Assembly: GCA_947487905.1 (NCBI GenBank)
Contig: CANLAV010000002.1
Span: forward strand, 1-59,573
DNA length: 59,573 bases
Reading direction: 5' to 3'
DNA from: Bacteroidota bacterium
Lineage (GTDB): Bacteria; Bacteroidota; Bacteroidia; B-17B0; Aurantibacillaceae
The first letter of the stretch is position 1, and the number at the start of each line of letters is the position of its first letter. The translations under genes were made by a program, and so were the position numbers. The notes below the pieces were generated by a model. It was not told the DNA's origin, ran no database searches, and saw only the letters and a list, made by a program, of their open reading frames with translations. Of the stretch, positions 1-59,573 are shown piece after piece.

Positions 1-1
1 A

Positions 2-1045
2 AATATAGCAATTATTGGCTTGTTTTTACTAAGTGTTCATGCATATGCTCAAGATATTCATTTTTCTCAATTTTTTGCTCTTCCAACTTTTGTAAACCCA
101 GCTAACACTGGACTTGACAACAATATAGATATTGGGGTCATACATAGAACTCAATGGAAAGCGTTGACAGAACCATTTACAAGTTACGGCGTTGCAGCAG
201 CAGCCAGAGTTGGAAAAAAAAGAAAAACAGGGAGCTTAGGTGTAGGATTGGATTGTTTTTATGATAAATCCGGTGATGGTTCTTATGTCAGTATGCAGGC
301 AGGATTAAATGTGGCTTATCATTTGAAGATTACAAGAACCAGTTCATTTAGTAGTGGTCTAAAAGTAAACTACAATCAACGATCCATAAATGACGCTAAT
401 TTTCAGTGGGGTGAGCAATATTTTGGTAAGTCGTATAATCCTAATTTACCAACTGGCGAGCAATTAGTTAATTTGCAAAGAATTAATTTTGTTGATGTTG
501 CAACAGGATTTAACTATCGTTATAAATCTTCCGAAAAAACAATCTCTAGTAATGACGCTCGTATTTTTGATATTGGGTTTTCAGCTTTTCATATCAACAA
601 TAATAATGTCTCCCTTTATAAAAATGGAAATAGTGGTTTAGGAACAAGGGCAATGGTATATTTTCAAGGTTATTTTGGATTAAAAAATACGAGTTTGGCT
701 ATTTTGCCTAAGGGTTATTTTCAAATTCAGAACAAGCATCAAGAGTTTGTTGCGGGTATGATATTGAGTTATAAACCAAAAGTGGAATCAGTTGTAACGG
801 GATATGTAGTGAGTAATGCTTTTAATTTTGGTGTATTATATCGTGGATTGGACGCTTTTATTGGCGTGGTTCAGTATGAAATGAAAAACTATATCATAGG
901 ATTAAGTTATGATGTAAACGCATCTAAATTAACCAAAGTCTCAACAGGTAGAGGCGCATACGAATTATCGTTACGTTTTGTTGGCTTGAACAGAATTACA
1001 AGACGTTCTCACCATTCAAAATATGGTGGAATCAGAGCATTCTAA
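2..1045 (+). CDS. PorP/SprF family type IX secretion membrane protein (5' partial)
   Basis: Outer-membrane protein of the PorP/SprF family, which takes part in type IX secretion and gliding in Bacteroidota. The frame is open to the left edge: before the first possible start (TTG at 20) it reads NIAIIG and continues into a hydrophobic stretch ending in AYAQ, so this looks like a signal peptide whose first residues lie outside the window. The mature part opens with QDIHFSQFFALPTFVNPA, the family's typical start (DxHFSQF, then NPANTG), followed by alternating beta-strand-like segments to the C-terminus. It stands alone here, without porK/L/M/N genes beside it, so it is one of the many PorP paralogs such genomes carry rather than proof of the core locus. 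Family call confident; exact role unknown. Confidence 0.88.
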   Translation, partial: NIAIIGLFLLSVHAYAQDIHFSQFFALPTFVNPANTGLDNNIDIGVIHRTQWKALTEPFTSYGVAAAARVGKKRKTGSLGVGLDCFYDKSGDGSYVSMQAGLNVAYHLKITRTSSFSSGLKVNYNQRSINDANFQWGEQYFGKSYNPNLPTGEQLVNLQRINFVDVATGFNYRYKSSEKTISSNDARIFDIGFSAFHINNNNVSLYKNGNSGLGTRAMVYFQGYFGLKNTSLAILPKGYFQIQNKHQEFVAGMILSYKPKVESVVTGYVVSNAFNFGVLYRGLDAFIGVVQYEMKNYIIGLSYDVNASKLTKVSTGRGAYELSLRFVGLNRITRRSHHSKYGGIRAF

Positions 1046-1105
1046 TTTATAAGTAGTATTCTTATAATGATTTAATCACCAAGATTTTTCTTATTTTTAC
1101 TCTTG

Positions 1106-3151
1106 ATGAATTTTTTATTTCCTACATTTTTATTTGGACTTTTTGCCATTGCAATTCCGCTTATTATTCATCTGTTTAATTTTCGAAAGCATAAAATTAT
1201 TCATTTCACAAACGTTCAATTTTTAAAAGATATTAAATTTGAAAGTGAGAAAAAATCAAAGCTCAAAGAGTTGTTGATTTTACTGATGCGGATTTTAGCG
1301 ATAGTGTGTTTGGTTTTTGCTTTTTCACAACCCTTTATACCATCCACGCAGAAAATAGCGCTTGGTAAAAAAACAATTAGTGTATATATCGATAATTCTT
1401 TCAGCATGGAGAATATCAGTTCGAAAGGAACGTTATTAGAATCTGCTAAAGAAAGTGCGATCAGTATCGCAAAAGCTTACCATATAAATGATAGATTTCA
1501 AATACTAACAAATGACTTTCTAGGAAAGCATCAGCGGTTATTGAATAGAGATGAGTTTATCGAACAGGTTAATGAGGTGAAAATTTCATCTGCAAACCGC
1601 GATATAAATGATGTCATAAAAAGGCAGTTAGATTTTCTTCAAAACACCAATTCTAAAAACAAGCAACAGTTTTTTTTAAGTGATTTTCAAAAAAACACAT
1701 CGCGTATTTTAAAAGAAAATTGTGACACGTCAAGTTCTATGTTTCTTATTCCAATTGTTTCTGAAGAAGTAAGTAATGTTTTTATAGACAGCGCTTGGTT
1801 TGAAAGTCCTGTTCAAAAATTCGGAACAACTCAAACATTAAACGTAAGTATTAATAATGCCAGTAAAAAAAACTTGGAGGCAGGTACTCTAAAATTACTT
1901 ATTAATCAAAAACAAGTTTCACTTACTTCATTTAATATAAATGCGCAGGGCAAACAAACAGTTAAAGTTTCTTTTAACATTAAAGAACGCGGAATTAATT
2001 ATGGTATTTTAAAGATTGACGATTATCCAGTTTCATTTGACGATGCGTTTTATTTTTCTTTTAATTCTAATAACGTTATTTCAACATTGGTTATAAATGG
2101 TGATGATGAGGAAACGGCAAAAAATTTCAGTTCTTTGTTTCAGAATGATAGTATGTTTGTTTTTCACGAAAACAAAGAAGATAACATCGACTACAATTTA
2201 TTTTCAAAAAAGAATCTTATTGTTCTTAATGGCCTAAAAACGATATCAAGTGGATTAATAGTAGAAATAAATAAATTTGTCACTTCCGGCGGCACAGTCG
2301 TTTTATTTCCAAACCTAAAGGCTGATTTAAATAACTACACAAGTGCATTTAAAAGTATGCAGTTGCCAGAAATTGAACTGGTTGATACAACTCGAGTTGA
2401 TGCACAAATCGTAAAGAGTGATCAAGTTTTTTTTCAAGGTGTGTTCGAAAAATTAAATGAAAAAATGGATATGCCTAAAGTAAAAAATCACTTTAGATAT
2501 AAGAAAAACAAATTTAACACTGGTGAATCTGTTATTATATTGCAAAACGGAGAATCATTGTTGAGTTCTTTAAACATTGGAAAAGGAAGAATATATCTTT
2601 TTTCAATTTCAAGTGAAGAGAGCTCCTCTAATTTCTTAAAGCATGCTTTATTCGTTCCAACACTTATTAGAATAGGAGCTTTGAGTTTAAAGCCAGCGTC
2701 TATTTATTATAAAACTTCGACCTCAGAAGCTATTGATGTGAGTTTAGATAGTAATGATAAAAAGCAGCCGCTTCATATTTTACAAACTAAATCTGACTTT
2801 GACATGATTCCTGAGCAACGAATTATAAATAGTAAGATCACATTATTTACTCAGAATCAAGTTTCAGAAGCTGGACATTACTCAGTCAATCAAGTCGATA
2901 AAGTTGTTTTAGGATTAGGCTTTAATTACGATAGAAAAGAATCTGACATGCGTTTTTTTACCGAAGACGAGTTGAAGGTTTGGTCTGATAGTTTGGGCTT
3001 AAAAAACCTTACATTATTAAAGAGTGAAGAATCTTCAATTACCCAATCATTAAAAGAAACCAACAATGGAAATAAATTATGGAAATTATTTTTAATTTTA
3101 ACTTTGTTATTTTTATTGGGAGAAATCTTAATTATCCGTTTTTTTAGATAG
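1106..3151 (+). CDS. BatA-domain (aerotolerance N-terminal) membrane protein with vWA-like region
   Basis: Inner-membrane protein of about 681 residues. The N-terminus has two hydrophobic segments (roughly residues 4-24 and 55-77) separated by a basic HLFNFRKHK loop, the signature of the BatA/aerotolerance N-terminal domain. A von Willebrand A-like domain follows, with a MIDAS-type DNSFS (D96-S100). A later part (about residues 370-410) resembles a class I amidotransferase-like fold (IVLNGL, TSGGTVVLFPN). A last transmembrane helix sits at the C-terminus before RFFR. Members are usual in Bacteroidota; no precise function is established. The ATG at 1106 is preferred to the TTG just before it. 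It lies 60 bp after the PorP gene and 40 bp before the dihydroorotase homologue, so co-transcription is possible. Confidence 0.8.
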   Translation: MNFLFPTFLFGLFAIAIPLIIHLFNFRKHKIIHFTNVQFLKDIKFESEKKSKLKELLILLMRILAIVCLVFAFSQPFIPSTQKIALGKKTISVYIDNSFSMENISSKGTLLESAKESAISIAKAYHINDRFQILTNDFLGKHQRLLNRDEFIEQVNEVKISSANRDINDVIKRQLDFLQNTNSKNKQQFFLSDFQKNTSRILKENCDTSSSMFLIPIVSEEVSNVFIDSAWFESPVQKFGTTQTLNVSINNASKKNLEAGTLKLLINQKQVSLTSFNINAQGKQTVKVSFNIKERGINYGILKIDDYPVSFDDAFYFSFNSNNVISTLVINGDDEETAKNFSSLFQNDSMFVFHENKEDNIDYNLFSKKNLIVLNGLKTISSGLIVEINKFVTSGGTVVLFPNLKADLNNYTSAFKSMQLPEIELVDTTRVDAQIVKSDQVFFQGVFEKLNEKMDMPKVKNHFRYKKNKFNTGESVIILQNGESLLSSLNIGKGRIYLFSISSEESSSNFLKHALFVPTLIRIGALSLKPASIYYKTSTSEAIDVSLDSNDKKQPLHILQTKSDFDMIPEQRIINSKITLFTQNQVSEAGHYSVNQVDKVVLGLGFNYDRKESDMRFFTEDELKVWSDSLGLKNLTLLKSEESSITQSLKETNNGNKLWKLFLILTLLFLLGEILIIRFFR

Positions 3152-3191
3152 CTGATAGGATTTAATTTAAAAAACTAAAAATTGTAAAAAT

Positions 3192-4457
3192 ATGACTATA
3201 TTAATTAAACAAGCAACCATAGTAGACTCAAAAAGTCTATTTCATAACAAAACGGTAGACATCTTAATTGAAAAAGGAGTGATTACTCAAATAAAAAATA
3301 AGATTGCACCGACAAAAAATAGTAAGTTAATAGAGGTTAAAGATTTGTTTGTGTCTGCAGGTTGGATTGATATGCAGGTTAATTTTTGTGATCCAGGATA
3401 TGAACATAAAGAAACGTTACAAACTGGCTTATCGGCTGCTTCAAAGGGCGGATTTACTGGTGTTTGTGTGATGAGTGGAACAAATCCTCCGTTGCATAAT
3501 AAAGCACAAATAGAATACATTAAGAGTCGTTCATTAAACAATATAGTTGATGTATTTCCAATTGGCACGGTGAGTCATGAGCAAGAAGGAAAAGATTTAT
3601 CTGAAATGTACGACATGAAGTTGGCAGGAGCATTTGCTTTTAGCGACTACAAAAAACCAATTAAAGATGCTGGTTTAGTTTTACGTGCCCTACAATATGC
3701 TTCAAGTATTGATAGCTTTATTATCACACACTGCGATGATAAAACCATTTCACATGACGGACAGATGAACGAAGGTGTTACTTCTACAAAGCTTGGATTA
3801 AAAGGCATTCCAGCATTAGCAGAAGAATTAATGTTACAACGTAATTTACAAATTTTGGAATATACGGGTGGTCGCATGCATATCCCAACTATTTCTACGA
3901 AAGGCAGTGTTGAATTAATAAAAAAGGCAAAAGCAAATGGATTACATGTAACTGCTGGTGTTGCAGCGTATAATTTATTTTTGGATGATACATCACTTGA
4001 AGGATTTGATTCAAACTTTAAAGTAAATCCTCCGTTGAGAAGTAAAGAAGATGTAAATGCTTTGCGTAAAGCATTAGAAAATGGAATTATTGATGTTGTG
4101 GTGAGTGATCATGCACCACAGGACATAGAAAGTAAAGATTTAGAATTTGATTTAGCGGACAATGGAATGATTACTACTCAAACGGCTTTTAATTGTATAG
4201 TATCGAGCCAATCAAAAATAACTTCTCAAAAAATAGCAGAAGTGTTCGCTGAAAATCCACGCACTATTTTAGGAATAAAACAACAAGAGGTGGCTGAAAA
4301 TAAGCTTGCCAATTTAACCTTATTCACGTTAAGCGGTAAAACAGTTATTTCAGAAAAAGATAATGCTTCGAAGTCAAAAAATTCTCCATTTTTTGGAAAA
4401 TCAATGGAAGGAAAAGTGATTGCTTCCATTAATCATGGTATGGTGTCAGCTTATTAA
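3192..4457 (+). CDS. pyrC: Dihydroorotase-like amidohydrolase with degenerate metal site (pseudo-dihydroorotase)
   Basis: 421 residues, full length for a class I dihydroorotase, the enzyme that cyclises carbamoyl-aspartate in pyrimidine synthesis. The amidohydrolase framework is clear: DPGYEHKE near residue 67, FSDYKKP near 151, THCDD at 179-183, VVSDHAP at 303-309. However the metal-binding HxH that normally precedes the R(D/E)PG motif is replaced by Q62-V-N64 and the following Arg by Cys66 (DMQVNFCDPG), and the HxxHVST motif reads HIPTIST, so a second-site His is also lost. Asp152, His180 and Asp306 remain. A non-catalytic dihydroorotase homologue, as described for the pyrC' partner of aspartate transcarbamoylase in Pseudomonas, is the closest precedent. 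A catalytic PyrC would then be encoded elsewhere. Confidence 0.85.
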   Translation: MTILIKQATIVDSKSLFHNKTVDILIEKGVITQIKNKIAPTKNSKLIEVKDLFVSAGWIDMQVNFCDPGYEHKETLQTGLSAASKGGFTGVCVMSGTNPPLHNKAQIEYIKSRSLNNIVDVFPIGTVSHEQEGKDLSEMYDMKLAGAFAFSDYKKPIKDAGLVLRALQYASSIDSFIITHCDDKTISHDGQMNEGVTSTKLGLKGIPALAEELMLQRNLQILEYTGGRMHIPTISTKGSVELIKKAKANGLHVTAGVAAYNLFLDDTSLEGFDSNFKVNPPLRSKEDVNALRKALENGIIDVVVSDHAPQDIESKDLEFDLADNGMITTQTAFNCIVSSQSKITSQKIAEVFAENPRTILGIKQQEVAENKLANLTLFTLSGKTVISEKDNASKSKNSPFFGKSMEGKVIASINHGMVSAY

Positions 4458-4473
4458 TATTCTTTTTTAACCA

Positions 4474-5526
4474 TTGAAACAAAGAAAAACACTCATTGTC
4501 GTTACGCCAGGTTTTCCTGAAAGCGAGGCTGATACGACGTGCCTACCTGCATTTCAGCAATTCGTTAGTCTATTAAAAAAAACTGAATACAATATCATTG
4601 TTCTTTCGCTTCATTATCCATTTAAGAAGAACAGGTATTTCTGGAATGGCATTCCAGTTTTTGCAATCGGAGGAAGCAATAAAGGTCGTTTTATAGGAAT
4701 AAGAACACGGTTTTTAGCATATCGCACTTTATTAAAACTTCATCAAGAAAACGAACTTATTGGTATCTTGAGTTTATGGTGTATTGATTCTGCCTTGGTT
4801 GCAAATCGCTTTTCTTTGAACTATCAAGTCAAACATTTTATATGGATTATAGGACAAGATGCTAAGCGATCAAATGGTTACGTGAAGCGCGTTAAACCAG
4901 AAGCCAAACAGTTAATTGCCATGAGTGATTTTTTGCAAACGGAATTTTGTAAAAACCATAATATATTGCCACAACACGTTGTCACAAATGGAATTAACGA
5001 ATTAGTATTTGAACCATTAAACACATTGAATAGACCAATTGATGTTTTTGGCGCAGGGAATTTGACTTCCTTAAAAAACTATGAATTATTTATTGAAGTG
5101 ATTGCTGAGGTTATAAAACATCATCCGCAGTTAGTTGTAAAGATTGCAGGTAAAGGCGAGCAAGAAGTTTATTTAAATGATTGCATTGTAACACATAATT
5201 TACAAAATAACTTGCAGTTGTTAGGTGAGGTAAAACATGACGAGGTTTTAAAATTAATGAACCAATCAAAAATATTTTTACACACCTCTCAATATGAAGG
5301 AAATTCAACTGTATTAATGGAGGCTTTGTATAATGGTTGCGAAGTTGTTTCTACACAAAGTTTATCAATCATTCCAACTTCGAGACTATATGTTGAAAAT
5401 GGAGTTCAAGATTTAGCGAATAGATTGAATGATTTATTATTAATGAATAAAACCGCAGAAAGAATAGTTTTTAATACTATGAACGGCTCAGTTCATAACA
5501 TTGTAAGTTTATTTGAAGGGGATTAA
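4474..5526 (+). CDS. Glycosyltransferase, GT-B fold, family 4/group 1
   Basis: Predicted cytoplasmic or membrane-associated sugar transferase of about 350 residues. The C-terminal half carries the usual group 1 pattern: VFGAGNLTSLKNYELFIEV, then KIAGKGEQEVYL, LLGEVKHDEVLKLMNQS and the acceptor/donor motif HTSQYEGNSTVLMEALYNGCEVV with its ExxxxxxxE arrangement. There is an in-frame TAA two codons before the TTG at 4474 and no ATG near the N-terminus, so TTG is the likely start (KQRKTLIVVTPGFPE is a normal beginning for this family). It starts 16 bp after the dihydroorotase homologue. Its last 18 bp overlap the end of the oppositely transcribed next glycosyltransferase. Substrate cannot be read from the sequence. 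Confidence 0.83.
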   Translation: MKQRKTLIVVTPGFPESEADTTCLPAFQQFVSLLKKTEYNIIVLSLHYPFKKNRYFWNGIPVFAIGGSNKGRFIGIRTRFLAYRTLLKLHQENELIGILSLWCIDSALVANRFSLNYQVKHFIWIIGQDAKRSNGYVKRVKPEAKQLIAMSDFLQTEFCKNHNILPQHVVTNGINELVFEPLNTLNRPIDVFGAGNLTSLKNYELFIEVIAEVIKHHPQLVVKIAGKGEQEVYLNDCIVTHNLQNNLQLLGEVKHDEVLKLMNQSKIFLHTSQYEGNSTVLMEALYNGCEVVSTQSLSIIPTSRLYVENGVQDLANRLNDLLLMNKTAERIVFNTMNGSVHNIVSLFEGD

Positions 5527-6579
5527 TGACGCATGAATAGCTTCAGCGATTGCTGTTGAACTGCATGTTTTTTTAAAGTGTTGATGAATGGATTGTCGCA
5601 TCAATATATTTAATTCTGTGTCTAAAGCTGCATTTAATTTTTGTGCTAACTCTATTTCATTTGTTGGTTCAAATTGCTGTTTCAACGCTAAATCACTTAC
5701 TAAATAATTAAATGCTGAAATAGTTGATACGATTGGATAAACTCCACATGCCATCGCTTCGATTAAAGAAAAACCACTTCCTTCATACAAGCTTGCAGAA
5801 ACAAATATATCAGATTGATTTAAAACTGACTCTACTTCCTGTTGTGAAATAGATCCTTTGAACGAAACTAATGAATGAAGTTGATTCGAGTCGACGTATG
5901 TTTTTAATTCGTGCTCAAGCTCCGAAGTGCCATAAAAAATTGATAAATGAAAATCCTGCCTCGATTCCTTAACTAGGTTAATGGCTTTTAAAATGGTTAT
6001 TGTGTTTTTATTTTCATTCAATCTCCCAATGCATACTAATCTTTTTGTTGATGTTGTGTGTTTCTCCTTTAGGGTAAAAGGTGTAGTAGCTTCAGGGATT
6101 TCAATGATTTTTAATCCTGCTTTTATTAGTTTGTTTTCGAGGTAAGGCTTTGCTAATTCTTTTCCGTTAAAAAAGTAGGCACTGATGTAATTATCTGCAA
6201 CACTCATTAAAATTGACTTTTTACGTAGATACGTTTTTTCCGCATGGTGCTGCAAGAAAACAGGCAGCTTAAATAAAAAACCAATGAGCCCAGCCTCTAA
6301 AAAATAGTCCAATCCATGTATGATAACGTGTTGAGGTTTCGTTTTTTTAATATAAAATAAGGTATGAATCAAAAAAAACAGTCGATTGGAATGAAATGAT
6401 TTTATATTGAAACAATCGTTTATATCATTTATATTCAGATTATTATTTATCAAATAACTAACGGCTTGGAGCTTTGCTAATTCTTTTTTATAGAGTATAA
6501 TATTTCTTTGTTGCAAATCAAATGCTTCTCGGTTTTCATACTTGCATCTAAAAAAATTAATATAAAGCATGCTACTCAT
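5509..6579 (-). CDS. Glycosyltransferase, GT-B fold, family 4/group 1
   Basis: A second group 1 glycosyltransferase, about 356 residues, on the opposite strand from its neighbour. Recognisable parts are LVCIGRLNENKNTITILKAI in the hinge region, LVSFKGSISQQEVESVLNQS, and the nucleotide-sugar motif SASLYEGSGFSLIEAMACG with both conserved Glu. The N-terminal domain is divergent. The ATG at 6579 is directly preceded by a TTG; only three bases separate this start from the stop of the upstream deaminase gene, so the two are very probably one transcript. The gene ends inside the convergent glycosyltransferase by 18 bp. Together the two suggest a role in making a surface glycan or glycolipid, an inference from context. 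Confidence 0.83.
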   Translation of the reverse strand: MSSMLYINFFRCKYENREAFDLQQRNIILYKKELAKLQAVSYLINNNLNINDINDCFNIKSFHSNRLFFLIHTLFYIKKTKPQHVIIHGLDYFLEAGLIGFLFKLPVFLQHHAEKTYLRKKSILMSVADNYISAYFFNGKELAKPYLENKLIKAGLKIIEIPEATTPFTLKEKHTTSTKRLVCIGRLNENKNTITILKAINLVKESRQDFHLSIFYGTSELEHELKTYVDSNQLHSLVSFKGSISQQEVESVLNQSDIFVSASLYEGSGFSLIEAMACGVYPIVSTISAFNYLVSDLALKQQFEPTNEIELAQKLNAALDTELNILMRQSIHQHFKKTCSSTAIAEAIHASLIPFK

Positions 6580-6582
6580 CAA

Positions 6583-7137
6583 TTAGTTGTTATAAAGTGG
6601 GTGTTTTAACAATAAAGAATCCTGTAAGTTTTCACCTGTTATTTGTGATTTATTATACTCGTAAACCAACTCCCAATTTCTTTCTTTCCACCAATAACGA
6701 AGAGACTTAGATTTCATAAATCGAACTTTTTTTATTCTATATTCAATTAAGGCTCCTCTGCACATTTCACAAGGCTCGAGCGTTGTATAGAGATACAGCT
6801 TGTTTCTATCAAGTTCATTAAATTTTTTCATACCTAATTTTTTTAAGGCCATGGTAATGGCATTTATCTCAGCGTGACCAAATGCAACACTGTCTTTTAA
6901 TACATTATTATATCCAGTTCCTAAGATAAAATCATTGAATGTGATAATGGCACCAACTGGAACATCTAAACTTGCCAAGCTTTTTCCGCCTAATTCTATT
7001 AATTGATGCTGAATCGAATAGGGAACTTCTTTCGTTTTTTTTAGTTTATAGAAAATATACGAACTAGGATACATAGCTAGTAAAAGAAATAGTAAGCCAA
7101 CTATTTTTAAGTAATGAGTTTTTAAAAAGCTGTTCAT
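6583..7137 (-). CDS. Membrane-anchored cytidine/nucleoside deaminase-fold protein
   Basis: About 184 residues. After a short basic N-terminus there is one clear transmembrane helix (KIVGLLFLLLAMYPSS), then a zinc-dependent deaminase domain: the HAEINAI motif supplies the His ligand and catalytic Glu, and TTLEPCEMCRGAL the two Cys ligands (PCxxC). This fold covers tRNA-adenosine, guanine and cytidine/deoxycytidylate deaminases; the subfamily cannot be fixed here. A membrane anchor is unusual, since family members are normally soluble. A TTG 30 bp upstream could extend the protein by ten residues, but the ATG at 7137 puts the helix right at the start. It is followed within a few bases by a glycosyltransferase and is divergent from the nucleotidyltransferase gene. 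Confidence 0.75.
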   Translation of the reverse strand: MNSFLKTHYLKIVGLLFLLLAMYPSSYIFYKLKKTKEVPYSIQHQLIELGGKSLASLDVPVGAIITFNDFILGTGYNNVLKDSVAFGHAEINAITMALKKLGMKKFNELDRNKLYLYTTLEPCEMCRGALIEYRIKKVRFMKSKSLRYWWKERNWELVYEYNKSQITGENLQDSLLLKHPLYNN

Positions 7138-7196
7138 AATCTTTTGGTTGATATTATAAATATCCAAAAAAATTCCTTTACTTGCATGTAAATTTT

Positions 7197-8129
7197 ATGG
7201 TACTACGATCTAAAATACATCTCAATGACTGCGAATTAGCTATCATTAAGGTAGTAGCCTATTACGATGTGTTTAATTATCCCCTAACAAAAAAAGAAAT
7301 TTTAGAGAATCTCGGCAATCCATTTGTTGAATCAACTTTCGAAATCACGATCAATAGTCTTATTCAAAAAAATGTAATTAAGACTCAAGATGATTTTTAT
7401 TTTGCACAACATTTTGATACAAAATTTATAAATCAGAGAATTAAAGCCAATCAGTTAGCACGGTTAATGTTTCCTTTGGCAAGAAAATATAGCGACAGAA
7501 TTTCAAAATTTCCTTTTATAAAAGGAGTTTTTATTTCGGGAGGACTTTCTAAAAATTATTTTCATAAACATAGCGACATCGATTATTTTATTGTTACGAC
7601 AAAAAATAGATTATGGTTATGTCGAACCATTTTTATTTTATACTACAAGTTGCTTTCTAAAAAGAAGAAAGAATTTTTTTGTCTGAATTATTTTATTTCA
7701 GAAGCTGATTTAACTATTCCTGATAGAAATCAATTTGTCGCGACTGAAATTGCAACTCTGATGCCAATGGTAAATCATGATTTATATATTCAGTTTTTGC
7801 AAGCGAACGATTGGTACACATCTTACTTTCCTCAAAAGTCATTATGGCCTGCTAAGGATTCTCTGGCACTTAAAAAAAATCTTGTCAAATCGTTTATGGA
7901 GTACTTTTTTTCTGGGGTAATTGGAAATAGAGTTGACGATTTATTATTAAGACTAACGCTAAAACATTGGAAAAAAAAGTATAGTGATTTAAAGAATGAA
8001 GATTTTGAATTGCAAATACGTAGTCGTAAACATGTTTGTAAACATCATACAAAAGGCTATCAAAATAAAGTTTTAGAGAAGTGGCAAACTACTATTGATG
8101 TCATGTTAATGCAAAAAGAAGCTATTTAA
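7197..8129 (+). CDS. Nucleotidyltransferase-domain protein with N-terminal winged-helix-like region
   Basis: About 310 residues. Residues 10-80 look like a winged helix (ELAIIKVVAYYDVFNYPLTK, then LIQKNVIKTQDDFYF). The centre has a minimal nucleotidyltransferase motif of the DNA polymerase beta superfamily: GGLSKNYFHKHSDIDYFIV, matching GG(x)S-x(n)-SDID where the two Asp bind metal. The C-terminal part is basic and not recognised. Enzymes with this motif transfer AMP or other nucleotides to small molecules, RNA or proteins; the target here is unknown. The ATG at 7197 is preferred to a TTG 15 bp earlier. The stop lies only 4 bp before the radical SAM gene, so the two are translated from one message. 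Confidence 0.72.
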   Translation: MVLRSKIHLNDCELAIIKVVAYYDVFNYPLTKKEILENLGNPFVESTFEITINSLIQKNVIKTQDDFYFAQHFDTKFINQRIKANQLARLMFPLARKYSDRISKFPFIKGVFISGGLSKNYFHKHSDIDYFIVTTKNRLWLCRTIFILYYKLLSKKKKEFFCLNYFISEADLTIPDRNQFVATEIATLMPMVNHDLYIQFLQANDWYTSYFPQKSLWPAKDSLALKKNLVKSFMEYFFSGVIGNRVDDLLLRLTLKHWKKKYSDLKNEDFELQIRSRKHVCKHHTKGYQNKVLEKWQTTIDVMLMQKEAI

Positions 8130-8133
8130 TCAA

Positions 8134-9591
8134 ATGAAGGTTTTATTTACCCATAGTTATTTTTTAAAGTTTGATAGCAAACAATTCAAGCAGGCTATGC
8201 CTTATCCACCATTGGGAACGCTATACGCTATGGCTTATTTAAGAGAACACGGATTTGAAGTGAAATTATTTGATACAATGTTTTGCCAATCTCCAACTGA
8301 TATCAATGCGACTATTGATGACTTTAAGCCAGATGTATTTATCAGTTATGACGATGGGTTTAATTACCTTACTAAAATGTGCTTAACGAATATGCGTGAA
8401 GCTTGTTTTAAAATGCAGCAATATGCCAAATCAAAAGGATGCATGGTCATTACCTCAAGTTCAGATGCTACCGATCATGCAGAAGATTATTTAAATCATG
8501 GATCCGATGCTGTTACTATTGGAGAAGCTGAACAAACGGTTTTAGATTTATGTTTAACCTTTAAATCAAATCAATCCATCAATTCTATTTCAGGTATTGC
8601 TTTTTATAATAATAGTGTTTTTCAAAAAACAACGCCACGCACTATTATTAAAGATTTAGATACATTGCCACATCCAGCATGGGATTTAATTGACATTATT
8701 CCATATAAACAGATGTGGATGAAGCATCACGGTTATTTCTCTTTAAATTTTGTGACAACGCGTGGATGTCCATATAAATGTAATTGGTGTGCAAAGCCTA
8801 TTTATGGAAACCGATATAATTCTCATTCGCCTCAAAACATTGTATTGCAAATAAAAAAATGGCAACAACAATTTGGATTTACACACGTTTGGTTTGCTGA
8901 TGATATTTTTGGACTAAAGCCTAACTGGCTCAAAGAGTTTGAAGATTTTGTGAAGAAAGAAAATGTAATGTTTGACTATAAAATACAAAGTCGAGCAGAT
9001 TTACTTTTAGAAGAAGATAACATCAAACATTTAGCTGAAACTGGCTGTAAGATGGTTTGGATGGGCGCAGAAAGTGGTTCTCAAACTATTTTGGACGCAA
9101 TGGATAAGGGCACCAAAGTGCAACAGATTTATGAAGCAACGCATTTATTAAAAAAACATCACATACATGTATCTTTGTTTTTGCAGTTAGGTTATTTGAA
9201 TGAAACAATTGATGATATAAAAAAAACCATCGAGATGGTAAACGATTTATTGCCTGATGATATTGGCATTTCTGTATCTTATCCTTTGCCAGGAACAGTT
9301 TTCTTTGAAAAAGTAAAAGATGAATTAAAACAAAAATCAAATTGGTTAGACAGTGATGAATTAGCGATGATGTTTAAAAACACTTACAAGCCTTCATTTT
9401 ATAAACAATTACAAAAATACATTCATAAATTATACCGACGCAATCAAGCACTTGATGCTTTTAAACATCAAAACAACAATTCCTATATAGGTGCAATTAA
9501 ACAGGTTGTAGTATTTGTAAAATTTGATATTTTAATGCGCTTAGAGAAATATAAACTAATACAAATTGAAGCAGTTGCATCGAGATTATAA
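8134..9591 (+). CDS. B12-binding-domain radical SAM protein
   Basis: 485 residues. The N-terminal ~150 residues form a Rossmann-like cobalamin-binding-type domain (PPLGTLYAMAYLREHGFEV, FKPDVFISYDD, GSDAVTIGEAE), without the DxHxxG motif, as is usual in this class. The radical SAM core follows, with the [4Fe-4S] ligands in TRGCPYKCNWCAKP (CxxxCxxC) and further family marks (WFADDIFGL, KMVWMGAESGSQ, FLQLGYLNETIDDI). Class B members methylate unactivated carbons or catalyse ring rearrangements; others act in methylthiolation. The substrate is not readable. It lies between a nucleotidyltransferase (4 bp) and a methyltransferase (3 bp) in a tight operon that looks like a biosynthetic cassette. Confidence 0.85.
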   Translation: MKVLFTHSYFLKFDSKQFKQAMPYPPLGTLYAMAYLREHGFEVKLFDTMFCQSPTDINATIDDFKPDVFISYDDGFNYLTKMCLTNMREACFKMQQYAKSKGCMVITSSSDATDHAEDYLNHGSDAVTIGEAEQTVLDLCLTFKSNQSINSISGIAFYNNSVFQKTTPRTIIKDLDTLPHPAWDLIDIIPYKQMWMKHHGYFSLNFVTTRGCPYKCNWCAKPIYGNRYNSHSPQNIVLQIKKWQQQFGFTHVWFADDIFGLKPNWLKEFEDFVKKENVMFDYKIQSRADLLLEEDNIKHLAETGCKMVWMGAESGSQTILDAMDKGTKVQQIYEATHLLKKHHIHVSLFLQLGYLNETIDDIKKTIEMVNDLLPDDIGISVSYPLPGTVFFEKVKDELKQKSNWLDSDELAMMFKNTYKPSFYKQLQKYIHKLYRRNQALDAFKHQNNNSYIGAIKQVVVFVKFDILMRLEKYKLIQIEAVASRL

Positions 9592-9594
9592 ATA

Positions 9595-10434
9595 ATGGCT
9601 ATGAAAAATCAATCCATTGGGGATACTGAAATAAAAAGACAAGAAGAAGAGGTGAACGGTGCGTTTTCTAAACAGTCTGGTATTTTTGATTCGCTTGAAG
9701 TTGATAATGAATTGGTGCTTTTGATTCGAAATAATATTCGTCAGCATGTCTTAAATTATACCGCTCCAAGTCAAACCATGTTGGAACTAAATTGCGGAAC
9801 TGGTCTTGACGCGGTGTTTTTTGTGAATCAGGGATTATTTGTTCATGCCACAGACAATGCAGAGGGTATGTTAAATCAACTTCAACAAAAAGTTATTAAT
9901 GATAAGTTAGAAGATAGATTAACCTTCCAAAAATGTTCATTCAATGAATTAGAACAATTAGAACAAAAAAGATATGGGCATGTATTTTCTAATTTTGGGG
10001 GATTAAATTGCTCGCCAGATTTAAAAAAAGTGATTAAAAGCTTAGACAACTTATTGGAGGTTGATGGAATGGCTCATTTGGTTATTATGCCTCGTTTTTG
10101 TGTGTGGGAAATGCTATTTGCAGTGAAGGGTCTATTTAAACTTGCATTTCGCAGATTTAGTTTAAATGGTTCAAAATCTCAAGTAGAAGGTTTATCTTTT
10201 ACCACTTATTATTATTCGCCTCGCTATGTCCAAAAGGCCTTCGGAAATAATTATGAAACAAGGTCGATAAAAGCCATGGGTTGTTTTATTCCACCAACTT
10301 ATATGGATCAAATGCCTCAAAAACGTCCAAGTTTTTTTAAAAAATTGATTAGTCTTGACGCTAAATACGCCCATAAATGGCCTTTTTATAACTTAGGCGA
10401 TCATTTTGTTATCAGCATTCAAAAAAAGCGTTAA
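9595..10434 (+). CDS. Class I SAM-dependent methyltransferase
   Basis: 279 residues with the Rossmann methyltransferase motifs in order: motif I LELNCGTGLDAVFF (SAM glycine loop, close to residue 63), an acidic HATDNAEGML for the ribose contact, then FSNFGGLNCSPDLKKV and LLEVDGMAHLVIMPRFCVWEML. The N-terminal NGAFSKQSGIFDSLE resembles the entry helix of small-molecule methyltransferases. An aromatic, basic C-terminal region may form the acceptor pocket. The gene is last in the nucleotidyltransferase-radical SAM-methyltransferase operon, 3 bp after its neighbour, so its substrate is probably the product of that pathway. Target unknown. Confidence 0.8.
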   Translation: MAMKNQSIGDTEIKRQEEEVNGAFSKQSGIFDSLEVDNELVLLIRNNIRQHVLNYTAPSQTMLELNCGTGLDAVFFVNQGLFVHATDNAEGMLNQLQQKVINDKLEDRLTFQKCSFNELEQLEQKRYGHVFSNFGGLNCSPDLKKVIKSLDNLLEVDGMAHLVIMPRFCVWEMLFAVKGLFKLAFRRFSLNGSKSQVEGLSFTTYYYSPRYVQKAFGNNYETRSIKAMGCFIPPTYMDQMPQKRPSFFKKLISLDAKYAHKWPFYNLGDHFVISIQKKR

Positions 10435-10452
10435 GAAGACACTAATTTTAAG

Positions 10453-10496
10453 CCTATTTATTTCGCTAAATAGGAAGGTTTTTATATAAACCTTCC
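10453..10496 (+). terminator. Two overlapping hairpins after the methyltransferase operon
   Basis: CCTATTTA (10453-10460) pairs perfectly with TAAATAGG (10467-10474) around a TTTCGC loop. GGAAGGTTT (10473-10481) pairs perfectly with AAACCTTCC (10488-10496). The stems share GG at 10473-10474, so at their edges they compete. There is no clean U-tract after either one, so termination is plausible but not textbook. Position, just past the operon end and before the mdh promoter, fits a terminator. Confidence 0.45.
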
Positions 10497-10507
10497 TTGA
10501 CTTTAAT

Positions 10508-10538
10508 TTTGCAAAACATTCAAAAAGACGTACTTTCG
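10508..10538 (+). promoter_or_regulatory. Bacteroidota-type promoter for mdh
   Basis: TTTG at 10508-10511, a 19 bp spacer and TACTTTCG at 10531-10538 match the -33/-7 pattern of the primary sigma factor of Bacteroidota (TTTG, 19 bp, TAnnTTTG; here TTCG in the -7). The predicted start lies about 45 bp upstream of the mdh ATG. A TAATTTTG at 10504-10511 overlaps the -33 element but has no matching upstream box. Confidence 0.65.
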
Positions 10539-10588
10539 TGGGGAAAATTTAAAATTCATTAATATATAATTTATAAATAAAAAACATC

Positions 10589-11527
10589 ATGACAAAAGTA
10601 TCAGTAATTGGAGCAGGAAACGTGGGCGCAACGTGTGCCGAGTACATCGCATTACGTAAAATTGCGAGCGAAGTAGTAATTTTAGATATTAAAGAAAACT
10701 TTGCTGAAGGAAAAGCATTAGATTTAACTCAAACCTCTTCCTTGAATGGGTTCGACACAAAAATTAGCGGAAGTACCAACGATTATTCAAAAACAGCAAA
10801 TAGTGATGTTGTGGTTGTTACGTCTGGTATTCCTCGTAAACCAGGAATGACTCGAGAAGAATTAATTGGTATCAATGCTGGGATTGTAAAAACAGTTACA
10901 GAAAATGTATTAGCTCATTCTCCAAACGCAATCATCATTATTGTTTCTAACCCAATGGATACAATGACTTACTTAGCTTTAAAAGGAAGTAAATTACCAA
11001 AGAACAGAATCATCGGAATGGGTGGTGCTTTAGATAGCGCTCGTTTTAATTGCTATTTATCAAAAGCGATGAATGTTCCTGCTAGTGATATTCAAGGTGT
11101 TGTTATTGGTGGACATGGAGATACGACCATGATTCCATTAACACGTTTAGCAACTTATAATGGTGTACCAGTTGCCAATACGTTAGATGCTGAGACATTA
11201 AACAAAGTAGCTGCTGATACAATGGTAGGTGGCGCTACTTTAACAGGCATGCTTGGAACTTCAGCATGGTATGCGCCAGGCGCTGCAGTTGCTACAATTG
11301 TGGATAGCATCTTAAATGATCAAAAGAAATTAATTCCTTGCAGTGTTTTTTTAGAAGGAGAATATGGACAAACAGATATTTGTATGGGTGTTCCAGTTGT
11401 TATCGGAAAAAGTGGTTGGGAGAAAATAGTTGACTTTAATTTGAACGATGAGGAAAAAGCATTGTTTGCAAAAAGCGCGGATGCTGTAAGAAGCATGAAC
11501 TCTGTTCTTTCTTCTGCAACAGCTTAA
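10589..11527 (+). CDS. mdh: Malate dehydrogenase (NAD-dependent)
   Basis: 312 residues, the normal size of the LDH-like malate dehydrogenases. It interconverts malate and oxaloacetate in the TCA cycle in the cytoplasm. Visible landmarks are the NAD-binding GAGNVGATCAEYIA, an acidic residue after strand beta-2 (VILDIKENFAEGKALDL) favouring NAD, the substrate-binding loop GIPRKPGMTREEL with its Arg residues, SNPMDTMTYLA, and the catalytic His in GGHGDTTMIPL. It has its own promoter and is followed by a strong hairpin with a T-run, so it is probably transcribed alone. Confidence 0.96.
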   Translation: MTKVSVIGAGNVGATCAEYIALRKIASEVVILDIKENFAEGKALDLTQTSSLNGFDTKISGSTNDYSKTANSDVVVVTSGIPRKPGMTREELIGINAGIVKTVTENVLAHSPNAIIIIVSNPMDTMTYLALKGSKLPKNRIIGMGGALDSARFNCYLSKAMNVPASDIQGVVIGGHGDTTMIPLTRLATYNGVPVANTLDAETLNKVAADTMVGGATLTGMLGTSAWYAPGAAVATIVDSILNDQKKLIPCSVFLEGEYGQTDICMGVPVVIGKSGWEKIVDFNLNDEEKALFAKSADAVRSMNSVLSSATA

Positions 11528-11545
11528 TTTTTATCATCCATAACT

Positions 11546-11601
11546 TAACCACATAGTAGCATAGGTTTATTTATATCTGTGAGCCTATGTGGTTATTTTT
11601 T
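11546..11601 (+). terminator. Rho-independent terminator after mdh
   Basis: TAACCACATAG (11546-11556) is perfectly complementary to CTATGTGGTTA (11585-11595), followed by six T (11596-11601). The 28-nt loop holds a further CATAGG/CCTATG complementarity, so alternative foldings around the same right arm are possible. Confidence 0.75.
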
Positions 11602-11618
11602 AAAACCTTTTTTAATTG

Positions 11619-12425
11619 ATGTATTATTCTTTAGCTATACTTTTTATATCCTTCGGCATTGTTGATGTGATTGATATTTTATTAGTATCTGTTATTTTAT
11701 ACCAATTATATAAAATGGTGAAAGGGACAGCAGCAGTGAATGTGTTTGTTGGCTTAACCCTAATTTACATCGTTTACATCATTGTTCGTGCCTTTGAATT
11801 AAAATTACTAGGAACGATACTTGGCCGATTTATTAATGTTGGTGTGATTGCCGTAATGGTTGTTTTTCAGCAAGAGATTCGTAAGTTTTTGCTGTATATC
11901 GGATCTAACGAATTTTTAAAAAACACATCCTGGAAGACATTGTTTTCATTCTCAAGTCCAGAAAGCAGCATGAGTAGTAAATTCTTACTGAACGCTGATA
12001 CTGTTATTAATGCTTGTTTTGTTATGAGTGAATCAAAAACGGGGGCGTTAATCATCATTTCAAAAAAATCTGATTTAGTATTTTATGTTAATACAGGCGA
12101 AAGCGTGGACTCTGCCTTAACAGATAAAATGCTTGAAAATATTTTTTATAAAAATAGTCCGATGCATGACGGTGCGGTTATTATAAAAGACAATAGAATT
12201 GTGGCAGCACGTTGTGTATTACCAGTAACTGAAAAAGAAAATTTTCCATCTAATTTTGGAATGCGTCACAGAGCTGCGGTGGGTATTACAGAAACGACAG
12301 ATGCCATTGCTATTACCGTTTCTGAGCAAACAGGAGCAGTATCTCTAACTGTTAACGGAGAAATCAACTCAAACCTTACCAAAGAAAAATTACGCTATCT
12401 GATCGAGAAAAATTTGAAAGCATAG
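11619..12425 (+). CDS. cdaA: Diadenylate cyclase (c-di-AMP synthase) CdaA type
   Basis: Makes the second messenger c-di-AMP from two ATP at the inner face of the cytoplasmic membrane. About 268 residues from the ATG at 11619 (a TTG directly precedes it). Three N-terminal hydrophobic segments (roughly residues 4-29, 38-58, 66-84) precede the DAC catalytic domain. Both catalytic motifs are intact: D184-G185-A186 (MHDGAVII) and R216-H217-R218 (GMRHRAAVG). The start VDVIDILLVSVILYQLYKM is the typical CdaA opening. In Firmicutes the gene is followed by cdaR and glmM; here it is instead between mdh and an ABC-F gene, a usual Bacteroidota arrangement in that a cdaR neighbour is missing. Confidence 0.93.
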   Translation: MYYSLAILFISFGIVDVIDILLVSVILYQLYKMVKGTAAVNVFVGLTLIYIVYIIVRAFELKLLGTILGRFINVGVIAVMVVFQQEIRKFLLYIGSNEFLKNTSWKTLFSFSSPESSMSSKFLLNADTVINACFVMSESKTGALIIISKKSDLVFYVNTGESVDSALTDKMLENIFYKNSPMHDGAVIIKDNRIVAARCVLPVTEKENFPSNFGMRHRAAVGITETTDAIAITVSEQTGAVSLTVNGEINSNLTKEKLRYLIEKNLKA

Positions 12426-12499
12426 AAATAGACAGGAAAACTTAAAGGACTAAAAAGACAAAACAATTCAATCATTCACAATTTCTCTAATAACATAAA

Positions 12500-14416
12500 A
12501 TGAACTTATTATCAGTAAATCAATTAAGTAAAAGCTATGGCGACAAAGTTTTATTTAAAAATATAAACTTCGGAATTAATTATGGTGATAAAGTTGCTTT
12601 AATTGCAAAGAATGGTTCGGGGAAATCAACCTTATTTAAAATATTACAAGGCCAAGAAATTGCTGATTCGGGTGATGTTGTTTTTAGAAAAGAATTAAGA
12701 ATTTCGTTTTTGAGTCAAGAACCAGAATTAAACGAAACTCACACAATACTCGAAGCAATTTATGCGGGTGATAGTGAGATGGTTAAAACAGCCATTGATT
12801 ACACGCGTTTGGTGGAAACACATTACGCTAATCCAACAGAGAAAACAGAAAATCAATTGGATATTTTAACCAATAAAATGAATGATTTAGAAGCATGGAA
12901 TGTGGAAACACAAATCATGCTAGTGTGTTCTAATTTAGGTTTGGATGATACCACGCAAATCGTTAGCACCTTAAGTGGTGGACAAAAAAAACGATTAGCC
13001 TTAGCGCAAGTTATTTTAAATGAGCCTGATTTATTAATCATGGATGAGCCAACTAATCACTTGGATGTAACAGTGATTGAATGGTTAGAAGATTATTTAC
13101 GTTCGTATAAAAAAAGTATTTTATTAGTAACGCATGATCGTTATTTTTTAGATGAAGTGTGTGATAAAATTATTGAAATTGATAATTATTCCATGCATGA
13201 ATACAAAGGCAACTTTCAATACTACATGGAAAAGAAAGCCGAGCGCATGATGATTGAAGCATCTGAATTAGACAAAGCAAAAAATTTATATAAACGTGAG
13301 CTAGAGTGGGTGCGTAAACAACCGCGGGCACGTACTACAAAATCAAAATCTAGAGTGGATGCCTTTGTGGATGTGGAAGCAAAAGCACGTAAAAAAAGCG
13401 TCGATAAAAAAATTGAATTAAGTGTAAAAGTTGAACGTATTGGAAGTAAAATTATTGAAGTTACTAAATTGCAAAAAGCATTTGGCGATAAAAAAATATT
13501 AGATCCATTTTCATACACGTTTATTAAGGGTGAAAAAATTGGTATTGTTGGACCAAATGGAATTGGAAAAAGTACCTTCATCAATATGTTGCAAGGCATT
13601 GAACCGCCTGATGCTGGTAAAGTGTCGGTGGGTGATACCATTGTGTTTGGGTATTATTCTCAAAAAGGAATTCAAGTGGCGGATGATAAACGTGTGATTG
13701 AAGTTGTGAAAGATATTGCCGAATTTATTCCATTAGCTAACGGTACCTCGCTAAGCGCTTCTGCATTATTAACGCGTTTTAATTTTGCTCCTGAAGTACA
13801 ATACGGACACGTGAGTAAATTGAGTGGTGGCGAGCGAAGACGCTTGTATTTACTAACCGTGTTAGTGCGTAATCCTAATTTTTTAATATTAGATGAGCCT
13901 ACTAATGATTTAGATATCGTGACTTTACAAACCTTAGAAGAGTTTTTATTAGATTTTCAAGGTTGTGTATTGATTGTATCTCACGATCGTTATTTTTTAG
14001 ATCGTTTAGTAGATCACGTATTTGCATTTGAAGGCAATGGAGTTGTGAAAGATTTCCCTGGAAATTATAGCGAATACCGCCAATGGAAATTTGATTCCGA
14101 AGATGAGTTAGAAGAATTGGAACGCGAAGCAAAAAAACAAAAAACATTGGAAGCGAAAGTAGAAGAAGTTGCTAAACCAGTTTTGGAAACACCTGTGCTT
14201 ACTGAAAAAAAGAAACGTTCTTATAAAGAAGAAAAAGAATTAGAAGGTTTGGAATCTGAATTACCAGAATTGGAAAAGAAGAAAACAGATATTGAAAATA
14301 AATTAGCCAGCGGATTAACAGACGCTAATGAAATCGAAAAATTATCTTCTCAGTTTAGTTTTATTTTAAAAAGCATTGATGAAAAAACCATGCGTTGGCT
14401 AGAGTTGCAGGATTAA
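12500..14416 (+). CDS. ABC-F family ATPase, Uup-like
   Basis: 638 residues with two ABC ATPase domains and no membrane segments, the mark of ABC-F proteins, which act on the ribosome (or, for Uup, also on DNA-related processes). Walker A motifs are AKNGSGKST near residue 37 and GPNGIGKST near 350; signature motifs are LSGGQKKRLAL near 157 and LSGGERRRLYL near 441; Walker B LLIMDEPTNHLD and FLILDEPTNDLD follow. The linker between domains is basic (ELEWVRKQPRARTTKSKSR). The C-terminal ~100 residues are charged and predict a coiled coil (ELEGLESELPELEKKK), as in Uup, which favours Uup over EttA. Confidence 0.9.
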   Translation: MNLLSVNQLSKSYGDKVLFKNINFGINYGDKVALIAKNGSGKSTLFKILQGQEIADSGDVVFRKELRISFLSQEPELNETHTILEAIYAGDSEMVKTAIDYTRLVETHYANPTEKTENQLDILTNKMNDLEAWNVETQIMLVCSNLGLDDTTQIVSTLSGGQKKRLALAQVILNEPDLLIMDEPTNHLDVTVIEWLEDYLRSYKKSILLVTHDRYFLDEVCDKIIEIDNYSMHEYKGNFQYYMEKKAERMMIEASELDKAKNLYKRELEWVRKQPRARTTKSKSRVDAFVDVEAKARKKSVDKKIELSVKVERIGSKIIEVTKLQKAFGDKKILDPFSYTFIKGEKIGIVGPNGIGKSTFINMLQGIEPPDAGKVSVGDTIVFGYYSQKGIQVADDKRVIEVVKDIAEFIPLANGTSLSASALLTRFNFAPEVQYGHVSKLSGGERRRLYLLTVLVRNPNFLILDEPTNDLDIVTLQTLEEFLLDFQGCVLIVSHDRYFLDRLVDHVFAFEGNGVVKDFPGNYSEYRQWKFDSEDELEELEREAKKQKTLEAKVEEVAKPVLETPVLTEKKKRSYKEEKELEGLESELPELEKKKTDIENKLASGLTDANEIEKLSSQFSFILKSIDEKTMRWLELQD

Positions 14417-14441
14417 GGTTTTATTTGAAAAAAGCAACCCA

Positions 14442-15053
14442 TTAATAGTTTATTATTCTGTATTCGCTAGGTAAATAGAAATGAGGGCCTTTTTGAATGA
14501 TAAATGTTGTGTGATGAAAATCGGCAATAAATTCAATTTTAATACTGAACTCTTTTTTTGTTGTATACACAATTCCTTCTTTATTAAATACATAAGACAT
14601 CCCTTTATATTGATATCTAGGAATGCCCGTGTTAAGCGAATAGCTGGTGAAAAAAACCGAGACAATACCTTGATTTTCCGAAATCTGTTTTGCGCCATCA
14701 CAAATAAAAGGCACGATCACATTTCCTGTACTGTCAATCACACCCCATTTTTTAGTCTGAATGGTAAGATGTTCTCCTATAAATTGAGATTCTGTAAAAT
14801 TCATTTCATTAGCCCTAGATTGTTCTAAATAATAGGCGCTATCAATTCTAGCATTTGTGATGAATAAACCGTTGAAAATTGGTATAAGTGTATCGTACTT
14901 AATTTTTAATTTCTCTAATGATATGTTAGACGATGATTTACTAACTAATGGATTATGTTGATGGGTTAACTCAGCGGGTTCAATTTTTTTTAATGTTGTA
15001 CAATTATAAAACAACAATAAAAATGTCGAAAAAAAGAAAACAGATGGTCGCAT
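14442..15053 (-). CDS. Putative lipoprotein with a WG-repeat-like segment
   Basis: About 203 residues. The N-terminus has a hydrophobic run ending in FLLLFYNC, so Cys17 may be the lipidated residue, though the lipobox is not canonical. In the middle, KKWGVIDSTGNVIVPFICDGA is one clear WG-repeat unit (WGxID.TGxxVIPF), and a second, weaker unit (MSYVFNKEGIVYTTKKEF) follows. WG-repeat proteins are common in the envelope of Bacteroidota and have no settled function. The gene is convergent with the ABC-F gene, 25 bp away. Identity beyond 'WG-like lipoprotein' not claimed. Confidence 0.6.
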   Translation of the reverse strand: MRPSVFFFSTFLLLFYNCTTLKKIEPAELTHQHNPLVSKSSSNISLEKLKIKYDTLIPIFNGLFITNARIDSAYYLEQSRANEMNFTESQFIGEHLTIQTKKWGVIDSTGNVIVPFICDGAKQISENQGIVSVFFTSYSLNTGIPRYQYKGMSYVFNKEGIVYTTKKEFSIKIEFIADFHHTTFIIQKGPHFYLPSEYRIINY

Positions 15054-15185
15054 AGTTGATGTTGTATTATTATGATTCTAAATCGAAAATGTATGGTGAG
15101 AATAACGTAAATCAAATTGTTTATTTAGCGTTTATCTTTTGATTTGAATGAATCTATAATAATTGGAAAATGAGTTATTCCACCT

Positions 15186-15662
15186 TTACTTCATCCCATC
15201 AATACTCTTCATTACTTTTTCTTTGAGTTCTTCTTTAAAAGAAAGTAGGTTATTGTATATAGTTGTATCCGCACTTCCTAAAATTTGTGCAGCTAAGATG
15301 CCCGCATTTTGTGCCGCGTTTAAGGCAACAGTTGCAACTGGTACGCCGTTTGGCATTTGTAAAATAGATAAAATAGAATCCCAACCATCAATGGAGTTGC
15401 TTGATTTCACTGGCACTCCAATAACTGGCAACGCTGTTAACGAAGCTACCATGCCAGGTAAATGAGCTGCACCACCAGCTCCTGCAATAATCACTTTAAT
15501 GCCTTTGGTGTGTGCGTTTTTTGCATAATCAAACATGCGCTCTGGCGTGCGGTGTGCCGAAACAATCGTTATTTCGTAGGGTATATGTAATTTTTTTAAA
15601 AATTCTGCGGCTTCATTCATCACGCTTAAATCACTAGCGCTTCCCATTATTATTCCTACCAT
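15186..15662 (-). CDS. purE: N5-carboxyaminoimidazole ribonucleotide mutase, class I PurE
   Basis: 158 residues. Converts N5-CAIR to CAIR in purine synthesis, using the product of PurK. Family motifs are intact: GIIMGSASDLSVMNEAAEFL at the N-terminus, the catalytic His in SAHRTPERM, AGAGGAAHLPGMVA, and GVPVKSSNSIDGWDS. It lies 62 bp downstream of purK in the same direction, so purK-purE is an operon. The spacer holds a duplicated AT-rich 14-mer described separately. Confidence 0.95.
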   Translation of the reverse strand: MVGIIMGSASDLSVMNEAAEFLKKLHIPYEITIVSAHRTPERMFDYAKNAHTKGIKVIIAGAGGAAHLPGMVASLTALPVIGVPVKSSNSIDGWDSILSILQMPNGVPVATVALNAAQNAGILAAQILGSADTTIYNNLLSFKEELKEKVMKSIDGMK

Positions 15663-15670
15663 ATTTAATT

Positions 15671-15723
15671 AGTTTTTAATTTTTAGTTTTTAATTTTTAA
15701 TACTCACGAAAAATATTTGTGAG
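15671..15723. repeat. AT-rich 14-bp tandem duplication and small palindrome between purK and purE
   Basis: AGTTTTTAATTTTT occurs twice back to back (15671-15684 and 15685-15698). Next to it CTCAC (15703-15707) pairs with GTGAG (15719-15723) around an AT core. In an AT-rich intergenic spacer this may be only slippage; no function is claimed. Confidence 0.5.
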
Positions 15724-15724
15724 C

Positions 15725-16867
15725 TTATGTAATCACTTTTATCAAATCTTTTACAATAATGGCTTTCTTTTTTGCTAGGTCTAAATCATCGTCTGTGATA
15801 GTGGCATGTCCCATTTTACGAAAAGGTTTTGTCGTTGTTTTTCCATACAGATGCACGTACACACCTTTGTATTTAATGGCATCAATTAAGCCTTCATATT
15901 TTGCTGCGCCTTCATAATTTTTTTCGCCTAAAATATTAATCATTACCGCTGGTTTAATAATTGACGTATCGCCCAATGGTAAATTTAAAATGGCTCTTAA
16001 ATGCTGTTCAAATTGTGACGTGATATTGCCTTCAATGGTCTGATGTCCGCTATTATGAGGGCGCGGCGCCACTTCGTTTACTAATACTTTTCCTTGCTTG
16101 GTTACAAATAATTCTACGGCTAAAATACCAACGATGTTTAATTTTTCAGCAATTTGTATAGCAATGTCAGTAGCTTGTTTGTCAACTGTTTTTTTAATGG
16201 CTGCAGGAGAAAATAAAAATTCTACTAAGTTTGCTTCAGAGTTAAACTCGCATTCAACAGCAGGAAAACACTTTGTTTCGCCGCTTTCATTGCGTGCCAC
16301 AATCACCGAAATTTCTTTATCAAAATCTACCAAACGCTCTAACACACTTGGCTCATCAAATGCTTGTTCAATTTTATTAGGATGACCTAATTTTACAACA
16401 CCTTTTCCATCATAGCCGCCTGTTCGAAGCTTTTGGAAAAACGGAAAAAAGGATGCGTATTTTTCTATCTGTGTTTTATTTTCAATTAAAAAGAAATCTG
16501 AACTTGGAATGTCGTTACGCTGGTAAAACATTTTTTGTAATCCTTTATCTTTTATGATTTCAATAACGCTTGGTTGTGGAAAAACTTTTTTGCCTTGTCT
16601 TTCTAACTCTTTTAGCGCCTCAATATTTACATTTTCAATTTCAATGGTGATGATGTCTTTATCTTTTCCAAATTTTAAAACAGTATCGTAATCAGTTAAA
16701 CTGCCTTTTGTAAACTCATTGGCTATGGCTTTACACGGAGCATTTGCATCAGGATCTAAGCAGCATACATACAAATTGTAGTTAATGGCGCTTTGTATGA
16801 GCATACGCCCAAGTTGCCCACCGCCAAGTACGCCTATTTTTAAATTGGATGGTTCAAAATGTGTCAC
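15725..16867 (-). CDS. purK: N5-carboxyaminoimidazole ribonucleotide synthetase
   Basis: 380 residues of the ATP-grasp family. Uses ATP and bicarbonate to convert AIR to N5-CAIR, which PurE then rearranges. Landmarks: GVLGGGQLGRMLIQSA at the N-terminus, RTGGYDGKGVVKL (ATP-grasp glycine loop), VLERLVDFDKEISVIVARN, and the metal site VNEVAPRPHNSGHQTIEG. The start is GTG at 16867; the next in-frame Met is inside the conserved nucleotide-binding domain. Upstream lies the THX terminator, so purK probably has its own start of transcription. Confidence 0.94.
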   Translation of the reverse strand: MTHFEPSNLKIGVLGGGQLGRMLIQSAINYNLYVCCLDPDANAPCKAIANEFTKGSLTDYDTVLKFGKDKDIITIEIENVNIEALKELERQGKKVFPQPSVIEIIKDKGLQKMFYQRNDIPSSDFFLIENKTQIEKYASFFPFFQKLRTGGYDGKGVVKLGHPNKIEQAFDEPSVLERLVDFDKEISVIVARNESGETKCFPAVECEFNSEANLVEFLFSPAAIKKTVDKQATDIAIQIAEKLNIVGILAVELFVTKQGKVLVNEVAPRPHNSGHQTIEGNITSQFEQHLRAILNLPLGDTSIIKPAVMINILGEKNYEGAAKYEGLIDAIKYKGVYVHLYGKTTTKPFRKMGHATITDDDLDLAKKKAIIVKDLIKVIT

Positions 16868-16894
16868 CGTTGTTTATTTTTTTGAGTGTTATAT

Positions 16895-16921
16895 AAAAAA
16901 ACCGCTTGTTAGCGGTCTTTT
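16895..16921 (-). terminator. Bidirectional-looking terminator after the THX gene
   Basis: ACCGCT (16901-16906) and AGCGGT (16911-16916) form a stem with a TGTT loop, flanked by A-run and T-run. On the minus strand it reads stem then T7, directly after the THX stop codon and before purK. Confidence 0.75.
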
Positions 16922-16930
16922 TGTTATTTT

Positions 16931-17116
16931 TTAAGCTTCTTTTTTTGTTGCTTTTTTTGTTGCTTTTTTTGCGGCTGCTTTTTTAACTGGTGCTACTTTT
17001 TCTACTTTTACTTTTGGTGCAGTTGTTTTAGCTGATGCCTTTTTGCGTGGGCGAACAACACCGAATGAGCCTACTTGAATTTTACCGCGTCTAGTTTTTT
17101 GATCTCCTTTTCCCAT
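16931..17116 (-). CDS. 30S ribosomal protein THX
   Basis: 61 residues. The N-terminus MGKGDQKTRRGKIQVGSFG matches THX, a very small basic protein bound at the top of the 30S head in Thermus, Bacteroidota and some others. After the roughly 27-residue conserved core this copy carries a Lys/Ala/Thr-rich tail (KKAAAKKATKKATKKEA) that doubles its length and is encoded by near-repeats of a 12-mer. It has its own promoter upstream and a terminator downstream. Confidence 0.88.
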   Translation of the reverse strand: MGKGDQKTRRGKIQVGSFGVVRPRKKASAKTTAPKVKVEKVAPVKKAAAKKATKKATKKEA

Positions 17117-17142
17117 GATAGTTTGTTTAAATTAATTTTATT

Positions 17143-17174
17143 CAAAAATAGTCTATTTAGATTACATTTTCAAA
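17143..17174 (-). promoter_or_regulatory. Bacteroidota-type promoter for the THX gene
   Basis: Read on the minus strand: TTTG (17174-17171), 20 bp spacer, TATTTTTG (17150-17143), a full match to the TTTG/TAnnTTTG pattern. The predicted start is about 20 bp before the THX ATG. Confidence 0.65.
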
Positions 17175-17192
17175 TTGTTTTTTTGCCTCCAT

Positions 17193-18872
17193 TTAAAACT
17201 TTTTACGGCTATTAAATTGCTTGTTTGGCTTTTCAATTACCGTTAAAATGGATTTTAGTTTAGAAGCATCTGATAATAATTTTTTTGCTTCGACAATGCT
17301 TTTATCATATTTTAAAGCGGTTTCCGTTCTTCCTTTTTGAAATGAGATGCGCGATGCTATTTCTTCCTCAATAAATTGTTTGATTTCTGATTTATAACGC
17401 ATTAAATCATCTTTTTTGTTCGAAGCCATTTTTCCTAATAACGCTTTATATTCTGATTCAATAGTTTGGTAATAGTTTTCCTTAAGTGCATCTGTTTTTA
17501 AATCTTCAAGCGCGTAATCGCTTTCAGTTTTGTAATTGTAATCTTTGTCTTTTAAAAAAAGGATAAAGTCGTTATACTGTTCATTATTCAGTTCAATAGG
17601 CTCTTTGCTTTGAATAATCTCGGGATGTTTAACCACAAACTGATTGACGTATGAAAATATATAATTTTTACTAAATAATACAGCCAATACTTGACTGTAT
17701 TTTATCGCGTCAGTTTTATAATCAGGTAATACACCGGCACCATCGTATACCGTTCTCCCATTTTTAGTTTTAAATGCTGTAATTAATGAGTCGGGCACTT
17801 TATCAACTCTTCCTTCATCATCTTTATTTGAATAATCTAATGCTTGTATGCACCTTCCGCTTGGTATGTAATATTTTGCAACCGTTACTTTTAATTTAGT
17901 ATTATAGGTTAAATCTCTTACTTGTTGCACCAATCCTTTTCCAAATGAGCGTTGCCCTAAAACAACGGCTCTGTCTAAATCTTGTAACGCACCGGCTACA
18001 ATTTCAGAAGCGGATGCCGAATTGTTGTCTACCATCACAATCAATGGTATTTGAGTATCTAATGCATTATTTACAGAGAGATAGCTATTGTCCCAATCTT
18101 TTATTTTTCCCTTTGTAAAAACAATTTCTTGGCCTTTGTCTACAAATAAATTTACGATGTTAACGGCTTCATTTAATAGTCCACCAGGATTTCCTCTCAA
18201 ATCGAGGATTAAAGATTTACATTGTTGTTCTTTTAATTTTACGACAGCTTCTTTTACTTCATTGGAACAGTTTTCTGTAAAGCTTGATAGTTTTATGTAG
18301 CCAATATCAGAACTCAGCATACTTGTATACGAAACGGCTTTTACTTTAATTTCTTCGCGTTTAATTGTTAAGGCAAGTGGCGTTGTTTTTCCTAATGGTA
18401 AAATTTTTAAACTGATAGTTGTGCCCGCTTGACCTTTTAAAATGGAAGATATTTCATCTGTTTTTTTTCCAGTTACATTTTGTCCATTTATTTCAATAAT
18501 TTCATCGCCAGCTCTCAAGCCTGCATTATAGGCAGCAAAATTTTCGTAAGGTTCGGTTATGGTTATTTTATTATTGATGTCTTGTATGATGGCACCAATA
18601 CCGCCATATTCTCCTGTTGTCATGTATTTATAATCTTCTACGTCATTTTCAGTATAGTAATTTGTATAAGGGTCTAAAGACGCTAACATGGCTTCAATGC
18701 CTGTTTTCATGAGTTGCCCGGGCTTTGTTTCATCTACGTAAGCGATGTTTAATTCGCGGTAAAGCGTATTGAAAATATCTAAGTTTTTAGAAACTTCAAA
18801 ATAGTCTTGAGAAAAATTAAATGCAAAAACTGATGCTAGACACAAGCTTAAAATAATAAGGTACTTTTTCAT
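17193..18872 (-). CDS. S41 family carboxyl-terminal processing peptidase
   Basis: About 559 residues from the ATG at 18872 (a TTG seven codons earlier is less likely because MKKYLIILSLCLASVFAF is a ready signal peptide). Periplasmic protease of the Tsp/CtpA family. A PDZ domain (GGIGAIIQ to KILPLG) precedes the protease core, where the catalytic Ser lies in DNNSASASEIVAG (near residue 283) and the Lys in GQRSFGKGLVQ (near 311). The C-terminal ~200 residues are charged and helical, as in longer Bacteroidota members. Likely role: processing or degrading envelope proteins by their C-termini. Confidence 0.92.
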   Translation of the reverse strand: MKKYLIILSLCLASVFAFNFSQDYFEVSKNLDIFNTLYRELNIAYVDETKPGQLMKTGIEAMLASLDPYTNYYTENDVEDYKYMTTGEYGGIGAIIQDINNKITITEPYENFAAYNAGLRAGDEIIEINGQNVTGKKTDEISSILKGQAGTTISLKILPLGKTTPLALTIKREEIKVKAVSYTSMLSSDIGYIKLSSFTENCSNEVKEAVVKLKEQQCKSLILDLRGNPGGLLNEAVNIVNLFVDKGQEIVFTKGKIKDWDNSYLSVNNALDTQIPLIVMVDNNSASASEIVAGALQDLDRAVVLGQRSFGKGLVQQVRDLTYNTKLKVTVAKYYIPSGRCIQALDYSNKDDEGRVDKVPDSLITAFKTKNGRTVYDGAGVLPDYKTDAIKYSQVLAVLFSKNYIFSYVNQFVVKHPEIIQSKEPIELNNEQYNDFILFLKDKDYNYKTESDYALEDLKTDALKENYYQTIESEYKALLGKMASNKKDDLMRYKSEIKQFIEEEIASRISFQKGRTETALKYDKSIVEAKKLLSDASKLKSILTVIEKPNKQFNSRKKF

Positions 18873-19056
18873 AAAGAATAAATTTAATAACAATAAAAAT
18901 AAGTTTAATTAGCCATATAATTAATATTTTATGATAAATTATAATTTGATTTTCTTTAAAATTAAACGCATTTATTTAAAAGATGATAAACTATTTTGTA
19001 CATTTATTTAAAATAATCAAACATATTAAACGAGTATTTTAATAAAATTAATCGTT

Positions 19057-19659
19057 ATGGCAATAAAACAACTTACGATTCCAATGTTTCCTTTGGGCAT
19101 GTTATTATTGCCGGGTGAAACAAAAATGCTTCATATTTTTGAAGAGAAGTATAAACAGTTGGTTTCCGATTGCTTGGCTAATCAAGCTCATTTCGGCATT
19201 CCTTATTCTTCTAATAAACGGTTTGGTGATTTTGGGATCGAAGTCAAAATCAATAGCGTTGTAAAGAGGCATGAAAACGGAGAGTTTGATATACTCGTTG
19301 AAGGAGTGCGTATTTTTAAACTGTTAGAATACTCATCCGTTTTATCCCCAAAATTATACGGTGCAGGTGTTGTTGCTTTATTAGAAGAAATTAAAGAAAC
19401 GCCTTCTGTAAAATTACAAGAACTGATAAAGGACTATTTATGGCTTACTCAACAAAACACCATTCCTATTGATGCTTATGACCATGCCACGGTTTATCAT
19501 ATTGCTCGCTTATTAGATTTATCGTATGCTGAAAAATATGAGTTAATAAAACTACCTACTGTTATTGAAAAGGAAAATTATGTGATTCAAAAAATAAAAT
19601 TATTTTCTTTTATTTTGTATGCTGAAAACGAACTTAAATCCAAGTTTGTATTAAACTAA
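19057..19659 (+). CDS. Lon N-terminal (substrate-binding) domain protein
   Basis: 200 residues, only the LON substrate-binding domain and no AAA+ or protease part. MFPLGMLLLPGETKMLHIFEEKYKQL matches the N-domain start (PLxxxxxPGxxxxLxIFExRYxxL); SVVKRHENGEFDILVEGVRIFKL is the second conserved block, and the rest is helical. Stand-alone LON domain proteins are common in bacteria; function unclear. It is divergent from the S41 gene (185 bp apart, AT-rich, no convincing promoter pair seen) and its last 9 bp overlap the end of the convergent glycosyltransferase. Confidence 0.85.
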   Translation: MAIKQLTIPMFPLGMLLLPGETKMLHIFEEKYKQLVSDCLANQAHFGIPYSSNKRFGDFGIEVKINSVVKRHENGEFDILVEGVRIFKLLEYSSVLSPKLYGAGVVALLEEIKETPSVKLQELIKDYLWLTQQNTIPIDAYDHATVYHIARLLDLSYAEKYELIKLPTVIEKENYVIQKIKLFSFILYAENELKSKFVLN

Positions 19660-20523
19660 TTTATAGTTTTTATATTCTCCTATTTGCCAACCTGTCGTTT
19701 TTTTGATAAGATTTTTGAACTTATCTTTTAAACTGATTTTAATTTTTGATTTATCAAACGTAAAGTCCCAGTTTGCTTGCTTGATGCGATGCATGAAAAC
19801 AGCGGGGTGAGTTTCATTAAATGTATCTAAGCTATCAATTTCTGAATAATCAAATTCTTCAACTTTAGACACGTTTTTATTCATCCATTCATCATCATGC
19901 CACATTTTATGAAAACTTTCTTGCTTAGCTTGTTGTGCTCTTGGAGTTTTTACCCAACCGTAATGATAAATTTTCGCGTTAATTTGTTTTACACACAGCT
20001 TAGAGTCGTCTAATTTGCGAAAGCCTTGCGCATCTTTGTATGAACGAATAGCTTTATCATTTTTAATAATTCTAATTTCTTTGTTGTACCAGCGGTTTGA
20101 ATTTCCAATGTAATTGTAGTGACCATAAAAATGAACGTAATCAAATAATAAGCCATCTACATATTTGTCATCTTTGTAAAGTTGCATAGCGTTTTTGATA
20201 GCAGGCAAATAGTGTTCATGCACACATTCATCACTCTGAATATAAAAACACCAATCAGTGTCTTTGCTAATGGCATCAAATGCTTTATTTGTTTCAATGG
20301 CTAATACTTGTCCGCCTTTGCGTAAACTATCATCCCAAACGGTTTCGACTATTTTTATTTTAGGAGAATCAATGTTTTTAATTAATTGCAATGTTTCATC
20401 TTCGCTATTACCAGCAGCTACAATAAATTCATCACAAATAGGTAAAATAGAAAGAATCGCTTCCACAACAGGATAATCATACTTGATTGCATTTCTTATG
20501 ATGGTGAAGCCAGTTACTTTCAT
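19651..20523 (-). CDS. Glycosyltransferase family 2
   Basis: 290 residues of a GT-A type sugar transferase. MKVTGFTIIRNAIKYDYPVVEAILSILP and EFIVAAGNSEDETLQLI form the nucleotide-binding start; the metal-binding acidic motif is probably in WCFYIQSDECVHE (a DxD-like SDE). The rest contains a Trp/Tyr-rich acceptor domain (HFYGHYNYIGNSNRWYNKEIR, YHYGWVKTP). No membrane segments seen. It is 15 bp after purB in the same direction, so it may be transcribed with it, though function is unrelated. Acceptor unknown. Confidence 0.85.
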   Translation of the reverse strand: MKVTGFTIIRNAIKYDYPVVEAILSILPICDEFIVAAGNSEDETLQLIKNIDSPKIKIVETVWDDSLRKGGQVLAIETNKAFDAISKDTDWCFYIQSDECVHEHYLPAIKNAMQLYKDDKYVDGLLFDYVHFYGHYNYIGNSNRWYNKEIRIIKNDKAIRSYKDAQGFRKLDDSKLCVKQINAKIYHYGWVKTPRAQQAKQESFHKMWHDDEWMNKNVSKVEEFDYSEIDSLDTFNETHPAVFMHRIKQANWDFTFDKSKIKISLKDKFKNLIKKTTGWQIGEYKNYKLV

Positions 20524-20538
20524 TTAATAATAAGCTAA

Positions 20539-21894
20539 TTAAAATTCAGGATTCCTACCAACAAAATTGTGCGGTGTTATTTGAAGTAATTCTTTTTTCA
20601 CGGCATCACTTACATTTAATCCATTAATAAATGTATGCATAGATTCTTGTGTGATATGTGTATTGGTTCGTGTTAAATCTTTTAAAGCCTCGTATGGTTT
20701 TGGATAACCTTCTCTTCTTAAAATAGTTTGAACAGCTTCGGCAACAACAGCCCAATTGTTTTCTAAATCTTTTACAAATACAGATTCGTTCAAAATTAAT
20801 TTATCAAGTCCTTTTAAAATACTTTTGTAAGCAATTAAAACATGTGCAATTGGCACACCAATATTTCTTAAAACAGTGCTGTCCGTTAAATCTCTCTGAA
20901 GTCTTGATATTGGGAGCTTTGCAGCTAAGTGTTCAAACATTGCGTTTGCAATTCCTAAATTTCCTTCTGCATTTTCAAAGTCAATTGGATTTACTTTATG
21001 AGGCATAGCCGATGAACCAATTTCTCCAGCTTTTAATTTTTGTTTAAAATAATCCATGCTCACGTATGTCCAAACATCTTTACTAAAATCTAATAAAATA
21101 GTATCAATACGTTTCATCGCATCGCAGTATGCTGCTATGTTATCATAGTGCTCAATTTGTGTTGTAAATTGACTGCGACTTAATCCTAAAGTATTATTTA
21201 CAAATTCATTTCCAAATGCAATCCAGTTGTTGTTTGGATACGCTACATAGTGCGCATTAAAGTTACCAGTGGCTCCACCAAATTTTGCAGAAAACGGAAT
21301 GGCTTTTAATTGATTTAATTGTATAGTTAAACGTTCCACAAACACATACATTTCTTTTCCTAAGCGAGTTGGAGAAGCTGGTTGTCCGTGTGTTCTTGCT
21401 AATAACGACACATCTTTCCATTCTTTCGCTAATGCCGTTAATTTTTCAATTACTAATTCTAATGTTGGAATGACAACCTCATGAGTAGCATGTTTAAGTG
21501 AAAGAGGAATGGATGTATTGTTAATGTCTTGTGATGTTAGTCCGAAATGAACAAACTCTAAATAATTTTCTAACCCGTGTTGTGTTAATTTATCTTTGAT
21601 AAAATACTCAACGGCTTTCACATCATGATTCGTTGTTTTTTCAGTTTCTTTAATGATTTGAGCATCAGCGAATGAAAAATTTTGATAAACAGATTTTAAA
21701 CTTTCTATCTGACTGTTTGATAATTTTGGTAATTGAGGCAACCCTTGTTGAGCTAATAAAATAAAATAGTCTATTTCAATTTGCACACGGTATTTTATCA
21801 AACCAAATTCCGAAAAATAAGTTGCTAACTCTTGAGTTACTTTTCTATATCTTCCATCAATGGGTGATATAGCGGTTAAATTCGTTAATTCCAT
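20539..21894 (-). CDS. purB: Adenylosuccinate lyase
   Basis: About 451 residues. Catalyses two fumarate-releasing steps in purine synthesis (SAICAR to AICAR, adenylosuccinate to AMP). The ATG at 21894 gives MELTNLTAISPIDGRYR, the usual PurB start; an upstream in-frame start would add ten unrelated residues. Conserved features: TTNHDVKAVEYFIK (catalytic His region), HFGLTSQDINNTS, LLARTHGQPASPT, and the fumarase-superfamily signature GSSAMPHKVNPIDFENAEGN with its flexible-loop Ser. Length and motifs match the E. coli-like PurB group. Confidence 0.95.
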   Translation of the reverse strand: MELTNLTAISPIDGRYRKVTQELATYFSEFGLIKYRVQIEIDYFILLAQQGLPQLPKLSNSQIESLKSVYQNFSFADAQIIKETEKTTNHDVKAVEYFIKDKLTQHGLENYLEFVHFGLTSQDINNTSIPLSLKHATHEVVIPTLELVIEKLTALAKEWKDVSLLARTHGQPASPTRLGKEMYVFVERLTIQLNQLKAIPFSAKFGGATGNFNAHYVAYPNNNWIAFGNEFVNNTLGLSRSQFTTQIEHYDNIAAYCDAMKRIDTILLDFSKDVWTYVSMDYFKQKLKAGEIGSSAMPHKVNPIDFENAEGNLGIANAMFEHLAAKLPISRLQRDLTDSTVLRNIGVPIAHVLIAYKSILKGLDKLILNESVFVKDLENNWAVVAEAVQTILRREGYPKPYEALKDLTRTNTHITQESMHTFINGLNVSDAVKKELLQITPHNFVGRNPEF

Positions 21895-21954
21895 AAGTTT
21901 AAAATAAAGGTTAAATATACTCAATTATGATAGGATAGCCAACGGCCAAACTAC

Positions 21955-22965
21955 TTAATTGTGTATGAAAGGAATAGGCGATTCAATTAATTTTTTTGCA
22001 GATTGCTTTTGATAAGGTGCTAAACCAAATTTCTCATTAACTTCTAAAAGGGCCGCCAATACCAATTGAGAATAGTTTTGTGAGGCTGATTTAAATTGCT
22101 TCGTTTGAGTATGCCAAAGGGTATAAATCAAATTAATATCACCGCGTGTTGGCCGGAAACTAAACAAGGCTTTTTTTACATTGCCAGCTCCTGCGTGATA
22201 GCAATGCATCACTAATAACCTAAACCATAAATCATTTTCTTTGTAATCTTTTATCCCTAAAGAATCTAGTAGGTCTCTCGTTTTAGGAATACATATTTTT
22301 TTGATTAAGCTTGATGCAGCATAAGCAGATCGATCAAAATCGCTACGTTCATCTACTTGCTTATTTACTTTTAATCCGAAAAGTCTGGCAACATCTTTCA
22401 TTAATTGAAATGATCCGTAAGCTCCAACATTCGATTTTTGTAACTTATTCGGGCTCTCTATCATTAAAATAGTTTGTGCGTACCAAGGGTCAACTCCATT
22501 AGCAATAAAATCAGTAATTCCTCTGTTGAAATTGGCAGATGCTTTTTCAAAGTTGTAAAAAAAACTTTTACCAGTAGTCATGAGTATTCGTGCAGAGTCC
22601 ATGAGGCAATGCATATATCGTAAACTATCTTTGATGGCATTTTTTTTAGCAACACAAAGCGTGTCCCATTTATAGCAATGAACGGTATGTAATATATGTC
22701 TGTTCTCTGGACGATTTAATAAGGCACTATCTTTGTGTAAATGCATAATTTTTCTCCAGAAGATAACATTGGGCATGGTATCGCATTGTAAGTTATAAAC
22801 CTGTTTATCATAAACAAAGTTCATTTTTTCTTTTGTTAATAGACTTTGAACTGTAATTACATCTTCTTTCAAATTATAACTTGGTGTATAAGAAATGGTA
22901 TTGCTGTCGGGTGGAGCAACAACAAACAATCTTATAAAAAGAGTTATAGAAGTTAAGAATGGCAT
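21955..22965 (-). CDS. Lytic transglycosylase-like SLT domain protein
   Basis: 336 residues with a short hydrophobic N-terminal segment (FLTSITLFIRLFVVA) that probably exports it. The C-terminal half carries a Slt/MltD-type lysozyme-like domain: catalytic Glu in LMIESPNKL, then NVGAYGSFQLMKDVARLFGL (the GAxGLxQxMPxTA-type motif) and the DFDRSAYAASSLIKK block, and MHCYHAGAGNVKKAL near the end (the YNxGxG-type motif). It would cleave peptidoglycan glycan strands in the periplasm. The N-terminal 130 residues are not recognised and have four Cys. Transcribed toward sdh but separate from purB by about 60 bp. Confidence 0.78.
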   Translation of the reverse strand: MPFLTSITLFIRLFVVAPPDSNTISYTPSYNLKEDVITVQSLLTKEKMNFVYDKQVYNLQCDTMPNVIFWRKIMHLHKDSALLNRPENRHILHTVHCYKWDTLCVAKKNAIKDSLRYMHCLMDSARILMTTGKSFFYNFEKASANFNRGITDFIANGVDPWYAQTILMIESPNKLQKSNVGAYGSFQLMKDVARLFGLKVNKQVDERSDFDRSAYAASSLIKKICIPKTRDLLDSLGIKDYKENDLWFRLLVMHCYHAGAGNVKKALFSFRPTRGDINLIYTLWHTQTKQFKSASQNYSQLVLAALLEVNEKFGLAPYQKQSAKKLIESPIPFIHN

Positions 22966-23064
22966 GGTATAAAAAACATTAAAAAGGTACAGTTATAAAA
23001 CCAACATTAATTTAGCGTTTTCTGATATTTTTCAACAGTTGAATTTTAAGATTCAATAAAATAA

Positions 23065-23093
23065 AAAAGCATTCGTTATTAACGAATGCTTTT
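23065..23093 (-). terminator. Strong hairpin terminator after sdhB
   Basis: AAAAGCATTCGTT (23065-23077) pairs perfectly with AACGAATGCTTTT (23081-23093) around an ATT loop, 13 bp. With A-runs before and T-runs after, it can terminate on either strand; it closes the sdh operon 20 bp after the sdhB stop. Confidence 0.85.
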
Positions 23094-23113
23094 CAAAGAA
23101 ATGATTTTATAGT

Positions 23114-23887
23114 TTATTTAGTATAAGTAGCGCTTGCCGACATTAACTCACGATTCATGCGAGCAATGTTTTCAAGAGAAATTCCTTTTGGACATTCTGC
23201 TTCACAAGCACCAGTGTTTGTGCAGTTTCCAAATCCTTCTTCATCCATTTGTGCTACCATTTTAAGTACACGTGATTTGCGCTCAACTTGTCCTTGTGGT
23301 AATAATGCTAATTGAGAAACTTTAGCTGATACAAATAACATAGCTGAACCATTTTTACAAGCTGCCACACAAGCACCGCAACCAATACAAGCTGCCGCTC
23401 CAAAGGCGTCATCAGCTGCTTCTTTTGGAATTAAAATATTATTAGCGTCTTGTGCATTACCTGTATTTACAGATACATATCCACCACTTGCCATGATTCT
23501 ATCAAATGCACTTCTGTTTACAGCTAAATCTTTTATAACTGGAAACGCAGTACTTCTCCATGGTTCAACAACGATTGTATCACCATCGTTGAAGCTACGC
23601 ATGTGAAGTTGGCAAGTTGTTACACCATCTTTTGGTCCGTGTGGACGACCATTGATGTACATACTGCACATACCGCAAATACCTTCACGGCAATCGTGAT
23701 CAAAAGCAATGGCTTCTTTTCCTTCTACAATTAATTTTTCATTTAACACATCAAACATTTCTAAAAATGACATATCAACTGAAATGCCTTTTAATTGATG
23801 AGTTTCAAAGCTTCCTGTAGCTTTTGTGTTTTTCTGTCTCCAAACTTTTAAAGTTAGATTCAATTCTTTTCCGTGTCCTGATCCCAT
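23114..23887 (-). CDS. sdhB: Succinate dehydrogenase/fumarate reductase iron-sulfur subunit
   Basis: 257 residues. Passes electrons from the flavoprotein SdhA to the membrane quinone. All three clusters are visible: the [2Fe-2S] ligands in [20 protein letters not shown] plus TCQLH, the [4Fe-4S] motif [14 protein letters not shown], and the third cluster motif [15 protein letters not shown]. The N-terminal [12 protein letters not shown] and spacing are those of the Bacteroidota type (SdhCAB with a single cytochrome subunit). It is separated from sdhA by a four-helix-bundle gene bounded by inverted repeats, and its ATG touches one repeat. Confidence 0.95.
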
Positions 23888-24346
23888 AGTAATTAGTGAT
23901 TGGTGGTTAGTGACAAGTGATTATGTGTATTAGTAAGCACTGGTCAATTTTTTATTTATTCTTATTTTTTATTGCAGTTATTAAACTATTAATCATTTTT
24001 GATTCTTCTTCTATAAGAATTCTCATTTTAGAGAGTTCATCTTGACTTAAGAATCCAAGCTTATGTGATAAAATAAATCCTGAAAGTAACTCACTTGCAC
24101 TTCCTTTTGCGTGACCTAGTTGCAAAATAAAAGTTGCAGTTGATTTAATTGACCCATCAGAAATATTTAATGAAATAGAGGTTGACGCTCTTCTAAGTTG
24201 CGATGTCATTCCAAAAATTTCTTCTTTAGGAAACTTACTAGTTAGCTTATACACTTCAACTGCAATGTTGATGGCTTTTTGCCAAACTAATAAATCTTCA
24301 AATGAATTGATTTTACTCATCACTTAACTCTATTCACTAATCACTA
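23887..24346. mobile_element. Putative 460-bp cassette with inverted repeats inserted between sdhA and sdhB
   Basis: TAGTAATTAGTGA at 23887-23899 is an inverted copy, with one mismatch, of TCACTAATCACTA at 24334-24346. Next to the left copy further GTTAGTGA (23906-23913) and AAGTGATTA (23915-23923) repeats form an AGTGATTAGTGA-like cluster. Between them lies one gene, a four-helix-bundle protein. The outer ends coincide with the sdhA stop codon and the sdhB start codon, as if a cassette had entered the sdhA-sdhB junction. No transposase is encoded, so it would need help in trans. Mobility is inferred from structure only. Confidence 0.5.
23952..24320 (-). CDS. Four-helix bundle protein (23S rRNA intervening-sequence protein family)
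   Basis: 122 residues, the family usually annotated as four helix bundle protein or S23 ribosomal protein, first seen encoded in intervening sequences of 23S rRNA genes in spirochaetes. Marks: FEDLLVWQKAINIAVEVYKLTSKFP, GMTSQLRRASTSISLNISDG, FILQLGHAKGSASEL, and the helix-rich end (LSQDELSKMRILIEEESKMINSLI). The ATG at 24320 is preferred to a GTG directly before it. It sits alone between sdhA and sdhB inside inverted repeats (23887-24346), out of line with the function of its neighbours. Role unknown; the family is widespread and scattered, which suits horizontal movement. Confidence 0.85.
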   Translation of the reverse strand: MSKINSFEDLLVWQKAINIAVEVYKLTSKFPKEEIFGMTSQLRRASTSISLNISDGSIKSTATFILQLGHAKGSASELLSGFILSHKLGFLSQDELSKMRILIEEESKMINSLITAIKNKNK

Positions 24347-26356
24347 TTTGTAAGAACGTTGAGCGATTTTAATATTTTCGTATTTTAATTCTTCTTTATT
24401 TAATTCCCACTCACTCACTCCTTTATATTCCCAAGCGGCAACATAGGCATAGTTTACATCATCACGTTTAGCTTCACCTTCTTCTGTTTGATGTTCTTCG
24501 CGGAAATGCCCACCACAACTTTCTTCGCGGTCAAGGGCATCTTTACACATAAGTTCACCTAATTCAATAAAGTCAGCTACTCTGCCTGCTTTTTCTAAAT
24601 CTGGATTAAATTCATTGGCTGTACCCAGTACACGAACATCACTCCAAAATTCTTTACGCAATGCTTGTATTTCCGCAATAGCATCAATTAAGCCTTGCTT
24701 GTTACGTGCCATTCCACATTTATTCCAAATGATTAAACCTAAACGCTTGTGAAAACTTTCAACAGATTTTGTTCCGTTGATAGTTAAGAATTTATTGATT
24801 AAATCTGTTTGTTCTTTTACTGCAGTTTCAAACGCAGGATGATTCGTTTTTAATTTATCAATAGAATCTGCTTTATCTTTTTCAGCACTCATACGAGTTA
24901 CTTCTGCTGATAAATAAACGCCTAGAGTGTAAGGAATTACAAAGTAACCATCAGCTAATCCTTGCATTAAGGCTGAAGCTCCTAAACGATTTGCACCATG
25001 GTCAGAGAAGTTTGCTTCACCTAATGCATATAAACCTTTTACAGTAGTCATTAAATTATAATCTACCCATAATCCACCCATTGTGTAGTGAACAGCTGGA
25101 TAAATACGCATTGGAACTTCGTAAGGATTTTCTCCAGTAATTTGTTGATACATATCAAACAAGTTACCGTATTTTTCTTTTACGACTTCTTTTCCTAAAC
25201 GCATAATTTCTTCATGGCTTGGGTTGTGAATATTACGTTTGGTCGCTTCTGTTTTTCCGTAACGTGCCGTGTTAAATGCAAAATCTAAGTACACGGCCAT
25301 TTTAGAATTACCAACGCCATAACCCGCATCACATCTTTCTTTGGCTGCACGAGAAGCAACGTCACGTGGCACTAAATTACCAAAGGCTGGGTAACGACGC
25401 TCTAAATAATAATCTCTTTCTTCTTCAGGAATATCTGTTGCTTTTCTTGTATCATCTTTCTTTGTAGGAACCCAGATACGACCATCATTACGCAATGATT
25501 CTGACATCAAAGTTAACTTTGATTGATGATCTCCAGAAACAGGAATACAAGTTGGATGAATTTGAGTATAACAAGGATTTGCAAAGAATGCTCCTTTTTT
25601 ATGAGCTTTCCAAGCAGCGGTTACATTACTACCCATGGCATTGGTTGATAAGTAAAACACGTTACCGTATCCACCTGTACATAATAATACGGCATGACCG
25701 AAGTGTTTTTCCATTTCGCCAGTAACTAGGTTACGTGCGATGATACCGCGTGTTACACCATCAATGGTAACAACGTCTAACATTTCGTGACGAGCACATA
25801 ATTCTACATTTCCAGAACCAACTTGTCTTTGTAATGCCGAATAAGCACCTAATAATAATTGTTGTCCGGTTTGTCCAGCTGCATAAAATGTACGTTGAAC
25901 CTGTGTTCCACCAAATGAACGGTTACTTAATAAGCCACCATATTCACGTGCTAATGGCACACCTTGTGCAACACATTGATCAATAATGGACGAAGAAACT
26001 TCAGCTAAACGATGAACGTTTGCTTCACGTGCTCTGTAATCACCACCTTTAATTGTATCATAAAATAAACGATAAGTGGAGTCACCATCATTTTGATAAT
26101 TTTTAGCTGCGTTAATTCCGCCTTGTGCAGCAATACTGTGAGCACGACGAGGCGAATCTTGAAAACAAAACACTTTAACTTTATAACCCATTTCAGCTAA
26201 AGAAGCTGCAGCAGAAGATCCAGCAAGTCCAGAGCCTACTACTAAAACTTCCAAACTACGTTTGTTTGCTGGGTTTACCAACGGAAGGGTTGAACGGTAT
26301 TTTGTCCATTTTTCCGAAATTTGTCCTTCTGGTATTTTAGAATCTAATTTTGACAT
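24344..26356 (-). CDS. sdhA: Succinate dehydrogenase/fumarate reductase flavoprotein subunit
   Basis: 670 residues. Oxidises succinate to fumarate with covalent FAD. Visible: the dinucleotide-binding motif [21 protein letters not shown], the FAD-attachment region [17 protein letters not shown] (with the His), [26 protein letters not shown], substrate and catalytic residues around [15 protein letters not shown], and [17 protein letters not shown]. It has the longer C-terminal part of the Bacteroidota type. Second gene of sdhC-sdhA-[four-helix gene]-sdhB; 20 bp follow sdhC. Confidence 0.96.
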
Positions 26357-26376
26357 ATCTTAAACTTTATAATTTT

Positions 26377-27039
26377 TTATTGAATAATATGTAAGTGCAT
26401 AGCTATTGGCATAGATGCAAATAATAAACTAACGATGATTGAAAACCAAACACCAAAAGATTTGATAGCAGGCGTATAGTTTTTGTGATTAATACCTAAA
26501 GTTTGAAAAGCAGATTGAATACCATGTAATAAGTGGTAGCACAATGCACCTACACCTACTAAATAAATAGCAACAAAATACCATTGATCAAAAACAAGCT
26601 TCATACTTTCAAATGAATTGTGCTCATGATTCGTAAATACAGCTACTTTGGTTGGAAACCAAAAGTTAGCAAAATGAACAACGAAGAATATTAATAGTAA
26701 AGAACCTAAAACTCCCATGCTGCGGCTATACCATTTTGAGTTGGCTGCACCATCAATTTTTGCGTAGGCAATTGGTCTTGCTTTTTTGTTTTCCATCGTT
26801 AATCTTAACGCTTGAATCATGTGAATCAATAATCCTGCCAATAATCCTATTTCAAGGATACGAATTACAGGGTTGTGCGACATAAAATCAGCTGCTGCAT
26901 TAAATGTTTTCCCTCCATCATTAAAATAAATGCAAGCATTAATGCTCACGTGAATAATTAAGAAAGTAGTAAGAAATAAACCAGTAATTCCCATTACTAT
27001 TTTTTTTCCAATCGATGTTTTCAAAAATCCTTGACTCAT
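26377..27039 (-). CDS. sdhC: Succinate dehydrogenase cytochrome b subunit
   Basis: 220 residues, with five hydrophobic segments and several His suited to di-haem binding (LIIHVSINACIYF, GLLIHMIQAL, FVVHFANFWF, CYHLLHGIQSAF). This is the single-subunit, di-haem type anchor of the B-type SdhCAB complex, which reduces menaquinone in Bacteroidota. It is the first gene of the operon, downstream of a good promoter. Menaquinone as acceptor is family knowledge, not seen in the sequence. Confidence 0.92.
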   Translation of the reverse strand: MSQGFLKTSIGKKIVMGITGLFLTTFLIIHVSINACIYFNDGGKTFNAAADFMSHNPVIRILEIGLLAGLLIHMIQALRLTMENKKARPIAYAKIDGAANSKWYSRSMGVLGSLLLIFFVVHFANFWFPTKVAVFTNHEHNSFESMKLVFDQWYFVAIYLVGVGALCYHLLHGIQSAFQTLGINHKNYTPAIKSFGVWFSIIVSLLFASMPIAMHLHIIQ

Positions 27040-27067
27040 ATAAAATTTATTTAATTTTTTTACTCGG

Positions 27068-27098
27068 CAAATGTATAATTGTGAAGCGTTTAAAACAA
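27068..27098 (-). promoter_or_regulatory. Bacteroidota-type promoter for sdhCAB
   Basis: Minus strand: TTG (27098-27096), 20 bp spacer, TACATTTG (27075-27068). The -7 box is a full match to TAnnTTTG; the predicted start lies about 20 bp upstream of the sdhC ATG. Confidence 0.6.
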
Positions 27099-27208
27099 TA
27101 TTTTTTTACCCTATTTATTACTTATATAACAATCTCGTGTCTAATAATGTTTAATCTTGGTTAATTAGACTCTTATTTGGAATTATTCTAAATTTTAACA
27201 ATCTCCAA

Positions 27209-28255
27209 TTATCTATTTATTCCTCTTTTATTTAAAGCTTCTTGATAGGCTTTTGCATTTTTTTGATGCACAGCATATTCATTGGTATAATTTGAATAAC
27301 CGCTAAAATCTGGTTTAGCACAAAAAAATGTATGGCTATGTTTGGCATAATTTAAAACAGCTTCAATAGATGTAGGCTCAACTAAACAAATTGGCCCTGG
27401 AGGCAAGCCTTTGTATTTATATGTATTGTATGGAGAATCAACGGCTTTGTCTGACGATAAAACACGTTGCACCTCAAAATTTTGATTGGCAAAAACAAGT
27501 GTAGGGTCGGCTTGTAACTTCATATTTTGTTTCAATCGGTTAATGTAAACACCTGCAATTTTTGTTTGTTCTGATTTGATATGGCTTTCACATTGTGTAA
27601 TAGATGCAATGGTAATAATGTCTGAAACCGAATAACCTAATCCTTTGGCTTTATTTTTTTTACTTTCTGTCCAAACTGAATCATAAGATTCTTTTAATAA
27701 TTTGGCAAATTCATCCATGGAAGTTGCCCAACTTATTTCGTAAGTTTTTGGAATAATTAAGGCCATCATGTTGTTTGAATTCAATTCAAATGCTCTTGCT
27801 AATGCTTCATCATCATTACAGAATGATTCTAGTTCATTAGTTTCAATTTCCGTTTTTTCTACAACGTAATTAATAAATTGTTCTTTAGTTCTTATTTGAG
27901 AATTAAAAAACAGTTTTACTTTTTCTTGTTTGTTTTTTTTAATGGCATTAATAATGGCTCTATTACTCATTTTAGAGTCGATTCTGAATTTGCCACAATG
28001 AATATTAGCTGGCAAATCCATTTTTCTGGCAATCCATTCAAAACTTTCTTTATCATCAATAATGCGTTGATCATAAATTTGATTTAATAAATCATTGTAG
28101 GAGGAGTTTGATTTAATGTAGAGATACGTGTATTTTTTTCCGTTGAGCGCGACGTTACTTTTAAAAACATTTTCATAGGCAAAATAGCCTGCAAATACTA
28201 TTGCAGCGAAAACAATCACGTAAAATGTTTTTTTTATAAGTTTTCCTTTTGCCAT
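27209..28255 (-). CDS. mltG: Endolytic murein transglycosylase MltG (YceG)
   Basis: 348 residues with one N-terminal transmembrane helix (KKTFYVIVFAAIVFAGYFAYE). It cuts nascent glycan strands near the inner membrane and so sets chain length. Motifs: LYIKSNSSYNDLLNQIYD (LysM-like start), SWATSMDEFAKLL, and the catalytic core ASITQCESHIKSEQTKIAGVY with a conserved Glu, followed by NRLKQNMKLQADPTLVFA and YKGLPPGPICLVEPTSIEA. The first Glu of the family's EKE(T) motif is Gln here, as in many Bacteroidota (Q.E), and the second is kept. It follows aspS by 44 bp in the same direction. Confidence 0.93.
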   Translation of the reverse strand: MAKGKLIKKTFYVIVFAAIVFAGYFAYENVFKSNVALNGKKYTYLYIKSNSSYNDLLNQIYDQRIIDDKESFEWIARKMDLPANIHCGKFRIDSKMSNRAIINAIKKNKQEKVKLFFNSQIRTKEQFINYVVEKTEIETNELESFCNDDEALARAFELNSNNMMALIIPKTYEISWATSMDEFAKLLKESYDSVWTESKKNKAKGLGYSVSDIITIASITQCESHIKSEQTKIAGVYINRLKQNMKLQADPTLVFANQNFEVQRVLSSDKAVDSPYNTYKYKGLPPGPICLVEPTSIEAVLNYAKHSHTFFCAKPDFSGYSNYTNEYAVHQKNAKAYQEALNKRGINR

Positions 28256-28299
28256 TTAATATATATGCACATACAAGCCAAGTTGAATGCGTTTAAAAA

Positions 28300-30078
28300 T
28301 TAGTTTTGAGCTACTGTACTTGTTATGCGTAATTCTTTTAGTTGTTCATCACTTATTTCACTGGGACTATCAATCATCACATCGCGTCCTGAATTATTTT
28401 TCGGAAACGCAATAAAGTCTCTGATACTATCGCTTCCTCCAAACAATGAACACAATCTATCAAATCCGAATGCTAAACCTCCATGTGGTGGCGCACCATA
28501 CTCGAATGCATTCATTAAAAATCCAAATTGTTTTTGCGCTTCTTCTTTTGTGAATCCAAGTAAATCAAACATTTGCGCTTGAATGTCTTTATTATGAATA
28601 CGAATACTTCCTCCGCCAACTTCAACACCATTTATCACTAAATCATACGCATTGGCTCTTACTTCGCCTGGATTTGTTTTTAATAACTCCATATCTTCAG
28701 GTTTTGGCGAGGTAAACGGATGATGTTTGGCATGCCATCTTCCAGCTAAAGAGGCTAATAAATTAGGATCTCCATCATTCCATTCTAACAGAGGAAAATC
28801 AATAATCCATAAAGCCGAAAATTTAGTCTTATCTCTTAATCCTAAGCGAGAACCCATTTCTAAACGCAATTCACTCATCGCTTTGCGTGTTTTTTCATCA
28901 TTGCCAGATAGTACTAGCATTAAATCGCCAGGCTGAGATTGACAAGCGATAGACCACGCTTTTAAATCTTCTTCATTATAAAATTTATCGACACTTGATT
29001 TAATAGTTCCGTCGGCATTATGTCGCGCATAAACTAAGCCTGTTGCGCCTATTTGTGGGCGTTTAACCCATTCCGTTAATTCATCTAATTGTTTACGCGT
29101 ATATTCTGCGGCACCTTTTGCGCAAATCGCAAGTAAAGTTTCTGCACCATCAAACACAGGAAAACCTTTACCTTTTGCAACAGCATTGAATTCAACAAAT
29201 TTCATTTCGAAACGTGTATCAGGTTTATCATTGCCATAAAATTTCATTGCATCGGCATAGGTCATGTGCGGAACATGAGGCATGTCAATGTTTTTTACAG
29301 ATTTAAATAAATGACGAACTAAACCTTCAAACGTATCTAATATATCTTGTTGCTCAACAAAGCTCATTTCACAATCTATTTGAGTAAACTCTGGTTGTCT
29401 ATCTGCTCTCAAATCTTCATCTCTAAAGCATTTTACAATTTGATAATATCGATCAAAACCACCAACCATCAACAATTGTTTAAATGTTTGTGGCGATTGT
29501 GGTAGTGCATAAAACTGCCCCTCGTTCATGCGACTTGGCACAACAAAATCACGTGCGCCTTCGGGCGTTGATTTTATGAGTACCGGTGTTTCTACTTCTA
29601 AAAAATTTAATTGATCTAAATAATTACGAGTTTCAATTGCCATACGATGACGTAATTCTAAATTTTTACGAACTTCATTTCTACGTAAATCCAGGTAACG
29701 GTATTTCATGCGCAACTCATCGCCGCCATCTGTGTTGTCTTCAATTGTAAATGGTGGTGTTTGAGATTCATTTAAAATTTTAAATTCTTTGACTAGAATT
29801 TCAATTTCACCTGTTGCATTGTTTTTGTTTTTACTTTCTCGTTCAATAACAGTGCCTGTAACTTGAATAACAAATTCGCGACTTACACTTCTCGCTTGTG
29901 CATTCATGTCTTTATCAATCTCTTCGTTAAACGCTAATTGAGTAATACCATAGCGATCTCTTAAATCAATAAAAGTCATTCCTCCCAAATCTCTTGATTT
30001 TTGAACCCAGCCGCTAAGTGTAACTGTTTTATTTTTATCAGAAAGTCGAAGTTCTCCGCAAGTGTGTGTACGTAACAT
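28300..30078 (-). CDS. aspS: Aspartate--tRNA ligase
   Basis: 592 residues, class II synthetase of the bacterial AspRS type with the inserted GAD domain. N-terminal OB-fold ([22 protein letters not shown]), motif 2-like [18 protein letters not shown], the GAD insertion (FETGxx region around residues 290-410), and motif 3 [21 protein letters not shown] near the end. It charges tRNA-Asp. Followed by mltG. Confidence 0.96.
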
Positions 30079-30229
30079 AGTATTTTTTATAAGCTACTAA
30101 GGTAGGCTTTTTTTAGAAAAAATAGTAAGGCAAAAAATGAAAAGCAAGCTCTGATGTATCTTTTTTTTAATCGTCCAATTTATGTTCGTAAAGATTTCAT
30201 TTGATAAATACGGTTTCAATTCTAAAACT

Positions 30230-30237
30230 TACATTTG
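30230..30237 (+). promoter_or_regulatory. Isolated -7-like box just before an EamA transporter start
   Basis: TACATTTG (30230-30237) fits TAnnTTTG, but no -33 box at the usual distance is seen (the nearest TTTG is 26 bp upstream). It ends 8 bp before the ATG at 30246, so a transcript from it would have an extremely short leader. Confidence 0.35.
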
Positions 30238-30245
30238 TGTTTTTT

Positions 30246-31172
30246 ATGAAAACTAAAACAGCGTCGTGGATTATTTTAATTGTGCTTTCATGTATTTGGG
30301 GCAGCTCATTTATTTTAATGAAGGAAGGATTAAAAGGATTTTCGAGCGATGAAGTGGCCGCTTTAAGAATTACCATAGCTTCATTATTTTTACTCCCTTT
30401 TTTAATTAAGTATTACAAAATAGATTTACGAAAAAACATAAAAGGCTTATTATTGGCAGGTGTTTTCGGTAATTTAATTCCTGCATTTTTATTTACAAAA
30501 GCAGAAACGGAAATTAGCAGTAGCCTAACAGGCATGTTAAATGCCTTAACTCCATTGTTTACCATTGTGATTGGCTTTTTATTTTTTAAACAAACGATAT
30601 CAAAAAATCAGCTGATTGGCGTTGGAATTGGTTTTGTTGGTGCGATTGCATTAATTTATTTTGGAGAAAATGCAGATTCTTCCAAGAACACCATGTATTG
30701 TTTATTAGTTGCACTTGCCACGTTATTTTATGCTTTGAGTGTAAACGCTATCAATACCTATTTGAGCGGCATTAATTCAATCGTGGCTACAGTTTGGTCG
30801 TTTACCTTAATTGGCCCTATCGCGGCTATTTATTTATTCGGCTTTACGGATGTTGTAAAACATGCTACTGAAAATTCAGCAGCGGGTTCGGCATTATTTT
30901 TTATATCCATTTTAGCCATTTTTGGTTCCGCTTTGTCGGTTATTGCCTTTAACCAGCTTATAAAACTGTCAGGCACTGTTTTTGCATCAAGTTGTACCTA
31001 TTTAATACCCATTGTAGCAATTGCTTGGGGTTTTTTATACGGAGAAATCATCAATTTGCTCCAAATTGCGATGGTAGGCGTTATTATTTTAGGAATTTGG
31101 ATTATGAAATCGAAAGGCAAAACAGGTGTTGAGGAAGGTCAATTGCCTGAAGTTGCGCCTGAAAAAGACTAA
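30246..31172 (+). CDS. EamA (DMT) family transporter
   Basis: About 308 residues from the ATG at 30246; upstream in-frame codons (ttg and others) would add a non-typical extension. Ten hydrophobic segments in two EamA repeats: first repeat SWIILIVLSCIWGSSFILMKEGLKGFSSDEVAALRI with the usual conserved Trp-Gly-Ser, second repeat ALATLFYALSVNAINTYL onwards. The C-terminus is charged and soluble (GKTGVEEGQLPEVAPEKD). Family members move small metabolites (amino acids, nucleotide sugars, riboflavin and others); substrate not determinable. It is convergent with nothing and stands between aspS and rplU as a single gene. Confidence 0.85.
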   Translation: MKTKTASWIILIVLSCIWGSSFILMKEGLKGFSSDEVAALRITIASLFLLPFLIKYYKIDLRKNIKGLLLAGVFGNLIPAFLFTKAETEISSSLTGMLNALTPLFTIVIGFLFFKQTISKNQLIGVGIGFVGAIALIYFGENADSSKNTMYCLLVALATLFYALSVNAINTYLSGINSIVATVWSFTLIGPIAAIYLFGFTDVVKHATENSAAGSALFFISILAIFGSALSVIAFNQLIKLSGTVFASSCTYLIPIVAIAWGFLYGEIINLLQIAMVGVIILGIWIMKSKGKTGVEEGQLPEVAPEKD

Positions 31173-31228
31173 TTTTTTCAATTTTCGCTTTAATTTGAAC
31201 CTTTCTATGTTAAAAAGTATTGAAAAAC

Positions 31229-31259
31229 TTTGGCAAATAAAAAAAAGCGTCTATCTTTG
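31229..31259 (+). promoter_or_regulatory. Bacteroidota-type promoter for rplU-rpmA
   Basis: TTTG at 31229-31232, a 19 bp spacer and TATCTTTG at 31252-31259 match the TTTG/N19/TAnnTTTG consensus exactly. The predicted start is about 35 bp before the rplU ATG, as expected for a strong ribosomal promoter. Confidence 0.8.
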
Positions 31260-31300
31260 CCGTCCTTAAAAAATTATTATTAACTAAAAACCAATACCCA

Positions 31301-31786
31301 ATGTACGCAATTGTAGAAATAGCAGGGCAACAATTTAAAGTGGAACGAGGCAACAAAGTTTACGTTCACCGCCTAGATGCTAACGAAGGTGCAAAAGTAG
31401 AGTTTGACAAAGTTTTCTTAATTGAAAATGATGGAAAAATTTCTATTGGAAGCCCAACTGTTGATGGCGCAAAAGTTGCAGCCACAGTAATAGAACACAT
31501 TAAAGGTGATAAAGTAATCATCTTTAAGAAAAAAAGACGTAAAGGTTACCAAAAATGGAATAACCACCGTCAATGTTTAACTCAAATCTTAATTCAAGGA
31601 ATTTTAGGTAAAGGTGAAACAGTTAAAGAAGAATTAAAAGCTGAAAAAGCAGTAAGAAATTTCTTACCACCTTCTTTAAGAAACAAAGTTGAAAAAGTTG
31701 AGGTTGTTGCTGAGAAAAAAGCTCCAGCTAAGAAAGCAGCAGCTAAAAAAGCTCCAGCTAAGAAAGCAGCTAAATCAGAAGATTAA
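31301..31786 (+). CDS. rplU: 50S ribosomal protein L21 with long Lys/Ala-rich tail
   Basis: 161 residues. The first ~102 are a regular L21 (MYAIVEIAGQQFKVERGNKVYV, KVIIFKKKRRKGYQKWNNHRQ), which binds 23S rRNA near domain I. The remaining ~58 residues are an extension: an unassigned helical segment (KAEKAVRNFLPPSLRNKVEKVEVV) and a histone-H1-like tail of KKAPAKKAAAKK units, encoded by a 30-bp period repeat (20-bp identical blocks at 31721-31740 and 31751-31770). Such tails occur on L21 of several Bacteroidota. First gene of the rplU-rpmA operon. Confidence 0.96.
   Translation: MYAIVEIAGQQFKVERGNKVYVHRLDANEGAKVEFDKVFLIENDGKISIGSPTVDGAKVAATVIEHIKGDKVIIFKKKRRKGYQKWNNHRQCLTQILIQGILGKGETVKEELKAEKAVRNFLPPSLRNKVEKVEVVAEKKAPAKKAAAKKAPAKKAAKSED
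31721..31770 (+). repeat. 30-bp period direct repeat in the rplU tail
   Basis: Identical 20-bp blocks at 31721-31740 and 31751-31770 are separated by ten bases and code for the repeated KAPAKKAA units. The repeat would be prone to copy-number change by slippage or recombination. Confidence 0.85.
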
Positions 31787-31809
31787 TAACACATTAAAAA
31801 CTAAATACA

Positions 31810-32070
31810 ATGGCACATAAAAAAGGCGCGGGTTCCACAAACAACGGTCGCGAATCGCACAGTAAACGTTTAGGAGTAAAAATATTTGGAGGTCAAGCTT
31901 GTATTTCTGGTAACATTATCGTTCGCCAAAGAGGTACTCGTCACAATCCAGGTGTAAATGTTGGAATGGGAAAAGACCATACATTATTTGCATTAGTTGA
32001 TGGAAAAGTTGTTTTCAAAAAGAAAAAAGATGACCGTTCTTATGTTTCGGTTATTCCAAACGAAGCATAA
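31810..32070 (+). CDS. rpmA: 50S ribosomal protein L27
   Basis: 86 residues. The N-terminus [16 protein letters not shown] begins directly with the AHKKG segment whose tail reaches toward the peptidyl-transferase centre; the Firmicutes-type cleavable leader is absent. [26 protein letters not shown] is the conserved core. Second gene after rplU (23 bp), the order seen in nearly all bacteria, though the usual obgE neighbour does not follow here. Confidence 0.97.
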
Positions 32071-32092
32071 TTTTATCAAAAAACTACATTCA

Positions 32093-32123
32093 AAAAAGCT
32101 CTTTGGTAAACAAAGGGCTTTTT
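32093..32123 (+). terminator. Rho-independent terminator after rpmA
   Basis: AAAAAGCTCTTTG (32093-32105) pairs with CAAAGGGCTTTTT (32111-32123), one G-T wobble, around GTAAA, followed by more T. It lies 23 bp after the rpmA stop codon. Confidence 0.85.
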
Positions 32124-32199
32124 GTGTTTTTTGAAATAGATTTTAAAGTTTTTTAAAACAGATTACAAAGATTAAATTTACGTCACCAAAACAAATAGT

Positions 32200-33474
32200 A
32201 TGTTACAGTTAAGCTATATCAGAGAAAATAAAGAAGACGTTTTAAAACGTTTAGCGATTAAGAATTTTAAAGATGCTGAAAGCATTATTGATTCTATTTT
32301 AAAATTAGATGATAATCGTAAGTTAGCTCAACGCCAAGCAGACGATGTCAAAGCAGAGGCTAATGGTTTAGCGAAACAAATTGGTGAAATGATGAAGTCG
32401 GGTAAAAAAGAGGAAGCCGAAACGCTAAAACTTAAAACCACCGAATTAAAACAACATGAAAAACAGTTTGATGATCAATTGAAAGCCATTGAAGCTGAGA
32501 TTCAAAAACTATTAGTGACTGTTCCAAACACGCCAAACTTAACGGTGCCAAAAGGAAAAACACCCGAAGATAACGAGGTAGTGAATGAAGTTGGTGTGAT
32601 TCCTGTATTGCATGATAAAGCAGTTCCACATTGGGAATTAACAACCAAATTTAATTTAATAGATTTTGAATTAGGTGTAAAATTAACTGGTGCAGGTTTT
32701 CCTGTATATAAAGGAAAAGGCGCAAAATTACAACGCGCATTAATTAATTATTTTTTAGATAAAGCAACATCAAAAGGATACAATGAAGTTCAAGTGCCCA
32801 TTTTAGTAAATGCTGACAGTGGTTACGGTACAGGTCAATTGCCTGATAAAGAAGGGCAAATGTATCACTGTCAAGTGGATGATTTATATTTAATTCCAAC
32901 CGCTGAGGTTCCTATTACAAACATGTATAGAGATGTAATGTTAAAGGAAAGTGATTTACCAATTAAGAATTGTGGCTACACACCTTGTTTTAGAAGAGAA
33001 GCGGGAAGCTATGGAAAAGATGTACGTGGATTAAATCGTTTACATCAATTTGATAAAGTTGAAATTGTACAAATTACTCAACCAGAAAAATCATACGAAA
33101 CACTTGAAACGATGCGTGAGTTTGTTTGTAGTTTATTACAAGACTTAGAATTGCCTTACCGTACTTTAAAGTTATGTGGTGGCGATATGAGTTTTGGTTC
33201 AGCATTAACTTACGATTTAGAAGTTTGGAGTGCTGCCCAACAACGTTGGTTGGAAGTAAGCTCCGTTTCTAATTTTGAAACATTTCAAACAAATCGTTTA
33301 AAATGTAAATACAAAGATGCAAATGGAAAAACACAATTTGCACATAGCTTAAACGGAAGCGCGCTAGCGTTACCTCGTATTGTGGCGTCTTTATTGGAAA
33401 ATAACCAAACTGTGGATGGAATTAAAATACCAAAAGTATTAGTGCCTTATACAGGGTTTGATTTTATTGACTAA
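32200..33474 (+). CDS. serS: Serine--tRNA ligase
   Basis: 424 residues. N-terminal antiparallel coiled coil (residues ~30-100, EAETLKLKTTELKQHEKQFDDQL) that holds tRNA-Ser, then the class II core: TAEVPITNMYRD, motif 2 CFRREAGSYGKDVRGLNRLHQF, and motif 3 NGSALALPRIVASLLENNQ. It charges tRNA-Ser (and selenocysteine tRNA where present). A possible start of transcription in the 130-bp gap after rpmA could not be matched to the consensus. Convergent with the radical SAM gene. Confidence 0.97.
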   Translation: MLQLSYIRENKEDVLKRLAIKNFKDAESIIDSILKLDDNRKLAQRQADDVKAEANGLAKQIGEMMKSGKKEEAETLKLKTTELKQHEKQFDDQLKAIEAEIQKLLVTVPNTPNLTVPKGKTPEDNEVVNEVGVIPVLHDKAVPHWELTTKFNLIDFELGVKLTGAGFPVYKGKGAKLQRALINYFLDKATSKGYNEVQVPILVNADSGYGTGQLPDKEGQMYHCQVDDLYLIPTAEVPITNMYRDVMLKESDLPIKNCGYTPCFRREAGSYGKDVRGLNRLHQFDKVEIVQITQPEKSYETLETMREFVCSLLQDLELPYRTLKLCGGDMSFGSALTYDLEVWSAAQQRWLEVSSVSNFETFQTNRLKCKYKDANGKTQFAHSLNGSALALPRIVASLLENNQTVDGIKIPKVLVPYTGFDFID

Positions 33475-33499
33475 GATTTTTGTATTCTTTATTACTTGT

Positions 33500-35143
33500 T
33501 TAATGGATTACTTCAGCCTTCGTGATTCCGTTGTATTGTATAATTAACGGTTGTTTTTCATTCACAATACTCAGGTTTTCTGAGAAGTGTTTAAAATCAA
33601 AATCGATGGGTAAAATAACAAAACGGAATTTGTGATGATTTAATTTTAACTCATTGATGATGTTTGTTTTTTCTGTTTGAGAAAATTCTTCTAAAAATAA
33701 ATTTTTTGGCTTTACTTTAAAATGTAAATAATAGTCAATGGCTATCATTTGCTTTAAAATCAAATCGTCTGGATGATTGATGTTAGCATAAGCAGTTAAA
33801 ATGTCAAACACATCGTTTAACGAATATTTATGGTAATCTTTTTGAGTTCCAAAATAAGCCCCAAGGTTTAATAAAAAATCAAAAATGCTGTAATGTGTTG
33901 TCACATACTTTAAAGTATTAATGGCTTTTTTTCCATTCCAATAAATTTCTAAGGCATGTTCTAATTTTACAATTTGAGCGAGTTGTTCTTTTGATAGATA
34001 CTTGCTTTCAATAATTTGATAGGGAGGTAAGGGATCATAAACAAATCCGTGTTCGTTTGATTTATCACGCACGGGCGTTCCTTTCAAAAATTTTAAAAAT
34101 CCTAATTGCATTTCGGGAGCAAATAATTTAAACACTTCTTCAATACTGTATTTAATATCGTCCCATTCATCTAATGCTAATCCCACAATTAAATCAAGAT
34201 GCATTTCAATTTTATCTTGTAAGTCTAAGATGATGCCTTTTGTTTTTTCGAAACTTTGTTTTCTACTAACGGCTAAATTTGCTTTCTGATTCACGGTTTG
34301 AATGCCAATCTCAAATCGAAATAAATTTTTAGGAACTTTTTCGTGAATGTATTTGATAATATCAGGATGTAAAATATCAGCAGTTATTTCAAACTGAAAC
34401 ACATTATGAGGTTTATAGTTTTCTAAAATAAAGTCAAAAATATCTAAAGTAAAATCTTTTTTTATATTAAATGTTCTATCCAAAAATTTAATCACTTTAC
34501 CATGTTCCATCATGTGAAGCAAGGTTGCTTTTGTGCTCGCATTAGGCAAATAGCGCACTTTATTATCTAAACTCGCTAAACAAAATTCGCATTTATATGG
34601 ACAGCCTCTTGATGTTTCGATATATAGAACCTTATTTAATAAATCTTCGGGCTTATCAAAACGATAGGGCATGCTCGTTTCAAAGTTTTTTAAATCAAAC
34701 ATGGGAGCCGTTTTATTGGCAACAATCTGATTGTCTTTTTTATAGACTAAACTTTGAACTAAATCAACGTTAGGGAAACTAGTAATAAATTCATTAAACG
34801 GCGTTTCTCCTTCACCTACAATGATGTAATCAATATCATTTCTACTAATCACATCATCATATTCGTAACTTACTTCTGGCCCTCCTAATAAAATTTTAGT
34901 TTGCGGACTGAGTTGTTTAATGAGTTCTGTGACTGCTAATGTTTGTGTGATATTCCAAATGTAACAGCTAAAGGCTACTACATCGTATTGTGCACATTCT
35001 TTAGCAATATCCTGCTTATCTTCTTTAATGGTAAATTCTTTCCAAGCTAAACCTTCGTGTTGGTGATTTAATTCATAGAGTAATCTAATAGCTAAATTAG
35101 TATGAATGTATTTGGCGTTAAGTGTAGTTAGTAAAATTTTCAT
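33500..35143 (-). CDS. B12-binding-domain radical SAM protein with DUF4080-like C-terminus
   Basis: 547 residues. N-terminal ~130 residues form a cobalamin-binding-type Rossmann domain (KILLTTLNAKYIHTNLAIRLLY, QTKILLGGPEVSYEYDDVI, IDYIIVGEGETPFNEF). The radical SAM core has the cluster ligands in TSRGCPYKCEFCLASLDNK (CxxxCxxC), then DRTFNI, FEITADILHPDIIKYI, and RFEIGIQTVNQKA. The C-terminal ~180 residues match the pattern of DUF4080 proteins in length and place. Bacteria from several phyla carry this protein; its reaction is not established. It is 61 bp downstream of the EamA gene in the same direction. Confidence 0.85.
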   Translation of the reverse strand: MKILLTTLNAKYIHTNLAIRLLYELNHQHEGLAWKEFTIKEDKQDIAKECAQYDVVAFSCYIWNITQTLAVTELIKQLSPQTKILLGGPEVSYEYDDVISRNDIDYIIVGEGETPFNEFITSFPNVDLVQSLVYKKDNQIVANKTAPMFDLKNFETSMPYRFDKPEDLLNKVLYIETSRGCPYKCEFCLASLDNKVRYLPNASTKATLLHMMEHGKVIKFLDRTFNIKKDFTLDIFDFILENYKPHNVFQFEITADILHPDIIKYIHEKVPKNLFRFEIGIQTVNQKANLAVSRKQSFEKTKGIILDLQDKIEMHLDLIVGLALDEWDDIKYSIEEVFKLFAPEMQLGFLKFLKGTPVRDKSNEHGFVYDPLPPYQIIESKYLSKEQLAQIVKLEHALEIYWNGKKAINTLKYVTTHYSIFDFLLNLGAYFGTQKDYHKYSLNDVFDILTAYANINHPDDLILKQMIAIDYYLHFKVKPKNLFLEEFSQTEKTNIINELKLNHHKFRFVILPIDFDFKHFSENLSIVNEKQPLIIQYNGITKAEVIH

Positions 35144-35204
35144 CAGTTAGTAAAGATACACGTTTATGAAATCTTTAAACAGTATTTAGAAAATTATTTT
35201 CGAA

Positions 35205-36092
35205 TCATTTTTGAAGAATCATTAATGGAATGATGCCAAGAATTATAATGGCGATTAAACTCAGCGCAATCCCAAGCCAATTTTTTTTCGATAATTTTTC
35301 ATTAAAAACAATAACAGAAATAAAAGTGGATAGCGTCAAGATACTGAGGTTATTAATTGGAAAGAGTGTTGATGCTTCAAGTAGTTTACTATTAAGAGCC
35401 TTGATAATAAAAAACATGGTTCCGTAATTAATAATGCCCAACATAATTCCTGTAGGTATTGCCTTTAATTGAAATCGTTCTTTTTTTATTATGAGTTGAT
35501 ATAACAACACCATCATCCCAAATAAAAAAGCTGTAGAAAATATGGTTGATAAAAAGGCATCAAAATCAATTTCACTTAACAAATGCCGTTGCGCATAATT
35601 GATGGTTGTGTCAATAATACCGCCACATAAAAAAATAATGAGCGGAAATAACCATGCTCTTTTTTGTGCGTTTGCATCGTTTTTTTGTTTGTGCGAAACT
35701 AAATACACAGCAATAATTGCTAATACGATGCCTATTATTTTATATGGCGTTATGCTATCGCCATAAAATAAAATGGCAACTGTAATGGGTATGACAACGG
35801 CCATCCGGTTTGCAACTTGTGCAACTGAAATGCCTAATTTTGCAGTTGCCTCGGCTATTACAAACAAACTTCCAATAAATATAATTCCTAAACCAAGAGC
35901 TACAGAAAACCACGATTGCTCAAAAGCATTGATAGGAGTCACATGTGATGATGTAGTTAAAAATCCTAACGAACCTGCTACAACATAATTTACAATAATC
36001 GCTTGAAACGCATTGATTTTTTTAATGGCAATGAACTTGAAAGAAATACCAAATAAAACAGAAATAAAAATAGAGAGACTTAAAAAAATCAT
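35205..36092 (-). CDS. EamA (DMT) family transporter overlapping ribD
   Basis: 295 residues with about ten hydrophobic segments in two EamA repeats (IFISVLFGISFKFIAIKKINAFQAII first; LLEASTLFPINNLSILTLSTFISVI near the end of the second). Distinct in sequence from the one at 30246. The start codon overlaps the ribD stop in an ATGA arrangement, meaning tight translational coupling to a riboflavin gene. RibN of alphaproteobacteria is an EamA-family riboflavin importer, so a flavin role is worth testing, but the sequence itself does not show substrate. Confidence 0.8.
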   Translation of the reverse strand: MIFLSLSIFISVLFGISFKFIAIKKINAFQAIIVNYVVAGSLGFLTTSSHVTPINAFEQSWFSVALGLGIIFIGSLFVIAEATAKLGISVAQVANRMAVVIPITVAILFYGDSITPYKIIGIVLAIIAVYLVSHKQKNDANAQKRAWLFPLIIFLCGGIIDTTINYAQRHLLSEIDFDAFLSTIFSTAFLFGMMVLLYQLIIKKERFQLKAIPTGIMLGIINYGTMFFIIKALNSKLLEASTLFPINNLSILTLSTFISVIVFNEKLSKKNWLGIALSLIAIIILGIIPLMILQK

Positions 36093-37132
36093 ATGATTAT
36101 GTTTTTTATACTGTATAATTTATCATGACCAATATACTCATATGGTTCATTTTCAAAATCAATATTTGGAGCTTCTATTCCTTTTATAAAATCTAAATTT
36201 GGATTAACAAATACTTTTGCTTCGTCCCATAGTCCTGTATTTATGAAATGTTCTAGTGTTCTTGCGCCACCTTCTACTATCACTGAGTTTATATTGAGTT
36301 GATAAAGTTGATGTAACAGTTCATCCATAAAATTTGTAAAATCAATCTTTATCCAGTATAAATTTTTTATTGTTTCGTTTTTGATGGAATTAAAAATGAG
36401 AGTTTTTGCTTTGTTATCAAACACGTTATAATGTAAATCTAAATCAAGTGATCTGTCAATGATGATTCTTATTGGATTGTTTCCTTCATGCAAGCGTGCT
36501 GTAAGTTGAGGATTATCAGCAACCACCGTGTTGTGTCCAACTAAAATGGCTTGTTCTTCTGTGCGCCATTGATGTACTAATGTTTTACTTTCTAAACCTG
36601 TTATCCAGTTTTCAGCTGTGTTTGCTGGTAATGGCATTTTACTCATAAAGCCATTGTTTGTTTGCGCCCATTTTAAAATCACATACGGTCGTTTTTTCTT
36701 GTGAAATGTAAAAAATCGTTTGTTTAACTCTCTACATTCTTGATTTAAAATGCCGTGTATGACTTCAATACCTGCTTCTTGTAATTTTCTAATGCCATTC
36801 CCTGCTACTAATGGATTCACATCTAAATTTCCAACAACAACTTTTTTTATTCCTTTGCTAATAATTAAATCAGCACATGGTGGTGTTTTCCCAAAATGGG
36901 AACAAGGTTCTAAATTAACATATAATGTAGATTTTTTTAGTAAGGCATCATTTATTTTTTTAATCGCATTTGGTTCGGCATGCTCATTTCCATATGCAGA
37001 ATGAAAACCTTCTGAAATAATGACGTCGTTATCTACGATGACACATCCAACTAGTGGATTGGGTGCTACATGTCCCATTCCTTTTTTAGCGAGTTCAATG
37101 CATCGCAACATATATGTTTCGTGATTTTGCAT
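36089..37132 (-). CDS. ribD: Bifunctional riboflavin biosynthesis deaminase/reductase RibD
   Basis: About 347 residues from the ATG at 37132 (MQNHETYMLRCIELA); an in-frame TTG nine codons earlier is less likely. The N-terminal deaminase domain has the zinc/catalytic motifs HAEPNAIKK and PCSHFGKTPPCADLI; the C-terminal reductase domain has KWAQTNNGFMSK, VGHNTVVADNPQLTAR and VEGGARTLEHFI. It performs two successive steps from the GTP cyclohydrolase II product. Its upstream neighbour, the isoaspartyl peptidase, ends 10 bp earlier, and the EamA transporter start overlaps its stop. Confidence 0.94.
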   Translation of the reverse strand: MQNHETYMLRCIELAKKGMGHVAPNPLVGCVIVDNDVIISEGFHSAYGNEHAEPNAIKKINDALLKKSTLYVNLEPCSHFGKTPPCADLIISKGIKKVVVGNLDVNPLVAGNGIRKLQEAGIEVIHGILNQECRELNKRFFTFHKKKRPYVILKWAQTNNGFMSKMPLPANTAENWITGLESKTLVHQWRTEEQAILVGHNTVVADNPQLTARLHEGNNPIRIIIDRSLDLDLHYNVFDNKAKTLIFNSIKNETIKNLYWIKIDFTNFMDELLHQLYQLNINSVIVEGGARTLEHFINTGLWDEAKVFVNPNLDFIKGIEAPNIDFENEPYEYIGHDKLYSIKNIII

Positions 37133-37142
37133 CTCGTTTTGT

Positions 37143-37985
37143 TTAATTAAATACCTCAAGAGTTACGCCATCATAACTTGCAAATACCATTGCAGGATGA
37201 GAATTTTGGTGGTAGGTATTTCCAAATTTATCAATGGCAATGGCTCCAGCAAAACCATCAATAGATTTTAATTCATTAAATGTTTTTTCAAATGCTTCAT
37301 CAATTAACATACCATCTGTAACGCGGGTTACAATTTTTGTCGCAACGGCTGCACTGACAATGTCTTCACCAACACCTGTGCAACTAACACCACAATCATT
37401 GGTAGCATAATTTCCTGCTGAGGTTGCTGAATCGGATATTCGTCCTGGCATTTCAAATCCTTTGCCACCTGTTGAGGTTGCTGCTGCAATATTTCCATGA
37501 GCATCAAGTGCAACACAGCCAACGGTGCCTATTCCTTTACTCGCCACTTTTTCTTCGTATTCTTTTCTTCGTTGGGGAATTTCGGTGCTATATTTTTCAA
37601 AACCGTTATGTCTTGCAAAATGTGTCGCGCCACTTCCGCCTAAAACTCGATCATCGTAGGTAAATAATTTTTCAGCTACTCTAATTGGATTTTTTGTATC
37701 CTCAATATTGATCACACCACTAAAGCGTTTGGTTAATCCATCCATTAGTGATGCACTCATTCTTATTTTCCCGTCACTTTGAATTTGTGAACCAATGCCC
37801 GCATTAAATAATTCGTCATTTTCTAAAAGCTCAACCGCATATACAATGGTTTGTATGGCTGTATGAGTTTTCAGGTAATCGTATGATGCTTCAGCAATTC
37901 GAGATAAAGCCTGTTGTTTGGCTAGTTTAGTTTCTGCTGATTGCGATGATTCGCTAAAGAAACCACCGTGAATAATTATTTTCAT
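37143..37985 (-). CDS. iaaA: Isoaspartyl peptidase / type 2 L-asparaginase
   Basis: 280 residues, Ntn-hydrolase family T2. It autocleaves before a Thr, which becomes the nucleophile; the motif GIGTVGCVALDAHGNIAAATSTGG with Thr at the cleavage site is intact, and RISDSATSAGNYATND, GVGEDI follow. The start KIIIHGGFFSESSQ is slightly shorter than usual. Known activities are release of iso-Asp from dipeptides and asparaginase action. Together with ribD and the EamA transporter it forms a minus-strand operon by spacing; a metabolic link is not evident. Confidence 0.9.
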   Translation of the reverse strand: MKIIIHGGFFSESSQSAETKLAKQQALSRIAEASYDYLKTHTAIQTIVYAVELLENDELFNAGIGSQIQSDGKIRMSASLMDGLTKRFSGVINIEDTKNPIRVAEKLFTYDDRVLGGSGATHFARHNGFEKYSTEIPQRRKEYEEKVASKGIGTVGCVALDAHGNIAAATSTGGKGFEMPGRISDSATSAGNYATNDCGVSCTGVGEDIVSAAVATKIVTRVTDGMLIDEAFEKTFNELKSIDGFAGAIAIDKFGNTYHQNSHPAMVFASYDGVTLEVFN

Positions 37986-38002
37986 TTAATGTTGTCTTTT
38001 TG

Positions 38003-38377
38003 TTATTTCGATTTCTTTTTTATCAAATAGTCATTTTGAATTCTCAAATACTCGATTTCTTTTTTTAATTCTTCAATTGCTATAATGAAGCCTTCTGTAT
38101 TTTTAATATCATTTATTTTAGAATTATAAGTAGTATAGTTTTCGAAATTATCCATTGCTAATATAGTGCTTAAATGCACATTAAAATAATTCGAAATTTG
38201 AATTATTCTGCTTATACAAATATCAGTTAACCCCCTTTCAATATTACCATATGCGGCTAAGGATATTTCTAGATCAGCACATACTTTTTTTATTTCTAAA
38301 TTATTTTCAAGCCTAATTTTTTTAATATTTCCACCAATTTGTTTTTTGATGTTTTCAAAAATGTAGTGCTCTTTCAT
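38003..38377 (-). CDS. XRE-type helix-turn-helix regulator with C-terminal coiled coil
   Basis: 124 residues. Residues ~12-75 form a Cro/CI-type helix-turn-helix (IGGNIKKIRLENNLEIKKVC, LEISLAAYGNIERGLTDI, IISNYFNVHLSTIL-like end). The C-terminal ~40 residues (AIEELKKEIEYLRIQNDYLIKKK) have heptad spacing for a coiled-coil dimer, a layout often seen in small Bacteroidota regulators. Three copies of an ATATTTTTAGT half-site lie in the 60 bp directly upstream of its ATG and a -7-like TATTTTCG box (minus strand, 38426-38419) lies between them, so self-repression is likely, and control of the divergent pair of orphan genes is plausible. Confidence 0.82.
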   Translation of the reverse strand: MKEHYIFENIKKQIGGNIKKIRLENNLEIKKVCADLEISLAAYGNIERGLTDICISRIIQISNYFNVHLSTILAMDNFENYTTYNSKINDIKNTEGFIIAIEELKKEIEYLRIQNDYLIKKKSK

Positions 38378-38382
38378 GGGTC

Positions 38383-38436
38383 ATATTTTTAGTAAAACTA
38401 AAAATATATTCAGTTAAACGAAAATATTTTTAGTTT
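38383..38436. promoter_or_regulatory. Three-half-site operator for the adjacent XRE regulator
   Basis: ATATTTTTAGT (38383-38393) and ACTAAAAATAT (38397-38407) form a perfect 11-bp inverted repeat with a 3-bp centre. A third copy, ATATTTTTAGT(TT), sits at 38424-38436; with AAACTAAAAATAT (38395-38407) it forms a 13-bp perfect inverted repeat with a 16-bp spacer. All lie between the regulator's ATG (38377) and the divergent promoter. A C-GAAAATA (38419-38426) in the spacer can act as the regulator's own -7 box. Binding is inferred. Confidence 0.65.
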
Positions 38437-38443
38437 AAATGCA

Positions 38444-38472
38444 TTTATTTTACTGTTCGTCGAATATCTTTG
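38444..38472 (+). promoter_or_regulatory. Putative promoter of the orphan exported-protein genes
   Basis: TATCTTTG (38465-38472) is a perfect -7 box. Upstream is TTTA (38444-38447) with 17 bp between, a weaker -33. It is next to the operator and about 85 bp before the first gene, leaving a leader of roughly 85 nt. Confidence 0.5.
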
Positions 38473-38562
38473 TATTGTCAAAATGATTTAGCTAAAGAAT
38501 TGATAGGTGTAAACGAAAAACCTTTTTTTAAAAGAGTAGTAAATTAATTAAATATTAAAAAA

Positions 38563-38940
38563 ATGAGAAAATCAATAATTGTGGCCATTATAGGCTTTAC
38601 GTTTTTAGTTGGCAAATCAGATAATGCAATATTAAATTTAAAAAGTGTTGATCTAAAATTTTCGGCGATGAGACCCCAGAAACACATCGATATATGGCTT
38701 ACCTCGAAAGGGGGTTGCAAATTCCATATAGTTGGAGAAGCTTCCGCTTTTCCTCCTAGTTTTTCTGGAAATATATCTGCCAGTGGGAATCCTCCATGTC
38801 CAAATGGAAGTTGGGATGTAAGTGTAAAGAATCCAGTTGAAACAAATGATTTGTTATTCTCAAATGGAAGCATTGAAGGATTTAATGTATTGATTGAAAA
38901 TTCAGATCTAAAGCAAGCTTTAATAAATGCTATTAATTAA
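38563..38940 (+). CDS. Unrecognised small protein with possible signal peptide
   Basis: 125 residues; no family recognised. It opens with basic residues and a hydrophobic run (MRKSIIVAIIGFTFLVG), consistent with export though no clear cleavage site follows. The middle is rich in Gly, Ser, Pro and Phe with two Cys (GGCKFHIVGEASAFPPSF, SGNPPCPNGSWDVSVKN), and may form a small disulfide-closed beta domain. It begins an apparent two-gene unit, divergent from the XRE regulator and separated from the next gene by a 15-bp hairpin. Coding nature is supported by the ATG, the consistent frame and the promoter, but not by homology. Confidence 0.55.
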   Translation: MRKSIIVAIIGFTFLVGKSDNAILNLKSVDLKFSAMRPQKHIDIWLTSKGGCKFHIVGEASAFPPSFSGNISASGNPPCPNGSWDVSVKNPVETNDLLFSNGSIEGFNVLIENSDLKQALINAIN

Positions 38941-38947
38941 AACACAT

Positions 38948-38983
38948 ATTGCCAATTATAGTGCTTTTACTATAATTGGCAAT
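38948..38983 (+). other. 15-bp perfect hairpin between the two orphan genes
   Basis: ATTGCCAATTATAGT (38948-38962) pairs perfectly with ACTATAATTGGCAAT (38969-38983) around GCTTTT. What follows is A-rich, not a T-run, so this is not a standard plus-strand terminator; a role in mRNA processing, partial attenuation or protection of the upstream message is possible. The downstream ATG lies 15 bp after it. Confidence 0.7.
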
Positions 38984-38997
38984 TAAAATAAAAAAAG

Positions 38998-39633
38998 ATG
39001 AAAATAATAACACTCAGTTTAATATTAATAATTAATAATTGTTTTGGCCAAACCTATCAATCTGAATATAGTGGTATGTATAAATCAAAAACAAATAGTA
39101 TAACAACTAGTAAAAATAAAATTCATGTTGGGGATTTAATGAAAGATGTTTTAATCGAAGACATATTGTTTACTTATACCATGTCAATAATTTCTAATAG
39201 TGATTTTAGCATTATTAAGGTAGGAATCACTAACATGGATTTACCTATTGAAGCTAATTATGAAACAGAAACATTTTTTATTGATTATTCAACTAAGATA
39301 GTTTATGATTTGAATAAAAAAACTTACAATGACTATATTTCTAATAAAGTGGTAGTTTCAAAAAATAGTCGTACACCAATGTATGAGGTATCTACATCTT
39401 ATAAAGGGGATACGGCGATAATTACGATTGATAAAACACTTCCAAAACAATTATTGTGTAAGTCATTTATGAATATACAAAAACATGGTGTAAGGAAAAT
39501 TATAACCAAACAAGATGAAGTCGTGCTTTTAAATTATTTTAAAACGGAGTTTGATTTTAATTCGACTTTATTAAAGGTTAAAAAAGTTTGCACTGTCAAG
39601 GGGAAACAAATGAATTATCTTTTCGGGAATTAG
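38998..39633 (+). CDS. Unrecognised secreted protein
   Basis: 211 residues, no recognised family. A standard signal peptide is visible (MKIITLSLILIINNCFGQ, cleavage after CFG or at FGQ-T). The mature part is rich in beta-strand-like polar segments: TYQSEYSGMYKSKTNS at the start, FSIIKVGITNMDLPIEANYETETFF in the middle, and NYFKTEFDFNSTLLKVKKV near the end. It could be a periplasmic or outer-membrane-facing protein; a resemblance to GLPGLI-type proteins was considered but the diagnostic motif is missing. It is the second gene of the island behind the XRE operator. Confidence 0.6.
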   Translation: MKIITLSLILIINNCFGQTYQSEYSGMYKSKTNSITTSKNKIHVGDLMKDVLIEDILFTYTMSIISNSDFSIIKVGITNMDLPIEANYETETFFIDYSTKIVYDLNKKTYNDYISNKVVVSKNSRTPMYEVSTSYKGDTAIITIDKTLPKQLLCKSFMNIQKHGVRKIITKQDEVVLLNYFKTEFDFNSTLLKVKKVCTVKGKQMNYLFGN

Positions 39634-39733
39634 TACTGTTTTAGTGAAGGCTGGCTCTTTTCAGTTAAATAGTTTAATAAAGACACAACATGTTTAGTTA
39701 TATTAATAGCGATAATCTTAATAATTAATAGTA

Positions 39734-40588
39734 TTAAATAAATAACGAAACAATAGTACACACTGCAAATAAAACACTTGCTATACCATTTGTAGTAAAA
39801 AAGGCTAAGTTGATTTTCGATAAATCAGTTGGTTTTACTAGGGTGTGTTGAAATATGATTAATCCGCTAAATCCCGCAACGCCAATCCAATACAACACCT
39901 GTAATTGACCAAAGAAACCTGCTGACACAACACACAGGATAGAACACACATGTAATAATCTTGAAAATAATAAAGCGTTTTTCGTTCCTAATAAAACTGG
40001 AATGGATTTTAATTTGTTTTCTTTATCAAAAGCTTCATCCTGCAAAGCATACATAATATCAAAACCACTTACCCAAAAAAGTACTGTAAAAGAAAATAAT
40101 AGTGGCAACAAATTAAAAACGCCTGTTACGGCTAAATAAGCTCCAATGGGCGCAAGAGCCAACCCAACTCCTAATACTAAATGACACAAAGGAGTAAAGC
40201 GTTTGGTGTAGCTGTAAAACAAAACTACAAACAACGCAACTGGCGATAAATAAAAACAAATGGAATTAATAAAATACGTTGACACGATAAATAAAAGCGA
40301 GTTGATGATAACAAAGCTTAAGGCGTGTTTGGCATGTATAGTGCCAGCTGGAATTTCTCTTACTGCTGTTCTCGGATTTAATTTATCAAAATGTCTATCA
40401 ATGTATCGGTTAAATGCCATGGCTGCACTTCGTGCAAACACCATACATAATACAACTAAAACAAATAATTTGAGTTCAAATGGTTTATTTGTTTTGAGCG
40501 CCAAGGCAAAACCAATCATAGCAAAAGGTAATGCAAAAATGGTGTGGCTAAATTTTACTAAAGAAAGGTAATGTTTGATTTTATCCAT
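39734..40588 (-). CDS. ubiA: UbiA family 4-hydroxybenzoate-type prenyltransferase
   Basis: 284 residues, membrane-embedded with eight or nine hydrophobic segments. Both Asp-rich prenyl-diphosphate motifs are present: AFNRYIDRHFD (NxxxDxxxD) near residue 65 and DIMYALQDEAFDKEN (DxxxD) near 185. In Bacteroidota, which lack ubiquinone, UbiA-like enzymes of this group are linked to the futalosine menaquinone route (MqnP-type) more often than to ubiquinone; MenA would instead be expected for the Men route. Which applies cannot be decided here, as no mqn or men gene is in the window. It overlaps the next gene by one base. Confidence 0.85.
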   Translation of the reverse strand: MDKIKHYLSLVKFSHTIFALPFAMIGFALALKTNKPFELKLFVLVVLCMVFARSAAMAFNRYIDRHFDKLNPRTAVREIPAGTIHAKHALSFVIINSLLFIVSTYFINSICFYLSPVALFVVLFYSYTKRFTPLCHLVLGVGLALAPIGAYLAVTGVFNLLPLLFSFTVLFWVSGFDIMYALQDEAFDKENKLKSIPVLLGTKNALLFSRLLHVCSILCVVSAGFFGQLQVLYWIGVAGFSGLIIFQHTLVKPTDLSKINLAFFTTNGIASVLFAVCTIVSLFI

Positions 40589-40839
40589 TAGTGTTTAATA
40601 ATTAATACTAATAAAAAAATAACTGGAATCGAACTCAGCAACATACCAATATATCCGATGCTGAATGAGTGTTTAGTGATTTCATATTTTGCATTCAAAT
40701 AAATGTGAATGGTTGAAAATATAAATCCTAAAATAGAAAACGTTAAGGCGAAAAATAAATAAAAGGGATTGAATAAGCATAAGCAGCATAACAGTCCTAG
40801 TGTAATAGATAAATAACCTGAAACTTTAAACCAATTCAT
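40588..40839 (-). CDS. Small membrane protein (unknown)
   Basis: 83 residues with three hydrophobic segments (SGYLSITLGLLCCLCLFNPFY, FALTFSILGFIFSTIHIYL, IGYIGMLLSSIPVIFLLVLII). A Cys pair (LCCLC) lies in the first. It is reminiscent of the small two- or three-helix DUF4190-like proteins but no family is claimed. It overlaps the UbiA start (TAATG type) and ends one base after the YicC gene, so it belongs to the yicC-small protein-ubiA unit. Confidence 0.65.
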   Translation of the reverse strand: MNWFKVSGYLSITLGLLCCLCLFNPFYLFFALTFSILGFIFSTIHIYLNAKYEITKHSFSIGYIGMLLSSIPVIFLLVLIIKH

Positions 40840-40840
40840 G

Positions 40841-41710
40841 TTACAACACGTTATTTGTTTGTTCTTTTATTTTCTCTAATTCATCTTTCATATGCACAAC
40901 TAATTTCTGCATCTCTGCATCATTTGCTTTAGAACCAATTGTGTTTACTTCTCTTCCAATTTCTTGACCAATAAAATTTAGTTTTCTTCCAGCCCCTGGT
41001 TCTTGCATGGTTTTTAAAAAATAATCTATATGTGTTTGAAGCCTCACTTTTTCTTCATTGATGTCTAACTTTTCGATGTAGTAAATCAGTTCTTGCTCAA
41101 AACGATTGTTATCTATTTTATCTTTTGCCACGCTATCTTCTAATCCTTTTTTGATACGCTCTTTGATATGTTGTACACGACTTGCATCATGACTTTTAAT
41201 ACTTTCAAGCGCTTTTGAAATGTTTCCAATTCTATCATTGAAATCTTTTTCGATGGATTTCCCTTCATCTATTCTAAAGTTATCTAGTTCTTGAACAGCA
41301 GATAGTATCACTTCTTTCATGTCTAACCAATCTTGTTCATTTGGTTCTTTTCGCTCTGATTTTAAAACATCTGGCATTTTTAATACCTGCTTAAATAAGT
41401 CGGTTTGTGGCTCATTTAATTCTTTAGCAAGTTCTTGCAATTTTAAAAAATACACTTTAGCTAGCGCTGTATTAATTTCAACAGGCGTTTCTTGGATTTT
41501 ATTTTCTACATAAATTGATAAGTCGATTTTTCCTCTTTCGAGCAATTTAGATAACTCACTTTTTAGTTCGTATTCTTTGTCTCTAAAAGCGGAAGATAAT
41601 TTTAAATTTAAATCTAAATTTTTGCTATTGAGTGATCGTATTTCTACGTTTACAGTTTTCGTTGCAAACTCTTTTGAGGCTTTACCAAACCCAGTCATTG
41701 ATTTTAACAT
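40841..41710 (-). CDS. YicC family endoribonuclease
   Basis: 289 residues of the YicC/YloC family, which in E. coli degrades the small RNA RyhB and in B. subtilis acts as an endoribonuclease. The N-terminal YicC domain starts MLKSMTGFGKASKEF and IRSLNSKNLDLNLKLS; the C-terminal domain ends GRKLNFIGQEIGREVNTIGSKANDAEMQ, both invariant blocks of the family. Opens the minus-strand unit that continues with the small membrane protein and the prenyltransferase. Confidence 0.93.
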   Translation of the reverse strand: MLKSMTGFGKASKEFATKTVNVEIRSLNSKNLDLNLKLSSAFRDKEYELKSELSKLLERGKIDLSIYVENKIQETPVEINTALAKVYFLKLQELAKELNEPQTDLFKQVLKMPDVLKSERKEPNEQDWLDMKEVILSAVQELDNFRIDEGKSIEKDFNDRIGNISKALESIKSHDASRVQHIKERIKKGLEDSVAKDKIDNNRFEQELIYYIEKLDINEEKVRLQTHIDYFLKTMQEPGAGRKLNFIGQEIGREVNTIGSKANDAEMQKLVVHMKDELEKIKEQTNNVL

Positions 41711-41750
41711 GCCTTAAAAATACGAATATTTTTTATGCTAGGCAGGTTGT

Positions 41751-43292
41751 TTATAGATTTTCTTTTCTTAGTCTAATGGCGTCAGAAAAGCTGATGCTGT
41801 ATGTTTTTGAATCGAGCCAAGCATAAAAATTAAAAAACTCTAAAGCATTCTTTTCAAAGGAGTTTTTAAACACCGTAATTAATTCTTTTTTCAATAGTTG
41901 ATAAGGGTCACCTTGTTTGTTTTCTTTTTTTAAGATGGCAATTTTTTTAAAATGATTTAAGAAAATGGCTTCAAACAGATGTTGATTTTTTTGAGTGTTA
42001 AAAAATCGAAGCGTTGATTTATAAATATAATGTAATAAATCATCGTTCCCAATTTCAAAGTGAACAATCAAGTAAATGAGTTTTGAAATACGAACAATAT
42101 CTTGTCTTAAATTTTCATAATTCTGATTGATGATTTTATTTAACCAGTGTAACGATTTATTAAATTCGCCAATCCCAAAATACACCATTGCAATGGCATG
42201 ATAAATACGCAACAAGTCTTCATTATTTATTTTAGAATCGTATTTATCAAGATTTTCTATAACTAATGGAATTAATTTTTTTGCTTGATCATGCTCTCCG
42301 ATGTAACAATAAAGAAGCATTTCGGTGATATAGGATTGAGAGAAAATATTGATTTGTAAATCAGTAGCTTTAAACATTTTGTTGTGCGACAATGATTTTA
42401 GTTTTTCGATCAATTTAAATCCGTTGCTGTATTGTTGATTAATGGCGTAATATCGAATTAAAGAACCGTGTGATAAAATATAGTAGTTTGGCATTTCTGA
42501 AATAATTTCAGGATTATTTTCCATTTCAATAATTAAATCAGTAAATAACTTGTACACTTCATCCATTTTATTTAGCAGTCGGTTGCACGAACCAATGGTG
42601 TATAAGTATATGATTTTAGATTTATTGGATAAGATGGTTTTATTGGCAGCTAATTTTTTTGTATCAGTGAGTAATTGTTTTATTTCATTGATGTCTGATT
42701 CTTCAATAGCAGTCGTTATTTTCGAAGATATGGCGTTTAGTTTTGCAAGTTGGATATCAAAGGCAGCGCAATTTTCTATTTTTAAAAATATAGTGTTTTC
42801 TTCCTTAATCAATTCATCAACCGTTTTATAATTGATATCACCGTAATAGGCTTCCATATCAATTAAACTTTTTTCTAGTTCGATGATATCTAATAAACTA
42901 TAAAACAGTTCATGGTCGTTTGCTTTCTTTTTAATGATGCTTAATTGTTTTCGGGATTGTTTATAAAGCGATTTATTAAAAAGAATTTGAATGTTTTTAA
43001 TTTCTTCATCCACTTGAGCGCTGATGCTATTTTCGTAACGGTAATGTCTCAAACTCTTTAAAACGTGATGTAAGAGTTGATTTTTTTCTGATGCTAAATG
43101 TTGAATAAATACCTCGTGTTTAAAATATTTTTTTACTTCTTCTTCATCATAATCGTCTTGACTTTTTATATAATTATAGAGTTTAATATAATTTTTTTCA
43201 CCTTGTTGTATGGATGAGCTATTTTTAAAATGAAGCTCTTCATCAGGCGTCAAAGATTTAATTAAATCGTAAAGTTGATTGCTTGCTTTCAT
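41751..43292 (-). CDS. Unrecognised large helical protein, paralog B of a tandem pair
   Basis: 513 residues, cytoplasmic (no signal or membrane segment). Start MKASNQLYDLIKSLTPDEELHFK closely parallels NKDLYDLVKSLSKSEKRFLKL of the next gene, and several interior blocks align: IKNIQILFNKSLYKQSRKQLSIIKKKANDHELFY with ITNILNLFDKAQYKQCRKIL-, LIEL(E)KSLI, and the long all-helical remainder suggesting tetratricopeptide-like or SEL-like pairs. The C-terminus ends in a charged segment (SFSDAIRLRKENL). No enzyme motif is visible. Its partner ends 13 bp earlier in the same direction, so the two arose by tandem duplication and are co-transcribed. Function unknown. Confidence 0.65.
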   Translation of the reverse strand: MKASNQLYDLIKSLTPDEELHFKNSSSIQQGEKNYIKLYNYIKSQDDYDEEEVKKYFKHEVFIQHLASEKNQLLHHVLKSLRHYRYENSISAQVDEEIKNIQILFNKSLYKQSRKQLSIIKKKANDHELFYSLLDIIELEKSLIDMEAYYGDINYKTVDELIKEENTIFLKIENCAAFDIQLAKLNAISSKITTAIEESDINEIKQLLTDTKKLAANKTILSNKSKIIYLYTIGSCNRLLNKMDEVYKLFTDLIIEMENNPEIISEMPNYYILSHGSLIRYYAINQQYSNGFKLIEKLKSLSHNKMFKATDLQINIFSQSYITEMLLYCYIGEHDQAKKLIPLVIENLDKYDSKINNEDLLRIYHAIAMVYFGIGEFNKSLHWLNKIINQNYENLRQDIVRISKLIYLIVHFEIGNDDLLHYIYKSTLRFFNTQKNQHLFEAIFLNHFKKIAILKKENKQGDPYQLLKKELITVFKNSFEKNALEFFNFYAWLDSKTYSISFSDAIRLRKENL

Positions 43293-43305
43293 TTGTAATT
43301 TAAAA

Positions 43306-44829
43306 TTAGTTTAAACACGCTTTTTTGTATTTTTCACTCACGAGTTGACTCATTTTTTTACCAGTTAATTTAGAATCAATATAACATTCGATTTCGAAAT
43401 AATAGTTAACGTTATGTTCATGAGAATCTTTCATCACTTCTTTTAAATCCTTTTTCAATGATTTAAAAATCACAAGCTCCGTTTCTTTTTTATTTATTTT
43501 AATATCAGAAAGTTTTTCATAATAATGGAGTAATAAATTTTCTGTTTTGAAGTGTGAAACTTGCTGACTTTTATTTTGCTTTAGGGTTTGAATAATATAA
43601 TTGAGTTGTTTGAAATTACCAAGTTCGTAATTCAATCCGATGTTTAATAGTTTCGCAAATGTTTGTATATCTTCTCTTAACAACTTATTACTTTGATTTA
43701 ATACGCGAGCCATGTATATATTGGCTTTTTTATAGTCATGAAAATAAAAATACATGATGCCAATGATGTAGTCAAAAACAATGCCTTCTTCGCTATTTAT
43801 TTTTTCTTTATAGGTTTTTAAAACAGTTTCAATTTCCTGAACTGTTTTTTCAGCTTCCTTAAAATTACCAGTATTGGTATAAATAGTTAGTTGCGCATTT
43901 AAAACGTGAGCTTTTATTTTGAGCTGCAACTCTGTTGTATTAAATGCTTGGAGACTTGCTTTTTTTTGTAAAATGTCTATTCGTTGTTGGCAGGTTTTGA
44001 ATTTATGTTCTTCGAATGCAATATTGATTAAATTATTTAACGTAGTGATATACCGATTCGGCATTTCTTCTATTAAATTTGGATGCGCATCCATTAACTC
44101 TAATAGCAATTGACATTCCGTTTCTCTGCTTTCATTATCTTGACACCTGCAAAATAAAATGGAACGGCAATGACGATAAATAATAAGTGCTTTATTGCTA
44201 AGAATTAATTTTTCGTTTTTCAGCAGAGGAGAGTTTAAAAATGTGGCAATCGCTTTCAAATCCTGTTGTGTTTTTGCCTTATTTTTTTGACGGGTATTCA
44301 AATTAATTTTTGAAAATAATAATGCGTATTCACCAAAGTTTTTTGCTTTAGCAATCACAATTTCTTCTTCTTTAATTAAATTTTCTAAGGTATTATTTCG
44401 GATATTAAATTGATTCTCAACAGTAATCAACATCTTTTCAAGCCCAATTAATTCGAGTACAAAATGAAATCGTTCATATGCATAAGCGTCTTGTTTTTGT
44501 TTGTTCAGTATCTTTCTACATTGCTTGTATTGAGCCTTATCAAATAGATTTAAAATATTAGTAATCTCATCCCGGATTAAAAAAGAGGCGTTGTTTCCAG
44601 CATAAAACAATCGCAATGTTTTTAGTATGAAATCATATAATGTTTCTGAATATCCCTTTTTTTTATACCGTTCAGCCGTATAGTCTAGATCACTTTCAAT
44701 ATCATCAAAAAATGAAATGAGTTCTACTGGCAATTTATTGGCCGCGGCATGTAGTTTTAAAAATCGTTTTTCTGATTTAGATAAGGATTTAACTAAATCA
44801 TATAAATCTTTATTTGATATGAGGTTCAT
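43306..44829 (-). CDS. Unrecognised large helical protein, paralog A of a tandem pair
   Basis: 507 residues, all-helical by eye, with the same N-terminal LYDLVKSLSKSEKRFLK signature as the next gene and comparable length. Recurrent helix pairs (for instance LDKAQYKQCRKILNKQKQDAYAYERFHF, FKEAEKTVQEIETVLKTYKEKIN, YFYFHDYKKANIYMARVLNQ) point to a TPR-like superhelix, a scaffold for protein partners. It opens the pair; upstream 93 bp separate it from the divergent M1 peptidase. Family with such KSLSKSEK start is common in Bacteroidota as hypothetical proteins; function unknown. Confidence 0.65.
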   Translation of the reverse strand: MNLISNKDLYDLVKSLSKSEKRFLKLHAAANKLPVELISFFDDIESDLDYTAERYKKKGYSETLYDFILKTLRLFYAGNNASFLIRDEITNILNLFDKAQYKQCRKILNKQKQDAYAYERFHFVLELIGLEKMLITVENQFNIRNNTLENLIKEEEIVIAKAKNFGEYALLFSKINLNTRQKNKAKTQQDLKAIATFLNSPLLKNEKLILSNKALIIYRHCRSILFCRCQDNESRETECQLLLELMDAHPNLIEEMPNRYITTLNNLINIAFEEHKFKTCQQRIDILQKKASLQAFNTTELQLKIKAHVLNAQLTIYTNTGNFKEAEKTVQEIETVLKTYKEKINSEEGIVFDYIIGIMYFYFHDYKKANIYMARVLNQSNKLLREDIQTFAKLLNIGLNYELGNFKQLNYIIQTLKQNKSQQVSHFKTENLLLHYYEKLSDIKINKKETELVIFKSLKKDLKEVMKDSHEHNVNYYFEIECYIDSKLTGKKMSQLVSEKYKKACLN

Positions 44830-44922
44830 ATAGGAATTAAATTTATACTTTTTATTATTGTAATCCTAAAAAACGGAACCATAAGTCTTATTTTTTTTTA
44901 TCTTTAAATAAAATATGTTACA

Positions 44923-47337
44923 ATGAATCGATATACAGTTATTTTAAATGTTCTACTAATGATTTCGGGTTTTTCATCGGCTCAAGTGAGTAATTGTCAG
45001 GCCCTAAAAAATGCTATTTCAGTGACTTCTTCCATTTATTTATCCCCCGAAAATTTGCGAAGTGATACCATGGATGTTTTAAAATACACCATTAATTTGG
45101 ATATCACAGATTTCGTTGGACAAAAAATTAAAGGGTATACCATCGTTACATTCACTCCAAAAATTAACGGCCAATCTATTTTAAAATTAGATTTATTAAA
45201 AATGACAATCGATAGCGTATCACTGGGAACTTCTTTATTAACCTATCTATATAATGACACTTTATTAAAAATAAATCTTCCGGCTATTTATAATATTTCT
45301 GACACCGGCCAGGTCGTTGTTTATTATCGTGGCACACCCCAAGGTGATCCTGCTGGCTGGGGAGGATTTTCTTTTAATGGAAATTATGCTTATAATTTAG
45401 GAGTTGGTTTTGGTGCCAAACCGCATAATTATGGAAGAGTTTGGTTTCCTTGTTTTGACAATTTTGTTGAAAAATCGCAGTATGAATTTTTCATTGTTAC
45501 TGATACTTCAAAAACGTCGTTTTGCAATGGGCAACTAATGTCGGATGTTAAAGTTGGTAGCAAACGAACACGTCATTGGAAATTGTTAAAAGAAATCCCT
45601 TCTTATTTAGCTTCAGTGGCTGTTGCAGACTATACCCAAGTCAATTGGAATATCATGGGGGCTTTAGGAAATATCCCCGTTGTTTTAGCTGCACGTAAAA
45701 CAGATACGACGGCCTTAAAAAATGGATTCCTACATTTACCAGATGCCGTCTTAGGTTTCGAAAATTATTATGGTCCTTATGTTTGGAATCGAATTGGGTA
45801 TTGTTTGGTGCCTTTTTCGAGTGGCGCTATGGAGCACGCTACAAACATTGCTTATCCACAAGCAGCAACATCGATTGCCTATGAATCTCAACTGATGGCA
45901 CATGAATTATCTCATCATTGGTGGGGCGATTTAATGACTTGTGAAACGCAAGAAGATATGTGGTTGAATGAAGGATTAGCGAGTTACAGCGAACGATTAT
46001 TTTTGGAATGGACCTATAATTATGCGAAATATTTAGCTGAAGTAAAAACCGTTCATGATGGCTTATTAAAATTTGCTCACTTAGATGAAAAAGGATTCAG
46101 AGCCATTTCTGGCGTGCCCCATCAATACACGTATGGAGATCATGTTTATAAAAAAGGCTCGGATGTGGCTCATACATTAAGAACTTACATGGGTGATGCT
46201 GCTTTTTTTACCGGCCTAAAATATGTGCTGAATCAAAAAGCCTATAAGAACATGAATAGTTTAGAATTTAGAAATTTACTTCAAGTATCATCAGGTCAAA
46301 ATTTAGTTCCTTTTTTTGATAACTGGGTGATGAATGGAGGTTGGCCTCATTTCTCGATTGACTCTGTAAAAACATCAGGTGTATCTGCGCCGTTTACAAA
46401 TATAGTTTATGTCAAACAAAAATTATTTGGAGCTCCTTCTTTATATAGTGGAGTGCCTTTAGAATTAACATGTATGAATGCTAATTGGACAAAAGAATTG
46501 AAAACCATTACGATGAGCGGTGCATCCAACGCCTTTTCGTTTACCACTACAAATAAGCCAATGTATATTGGCATAAATATTGAGTCTAAAATTAGCGATG
46601 CTATTTCTTCAGAGTATAAAACTATAAAAACAAATGCAACGATTAACTATACCTTAGCAAGAGCAATTTTTATAGTCTCAAATAAAGGAATTGATTCTTC
46701 ATTTATAAGAGTAGAACATAATTTTGCAAAACCTGATCCATTTAAGTTTAACGCTTATAATTTTAGATTAAGTTCACAACACTATTGGAAGATTGATGGC
46801 ATATTATCGAATGGATTTGTTAGTAAAGTACGATTCAATTATGACGGGAATAAAAATACAACAGGCAATAGTTACATTGATACTTGTTTAACTAAAACTA
46901 ATGGAGATAGCATTATTTTGTTGTATAGAAAACATGCAGGTGATGATTGGAAAGAAGTAAAGCATTACACAAAGTTTAAACTAACTGCCAAAACGGGCTT
47001 TTTTACAGTTGATACCATGAAACTAGGTGAGTATGTTTTCGCGAATGGTAAAAGTAATGTATTGATTGGTTTATCCGAACAAGCAAATAAACACGACGTG
47101 TTGCATGTTTTTCCTAACCCAACATCACAATTAGTAAATGTGAATATTGACAATTTTAATCGGTCGTTGGGAACTAGCATTGAAATTTATGACATGGAGG
47201 GAAAATTGATAAAACAACTAAAAAACATTGAAGCTCAAAATGCAATTGATGTTTCCATGTTTTCGAAAGGATCTTTTATTTTATCATTAAAAAATAAAAA
47301 AGGGGAAATTGACAGTAAAGTTTTTGTTGTTGAATAG
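44923..47337 (+). CDS. M1 family metallopeptidase with C-terminal T9SS sorting-type domain
   Basis: 804 residues. N-terminal signal peptide (MNRYTVILNVLLMISGFSSAQ). Zinc aminopeptidase core: substrate motif SSGAMEHATN (GAMEH instead of GAMEN; near residue 302), zinc site HELSHHWWGD (HExxH, near 326) and the second Glu in NEGLASYSE (near 349). The C-terminal ~80 residues read DVLHVFPNPTSQLVNVNIDNF to SKGSFILSLKNKKGEIDSKVFVVE, a type A T9SS sorting domain (NPT, then a final strand with KxxxxE). It would be exported by Sec, then crossed over the outer membrane by T9SS and be surface-attached or released. It ends one base before the convergent wecB stop. Confidence 0.92.
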   Translation: MNRYTVILNVLLMISGFSSAQVSNCQALKNAISVTSSIYLSPENLRSDTMDVLKYTINLDITDFVGQKIKGYTIVTFTPKINGQSILKLDLLKMTIDSVSLGTSLLTYLYNDTLLKINLPAIYNISDTGQVVVYYRGTPQGDPAGWGGFSFNGNYAYNLGVGFGAKPHNYGRVWFPCFDNFVEKSQYEFFIVTDTSKTSFCNGQLMSDVKVGSKRTRHWKLLKEIPSYLASVAVADYTQVNWNIMGALGNIPVVLAARKTDTTALKNGFLHLPDAVLGFENYYGPYVWNRIGYCLVPFSSGAMEHATNIAYPQAATSIAYESQLMAHELSHHWWGDLMTCETQEDMWLNEGLASYSERLFLEWTYNYAKYLAEVKTVHDGLLKFAHLDEKGFRAISGVPHQYTYGDHVYKKGSDVAHTLRTYMGDAAFFTGLKYVLNQKAYKNMNSLEFRNLLQVSSGQNLVPFFDNWVMNGGWPHFSIDSVKTSGVSAPFTNIVYVKQKLFGAPSLYSGVPLELTCMNANWTKELKTITMSGASNAFSFTTTNKPMYIGINIESKISDAISSEYKTIKTNATINYTLARAIFIVSNKGIDSSFIRVEHNFAKPDPFKFNAYNFRLSSQHYWKIDGILSNGFVSKVRFNYDGNKNTTGNSYIDTCLTKTNGDSIILLYRKHAGDDWKEVKHYTKFKLTAKTGFFTVDTMKLGEYVFANGKSNVLIGLSEQANKHDVLHVFPNPTSQLVNVNIDNFNRSLGTSIEIYDMEGKLIKQLKNIEAQNAIDVSMFSKGSFILSLKNKKGEIDSKVFVVE

Positions 47338-47338
47338 T

Positions 47339-48484
47339 CTAAAAATGATTTAGTATTTCTTTACAAATAAACTCAGCGGTTTTTCCGTCGCCATATATAT
47401 CAGGAAATTGCATATTAGATTTCGAGATTAATGTGTTGAACGCTTCAATTATTTTTTGCTCGTCGGCATCAGCAATAATAGCCGTTCCGCAATTTACTAA
47501 TTCTACCCATTCGGTTTCTGGTCTTAAAATAACGCATGGCTTTTTAAAATAAAATGCTTCTTTTTGAACACCTCCACTATCTGTAATAACAATACTACAA
47601 TGTTTTTCTAAAGCAATCATTTCTATGAAAGAAACTGGCTTGATAATTTTGAAATGCGTATTTGATTTTATCTTTTGATATAATTCTTGATTTAAATTTT
47701 GTTCTAACAATTTTTCTGTTCGAGGGTGAAGTGGCAATAGTACATCTACTGAATTATTTTCAATAATCTTATAAAGAGCATTAAACAAGGCGTTTAACCT
47801 AACTGGCTCATCTGTATTATTGTTTCGGTGAATGGTTGCTAAAATAAACTTCCCTTTTTCTAAATCGTTGTCTTGAATAATTGTGGTATTTGTTTCAGCG
47901 AATTCACTAAAAAACAAACTGTTATCATACATCACATCTCCACTATGATAAATTTTAGGATTATTAGCATGATATGGTTTTTGAGCATCTGGCTGAAAAC
48001 CTTCGCGTATTAAATTTTCAAATCCTGTTTGAGTTGGAGAAAATAATAATGTAGATACATGGTCACACATGATACGATTTACCTCTTCAGGCATTGATTT
48101 ATTAAAAGAACGCAAACCAGCTTCTATGTGAATAATAGGAACGTGAATTTTACTAGCAGCAATAGCACCCGCAAGTGTAGAATTGGTATCTCCATATAAT
48201 ACAATCGCATCTGGTTTTTCATTCAATAAAATTTCTTCAATGCCTGAAATCATGATTGCTGTTTGTTTTCCGTGACTACCACTTCCAACATTTAAGTTAT
48301 AATTTGGCGCAGGTATTCCCAGTTCATCAAAAAATACTTGACTCATATTTTCATCATAATGTTGTCCAGTGTGCACAATTATTTCAGTAATAAATGTGGA
48401 GAAATGATTTTTGATGGCTCTGCTTAATGCAGCAGATTTAATAATTTGTGGTCTTGCGCCAATGATTGTTACAATTTTTTTCAT
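47339..48484 (-). CDS. wecB: UDP-N-acetylglucosamine 2-epimerase (non-hydrolysing)
   Basis: About 381 residues from the ATG at 48484 (MKKIVTIIGARPQIIKSA); the longer frame reaching into radC is an overlap artefact. Interconverts UDP-GlcNAc and UDP-ManNAc for surface polysaccharides. Conserved: TIIGARPQ, HTGQHYDENMSQVFF, YGDTNSTLAGAIAASK, HIEAGLRS, PEEVNRIMCDHVS, TIHRNNNTDEP and ITDSGGVQKEAFYFKKPCVILR. Downstream of radC by 25 bp, same direction. No wecC-like dehydrogenase sits beside it, so its partner pathway is elsewhere. Confidence 0.94.
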   Translation of the reverse strand: MKKIVTIIGARPQIIKSAALSRAIKNHFSTFITEIIVHTGQHYDENMSQVFFDELGIPAPNYNLNVGSGSHGKQTAIMISGIEEILLNEKPDAIVLYGDTNSTLAGAIAASKIHVPIIHIEAGLRSFNKSMPEEVNRIMCDHVSTLLFSPTQTGFENLIREGFQPDAQKPYHANNPKIYHSGDVMYDNSLFFSEFAETNTTIIQDNDLEKGKFILATIHRNNNTDEPVRLNALFNALYKIIENNSVDVLLPLHPRTEKLLEQNLNQELYQKIKSNTHFKIIKPVSFIEMIALEKHCSIVITDSGGVQKEAFYFKKPCVILRPETEWVELVNCGTAIIADADEQKIIEAFNTLISKSNMQFPDIYGDGKTAEFICKEILNHF

Positions 48485-48509
48485 GCTTGTTGAGTTAATC
48501 CTATTACAG

Positions 48510-49211
48510 TTATAATATTCCTTCGTCGGCAAAACTAAAATAAGCTTGGTCGCCGATAATAATATGGTCTTGTAAAATGATGTCTAAATATAACGATACT
48601 TCTTTTATTTTTTTTGTTAAACTAATATCTTGCTGACTTGGTTGTAAATTTCCAGAAGGATGGTTGTGTGCTAAAATGATAGCACTTGCAAGGCATTCAA
48701 TTCCCGGCTTCATAATCAGCTTAGTATCAACAACTGTTCCGCTGACGCCACCTTTACTAATGCATTCTAATTTAATAACAGAGTTATTCCGGCTTAAATA
48801 GATAACCCAAAATTCTTCATGTGGTAAATCAGATAATTTTGATTTTAATAATTTATATGCAATTGCCGAACTGTTTACTTTTATTTTTTCGTCAACACCT
48901 TCATCGGTTCGTCTTCTTCCAATTTCTAGTGCTGCCAAGATGCTTACTGCTTTTGCTTCACCAACCCCTTTATATTTTTTTAAATCGTTGAGTTGTAATT
49001 TAGCTAATTGATTAATCGAATTATGATTGTCATTTAAAATGCGTTGAGCAAGTTGAATCGCCGTTTCTTCTTTATTCCCAGATGATAATAAAATGGCGAG
49101 TAATTCAGCATCAGATAACGATTGCCTAACTTTTAAAACTAATTTTTCGCGAGGCCTGTCATCTTCAGCCAATGCTTTAATAGTTAAATGGGTATGTTCT
49201 GATGGTTTCAA
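48510..49211 (-). CDS. radC: RadC family JAB/MPN domain protein
   Basis: 233 residues. N-terminal helix-hairpin-helix-like part (AEDDRPREKL, LSDAELLAILLSSG, LKKYKGVGEAKAVSILAALE) followed by the metal-binding JAB domain with AHNHPSGNLQPSQQDISLTKK (HxHPSG...SxxD). The DNA-repair name is historical; the real role is unclear. The start is TTG at 49211, with a stop codon five codons further upstream and no ATG near. Divergent from the MFS transporter. Confidence 0.9.
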   Translation of the reverse strand: MKPSEHTHLTIKALAEDDRPREKLVLKVRQSLSDAELLAILLSSGNKEETAIQLAQRILNDNHNSINQLAKLQLNDLKKYKGVGEAKAVSILAALEIGRRRTDEGVDEKIKVNSSAIAYKLLKSKLSDLPHEEFWVIYLSRNNSVIKLECISKGGVSGTVVDTKLIMKPGIECLASAIILAHNHPSGNLQPSQQDISLTKKIKEVSLYLDIILQDHIIIGDQAYFSFADEGIL

Positions 49212-49231
49212 TACCCTATAAAATTAAAATA

Positions 49232-49260
49232 TTTTAATAGATTATAAAATAATACTTTTG
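49232..49260 (+). promoter_or_regulatory. Promoter with near-leaderless start for the MFS gene
   Basis: TACTTTTG (49253-49260) is a perfect -7 box; TTTT at 49232-49235 lies 17 bp upstream as a weak -33. The ATG at 49266 follows after five bases, so the expected transcript start falls on or next to the start codon. Confidence 0.5.
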
Positions 49261-49265
49261 TATGT

Positions 49266-50519
49266 ATGAAGTTTAAATCATCTATTGAAATTTTAAAGCA
49301 CAAAGAGTTTAGGTGGTTTGTGTTGGCCCGGTTTTTTTTAACCTTAGCTATTCAGATGCAGTTTAGCACAATTTATTTACAAATTTATTATGAGTTTACT
49401 AAAGATGAATTGATGCTTGGTTTAATTGGTCTTACGGAAGCTTTGCCGTTTATTGTCACTTCTTTTTTTTCAGGTCACTTGGCTGATATAATGAATCGTA
49501 AGAAGATATTATTATTGGGATGCTTTGCGTTATTATTAGGTTCATTATTCTTATTTGCTTTTAGTAGTTCAATTTTTCCTTTTTTATTGGGCTTTGGATT
49601 AGTTCCTTTGTTTGTGGTAGTATTTATATTTGGCATTACACGTTCTTTTTTAGCAGTGAGCACAACACCCTTCATGAGTCAAATTGTTCCTCGCGACATG
49701 TATACGCAATCCGCCACATGGAATAGTACAGCATGGCATTTAGGATCCATTTTAGGCCCTGTTTTAGCTGGTGTTTTATACGGATACAGTCATTCGTTTC
49801 ATGCTAATTGGTGTTACGCAGTAACATGTGTGTTGTTTTTATTAGCATTCTTATTTTATAGTTTTATAGCATCCAAGCCAGTTCCTATAAAAACTAAATC
49901 GGAAACATTTGCAGAAAGTATGAGTGTAGGCGTCAAGTTTGTTTTTAAAAACAAATTAGTGTTAAGTGCTTTGTCGTTAGATTTATTTGCTGTTTTGTTT
50001 GGAGGCGCAGTGGCTTTAATTCCTGCATTTACAGATAAAATTTTACACCTTGGCCCTGAATCTTATGGGTTATTGCGAACAGCTCCTGCATTTGGAGCGG
50101 TTTTAATGGCATTGTATTTAGCAGTAAAACCTCCAGGAAAAAAGGCAGGAATCAGTTTATTAGTTTCTGTAGCAGCCTTTGGGATTTTTACTATTTTATT
50201 TGCTTTATCTACTAATTATTGGTTAGCTTTTGCAATGCTTTTCTTTACTGGCGCATTTGACAATATCAGTGTGGTTATTCGTCACAGTATTTTGCAACTT
50301 TCTACACCTGATGAAATGCGAGGGAGAGTGGCGGCTGTTAACAGTATTTTTATTGGAAGTAGCAACGAAATCGGTGCCTTTGAAAGTGGCGTGGCCGCTA
50401 GGTTATTAGGCTTAGTTCCTTCAATTGTATTTGGTGGTGCCATGACAATTTTAGTGGTGTTGGGGATTCATAAAATAAATCCAAAACTTGAAAAATTAGA
50501 TTTAACGAAATTAGAATAA
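49266..50519 (+). CDS. MFS transporter, drug/H+ antiporter-like
   Basis: 417 residues with about twelve hydrophobic segments. The loop between helices 2 and 3 has the MFS signature GHLADIMNRKKILLLG (GxxxDxxxRK). FLAVSTTPFMSQIVPRDMYTQSATWNS and the end of the first half fit the EntS/MFS_3 type, which exports siderophores or drugs. Substrate not determinable. It is followed by the TIGR02757 gene with a one-base overlap, so co-transcribed. Confidence 0.88.
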   Translation: MKFKSSIEILKHKEFRWFVLARFFLTLAIQMQFSTIYLQIYYEFTKDELMLGLIGLTEALPFIVTSFFSGHLADIMNRKKILLLGCFALLLGSLFLFAFSSSIFPFLLGFGLVPLFVVVFIFGITRSFLAVSTTPFMSQIVPRDMYTQSATWNSTAWHLGSILGPVLAGVLYGYSHSFHANWCYAVTCVLFLLAFLFYSFIASKPVPIKTKSETFAESMSVGVKFVFKNKLVLSALSLDLFAVLFGGAVALIPAFTDKILHLGPESYGLLRTAPAFGAVLMALYLAVKPPGKKAGISLLVSVAAFGIFTILFALSTNYWLAFAMLFFTGAFDNISVVIRHSILQLSTPDEMRGRVAAVNSIFIGSSNEIGAFESGVAARLLGLVPSIVFGGAMTILVVLGIHKINPKLEKLDLTKLE

Positions 50520-51292
50520 TGTCTGACGCACTCAATGAAATAAAAAATTTGTTAGATGAAAAATATTTTCAATTTAACAATACCGCGTTTATTGAAACAG
50601 ATCCTATTTCAATTCCTCATCAGTTTTCTAAAAAAGAAGACATTGAGATTTCAGCATTTTTAATGGCGACCATTGCTTGGGGCAATCGTACGTCTATTAT
50701 TAATAATGGGAATAAGCTGATGGACTTAATGAATCAATCACCCCACGATTTTATTTTAAATTTTTCAAAAAAAGATGAAGTCCGTTTTCAAAATTTTGTT
50801 CATCGCACATTTAACTCAAACGACTGTTTGTTTTTTCTAAAATCATTAAAACATCTATATCAACATCACGGTGGTTTAGAACAGGCATTTTCTTCTGGCA
50901 ATAAAAAAAGTGAAAATGTAAAATTAGCTATTTCAAATTTCAGAACTCTTTTTTTATCCTTACCACATGTGTCTCGCATCGAAAAGCATGTATCCAATCC
51001 TTTAAGTAATTCAAGTGCAAAACGCTTGTGCATGTTTTTAAGATGGATGGTGCGTAACGACAAACATGGTGTTGATTTTGGTATTTGGAAATCAATTTCA
51101 TCAAGTCAATTATGTTTGCCTTTGGATGTTCACACTGGAAATGTGAGTCGTAAATTAGGCTTGTTAACTCGTAAACAAAATGATTGGAAATCTGTTGAAG
51201 AGATAACAAATGTACTGAAGCAGTTTGACAAGAAAGATCCCATCAAATACGATTTTTCTTTATTTGGATTAGGCGCATTTGAAGCCTTTTAA
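50519..51292 (+). CDS. TIGR02757/DUF2400 family protein
   Basis: 257 residues of a conserved uncharacterised family. The start TDPISIPHQFSKKEDIEISAFLMATIAWGNRTSI is its hallmark. Two parts recall helix-hairpin-helix DNA glycosylases of the Nth/AGOG type: ISAFLMATIAWGNRTSIINNGNKLM resembles the LLSAQ-TD helix block, and CLPLDVHTGNVSRKLGL resembles the (V)DTHVxRVxxRLG motif that carries the catalytic Asp. This comparison is mine, from the sequence alone, and is not a family assignment. The gene overlaps the MFS stop by one base (TAATG). Confidence 0.85.
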   Translation: MSDALNEIKNLLDEKYFQFNNTAFIETDPISIPHQFSKKEDIEISAFLMATIAWGNRTSIINNGNKLMDLMNQSPHDFILNFSKKDEVRFQNFVHRTFNSNDCLFFLKSLKHLYQHHGGLEQAFSSGNKKSENVKLAISNFRTLFLSLPHVSRIEKHVSNPLSNSSAKRLCMFLRWMVRNDKHGVDFGIWKSISSSQLCLPLDVHTGNVSRKLGLLTRKQNDWKSVEEITNVLKQFDKKDPIKYDFSLFGLGAFEAF

Positions 51293-51343
51293 AGTCTAAA
51301 TTTGCATTCATCATATTCATTTAATGCTTAAATTTACGCCACC

Positions 51344-52549
51344 ATGGAAACCATAAAATTAAACACAATAGAAGAAGCGCTTACTGACATTAAAAACGGT
51401 AAAGTAGTAATAGTAGTTGATGATGAAGATAGAGAAAATGAAGGCGACTTTATTACTGCCGCTCGAAACGTAACGCCTGAGGTTATTAATTTTATGGCAA
51501 CTCATGGACGTGGTTTAATTTGTACTGCTGTTACCGAAGAGCAAGCAAAAAATTTGCAACTTGAAATGATGGTTTCAAATAACACGGCTACCATGGAAAC
51601 CGCATTTACGGTTTCTATTGATTTATTAGGCCATGGCTGTACAACAGGCATTTCCGCATCAGATCGATCTAAAACGGTATTAGCCATGATTGATCCATCG
51701 ATGAAAGCTTCTGATTTTGGTCGTCCTGGGCATATTTTTCCATTAAAGGCAAAACAAGGTGGTGTGTTACGCAGAACGGGACATACAGAAGCTACGATTG
51801 ATTTAGCGCGTTTAGCTGGTTTTGAGGCATGTGGCGCCTTAGTTGAAATTATGAATGAGGATGGAACGATGGCTCGTTTACCCGATTTAGTAAAGATTGC
51901 AGAACGTTTTGATTTAAAAATTGTTACTATAAAAGATTTAATTTCTTACCGTTTAGCAAAAGAAAGTATTGTAACGCGTCAGGTAGAAGTTGATATGCCA
52001 ACTGTTTGGGGCGATTTTAAATTGATTGCCTATAAAGTTAATACCAATGGACAAGAACACATGGCTTTAATAAAAGGTACATGGGAAAAAGATGAACCTG
52101 TTTTAGTGCGTGTGCATTCATCTTGTGTAACGGGAGATATATTTGGATCTTGTCGTTGCGATTGCGGACCTCAATTGCATCAAGCGATGGAGCAAATTGA
52201 GAAGGCTGGTAAAGGTGTTGTTGTATATATGAATCAAGAAGGCCGTGGTATTGGCTTATTAAATAAATTAAAAGCTTATAAATTGCAAGAAAACGGAAGA
52301 GACACCGTTGAAGCTAATTTGGAATTAGGCTTTAAAATGGACGAACGCGATTATGGAGTAGGCGCACAAATATTAAGAGATTTAGGATTAAGTAAAATCA
52401 AATTGTTATCTAATAATCCTGTTAAGCGTGTGGGTTTAATGGGTTATGGTTTAGAAATTGTAGAGAGTTTGCCAATTGTTATTCCTTCTAATAAGCATAA
52501 CGAAAAATATTTGCAAACTAAAAAAGATAAAATGGGACATAGCTTCTAG
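51344..52549 (+). CDS. ribBA: Bifunctional DHBP synthase / GTP cyclohydrolase II
   Basis: 401 residues. Two entry enzymes of riboflavin synthesis fused. The N-terminal 3,4-dihydroxy-2-butanone 4-phosphate synthase has [27 protein letters not shown] and [21 protein letters not shown]. The C-terminal GTP cyclohydrolase II has the zinc ligands in [20 protein letters not shown], then [18 protein letters not shown] and [20 protein letters not shown]. Both halves look catalytically complete. It partners with ribD at 36 kb. A TAAATTTG box at 51297 lacks a good -33. Followed by truB with only a few bases between. Confidence 0.96.
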
Positions 52550-52558
52550 TTGTTGAAT

Positions 52559-53263
52559 ATGGAACCAAATTATCGCGATGGCGAACTTTTATTAATTAAT
52601 AAACCATACACGTGGTCTTCGTTTCAAGCGGTTAACAAATTGAAACACGCATTAAAAAAACATCCATCACTTTTGTTAGATGATAAATTTGTTCATTTAA
52701 AAATTGGACATGCAGGCACCTTAGATCCTTTAGCAACAGGTTTATTAATTATTTGTACTGGAAAAAAAACGAAAGATATTTCTCAGTTTCAAGATTTGCC
52801 AAAAGAATATACTGGTACTTTTTTTATTGGTGCCACCACACCTTGTTTTGATAAGGAAAAAGAAGTTGATTTTACGTTTCCTACAGAACATATTACGGAA
52901 GATTTAATTTATCAAACAGCAAAATTATTTATTGGTAAGCAACAACAAGTGCCACCCATGTTTAGTGCTATAAAAGTGGATGGTAAACGTGTGTATGAAT
53001 TAGCAAGACTTGGCAAAGAAATAGAATTAAAATCGCGTGACATTGAAATTTTAAATTTTGAAATCACTACTTGTAACCTACCACATGTTGGATTTAAAAT
53101 TAATTGCACAAAAGGAACTTACATTAGAAGCATTGCCCGTGATTTTGGTTTAGCGATTAATAGTGGCGCTTATTTAACCGAATTGTGCAGAACAAAAATT
53201 GGCAATTTTAGTATTGAAGACTCTAAAACGCCAGAAGAATTTATAGCAGAACATTCATATTAA
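52559..53263 (+). CDS. truB: tRNA pseudouridine(55) synthase
   Basis: About 234 residues from the ATG at 52559. Makes pseudouridine 55 in the T-loop of tRNAs. GELLLINKPYTWSSFQAVNKL, the catalytic motif GHAGTLDPLATGLLIIC (with the Asp nucleophile), then QQVPPMFSAIKVDGKRVYELAR and TKGTYIRSIARDFGLA are all in place. The C-terminal PUA domain is absent, as in the short bacterial forms. An upstream in-frame TTG-TTG pair overlaps the end of ribBA and is not needed. Confidence 0.94.
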   Translation: MEPNYRDGELLLINKPYTWSSFQAVNKLKHALKKHPSLLLDDKFVHLKIGHAGTLDPLATGLLIICTGKKTKDISQFQDLPKEYTGTFFIGATTPCFDKEKEVDFTFPTEHITEDLIYQTAKLFIGKQQQVPPMFSAIKVDGKRVYELARLGKEIELKSRDIEILNFEITTCNLPHVGFKINCTKGTYIRSIARDFGLAINSGAYLTELCRTKIGNFSIEDSKTPEEFIAEHSY

Positions 53264-53303
53264 ACTAAATTAAAACGAACACCTCTGATTTACACGTTGT
53301 ATC

Positions 53304-53789
53304 TTGGATTTAATCAAACATAATCACAAAGCTCAAGCTCTTAAAAAAGAGAACAGGATTTTTTTTGACAAACTCAAGCGATTAACTTATAAAAATTTAG
53401 ACACCTATTTTCAAGAAGTGCATGAAGAGGTGTTTGAAAACACAGATTGTTTATCATGTGCTAATTGCTGTAAAACAACATCGCCTATTTTTTATAACAG
53501 AGATATAGAGCGTTTAGCCAAGCATTTCAAAATTAAACCTGGAGATTTTATTGAACGCTATTTAAAAATAGATGAAGATAAAGATTATGTTTTGCGCCAA
53601 GCACCTTGCCCATTTTTAGGCACAGATAATTATTGTTCAGTATATGAAAATCGACCCAATGCTTGCAGAGAATATCCGCATACAGACAGAAAAAAAATTT
53701 CTCAATTATTAGATTTAACTTACAAAAACACATTTGTGTGTCCTGCAGTTTTAGAAATTACAGAGCAATTGAAAAAAATAAAATTTTAA
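53304..53789 (+). CDS. YkgJ family Cys-cluster protein
   Basis: 161 residues with eight Cys in the CxxCxxCC-type arrangement of the Fe-S/zinc cluster family: CLSCANCC, then CPFLGTDNYCSVYENRPNACREYPH and a last Cys (FVCPA). These proteins are thought to bind a metal cluster; function unknown. There is no ATG near the N-terminus; TTG at 53304 gives a fitting start (MDLIKHNHKAQAL). It follows truB by 40 bp, same direction, and converges with the TPR protein gene one base later. Confidence 0.82.
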   Translation: MDLIKHNHKAQALKKENRIFFDKLKRLTYKNLDTYFQEVHEEVFENTDCLSCANCCKTTSPIFYNRDIERLAKHFKIKPGDFIERYLKIDEDKDYVLRQAPCPFLGTDNYCSVYENRPNACREYPHTDRKKISQLLDLTYKNTFVCPAVLEITEQLKKIKF

Positions 53790-53790
53790 G

Positions 53791-54816
53791 TTATCGTTTT
53801 CCAAGCGAGTTTAACCCTTCAATGGCTGGTTCGTAATTCGGCTTTAATTGCAAGCACATCGAAAAATCAGCGTAAGCATTATTTTTATCTTTCAATTGTT
53901 GGTAGCAAACTCCTCTAGCATAATAAGCTTCTGCATATTTTGGCTCAGCTTGTATGGCTTGACTAAAATATTCTAAGGCTTTTTTCACATCGTTTTTTTG
54001 GTCAAGCGTAATAGCTCCTAAGTTGTATAATGAATTTTTGTGTAAAGAATCTATTTTTAAAATTGCCAAATAAATTTGCGTGGCTTCATCCATTTTATCC
54101 ATATCCTGTAATAGTTTAGCCTTTGCATAAAGAGCCACATCACTTGTTGGATTAATCGCTAAGGCATTGTTATAATATTCTAATGCAATCAAGTTTTTTC
54201 TATTCGCGTAAATTAAACCTAAATCTAAGAAGGCACCAAAGTTTTTATTATCTTGTTCAATAGCTGTTTCAAGACTGGATACAGCTTTGGCAGTGTCTCC
54301 CGTTTCTTTATAAATACTTCCTTTCAGGTAATAAGCTTTTGCTATATTTTGATTAATTTTTAAAGCAGCATTTATTTTGGAAAAGGCTAATTCATATTGT
54401 TTGACAAAGTATAATAATTCGCCTAGTTTTAATAAGGCTTCGGTGTTTTTAGGAAATTTCACTACGATATTATCAAGTACTTCTTTGGCGCGTCTGGTTT
54501 CATTGGCAGCAAAAAAAACATCCGCTTCCAATAAATATGAATTGACATTTGTGCTATCAATTCGCAAAGAACGTTTCACATCATTCATTGCTTCTTCATT
54601 CTGTTTGTATTTTAAATAAATGGAAGCCCTTTCATTATATAACACTGCATCATCCGGATTTTCTAATAATTTTTTATTAATAGCTTCTAGTTCTGGCGCA
54701 TGAATTAGCTTTGAAAGAGAATCAGAGTAAGCTATTTCTTTTTTAACAGCGTCAACATTCTGTTGGCAAGAATAAAAAAATAATGTAACACAGGTAATAA
54801 AGAAAATTCTAATCAT
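53791..54816 (-). CDS. TPR-repeat lipoprotein
   Basis: 341 residues. The N-terminus (MIRIFFITCVTLFFYSC) resembles a lipoprotein signal with Cys17 to be lipidated. At least seven TPR units follow in a row, for example PDDAVLYNERASIYLKYKQN, IAKAYYLKGSIYKETGDTAK, and EPKYAEAYYARGVCYQQLKDKN, ending with EGLNSLGKR. TPR superhelices bind protein partners; this one would face the periplasm or outer membrane. Last gene of the DUF5522-MlaD-Fe-S-Fe-S operon, 8 bp after the second Fe-S gene. Confidence 0.85.
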   Translation of the reverse strand: MIRIFFITCVTLFFYSCQQNVDAVKKEIAYSDSLSKLIHAPELEAINKKLLENPDDAVLYNERASIYLKYKQNEEAMNDVKRSLRIDSTNVNSYLLEADVFFAANETRRAKEVLDNIVVKFPKNTEALLKLGELLYFVKQYELAFSKINAALKINQNIAKAYYLKGSIYKETGDTAKAVSSLETAIEQDNKNFGAFLDLGLIYANRKNLIALEYYNNALAINPTSDVALYAKAKLLQDMDKMDEATQIYLAILKIDSLHKNSLYNLGAITLDQKNDVKKALEYFSQAIQAEPKYAEAYYARGVCYQQLKDKNNAYADFSMCLQLKPNYEPAIEGLNSLGKR

Positions 54817-54824
54817 AGGGCTTA

Positions 54825-55619
54825 TTATAAATCGTTTGCATTAGCTATTAATTCAGCAACATCAAGTACCTTAGTTTGCTCTTCTTTATTGAAGTGTTTA
54901 ACGCCGTCAGTCATCATGGTGTTACAAAAAGGGCAACCAACAGCAATGACATCAGGATTTTGTGAAAGCGCTTCTTCAGCACGCTCAACATTTACTTCCT
55001 TAGTGCCATTCTCCGCCTCTTTAAACATTTGTGCTCCACCTGCTCCACAACATAATCCATTCGCTTTGCTGCGCTTCATTTCAACTAATTCAGCATCTAA
55101 TTTTTGGATCACCTCGCGTGGAGCTTCATAAACATTATTAGCTCTTCCTAAATAACAAGGATCGTGAAATACAATTTTTTTTCCTTTATACGCTCCACCT
55201 TCTACTTTTAATTTCCCTTCGTTGATGAGTTGTTGAACTAATTCCGTATGATGAATCACTTCGTATTTTCCTCCTAACTCTGGGTATTCATTTTTTATGG
55301 TATTAAAACAGTGCGGACAGCCAGTTACTATTTTCTTTACATCATAACCATTTAATATGGTGATATTTTGAAAGGCTTGCATTTGAAATAAAAATTCATT
55401 GCCTGCACGTTTTGCAGGATCTCCAGTGCAACTTTCTTCAACGCCTAAGACTGCAAAGTTTGCACCAACGTGGTTTAAAATTTTTACAATCGCCTTTGTT
55501 ATTTTTTTTGCTCTATCATCAAAACTTCCACTGCAACCAACCCAAAATAAAATATCTGGTGTTTCTCCCTTTGCAATTTTTTCTTGCATTGTTGGAACAT
55601 GAATTACTGTATCGCTCAT
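54825..55619 (-). CDS. (Fe-S)-binding protein with two CCG domains (HdrB/GlpC-like)
   Basis: 264 residues. Two Cys-rich CCG domains: one with CSGSF, ESCTGDPA, GCPHCFNTI, and one with HDPCYLGR, GLCCGAGGAQMF, GCPFCNTMMTDG. Such domains hold the non-cubane clusters of heterodisulfide-reductase subunit B and occur in glycolate/lactate/glycerol-3-phosphate oxidoreductases and menaquinol-linked electron routes. Its N-terminal fold is close to the HdrB group. Directly after (24 bp) the membrane Fe-S gene, so the two are a pair; the flavin subunit that would complete a dehydrogenase is not next to them. Confidence 0.86.
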   Translation of the reverse strand: MSDTVIHVPTMQEKIAKGETPDILFWVGCSGSFDDRAKKITKAIVKILNHVGANFAVLGVEESCTGDPAKRAGNEFLFQMQAFQNITILNGYDVKKIVTGCPHCFNTIKNEYPELGGKYEVIHHTELVQQLINEGKLKVEGGAYKGKKIVFHDPCYLGRANNVYEAPREVIQKLDAELVEMKRSKANGLCCGAGGAQMFKEAENGTKEVNVERAEEALSQNPDVIAVGCPFCNTMMTDGVKHFNKEEQTKVLDVAELIANANDL

Positions 55620-55643
55620 AATCTATTTTTAAGTTTCTTGAAA

Positions 55644-56969
55644 TTAATTTTCGTTGATCCAGTTTGCTCTGTCGGCTGGACTAAATTGCCAAGGCGCACC
55701 ATTGTTTTCTAAGTTAGAGAACATGCCATTTAATTCTGTTGGTGCAGAACTCTGCTCTAGTACTAATTGCTGACGCATTCCTACTATAATGGATAAGGGG
55801 TCAATGTTTATAGGACATTCTTGAACACAAGCATTACAAGTGTTACACGCCCAAATCTCTTCCGATGAAGTATAGTCACCTAATAACGATTTTCCATCGT
55901 CAACAAATGTTCCTTTGTTTGCATCTATGTTTTTACCAACCTCTACTAATCTGTCGCGCGTATCCATCATTATTTTTCGAGGCGACAATGTTTTACCTGT
56001 CATGTTTTGCGGACAAACAGATGTACATCTTCCACATTCGGTGCATGAATATGCATCAAGTAAATTTTTCCATGTTAAATCTGTGACATCTTTCACGCCA
56101 AATTTAATCGCAGCGTTTGGATCTAGTAAAGGTTGATAAGCAGTATCGAAGTTTGGCTTTACAACGTCTGTTACTTCAAATAAATTTGTAAAGTTTCCTT
56201 TGGATTTTAAATTACTAAAGTATGTATTTGGAAATGCTAGTATAATGTGTAAATGCTTAGAAAAGGGTAAGTAATTTAAAAATGCAACGACCATACTAAA
56301 ATGTCCCCACCATCCAATTCGTTCTATCATATGTAAACCAGCATCAGGCATGCCACCATATAGTAACGGCCCGATATATTTACTAATTGAAAAATTAAAT
56401 GTATTATCATTTAAATCTGTGGCATGTGAAAGTCCTTTGGAATAAAGCACTTCGTCGGCACCATTCATCATAAAAATAAAACAGATTAAAACTATCTCAG
56501 CAATTAAAATTAAATTCGCATCTAATTTTGGCCAGCCATTCAACTCGTTTTTTACCAATCGGGGAACTTTCAATAAATTTCTTCTTGCTAAAAATGCAAT
56601 GGTTCCAATGAATGCTAAAACAGAAAGAATCTCAATAAGACTGACCATGAATGTATAGAAGGAACCTAGTGCTGGCCTAAATGCTCTATGAGAGCCAGTT
56701 ATTCCGTCAAAAATGATTTCAATGAGTTCAATTTGAGTGATGACAAATGCAACGTATAAGAATAAATGTAAAATAGCGGGAATAGGTCGGTTAAACATTT
56801 TCTTTTGACCAAAAGCAACCAGTAGCATGGTTTTTATTCGTTCTTTTTTATTATCCTGGATTGAAATATTTTTTCCTAATAAAATATTACGTTTGATTTT
56901 TTTTGCATTAACAAAAAAAAATGTTCCTGAAATAATAAAGACAACGGTAAAAATGATTGATGAAATCAT
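55644..56969 (-). CDS. Membrane (Fe-S)-binding protein with two [4Fe-4S] clusters (HdrC/NarI-like)
   Basis: 441 residues. The N-terminal half has about five hydrophobic segments with several His (FLYVAFVITQIELIEIIF, GFYTFMVSLIEILSVLAF-like, FSMVVAFLNYLPFSKHLHIILAF), resembling the haem-b/NarI-like membrane domain. Then come two ferredoxin-type motifs: CTECGRCTSVCPQN (near residue 308) and CNTCNACVQECPI (near 375). It probably passes electrons between quinone and the soluble CCG protein that follows 24 bp downstream. 8 bp separate it from mlaD upstream. Confidence 0.87.
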   Translation of the reverse strand: MISSIIFTVVFIISGTFFFVNAKKIKRNILLGKNISIQDNKKERIKTMLLVAFGQKKMFNRPIPAILHLFLYVAFVITQIELIEIIFDGITGSHRAFRPALGSFYTFMVSLIEILSVLAFIGTIAFLARRNLLKVPRLVKNELNGWPKLDANLILIAEIVLICFIFMMNGADEVLYSKGLSHATDLNDNTFNFSISKYIGPLLYGGMPDAGLHMIERIGWWGHFSMVVAFLNYLPFSKHLHIILAFPNTYFSNLKSKGNFTNLFEVTDVVKPNFDTAYQPLLDPNAAIKFGVKDVTDLTWKNLLDAYSCTECGRCTSVCPQNMTGKTLSPRKIMMDTRDRLVEVGKNIDANKGTFVDDGKSLLGDYTSSEEIWACNTCNACVQECPINIDPLSIIVGMRQQLVLEQSSAPTELNGMFSNLENNGAPWQFSPADRANWINEN

Positions 56970-56977
56970 GAGTTTTT

Positions 56978-57988
56978 TTAGGGTTTAATTGGTTTTGTTT
57001 TAGGTTGAGGAGATGGTTTATCTTTTCTACCAAAAACAGAAAAATGAATATAACGACTTGGATTTGTCTTTAAATCAATTAATAATTTATCTAAATCAGC
57101 ACTTGATGCGTTTAAGTGATTGTATAATGAATCATTTTTAAGAAGTTTTCCAATGGTTCCTTTGCCACTATTTATTTGAGTCATCGTAACGCCTAATTCT
57201 TTCAACGTTTTGTCAGCATTTGTAATCGCACTTTTTAATTCTGATTTTGATAAACTATCCGATAGACTGCTAAAGTTAGTGATGATGTTACTTATTTTTT
57301 CTTTGTCATTGTCAAGCGCTGTTGCTAAACTATTTAATTTTGTTAGTATGGATGATAATTTTGATTTCTCAGAAGCTACTAAATCATCTAATTTATAAGC
57401 AGTTTTCTCTAAACTTTCAATGGCTTTTTTTATACTTTCAAATGATTTATTTAAGTTATCTCGCGTTCTGTCGTTTAACACAAATTGTACAACCGTCATC
57501 ACCGAATCAATAGATGATATAAGGCCTTCTGCTTTATGTTGTAAAGGAGTTAATTGCTTACTAACAGCCGTTTTCAATCCTTCTTCGTTTTCAGCAAACA
57601 GAGTGTCGCCAGATTTCACAAACTCAGTTTCTTTACTGTAAATTATTTCTACAGCTTTAGAACCTAATAAATCTGAACTGATGGATTTAGCAATGGAATG
57701 TTTCGGAATATTGATATCTTCGGTTAATAAGAATTTGACAAGCACCGCATATTCTCCGTTGGCTTGTTTGAATAAGGAAATTTTATTGATTTGTCCAACT
57801 TTAAATCCATTCACCAACATAGGATTCGCTTCAATTAATCCATCGATTTTTGGATATACAGCGTATAATTCAAATTTTTTACTAAATAAATCTTTGCCTT
57901 TTAGGAAATTAAATCCCCAAATAAAAAGTCCTATGGAAGCTGTAATTACAACACCTATTTTAAATTCTTTGGTAATTTTCATATTCAT
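56978..57988 (-). CDS. MlaD/MCE family protein
   Basis: About 336 residues from the ATG at 57988 (another Met follows at 57982). One transmembrane helix (KIGVVITASIGLFIWGFNFL) near the N-terminus, then the MCE beta-barrel domain (FELYAVYPKIDGLIEANPMLVNGFKVGQINKI). The later part is helical coiled-coil (LNSLATALDNDKEKISNIITNFSSLSDSLSK) and ends in a Pro/Lys-rich tail. MCE proteins form rings that carry lipids between inner and outer membrane. It lacks an adjacent ABC ATPase/permease here, so these are elsewhere. First large gene of the operon. Confidence 0.87.
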   Translation of the reverse strand: MNMKITKEFKIGVVITASIGLFIWGFNFLKGKDLFSKKFELYAVYPKIDGLIEANPMLVNGFKVGQINKISLFKQANGEYAVLVKFLLTEDINIPKHSIAKSISSDLLGSKAVEIIYSKETEFVKSGDTLFAENEEGLKTAVSKQLTPLQHKAEGLISSIDSVMTVVQFVLNDRTRDNLNKSFESIKKAIESLEKTAYKLDDLVASEKSKLSSILTKLNSLATALDNDKEKISNIITNFSSLSDSLSKSELKSAITNADKTLKELGVTMTQINSGKGTIGKLLKNDSLYNHLNASSADLDKLLIDLKTNPSRYIHFSVFGRKDKPSPQPKTKPIKP

Positions 57989-58031
57989 AATCAAGCTCTA
58001 AGATACTTATTTTTTCAATAAAATAAAGTGT

Positions 58032-58205
58032 CTATGATTTCTTTTCATTATCAAATTTTCCTGTTTTTTTATTATATCCAAAAGGACAGTGTTTGCAGCC
58101 ATTTTTACAACAATAGCCTCTTTTTAAGTGGTACTTTTCGGTAAAAATGATATAGCCTTCAGGGCTAAGATAAAACTCACTGGGGTCTAATTCTTTTTTA
58201 AACAT
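58032..58205 (-). CDS. DUF5522 small Cys-rich protein
   Basis: 57 residues from the ATG at 58205 (a longer in-frame version adds seven). ELDPSEFYLSPEGYIIFTEKYHLKRGYCC and KNGCKHCPFGYN match the DUF5522 pattern with its Cys residues (YCCxxGCxxCP), which probably bind zinc or a cluster. Function unknown. It is 43 bp upstream of mlaD, in the same direction, and may open that operon. Divergent from the outer-membrane protein gene. Confidence 0.8.
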   Translation of the reverse strand: MFKKELDPSEFYLSPEGYIIFTEKYHLKRGYCCKNGCKHCPFGYNKKTGKFDNEKKS

Positions 58206-58251
58206 AATCTTTACAAAAATAGACAAATAACAATTACCTTTAAAGTCATAA

Positions 58252-59409
58252 ATGGATATACGTAAATTTTATATTGCATGCGCTCTACTTAGTGCAAATT
58301 TTTTAATGTCTCAAAATGATTCATTAGAAAGAAAATCACAATCAATCATTCAATTAAACAGTGATACGGCCGTATTGTTTCAGCACAAACGAAAAGATAA
58401 TAGTAAAGAAACGAATCAGCCCAAGCTAGAAATTGGAGCTTATTTGAGTACATATTATGGTTTATATACCGAAGACGAACAAATTGGTTTTGTTAAACAT
58501 CCTACCATGGCCGCCAGAAACAATCAGTTTGGATTAAATATGGCTATGATTTCCTTGGCTTATCAATCAAAAACGTTACGAAGTACTCTGTCATTTCATT
58601 ACGGTGATATTGCAGAAAGCACTTGGCCAGCAAAGTACAATTTAATTCAAGAAGCAAATGCAGGAGTCGAATTAAGAAAAAAATTATGGCTTGATGTTGG
58701 CATATTCCGATCACATATTGGTTTAGAAAGCACTCAACCTCGAGAAAATATTACATCGAGCATGAGTTTAGCTAATGTTTATGAACCTTATTTTTTTTCT
58801 GGGGCAAAACTCACCTATAACTTAACATCAAAATTAAGCTTACAATTAAATGCGTTTAATAGTTTTTCATCTATAGTAGAAACGAATAAAAATAAATTGA
58901 TAGGATCTACGATTATTTATTCGCCGAACAAGGCTATAACATTTACGTATAATTTTATTACTGGCGATGATACGCCAGATGGTTCCAAAATTAAGCGTCA
59001 ACGATTCTATAATAATTTCTATTTAACCTATCAAAAAAAGAAATGGTCTGTTGGAGCTGAATTTAATTTTGGAGCTCAAAATAATTCAAAAAAAATGGAT
59101 AGCATCAATCTATCAACTGCTTTTATGAATAGTAGTTTAGTAGTTGTAAAGCATCAAACATTTGAGAAAGTAGGATTTTATGGAAGACTTGAGTGGTTTA
59201 GTGATATGGATGAAATGATTAGCTCTGGCTCAAAAATGGGAAAATACACCTGGGGAACTACGTGTGGGGTCGAATACAAACCACTTAAGAATGTAGCCAT
59301 GAGCATTGAAGGACGCTACTTGAAATCTGATAAACCAAACTTTATTTATAATAATTCGCTAAGAGATAATAGAATAGAAGGTGTTTTTTGCTTAGACGTT
59401 TGGTTCTAA
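58252..59409 (+). CDS. Putative porin / outer-membrane beta-barrel protein
   Basis: 385 residues. N-terminal signal peptide (MDIRKFYIACALLSANFLMSQ). The mature protein alternates polar/hydrophobic strands throughout, with aromatic belt residues, and ends with FCLDVWF, an aromatic C-terminus as required for outer-membrane assembly. Blocks such as TMAARNNQFGLNMAMISLAYQ and FFSGAKLTYNLTSKLSLQLNAFNSF fit the Bacteroidota porin families with unknown substrate. It is divergent from the DUF5522-MlaD operon and followed by a deaminase gene only 7 bp later. Confidence 0.82.
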   Translation: MDIRKFYIACALLSANFLMSQNDSLERKSQSIIQLNSDTAVLFQHKRKDNSKETNQPKLEIGAYLSTYYGLYTEDEQIGFVKHPTMAARNNQFGLNMAMISLAYQSKTLRSTLSFHYGDIAESTWPAKYNLIQEANAGVELRKKLWLDVGIFRSHIGLESTQPRENITSSMSLANVYEPYFFSGAKLTYNLTSKLSLQLNAFNSFSSIVETNKNKLIGSTIIYSPNKAITFTYNFITGDDTPDGSKIKRQRFYNNFYLTYQKKKWSVGAEFNFGAQNNSKKMDSINLSTAFMNSSLVVVKHQTFEKVGFYGRLEWFSDMDEMISSGSKMGKYTWGTTCGVEYKPLKNVAMSIEGRYLKSDKPNFIYNNSLRDNRIEGVFCLDVWF

Positions 59410-59416
59410 AATTTAT

Positions 59417-59573
59417 ATGTTGTTAGAATATAAACCTATTATACAGACAATTCATTACAAAGGATGTGATATTTCTGTATTGCGTTTAGATTTAATTCAT
59501 CCTGAAATATCGGGAAATAAATGGTTTAAATTGAAGTATAATTTACAGCAAGCTAAAGCAGAACATAAAGACA
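59417..59573 (+). CDS. PLP-dependent deaminase, ACC deaminase/D-cysteine desulfhydrase type (3' partial)
   Basis: Open frame from the ATG at 59417 to the right edge, 52 residues seen. MLLEYKPIIQTIHYKGCDISVLRLDLIHPEISGNKWFKLKYNL ends with the GNKWFKL motif of 1-aminocyclopropane-1-carboxylate deaminase/D-cysteine desulfhydrase proteins, where the Lys forms the PLP Schiff base. The rest of the gene lies outside the window. It starts 7 bp after the beta-barrel gene and is probably co-transcribed. Which of the two reactions it performs cannot be told from this fragment. Confidence 0.75.
   Translation, partial: MLLEYKPIIQTIHYKGCDISVLRLDLIHPEISGNKWFKLKYNLQQAKAEHKD

Follow-up and report, generated by a model that had tools for sequence, protein, structure and literature searches.

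Three copies of the 11-mer ATATTTTTAGT lie just upstream of the gene for an Xre-type regulator in a Bacteroidota genome. Do they form an operator, and if so, which genes does it control? We studied them in the window (the whole stretch of DNA that was analysed, 59,573 nucleotides). A sequence-only reading had described an inverted pair plus a third half-site, and had proposed a self-regulated switch that would also govern two divergent orphan genes.

Repeats upstream of the regulator

The three exact copies are where that reading had placed them: at 38383-38393 (+ strand), 38397-38407 (- strand), and 38424-38434 (+ strand). The first two are inverted around a 3-bp centre, and the third is 16 bp away. 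They adjoin the regulator's start, as the start codon (38375-38377) is 5 bp from the first copy. The regulator matches HTH_3 from Pfam with 31.4 bits (gathering score 23, E = 2e-7), which places it in the Xre/HTH_3 family. We did not find any domain beyond the HTH, such as a peptidase or oligomerisation domain.

Table 1. Features of the regulator locus (positions in the window)
Feature	Positions	Strand	Description
Xre-type regulator	38003..38377	-	124 aa; HTH_3, recognition helix ISLAAYGNIERG, short charged tail
O1	38391..38399	.	AGTaaaACT; dyad with no mismatch (perfect), centre 38395; forms the core of the inverted pair 38383-38407
O2	38412..38420	.	AGTtaaACg; 5/6 dyad, centre 38416; 21 bp from O1
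O3	38432..38440	.	AGTttaAaT; 5/6 dyad, centre 38436; 20 bp from O2
Imperfect inverted repeat, 42 bp	38395..38436	.	17-bp arms, 1 mismatch, 8-bp spacer
Candidate -7 box, divergent promoter	38465..38472	+	TATCTTTG; sequence match; expected start near 38477
Orphan 1	38563..38940	+	125 aa; signal-peptide-like N terminus
Orphan 2	38998..39633	+	211 aa; signal-peptide-like N terminus
Module	37986..39733	.	regulator, operator array and two orphans; between the ubiA and asparaginase genes

By itself, the 11-mer is probably not the functional unit. It is not enriched in the 2.45-Mb genome (19 copies, versus 29 for a reversed control). Also, when the spacer was shuffled 20,000 times, 313 of the shuffles (1.6%) contained some 11-mer in three copies, because this spacer is 79% A+T. 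These results would fit a coincidence, with poly-A/T stretches in A+T-rich DNA yielding look-alike repeats. What is above chance is the arrangement of the sites, rather than the 11-mer. In a genome-wide pattern search, the full palindrome TATTTTTAGTnnnACTAAAAATA was found without mismatches at this locus only, and the next best match (C41:9388) is within an open frame of 413 codons. The sequence-only reading had suggested defining a regulon from further inverted pairs, but by pattern search we did not find a regulon elsewhere in the genome.

A tandem array of dyads

When 122 related Xre-type regulators are compared, the functional unit appears to be a shorter dyad, AGTnnnACT. The three copies stand, but the inverted pair plus lone half-site gives way to three tandem AGTnnnACT dyads, 21 and 20 bp apart, of which one is perfect and two match at 5/6 positions (O1-O3 in Table 1). 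The spacing is close to two helical turns, and the array is between the regulator and the divergent genes. O3 includes the end of the third copy of the 11-mer. The triple array, with 16/18 matches, is the best in the window and the only one of its quality there, and shuffling the spacer 5,000 times did not yield one. This argues against coincidence, as does the recurrence of both the dyad and its spacing near related regulators of other families, so we consider coincidence to be very unlikely. The sites themselves are well supported by comparison.

The second and third copies of the 11-mer also form an imperfect inverted repeat of 42 bp, which the sequence-only reading had not mentioned. If it is transcribed, then a hairpin of -12.6 kcal/mol is predicted (z = -4.4), and the repeats might work as RNA, by folding within the 5' leader of the regulator and controlling its translation or transcript end. 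However, the hairpin is not conserved in L002 (z = +0.9) or L032 (z = +0.3), which are two related loci that keep the tandem dyads, so we take the RNA structure to be a by-product. The hairpin also does not have the GC-rich stem and U-run of a terminator. We give little credence to control by RNA, and we prefer sites in DNA.

Conservation among related regulators

We compared the regions upstream of regulators of the helix class [AGS]AY[SG]N[IML]E (n = 9) to those of 109 other homologs, using a blind list of 832 dyads (64 triplets x 13 spacings). AGTnnnACT ranked first: it was present in five of the nine same-helix regions and in none of the 109 others (p = 7e-7). The motif was drawn from the window and from L002, which contains the regulator's closest relative. 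With both excluded, AGTnnnACT still ranked first (3/7 versus 0/109, p = 1.4e-4, uncorrected), and the independent cases with perfect sites are L005, L032, and L061 only. This comparison backs the earlier proposal that the sites are the operator of the adjacent Xre regulator.

Spacing of 20-22 bp is common to four relatives, two of which have two perfect sites. At L002, two perfect AGTttaACT sites are spaced by 20 bp, and at L032 (from Chitinophaga), two perfect ones are spaced by 22 bp. L005 has three sites, at 21 and 20 bp, and L040 has a marginal array of weaker sites, again at 21 and 20 bp. Shuffling gave p = 0.003-0.01 for the tandem arrays of these four loci. In tests of triple arrays against shuffles, p was 0.01 or less at six of the loci closest to the window's, and 4.6% of the 109 others had p < 0.05, as expected by chance. 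(The array at L045 looked weak by eye and was left out of the tally.)

At L061, one perfect site lies by itself, 20 bp ahead of the ATG. A clear array was not seen at L061 or at two other same-helix relatives (L003 and L069), nor at the more distant L071, L072, L081, L093, and L111. As these eight regulators have similar helices, the link between helix and array is not universal. The last phylum-wide search did not return any new close relatives for a prospective test. In the tree, the regulators from the window and from L002 are sisters (support 100/99), but there is no single clade made up of just the loci with arrays. The L002 regulator has no ATG at its expected start (1444-1534); the open frame starts after a stop codon, and the first usual start, a TTG, would remove part of the HTH.

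Could another regulator bind these sites, or could the array activate the divergent promoter instead of repressing it? O3 is near -40 of the candidate start on the + strand, which is a position that activators also use. The type of site tracks the type of helix in the adjacent regulator, which argues against a different regulator; activation may still be at work. Overall, we think this explanation is unlikely, and we favour repression by the adjacent regulator. At L070 and L175, where the related regulators carry an AYAKIE helix, different repeated motifs lie upstream (AACTGTCC / GGACAGTT in L070), which suggests that other helix types may have dyads of their own.

Candidate promoters

As the sequence-only reading had stated, there is a perfect TAnnTTTG box (TATCTTTG) on the + strand, beyond the array. 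In Flavobacterium psychrophilum, the -7 box was mapped at -12 to -5 (PMC9723704), and this gives the expected start of divergent transcription in Table 1. The same reading had placed the regulator's own -7 box in the spacer, but the minus strand has several 7/8 matches (38426, 38408, 38406, and 38400), and this box is one of them. None of these has a TTG at the -33 distance, so we do not consider the regulator's -7 box to be established. On both strands, a good -33 element is lacking; the candidate divergent promoter also does not have a -33 TTG.

The divergent genes and their insertion site

We did not find relatives of orphan 1 in the other genomes of the family that we searched, or of orphan 2 in 19 other genomes of the genus, plasmids, or viral contigs. 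Orphan 1 does not match any HTH family in Pfam, NCBIfam, or PHROGs. Structure predictions from the single sequences were poor for both orphans (mean pLDDT of 37 and 53).

The neighbours in the window are ubiA, asparaginase, and ribD. In L158, which is from the same genus and whose UbiA is 88% identical, ubiA and the asparaginase gene are 18 bp apart (2350-2367), and in L159, also from the same genus, a different gene of ~0.7 kb lies between them (at about 805-1500). So, the module is present here and missing in the sister. (By eye, the intervening gene in L159 looks like SanA/YdcF.) Judging from these arrangements, the junction between ubiA and asparaginase seems to be a site of insertions in this genus. 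The regulator's stop is 17 bp from the start of asparaginase on the same strand (37985-38003), so asparaginase is possibly co-transcribed with the regulator, and both asparaginase and ribD may have come under the control of the regulator's promoter through the insertion.

Does the array also control the orphans? At all five loci with arrays (the window, L002, L005, L032, and L040), a small divergent ORF is found at a distance of 88-262 bp, and L061 and L069 have no such ORF nearby. The array might be for autoregulation only, with the divergent orphans as independent cargo outside of its control. This would fit with the position of the best site (O1) on the side of the regulator, with L061, where a lone perfect site has no divergent gene nearby, and with the lack of a homologous target gene common to the loci. 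On the other hand, the clear arrays occur where there is a small divergent ORF, and there would be overlap between O3 and the -33 region of the candidate promoter on the divergent side. We consider autoregulation alone to be possible but doubtful, and control in both directions to be the better account.

Proposed mechanism

We propose, with a probability of roughly 70%, that the array is the autoregulatory operator of the adjacent Xre regulator and that it probably also holds down the divergent orphans. Computation shows where the sites lie and how they are spaced, that they are conserved with the regulator subfamily, and that the module is inserted. A self-regulated switch is likely; that it controls the two orphans as well is plausible, on the basis of position only. 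We infer binding, the stoichiometry of dimers, the order of affinities, repression rather than activation, cooperativity, an inducing signal, and control of the orphans, as follows.

One dimer of the regulator would bind each AGTnnnACT dyad, with the highest affinity at O1, followed by O2 and O3. With spacing of about two turns, the three dimers would be on one face of the helix, which is compatible with cooperative binding. O1 would cover the regulator's leader or promoter, so that binding would repress the regulator's own expression. Since O1 immediately precedes the start of the regulator, the simplest interpretation is negative autoregulation. In the candidate divergent promoter, O3 and its flanks would span roughly -49 to -33, so if that promoter is real, the array probably holds down the orphans. 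The secreted orphans would be released once the regulator was removed or inactivated.

A limited literature search did not find a described operator for this subfamily of Bacteroidota Xre regulators. Our results offer a concrete one, AGTnnnACT every two turns, and tie the type of site to the type of recognition helix.

Comparison with known systems

The sister regulator (L002/L035) is 44% identical to the window's regulator, has the same type of recognition helix, and, as in the window, has a small divergent gene. In L035, this gene encodes a 67-aa GG-leader peptide, and the surrounding genes (3720-12834) encode an ATP-grasp protein, a SPASM protein, a thioredoxin-like protein, HlyD, and a peptidase-type ABC transporter. 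The best families in L035 were TIGR04192 (203 bits, cut-off 230) and TIGR04193 (126 bits, cut-off 175). As these scores are below the NCBIfam cut-offs, we view this as a divergent branch, a RiPP cluster that is similar to grasp-with-spasm. In contrast, there are no ATP-grasp, SPASM, HlyD, or peptidase-ABC genes around the window's regulator, which does not belong to such a cluster, and its orphans have no recognised relation to the cluster in L035. We found no paper under "grasp-with-spasm," and the graspetide passages that we consulted make no mention of this type of regulator for the Bacteroidota branch. Together with the operator proposed above, the link between the nearest relative and a RiPP cluster makes the control of such clusters testable.

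More speculatively, regulators with AAY(S/G)N(I/L)E helices and AGTnnnACT arrays could act as control heads for mobile conflict cassettes of Bacteroidota, in which one bidirectional switch would be used again and again with unrelated secreted or peptide cargo, and which would insert at hot spots such as ubiA-asparaginase. We consider this unlikely. If it held, then the cargo would be a RiPP cluster in one genome and genus-unique secreted orphans in this one.

The immunity regions of lambdoid phages (OR of lambda; S. aureus phage Phi11, PMC3991615) also have three similar dyad operators between the gene for an HTH repressor and a divergent gene. In those regions, the operators overlap both promoters, which we expect for the array in the window too. 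There are differences. In the CI/Cro systems, Cro is a second DNA-binding repressor, whereas the divergent gene in the window is an orphan of secreted type. The window's regulator has 124 aa and none of the extra domains that we looked for, and its sites are 20-21 bp apart. Nor, as far as tested, is the context that of a prophage: the neighbours are ubiA, asparaginase, and ribD, and among viral contigs, a single-sequence search found no relatives of the regulator and an alignment found one distant relative (30%). What the locus does share with lambda is helically spaced dyads in the regulator's own upstream region, and lambda-like binding and repression are predicted from these. This kind of mechanism has long been known, and the window probably contains a further self-regulated Xre repressor with a multi-operator array.
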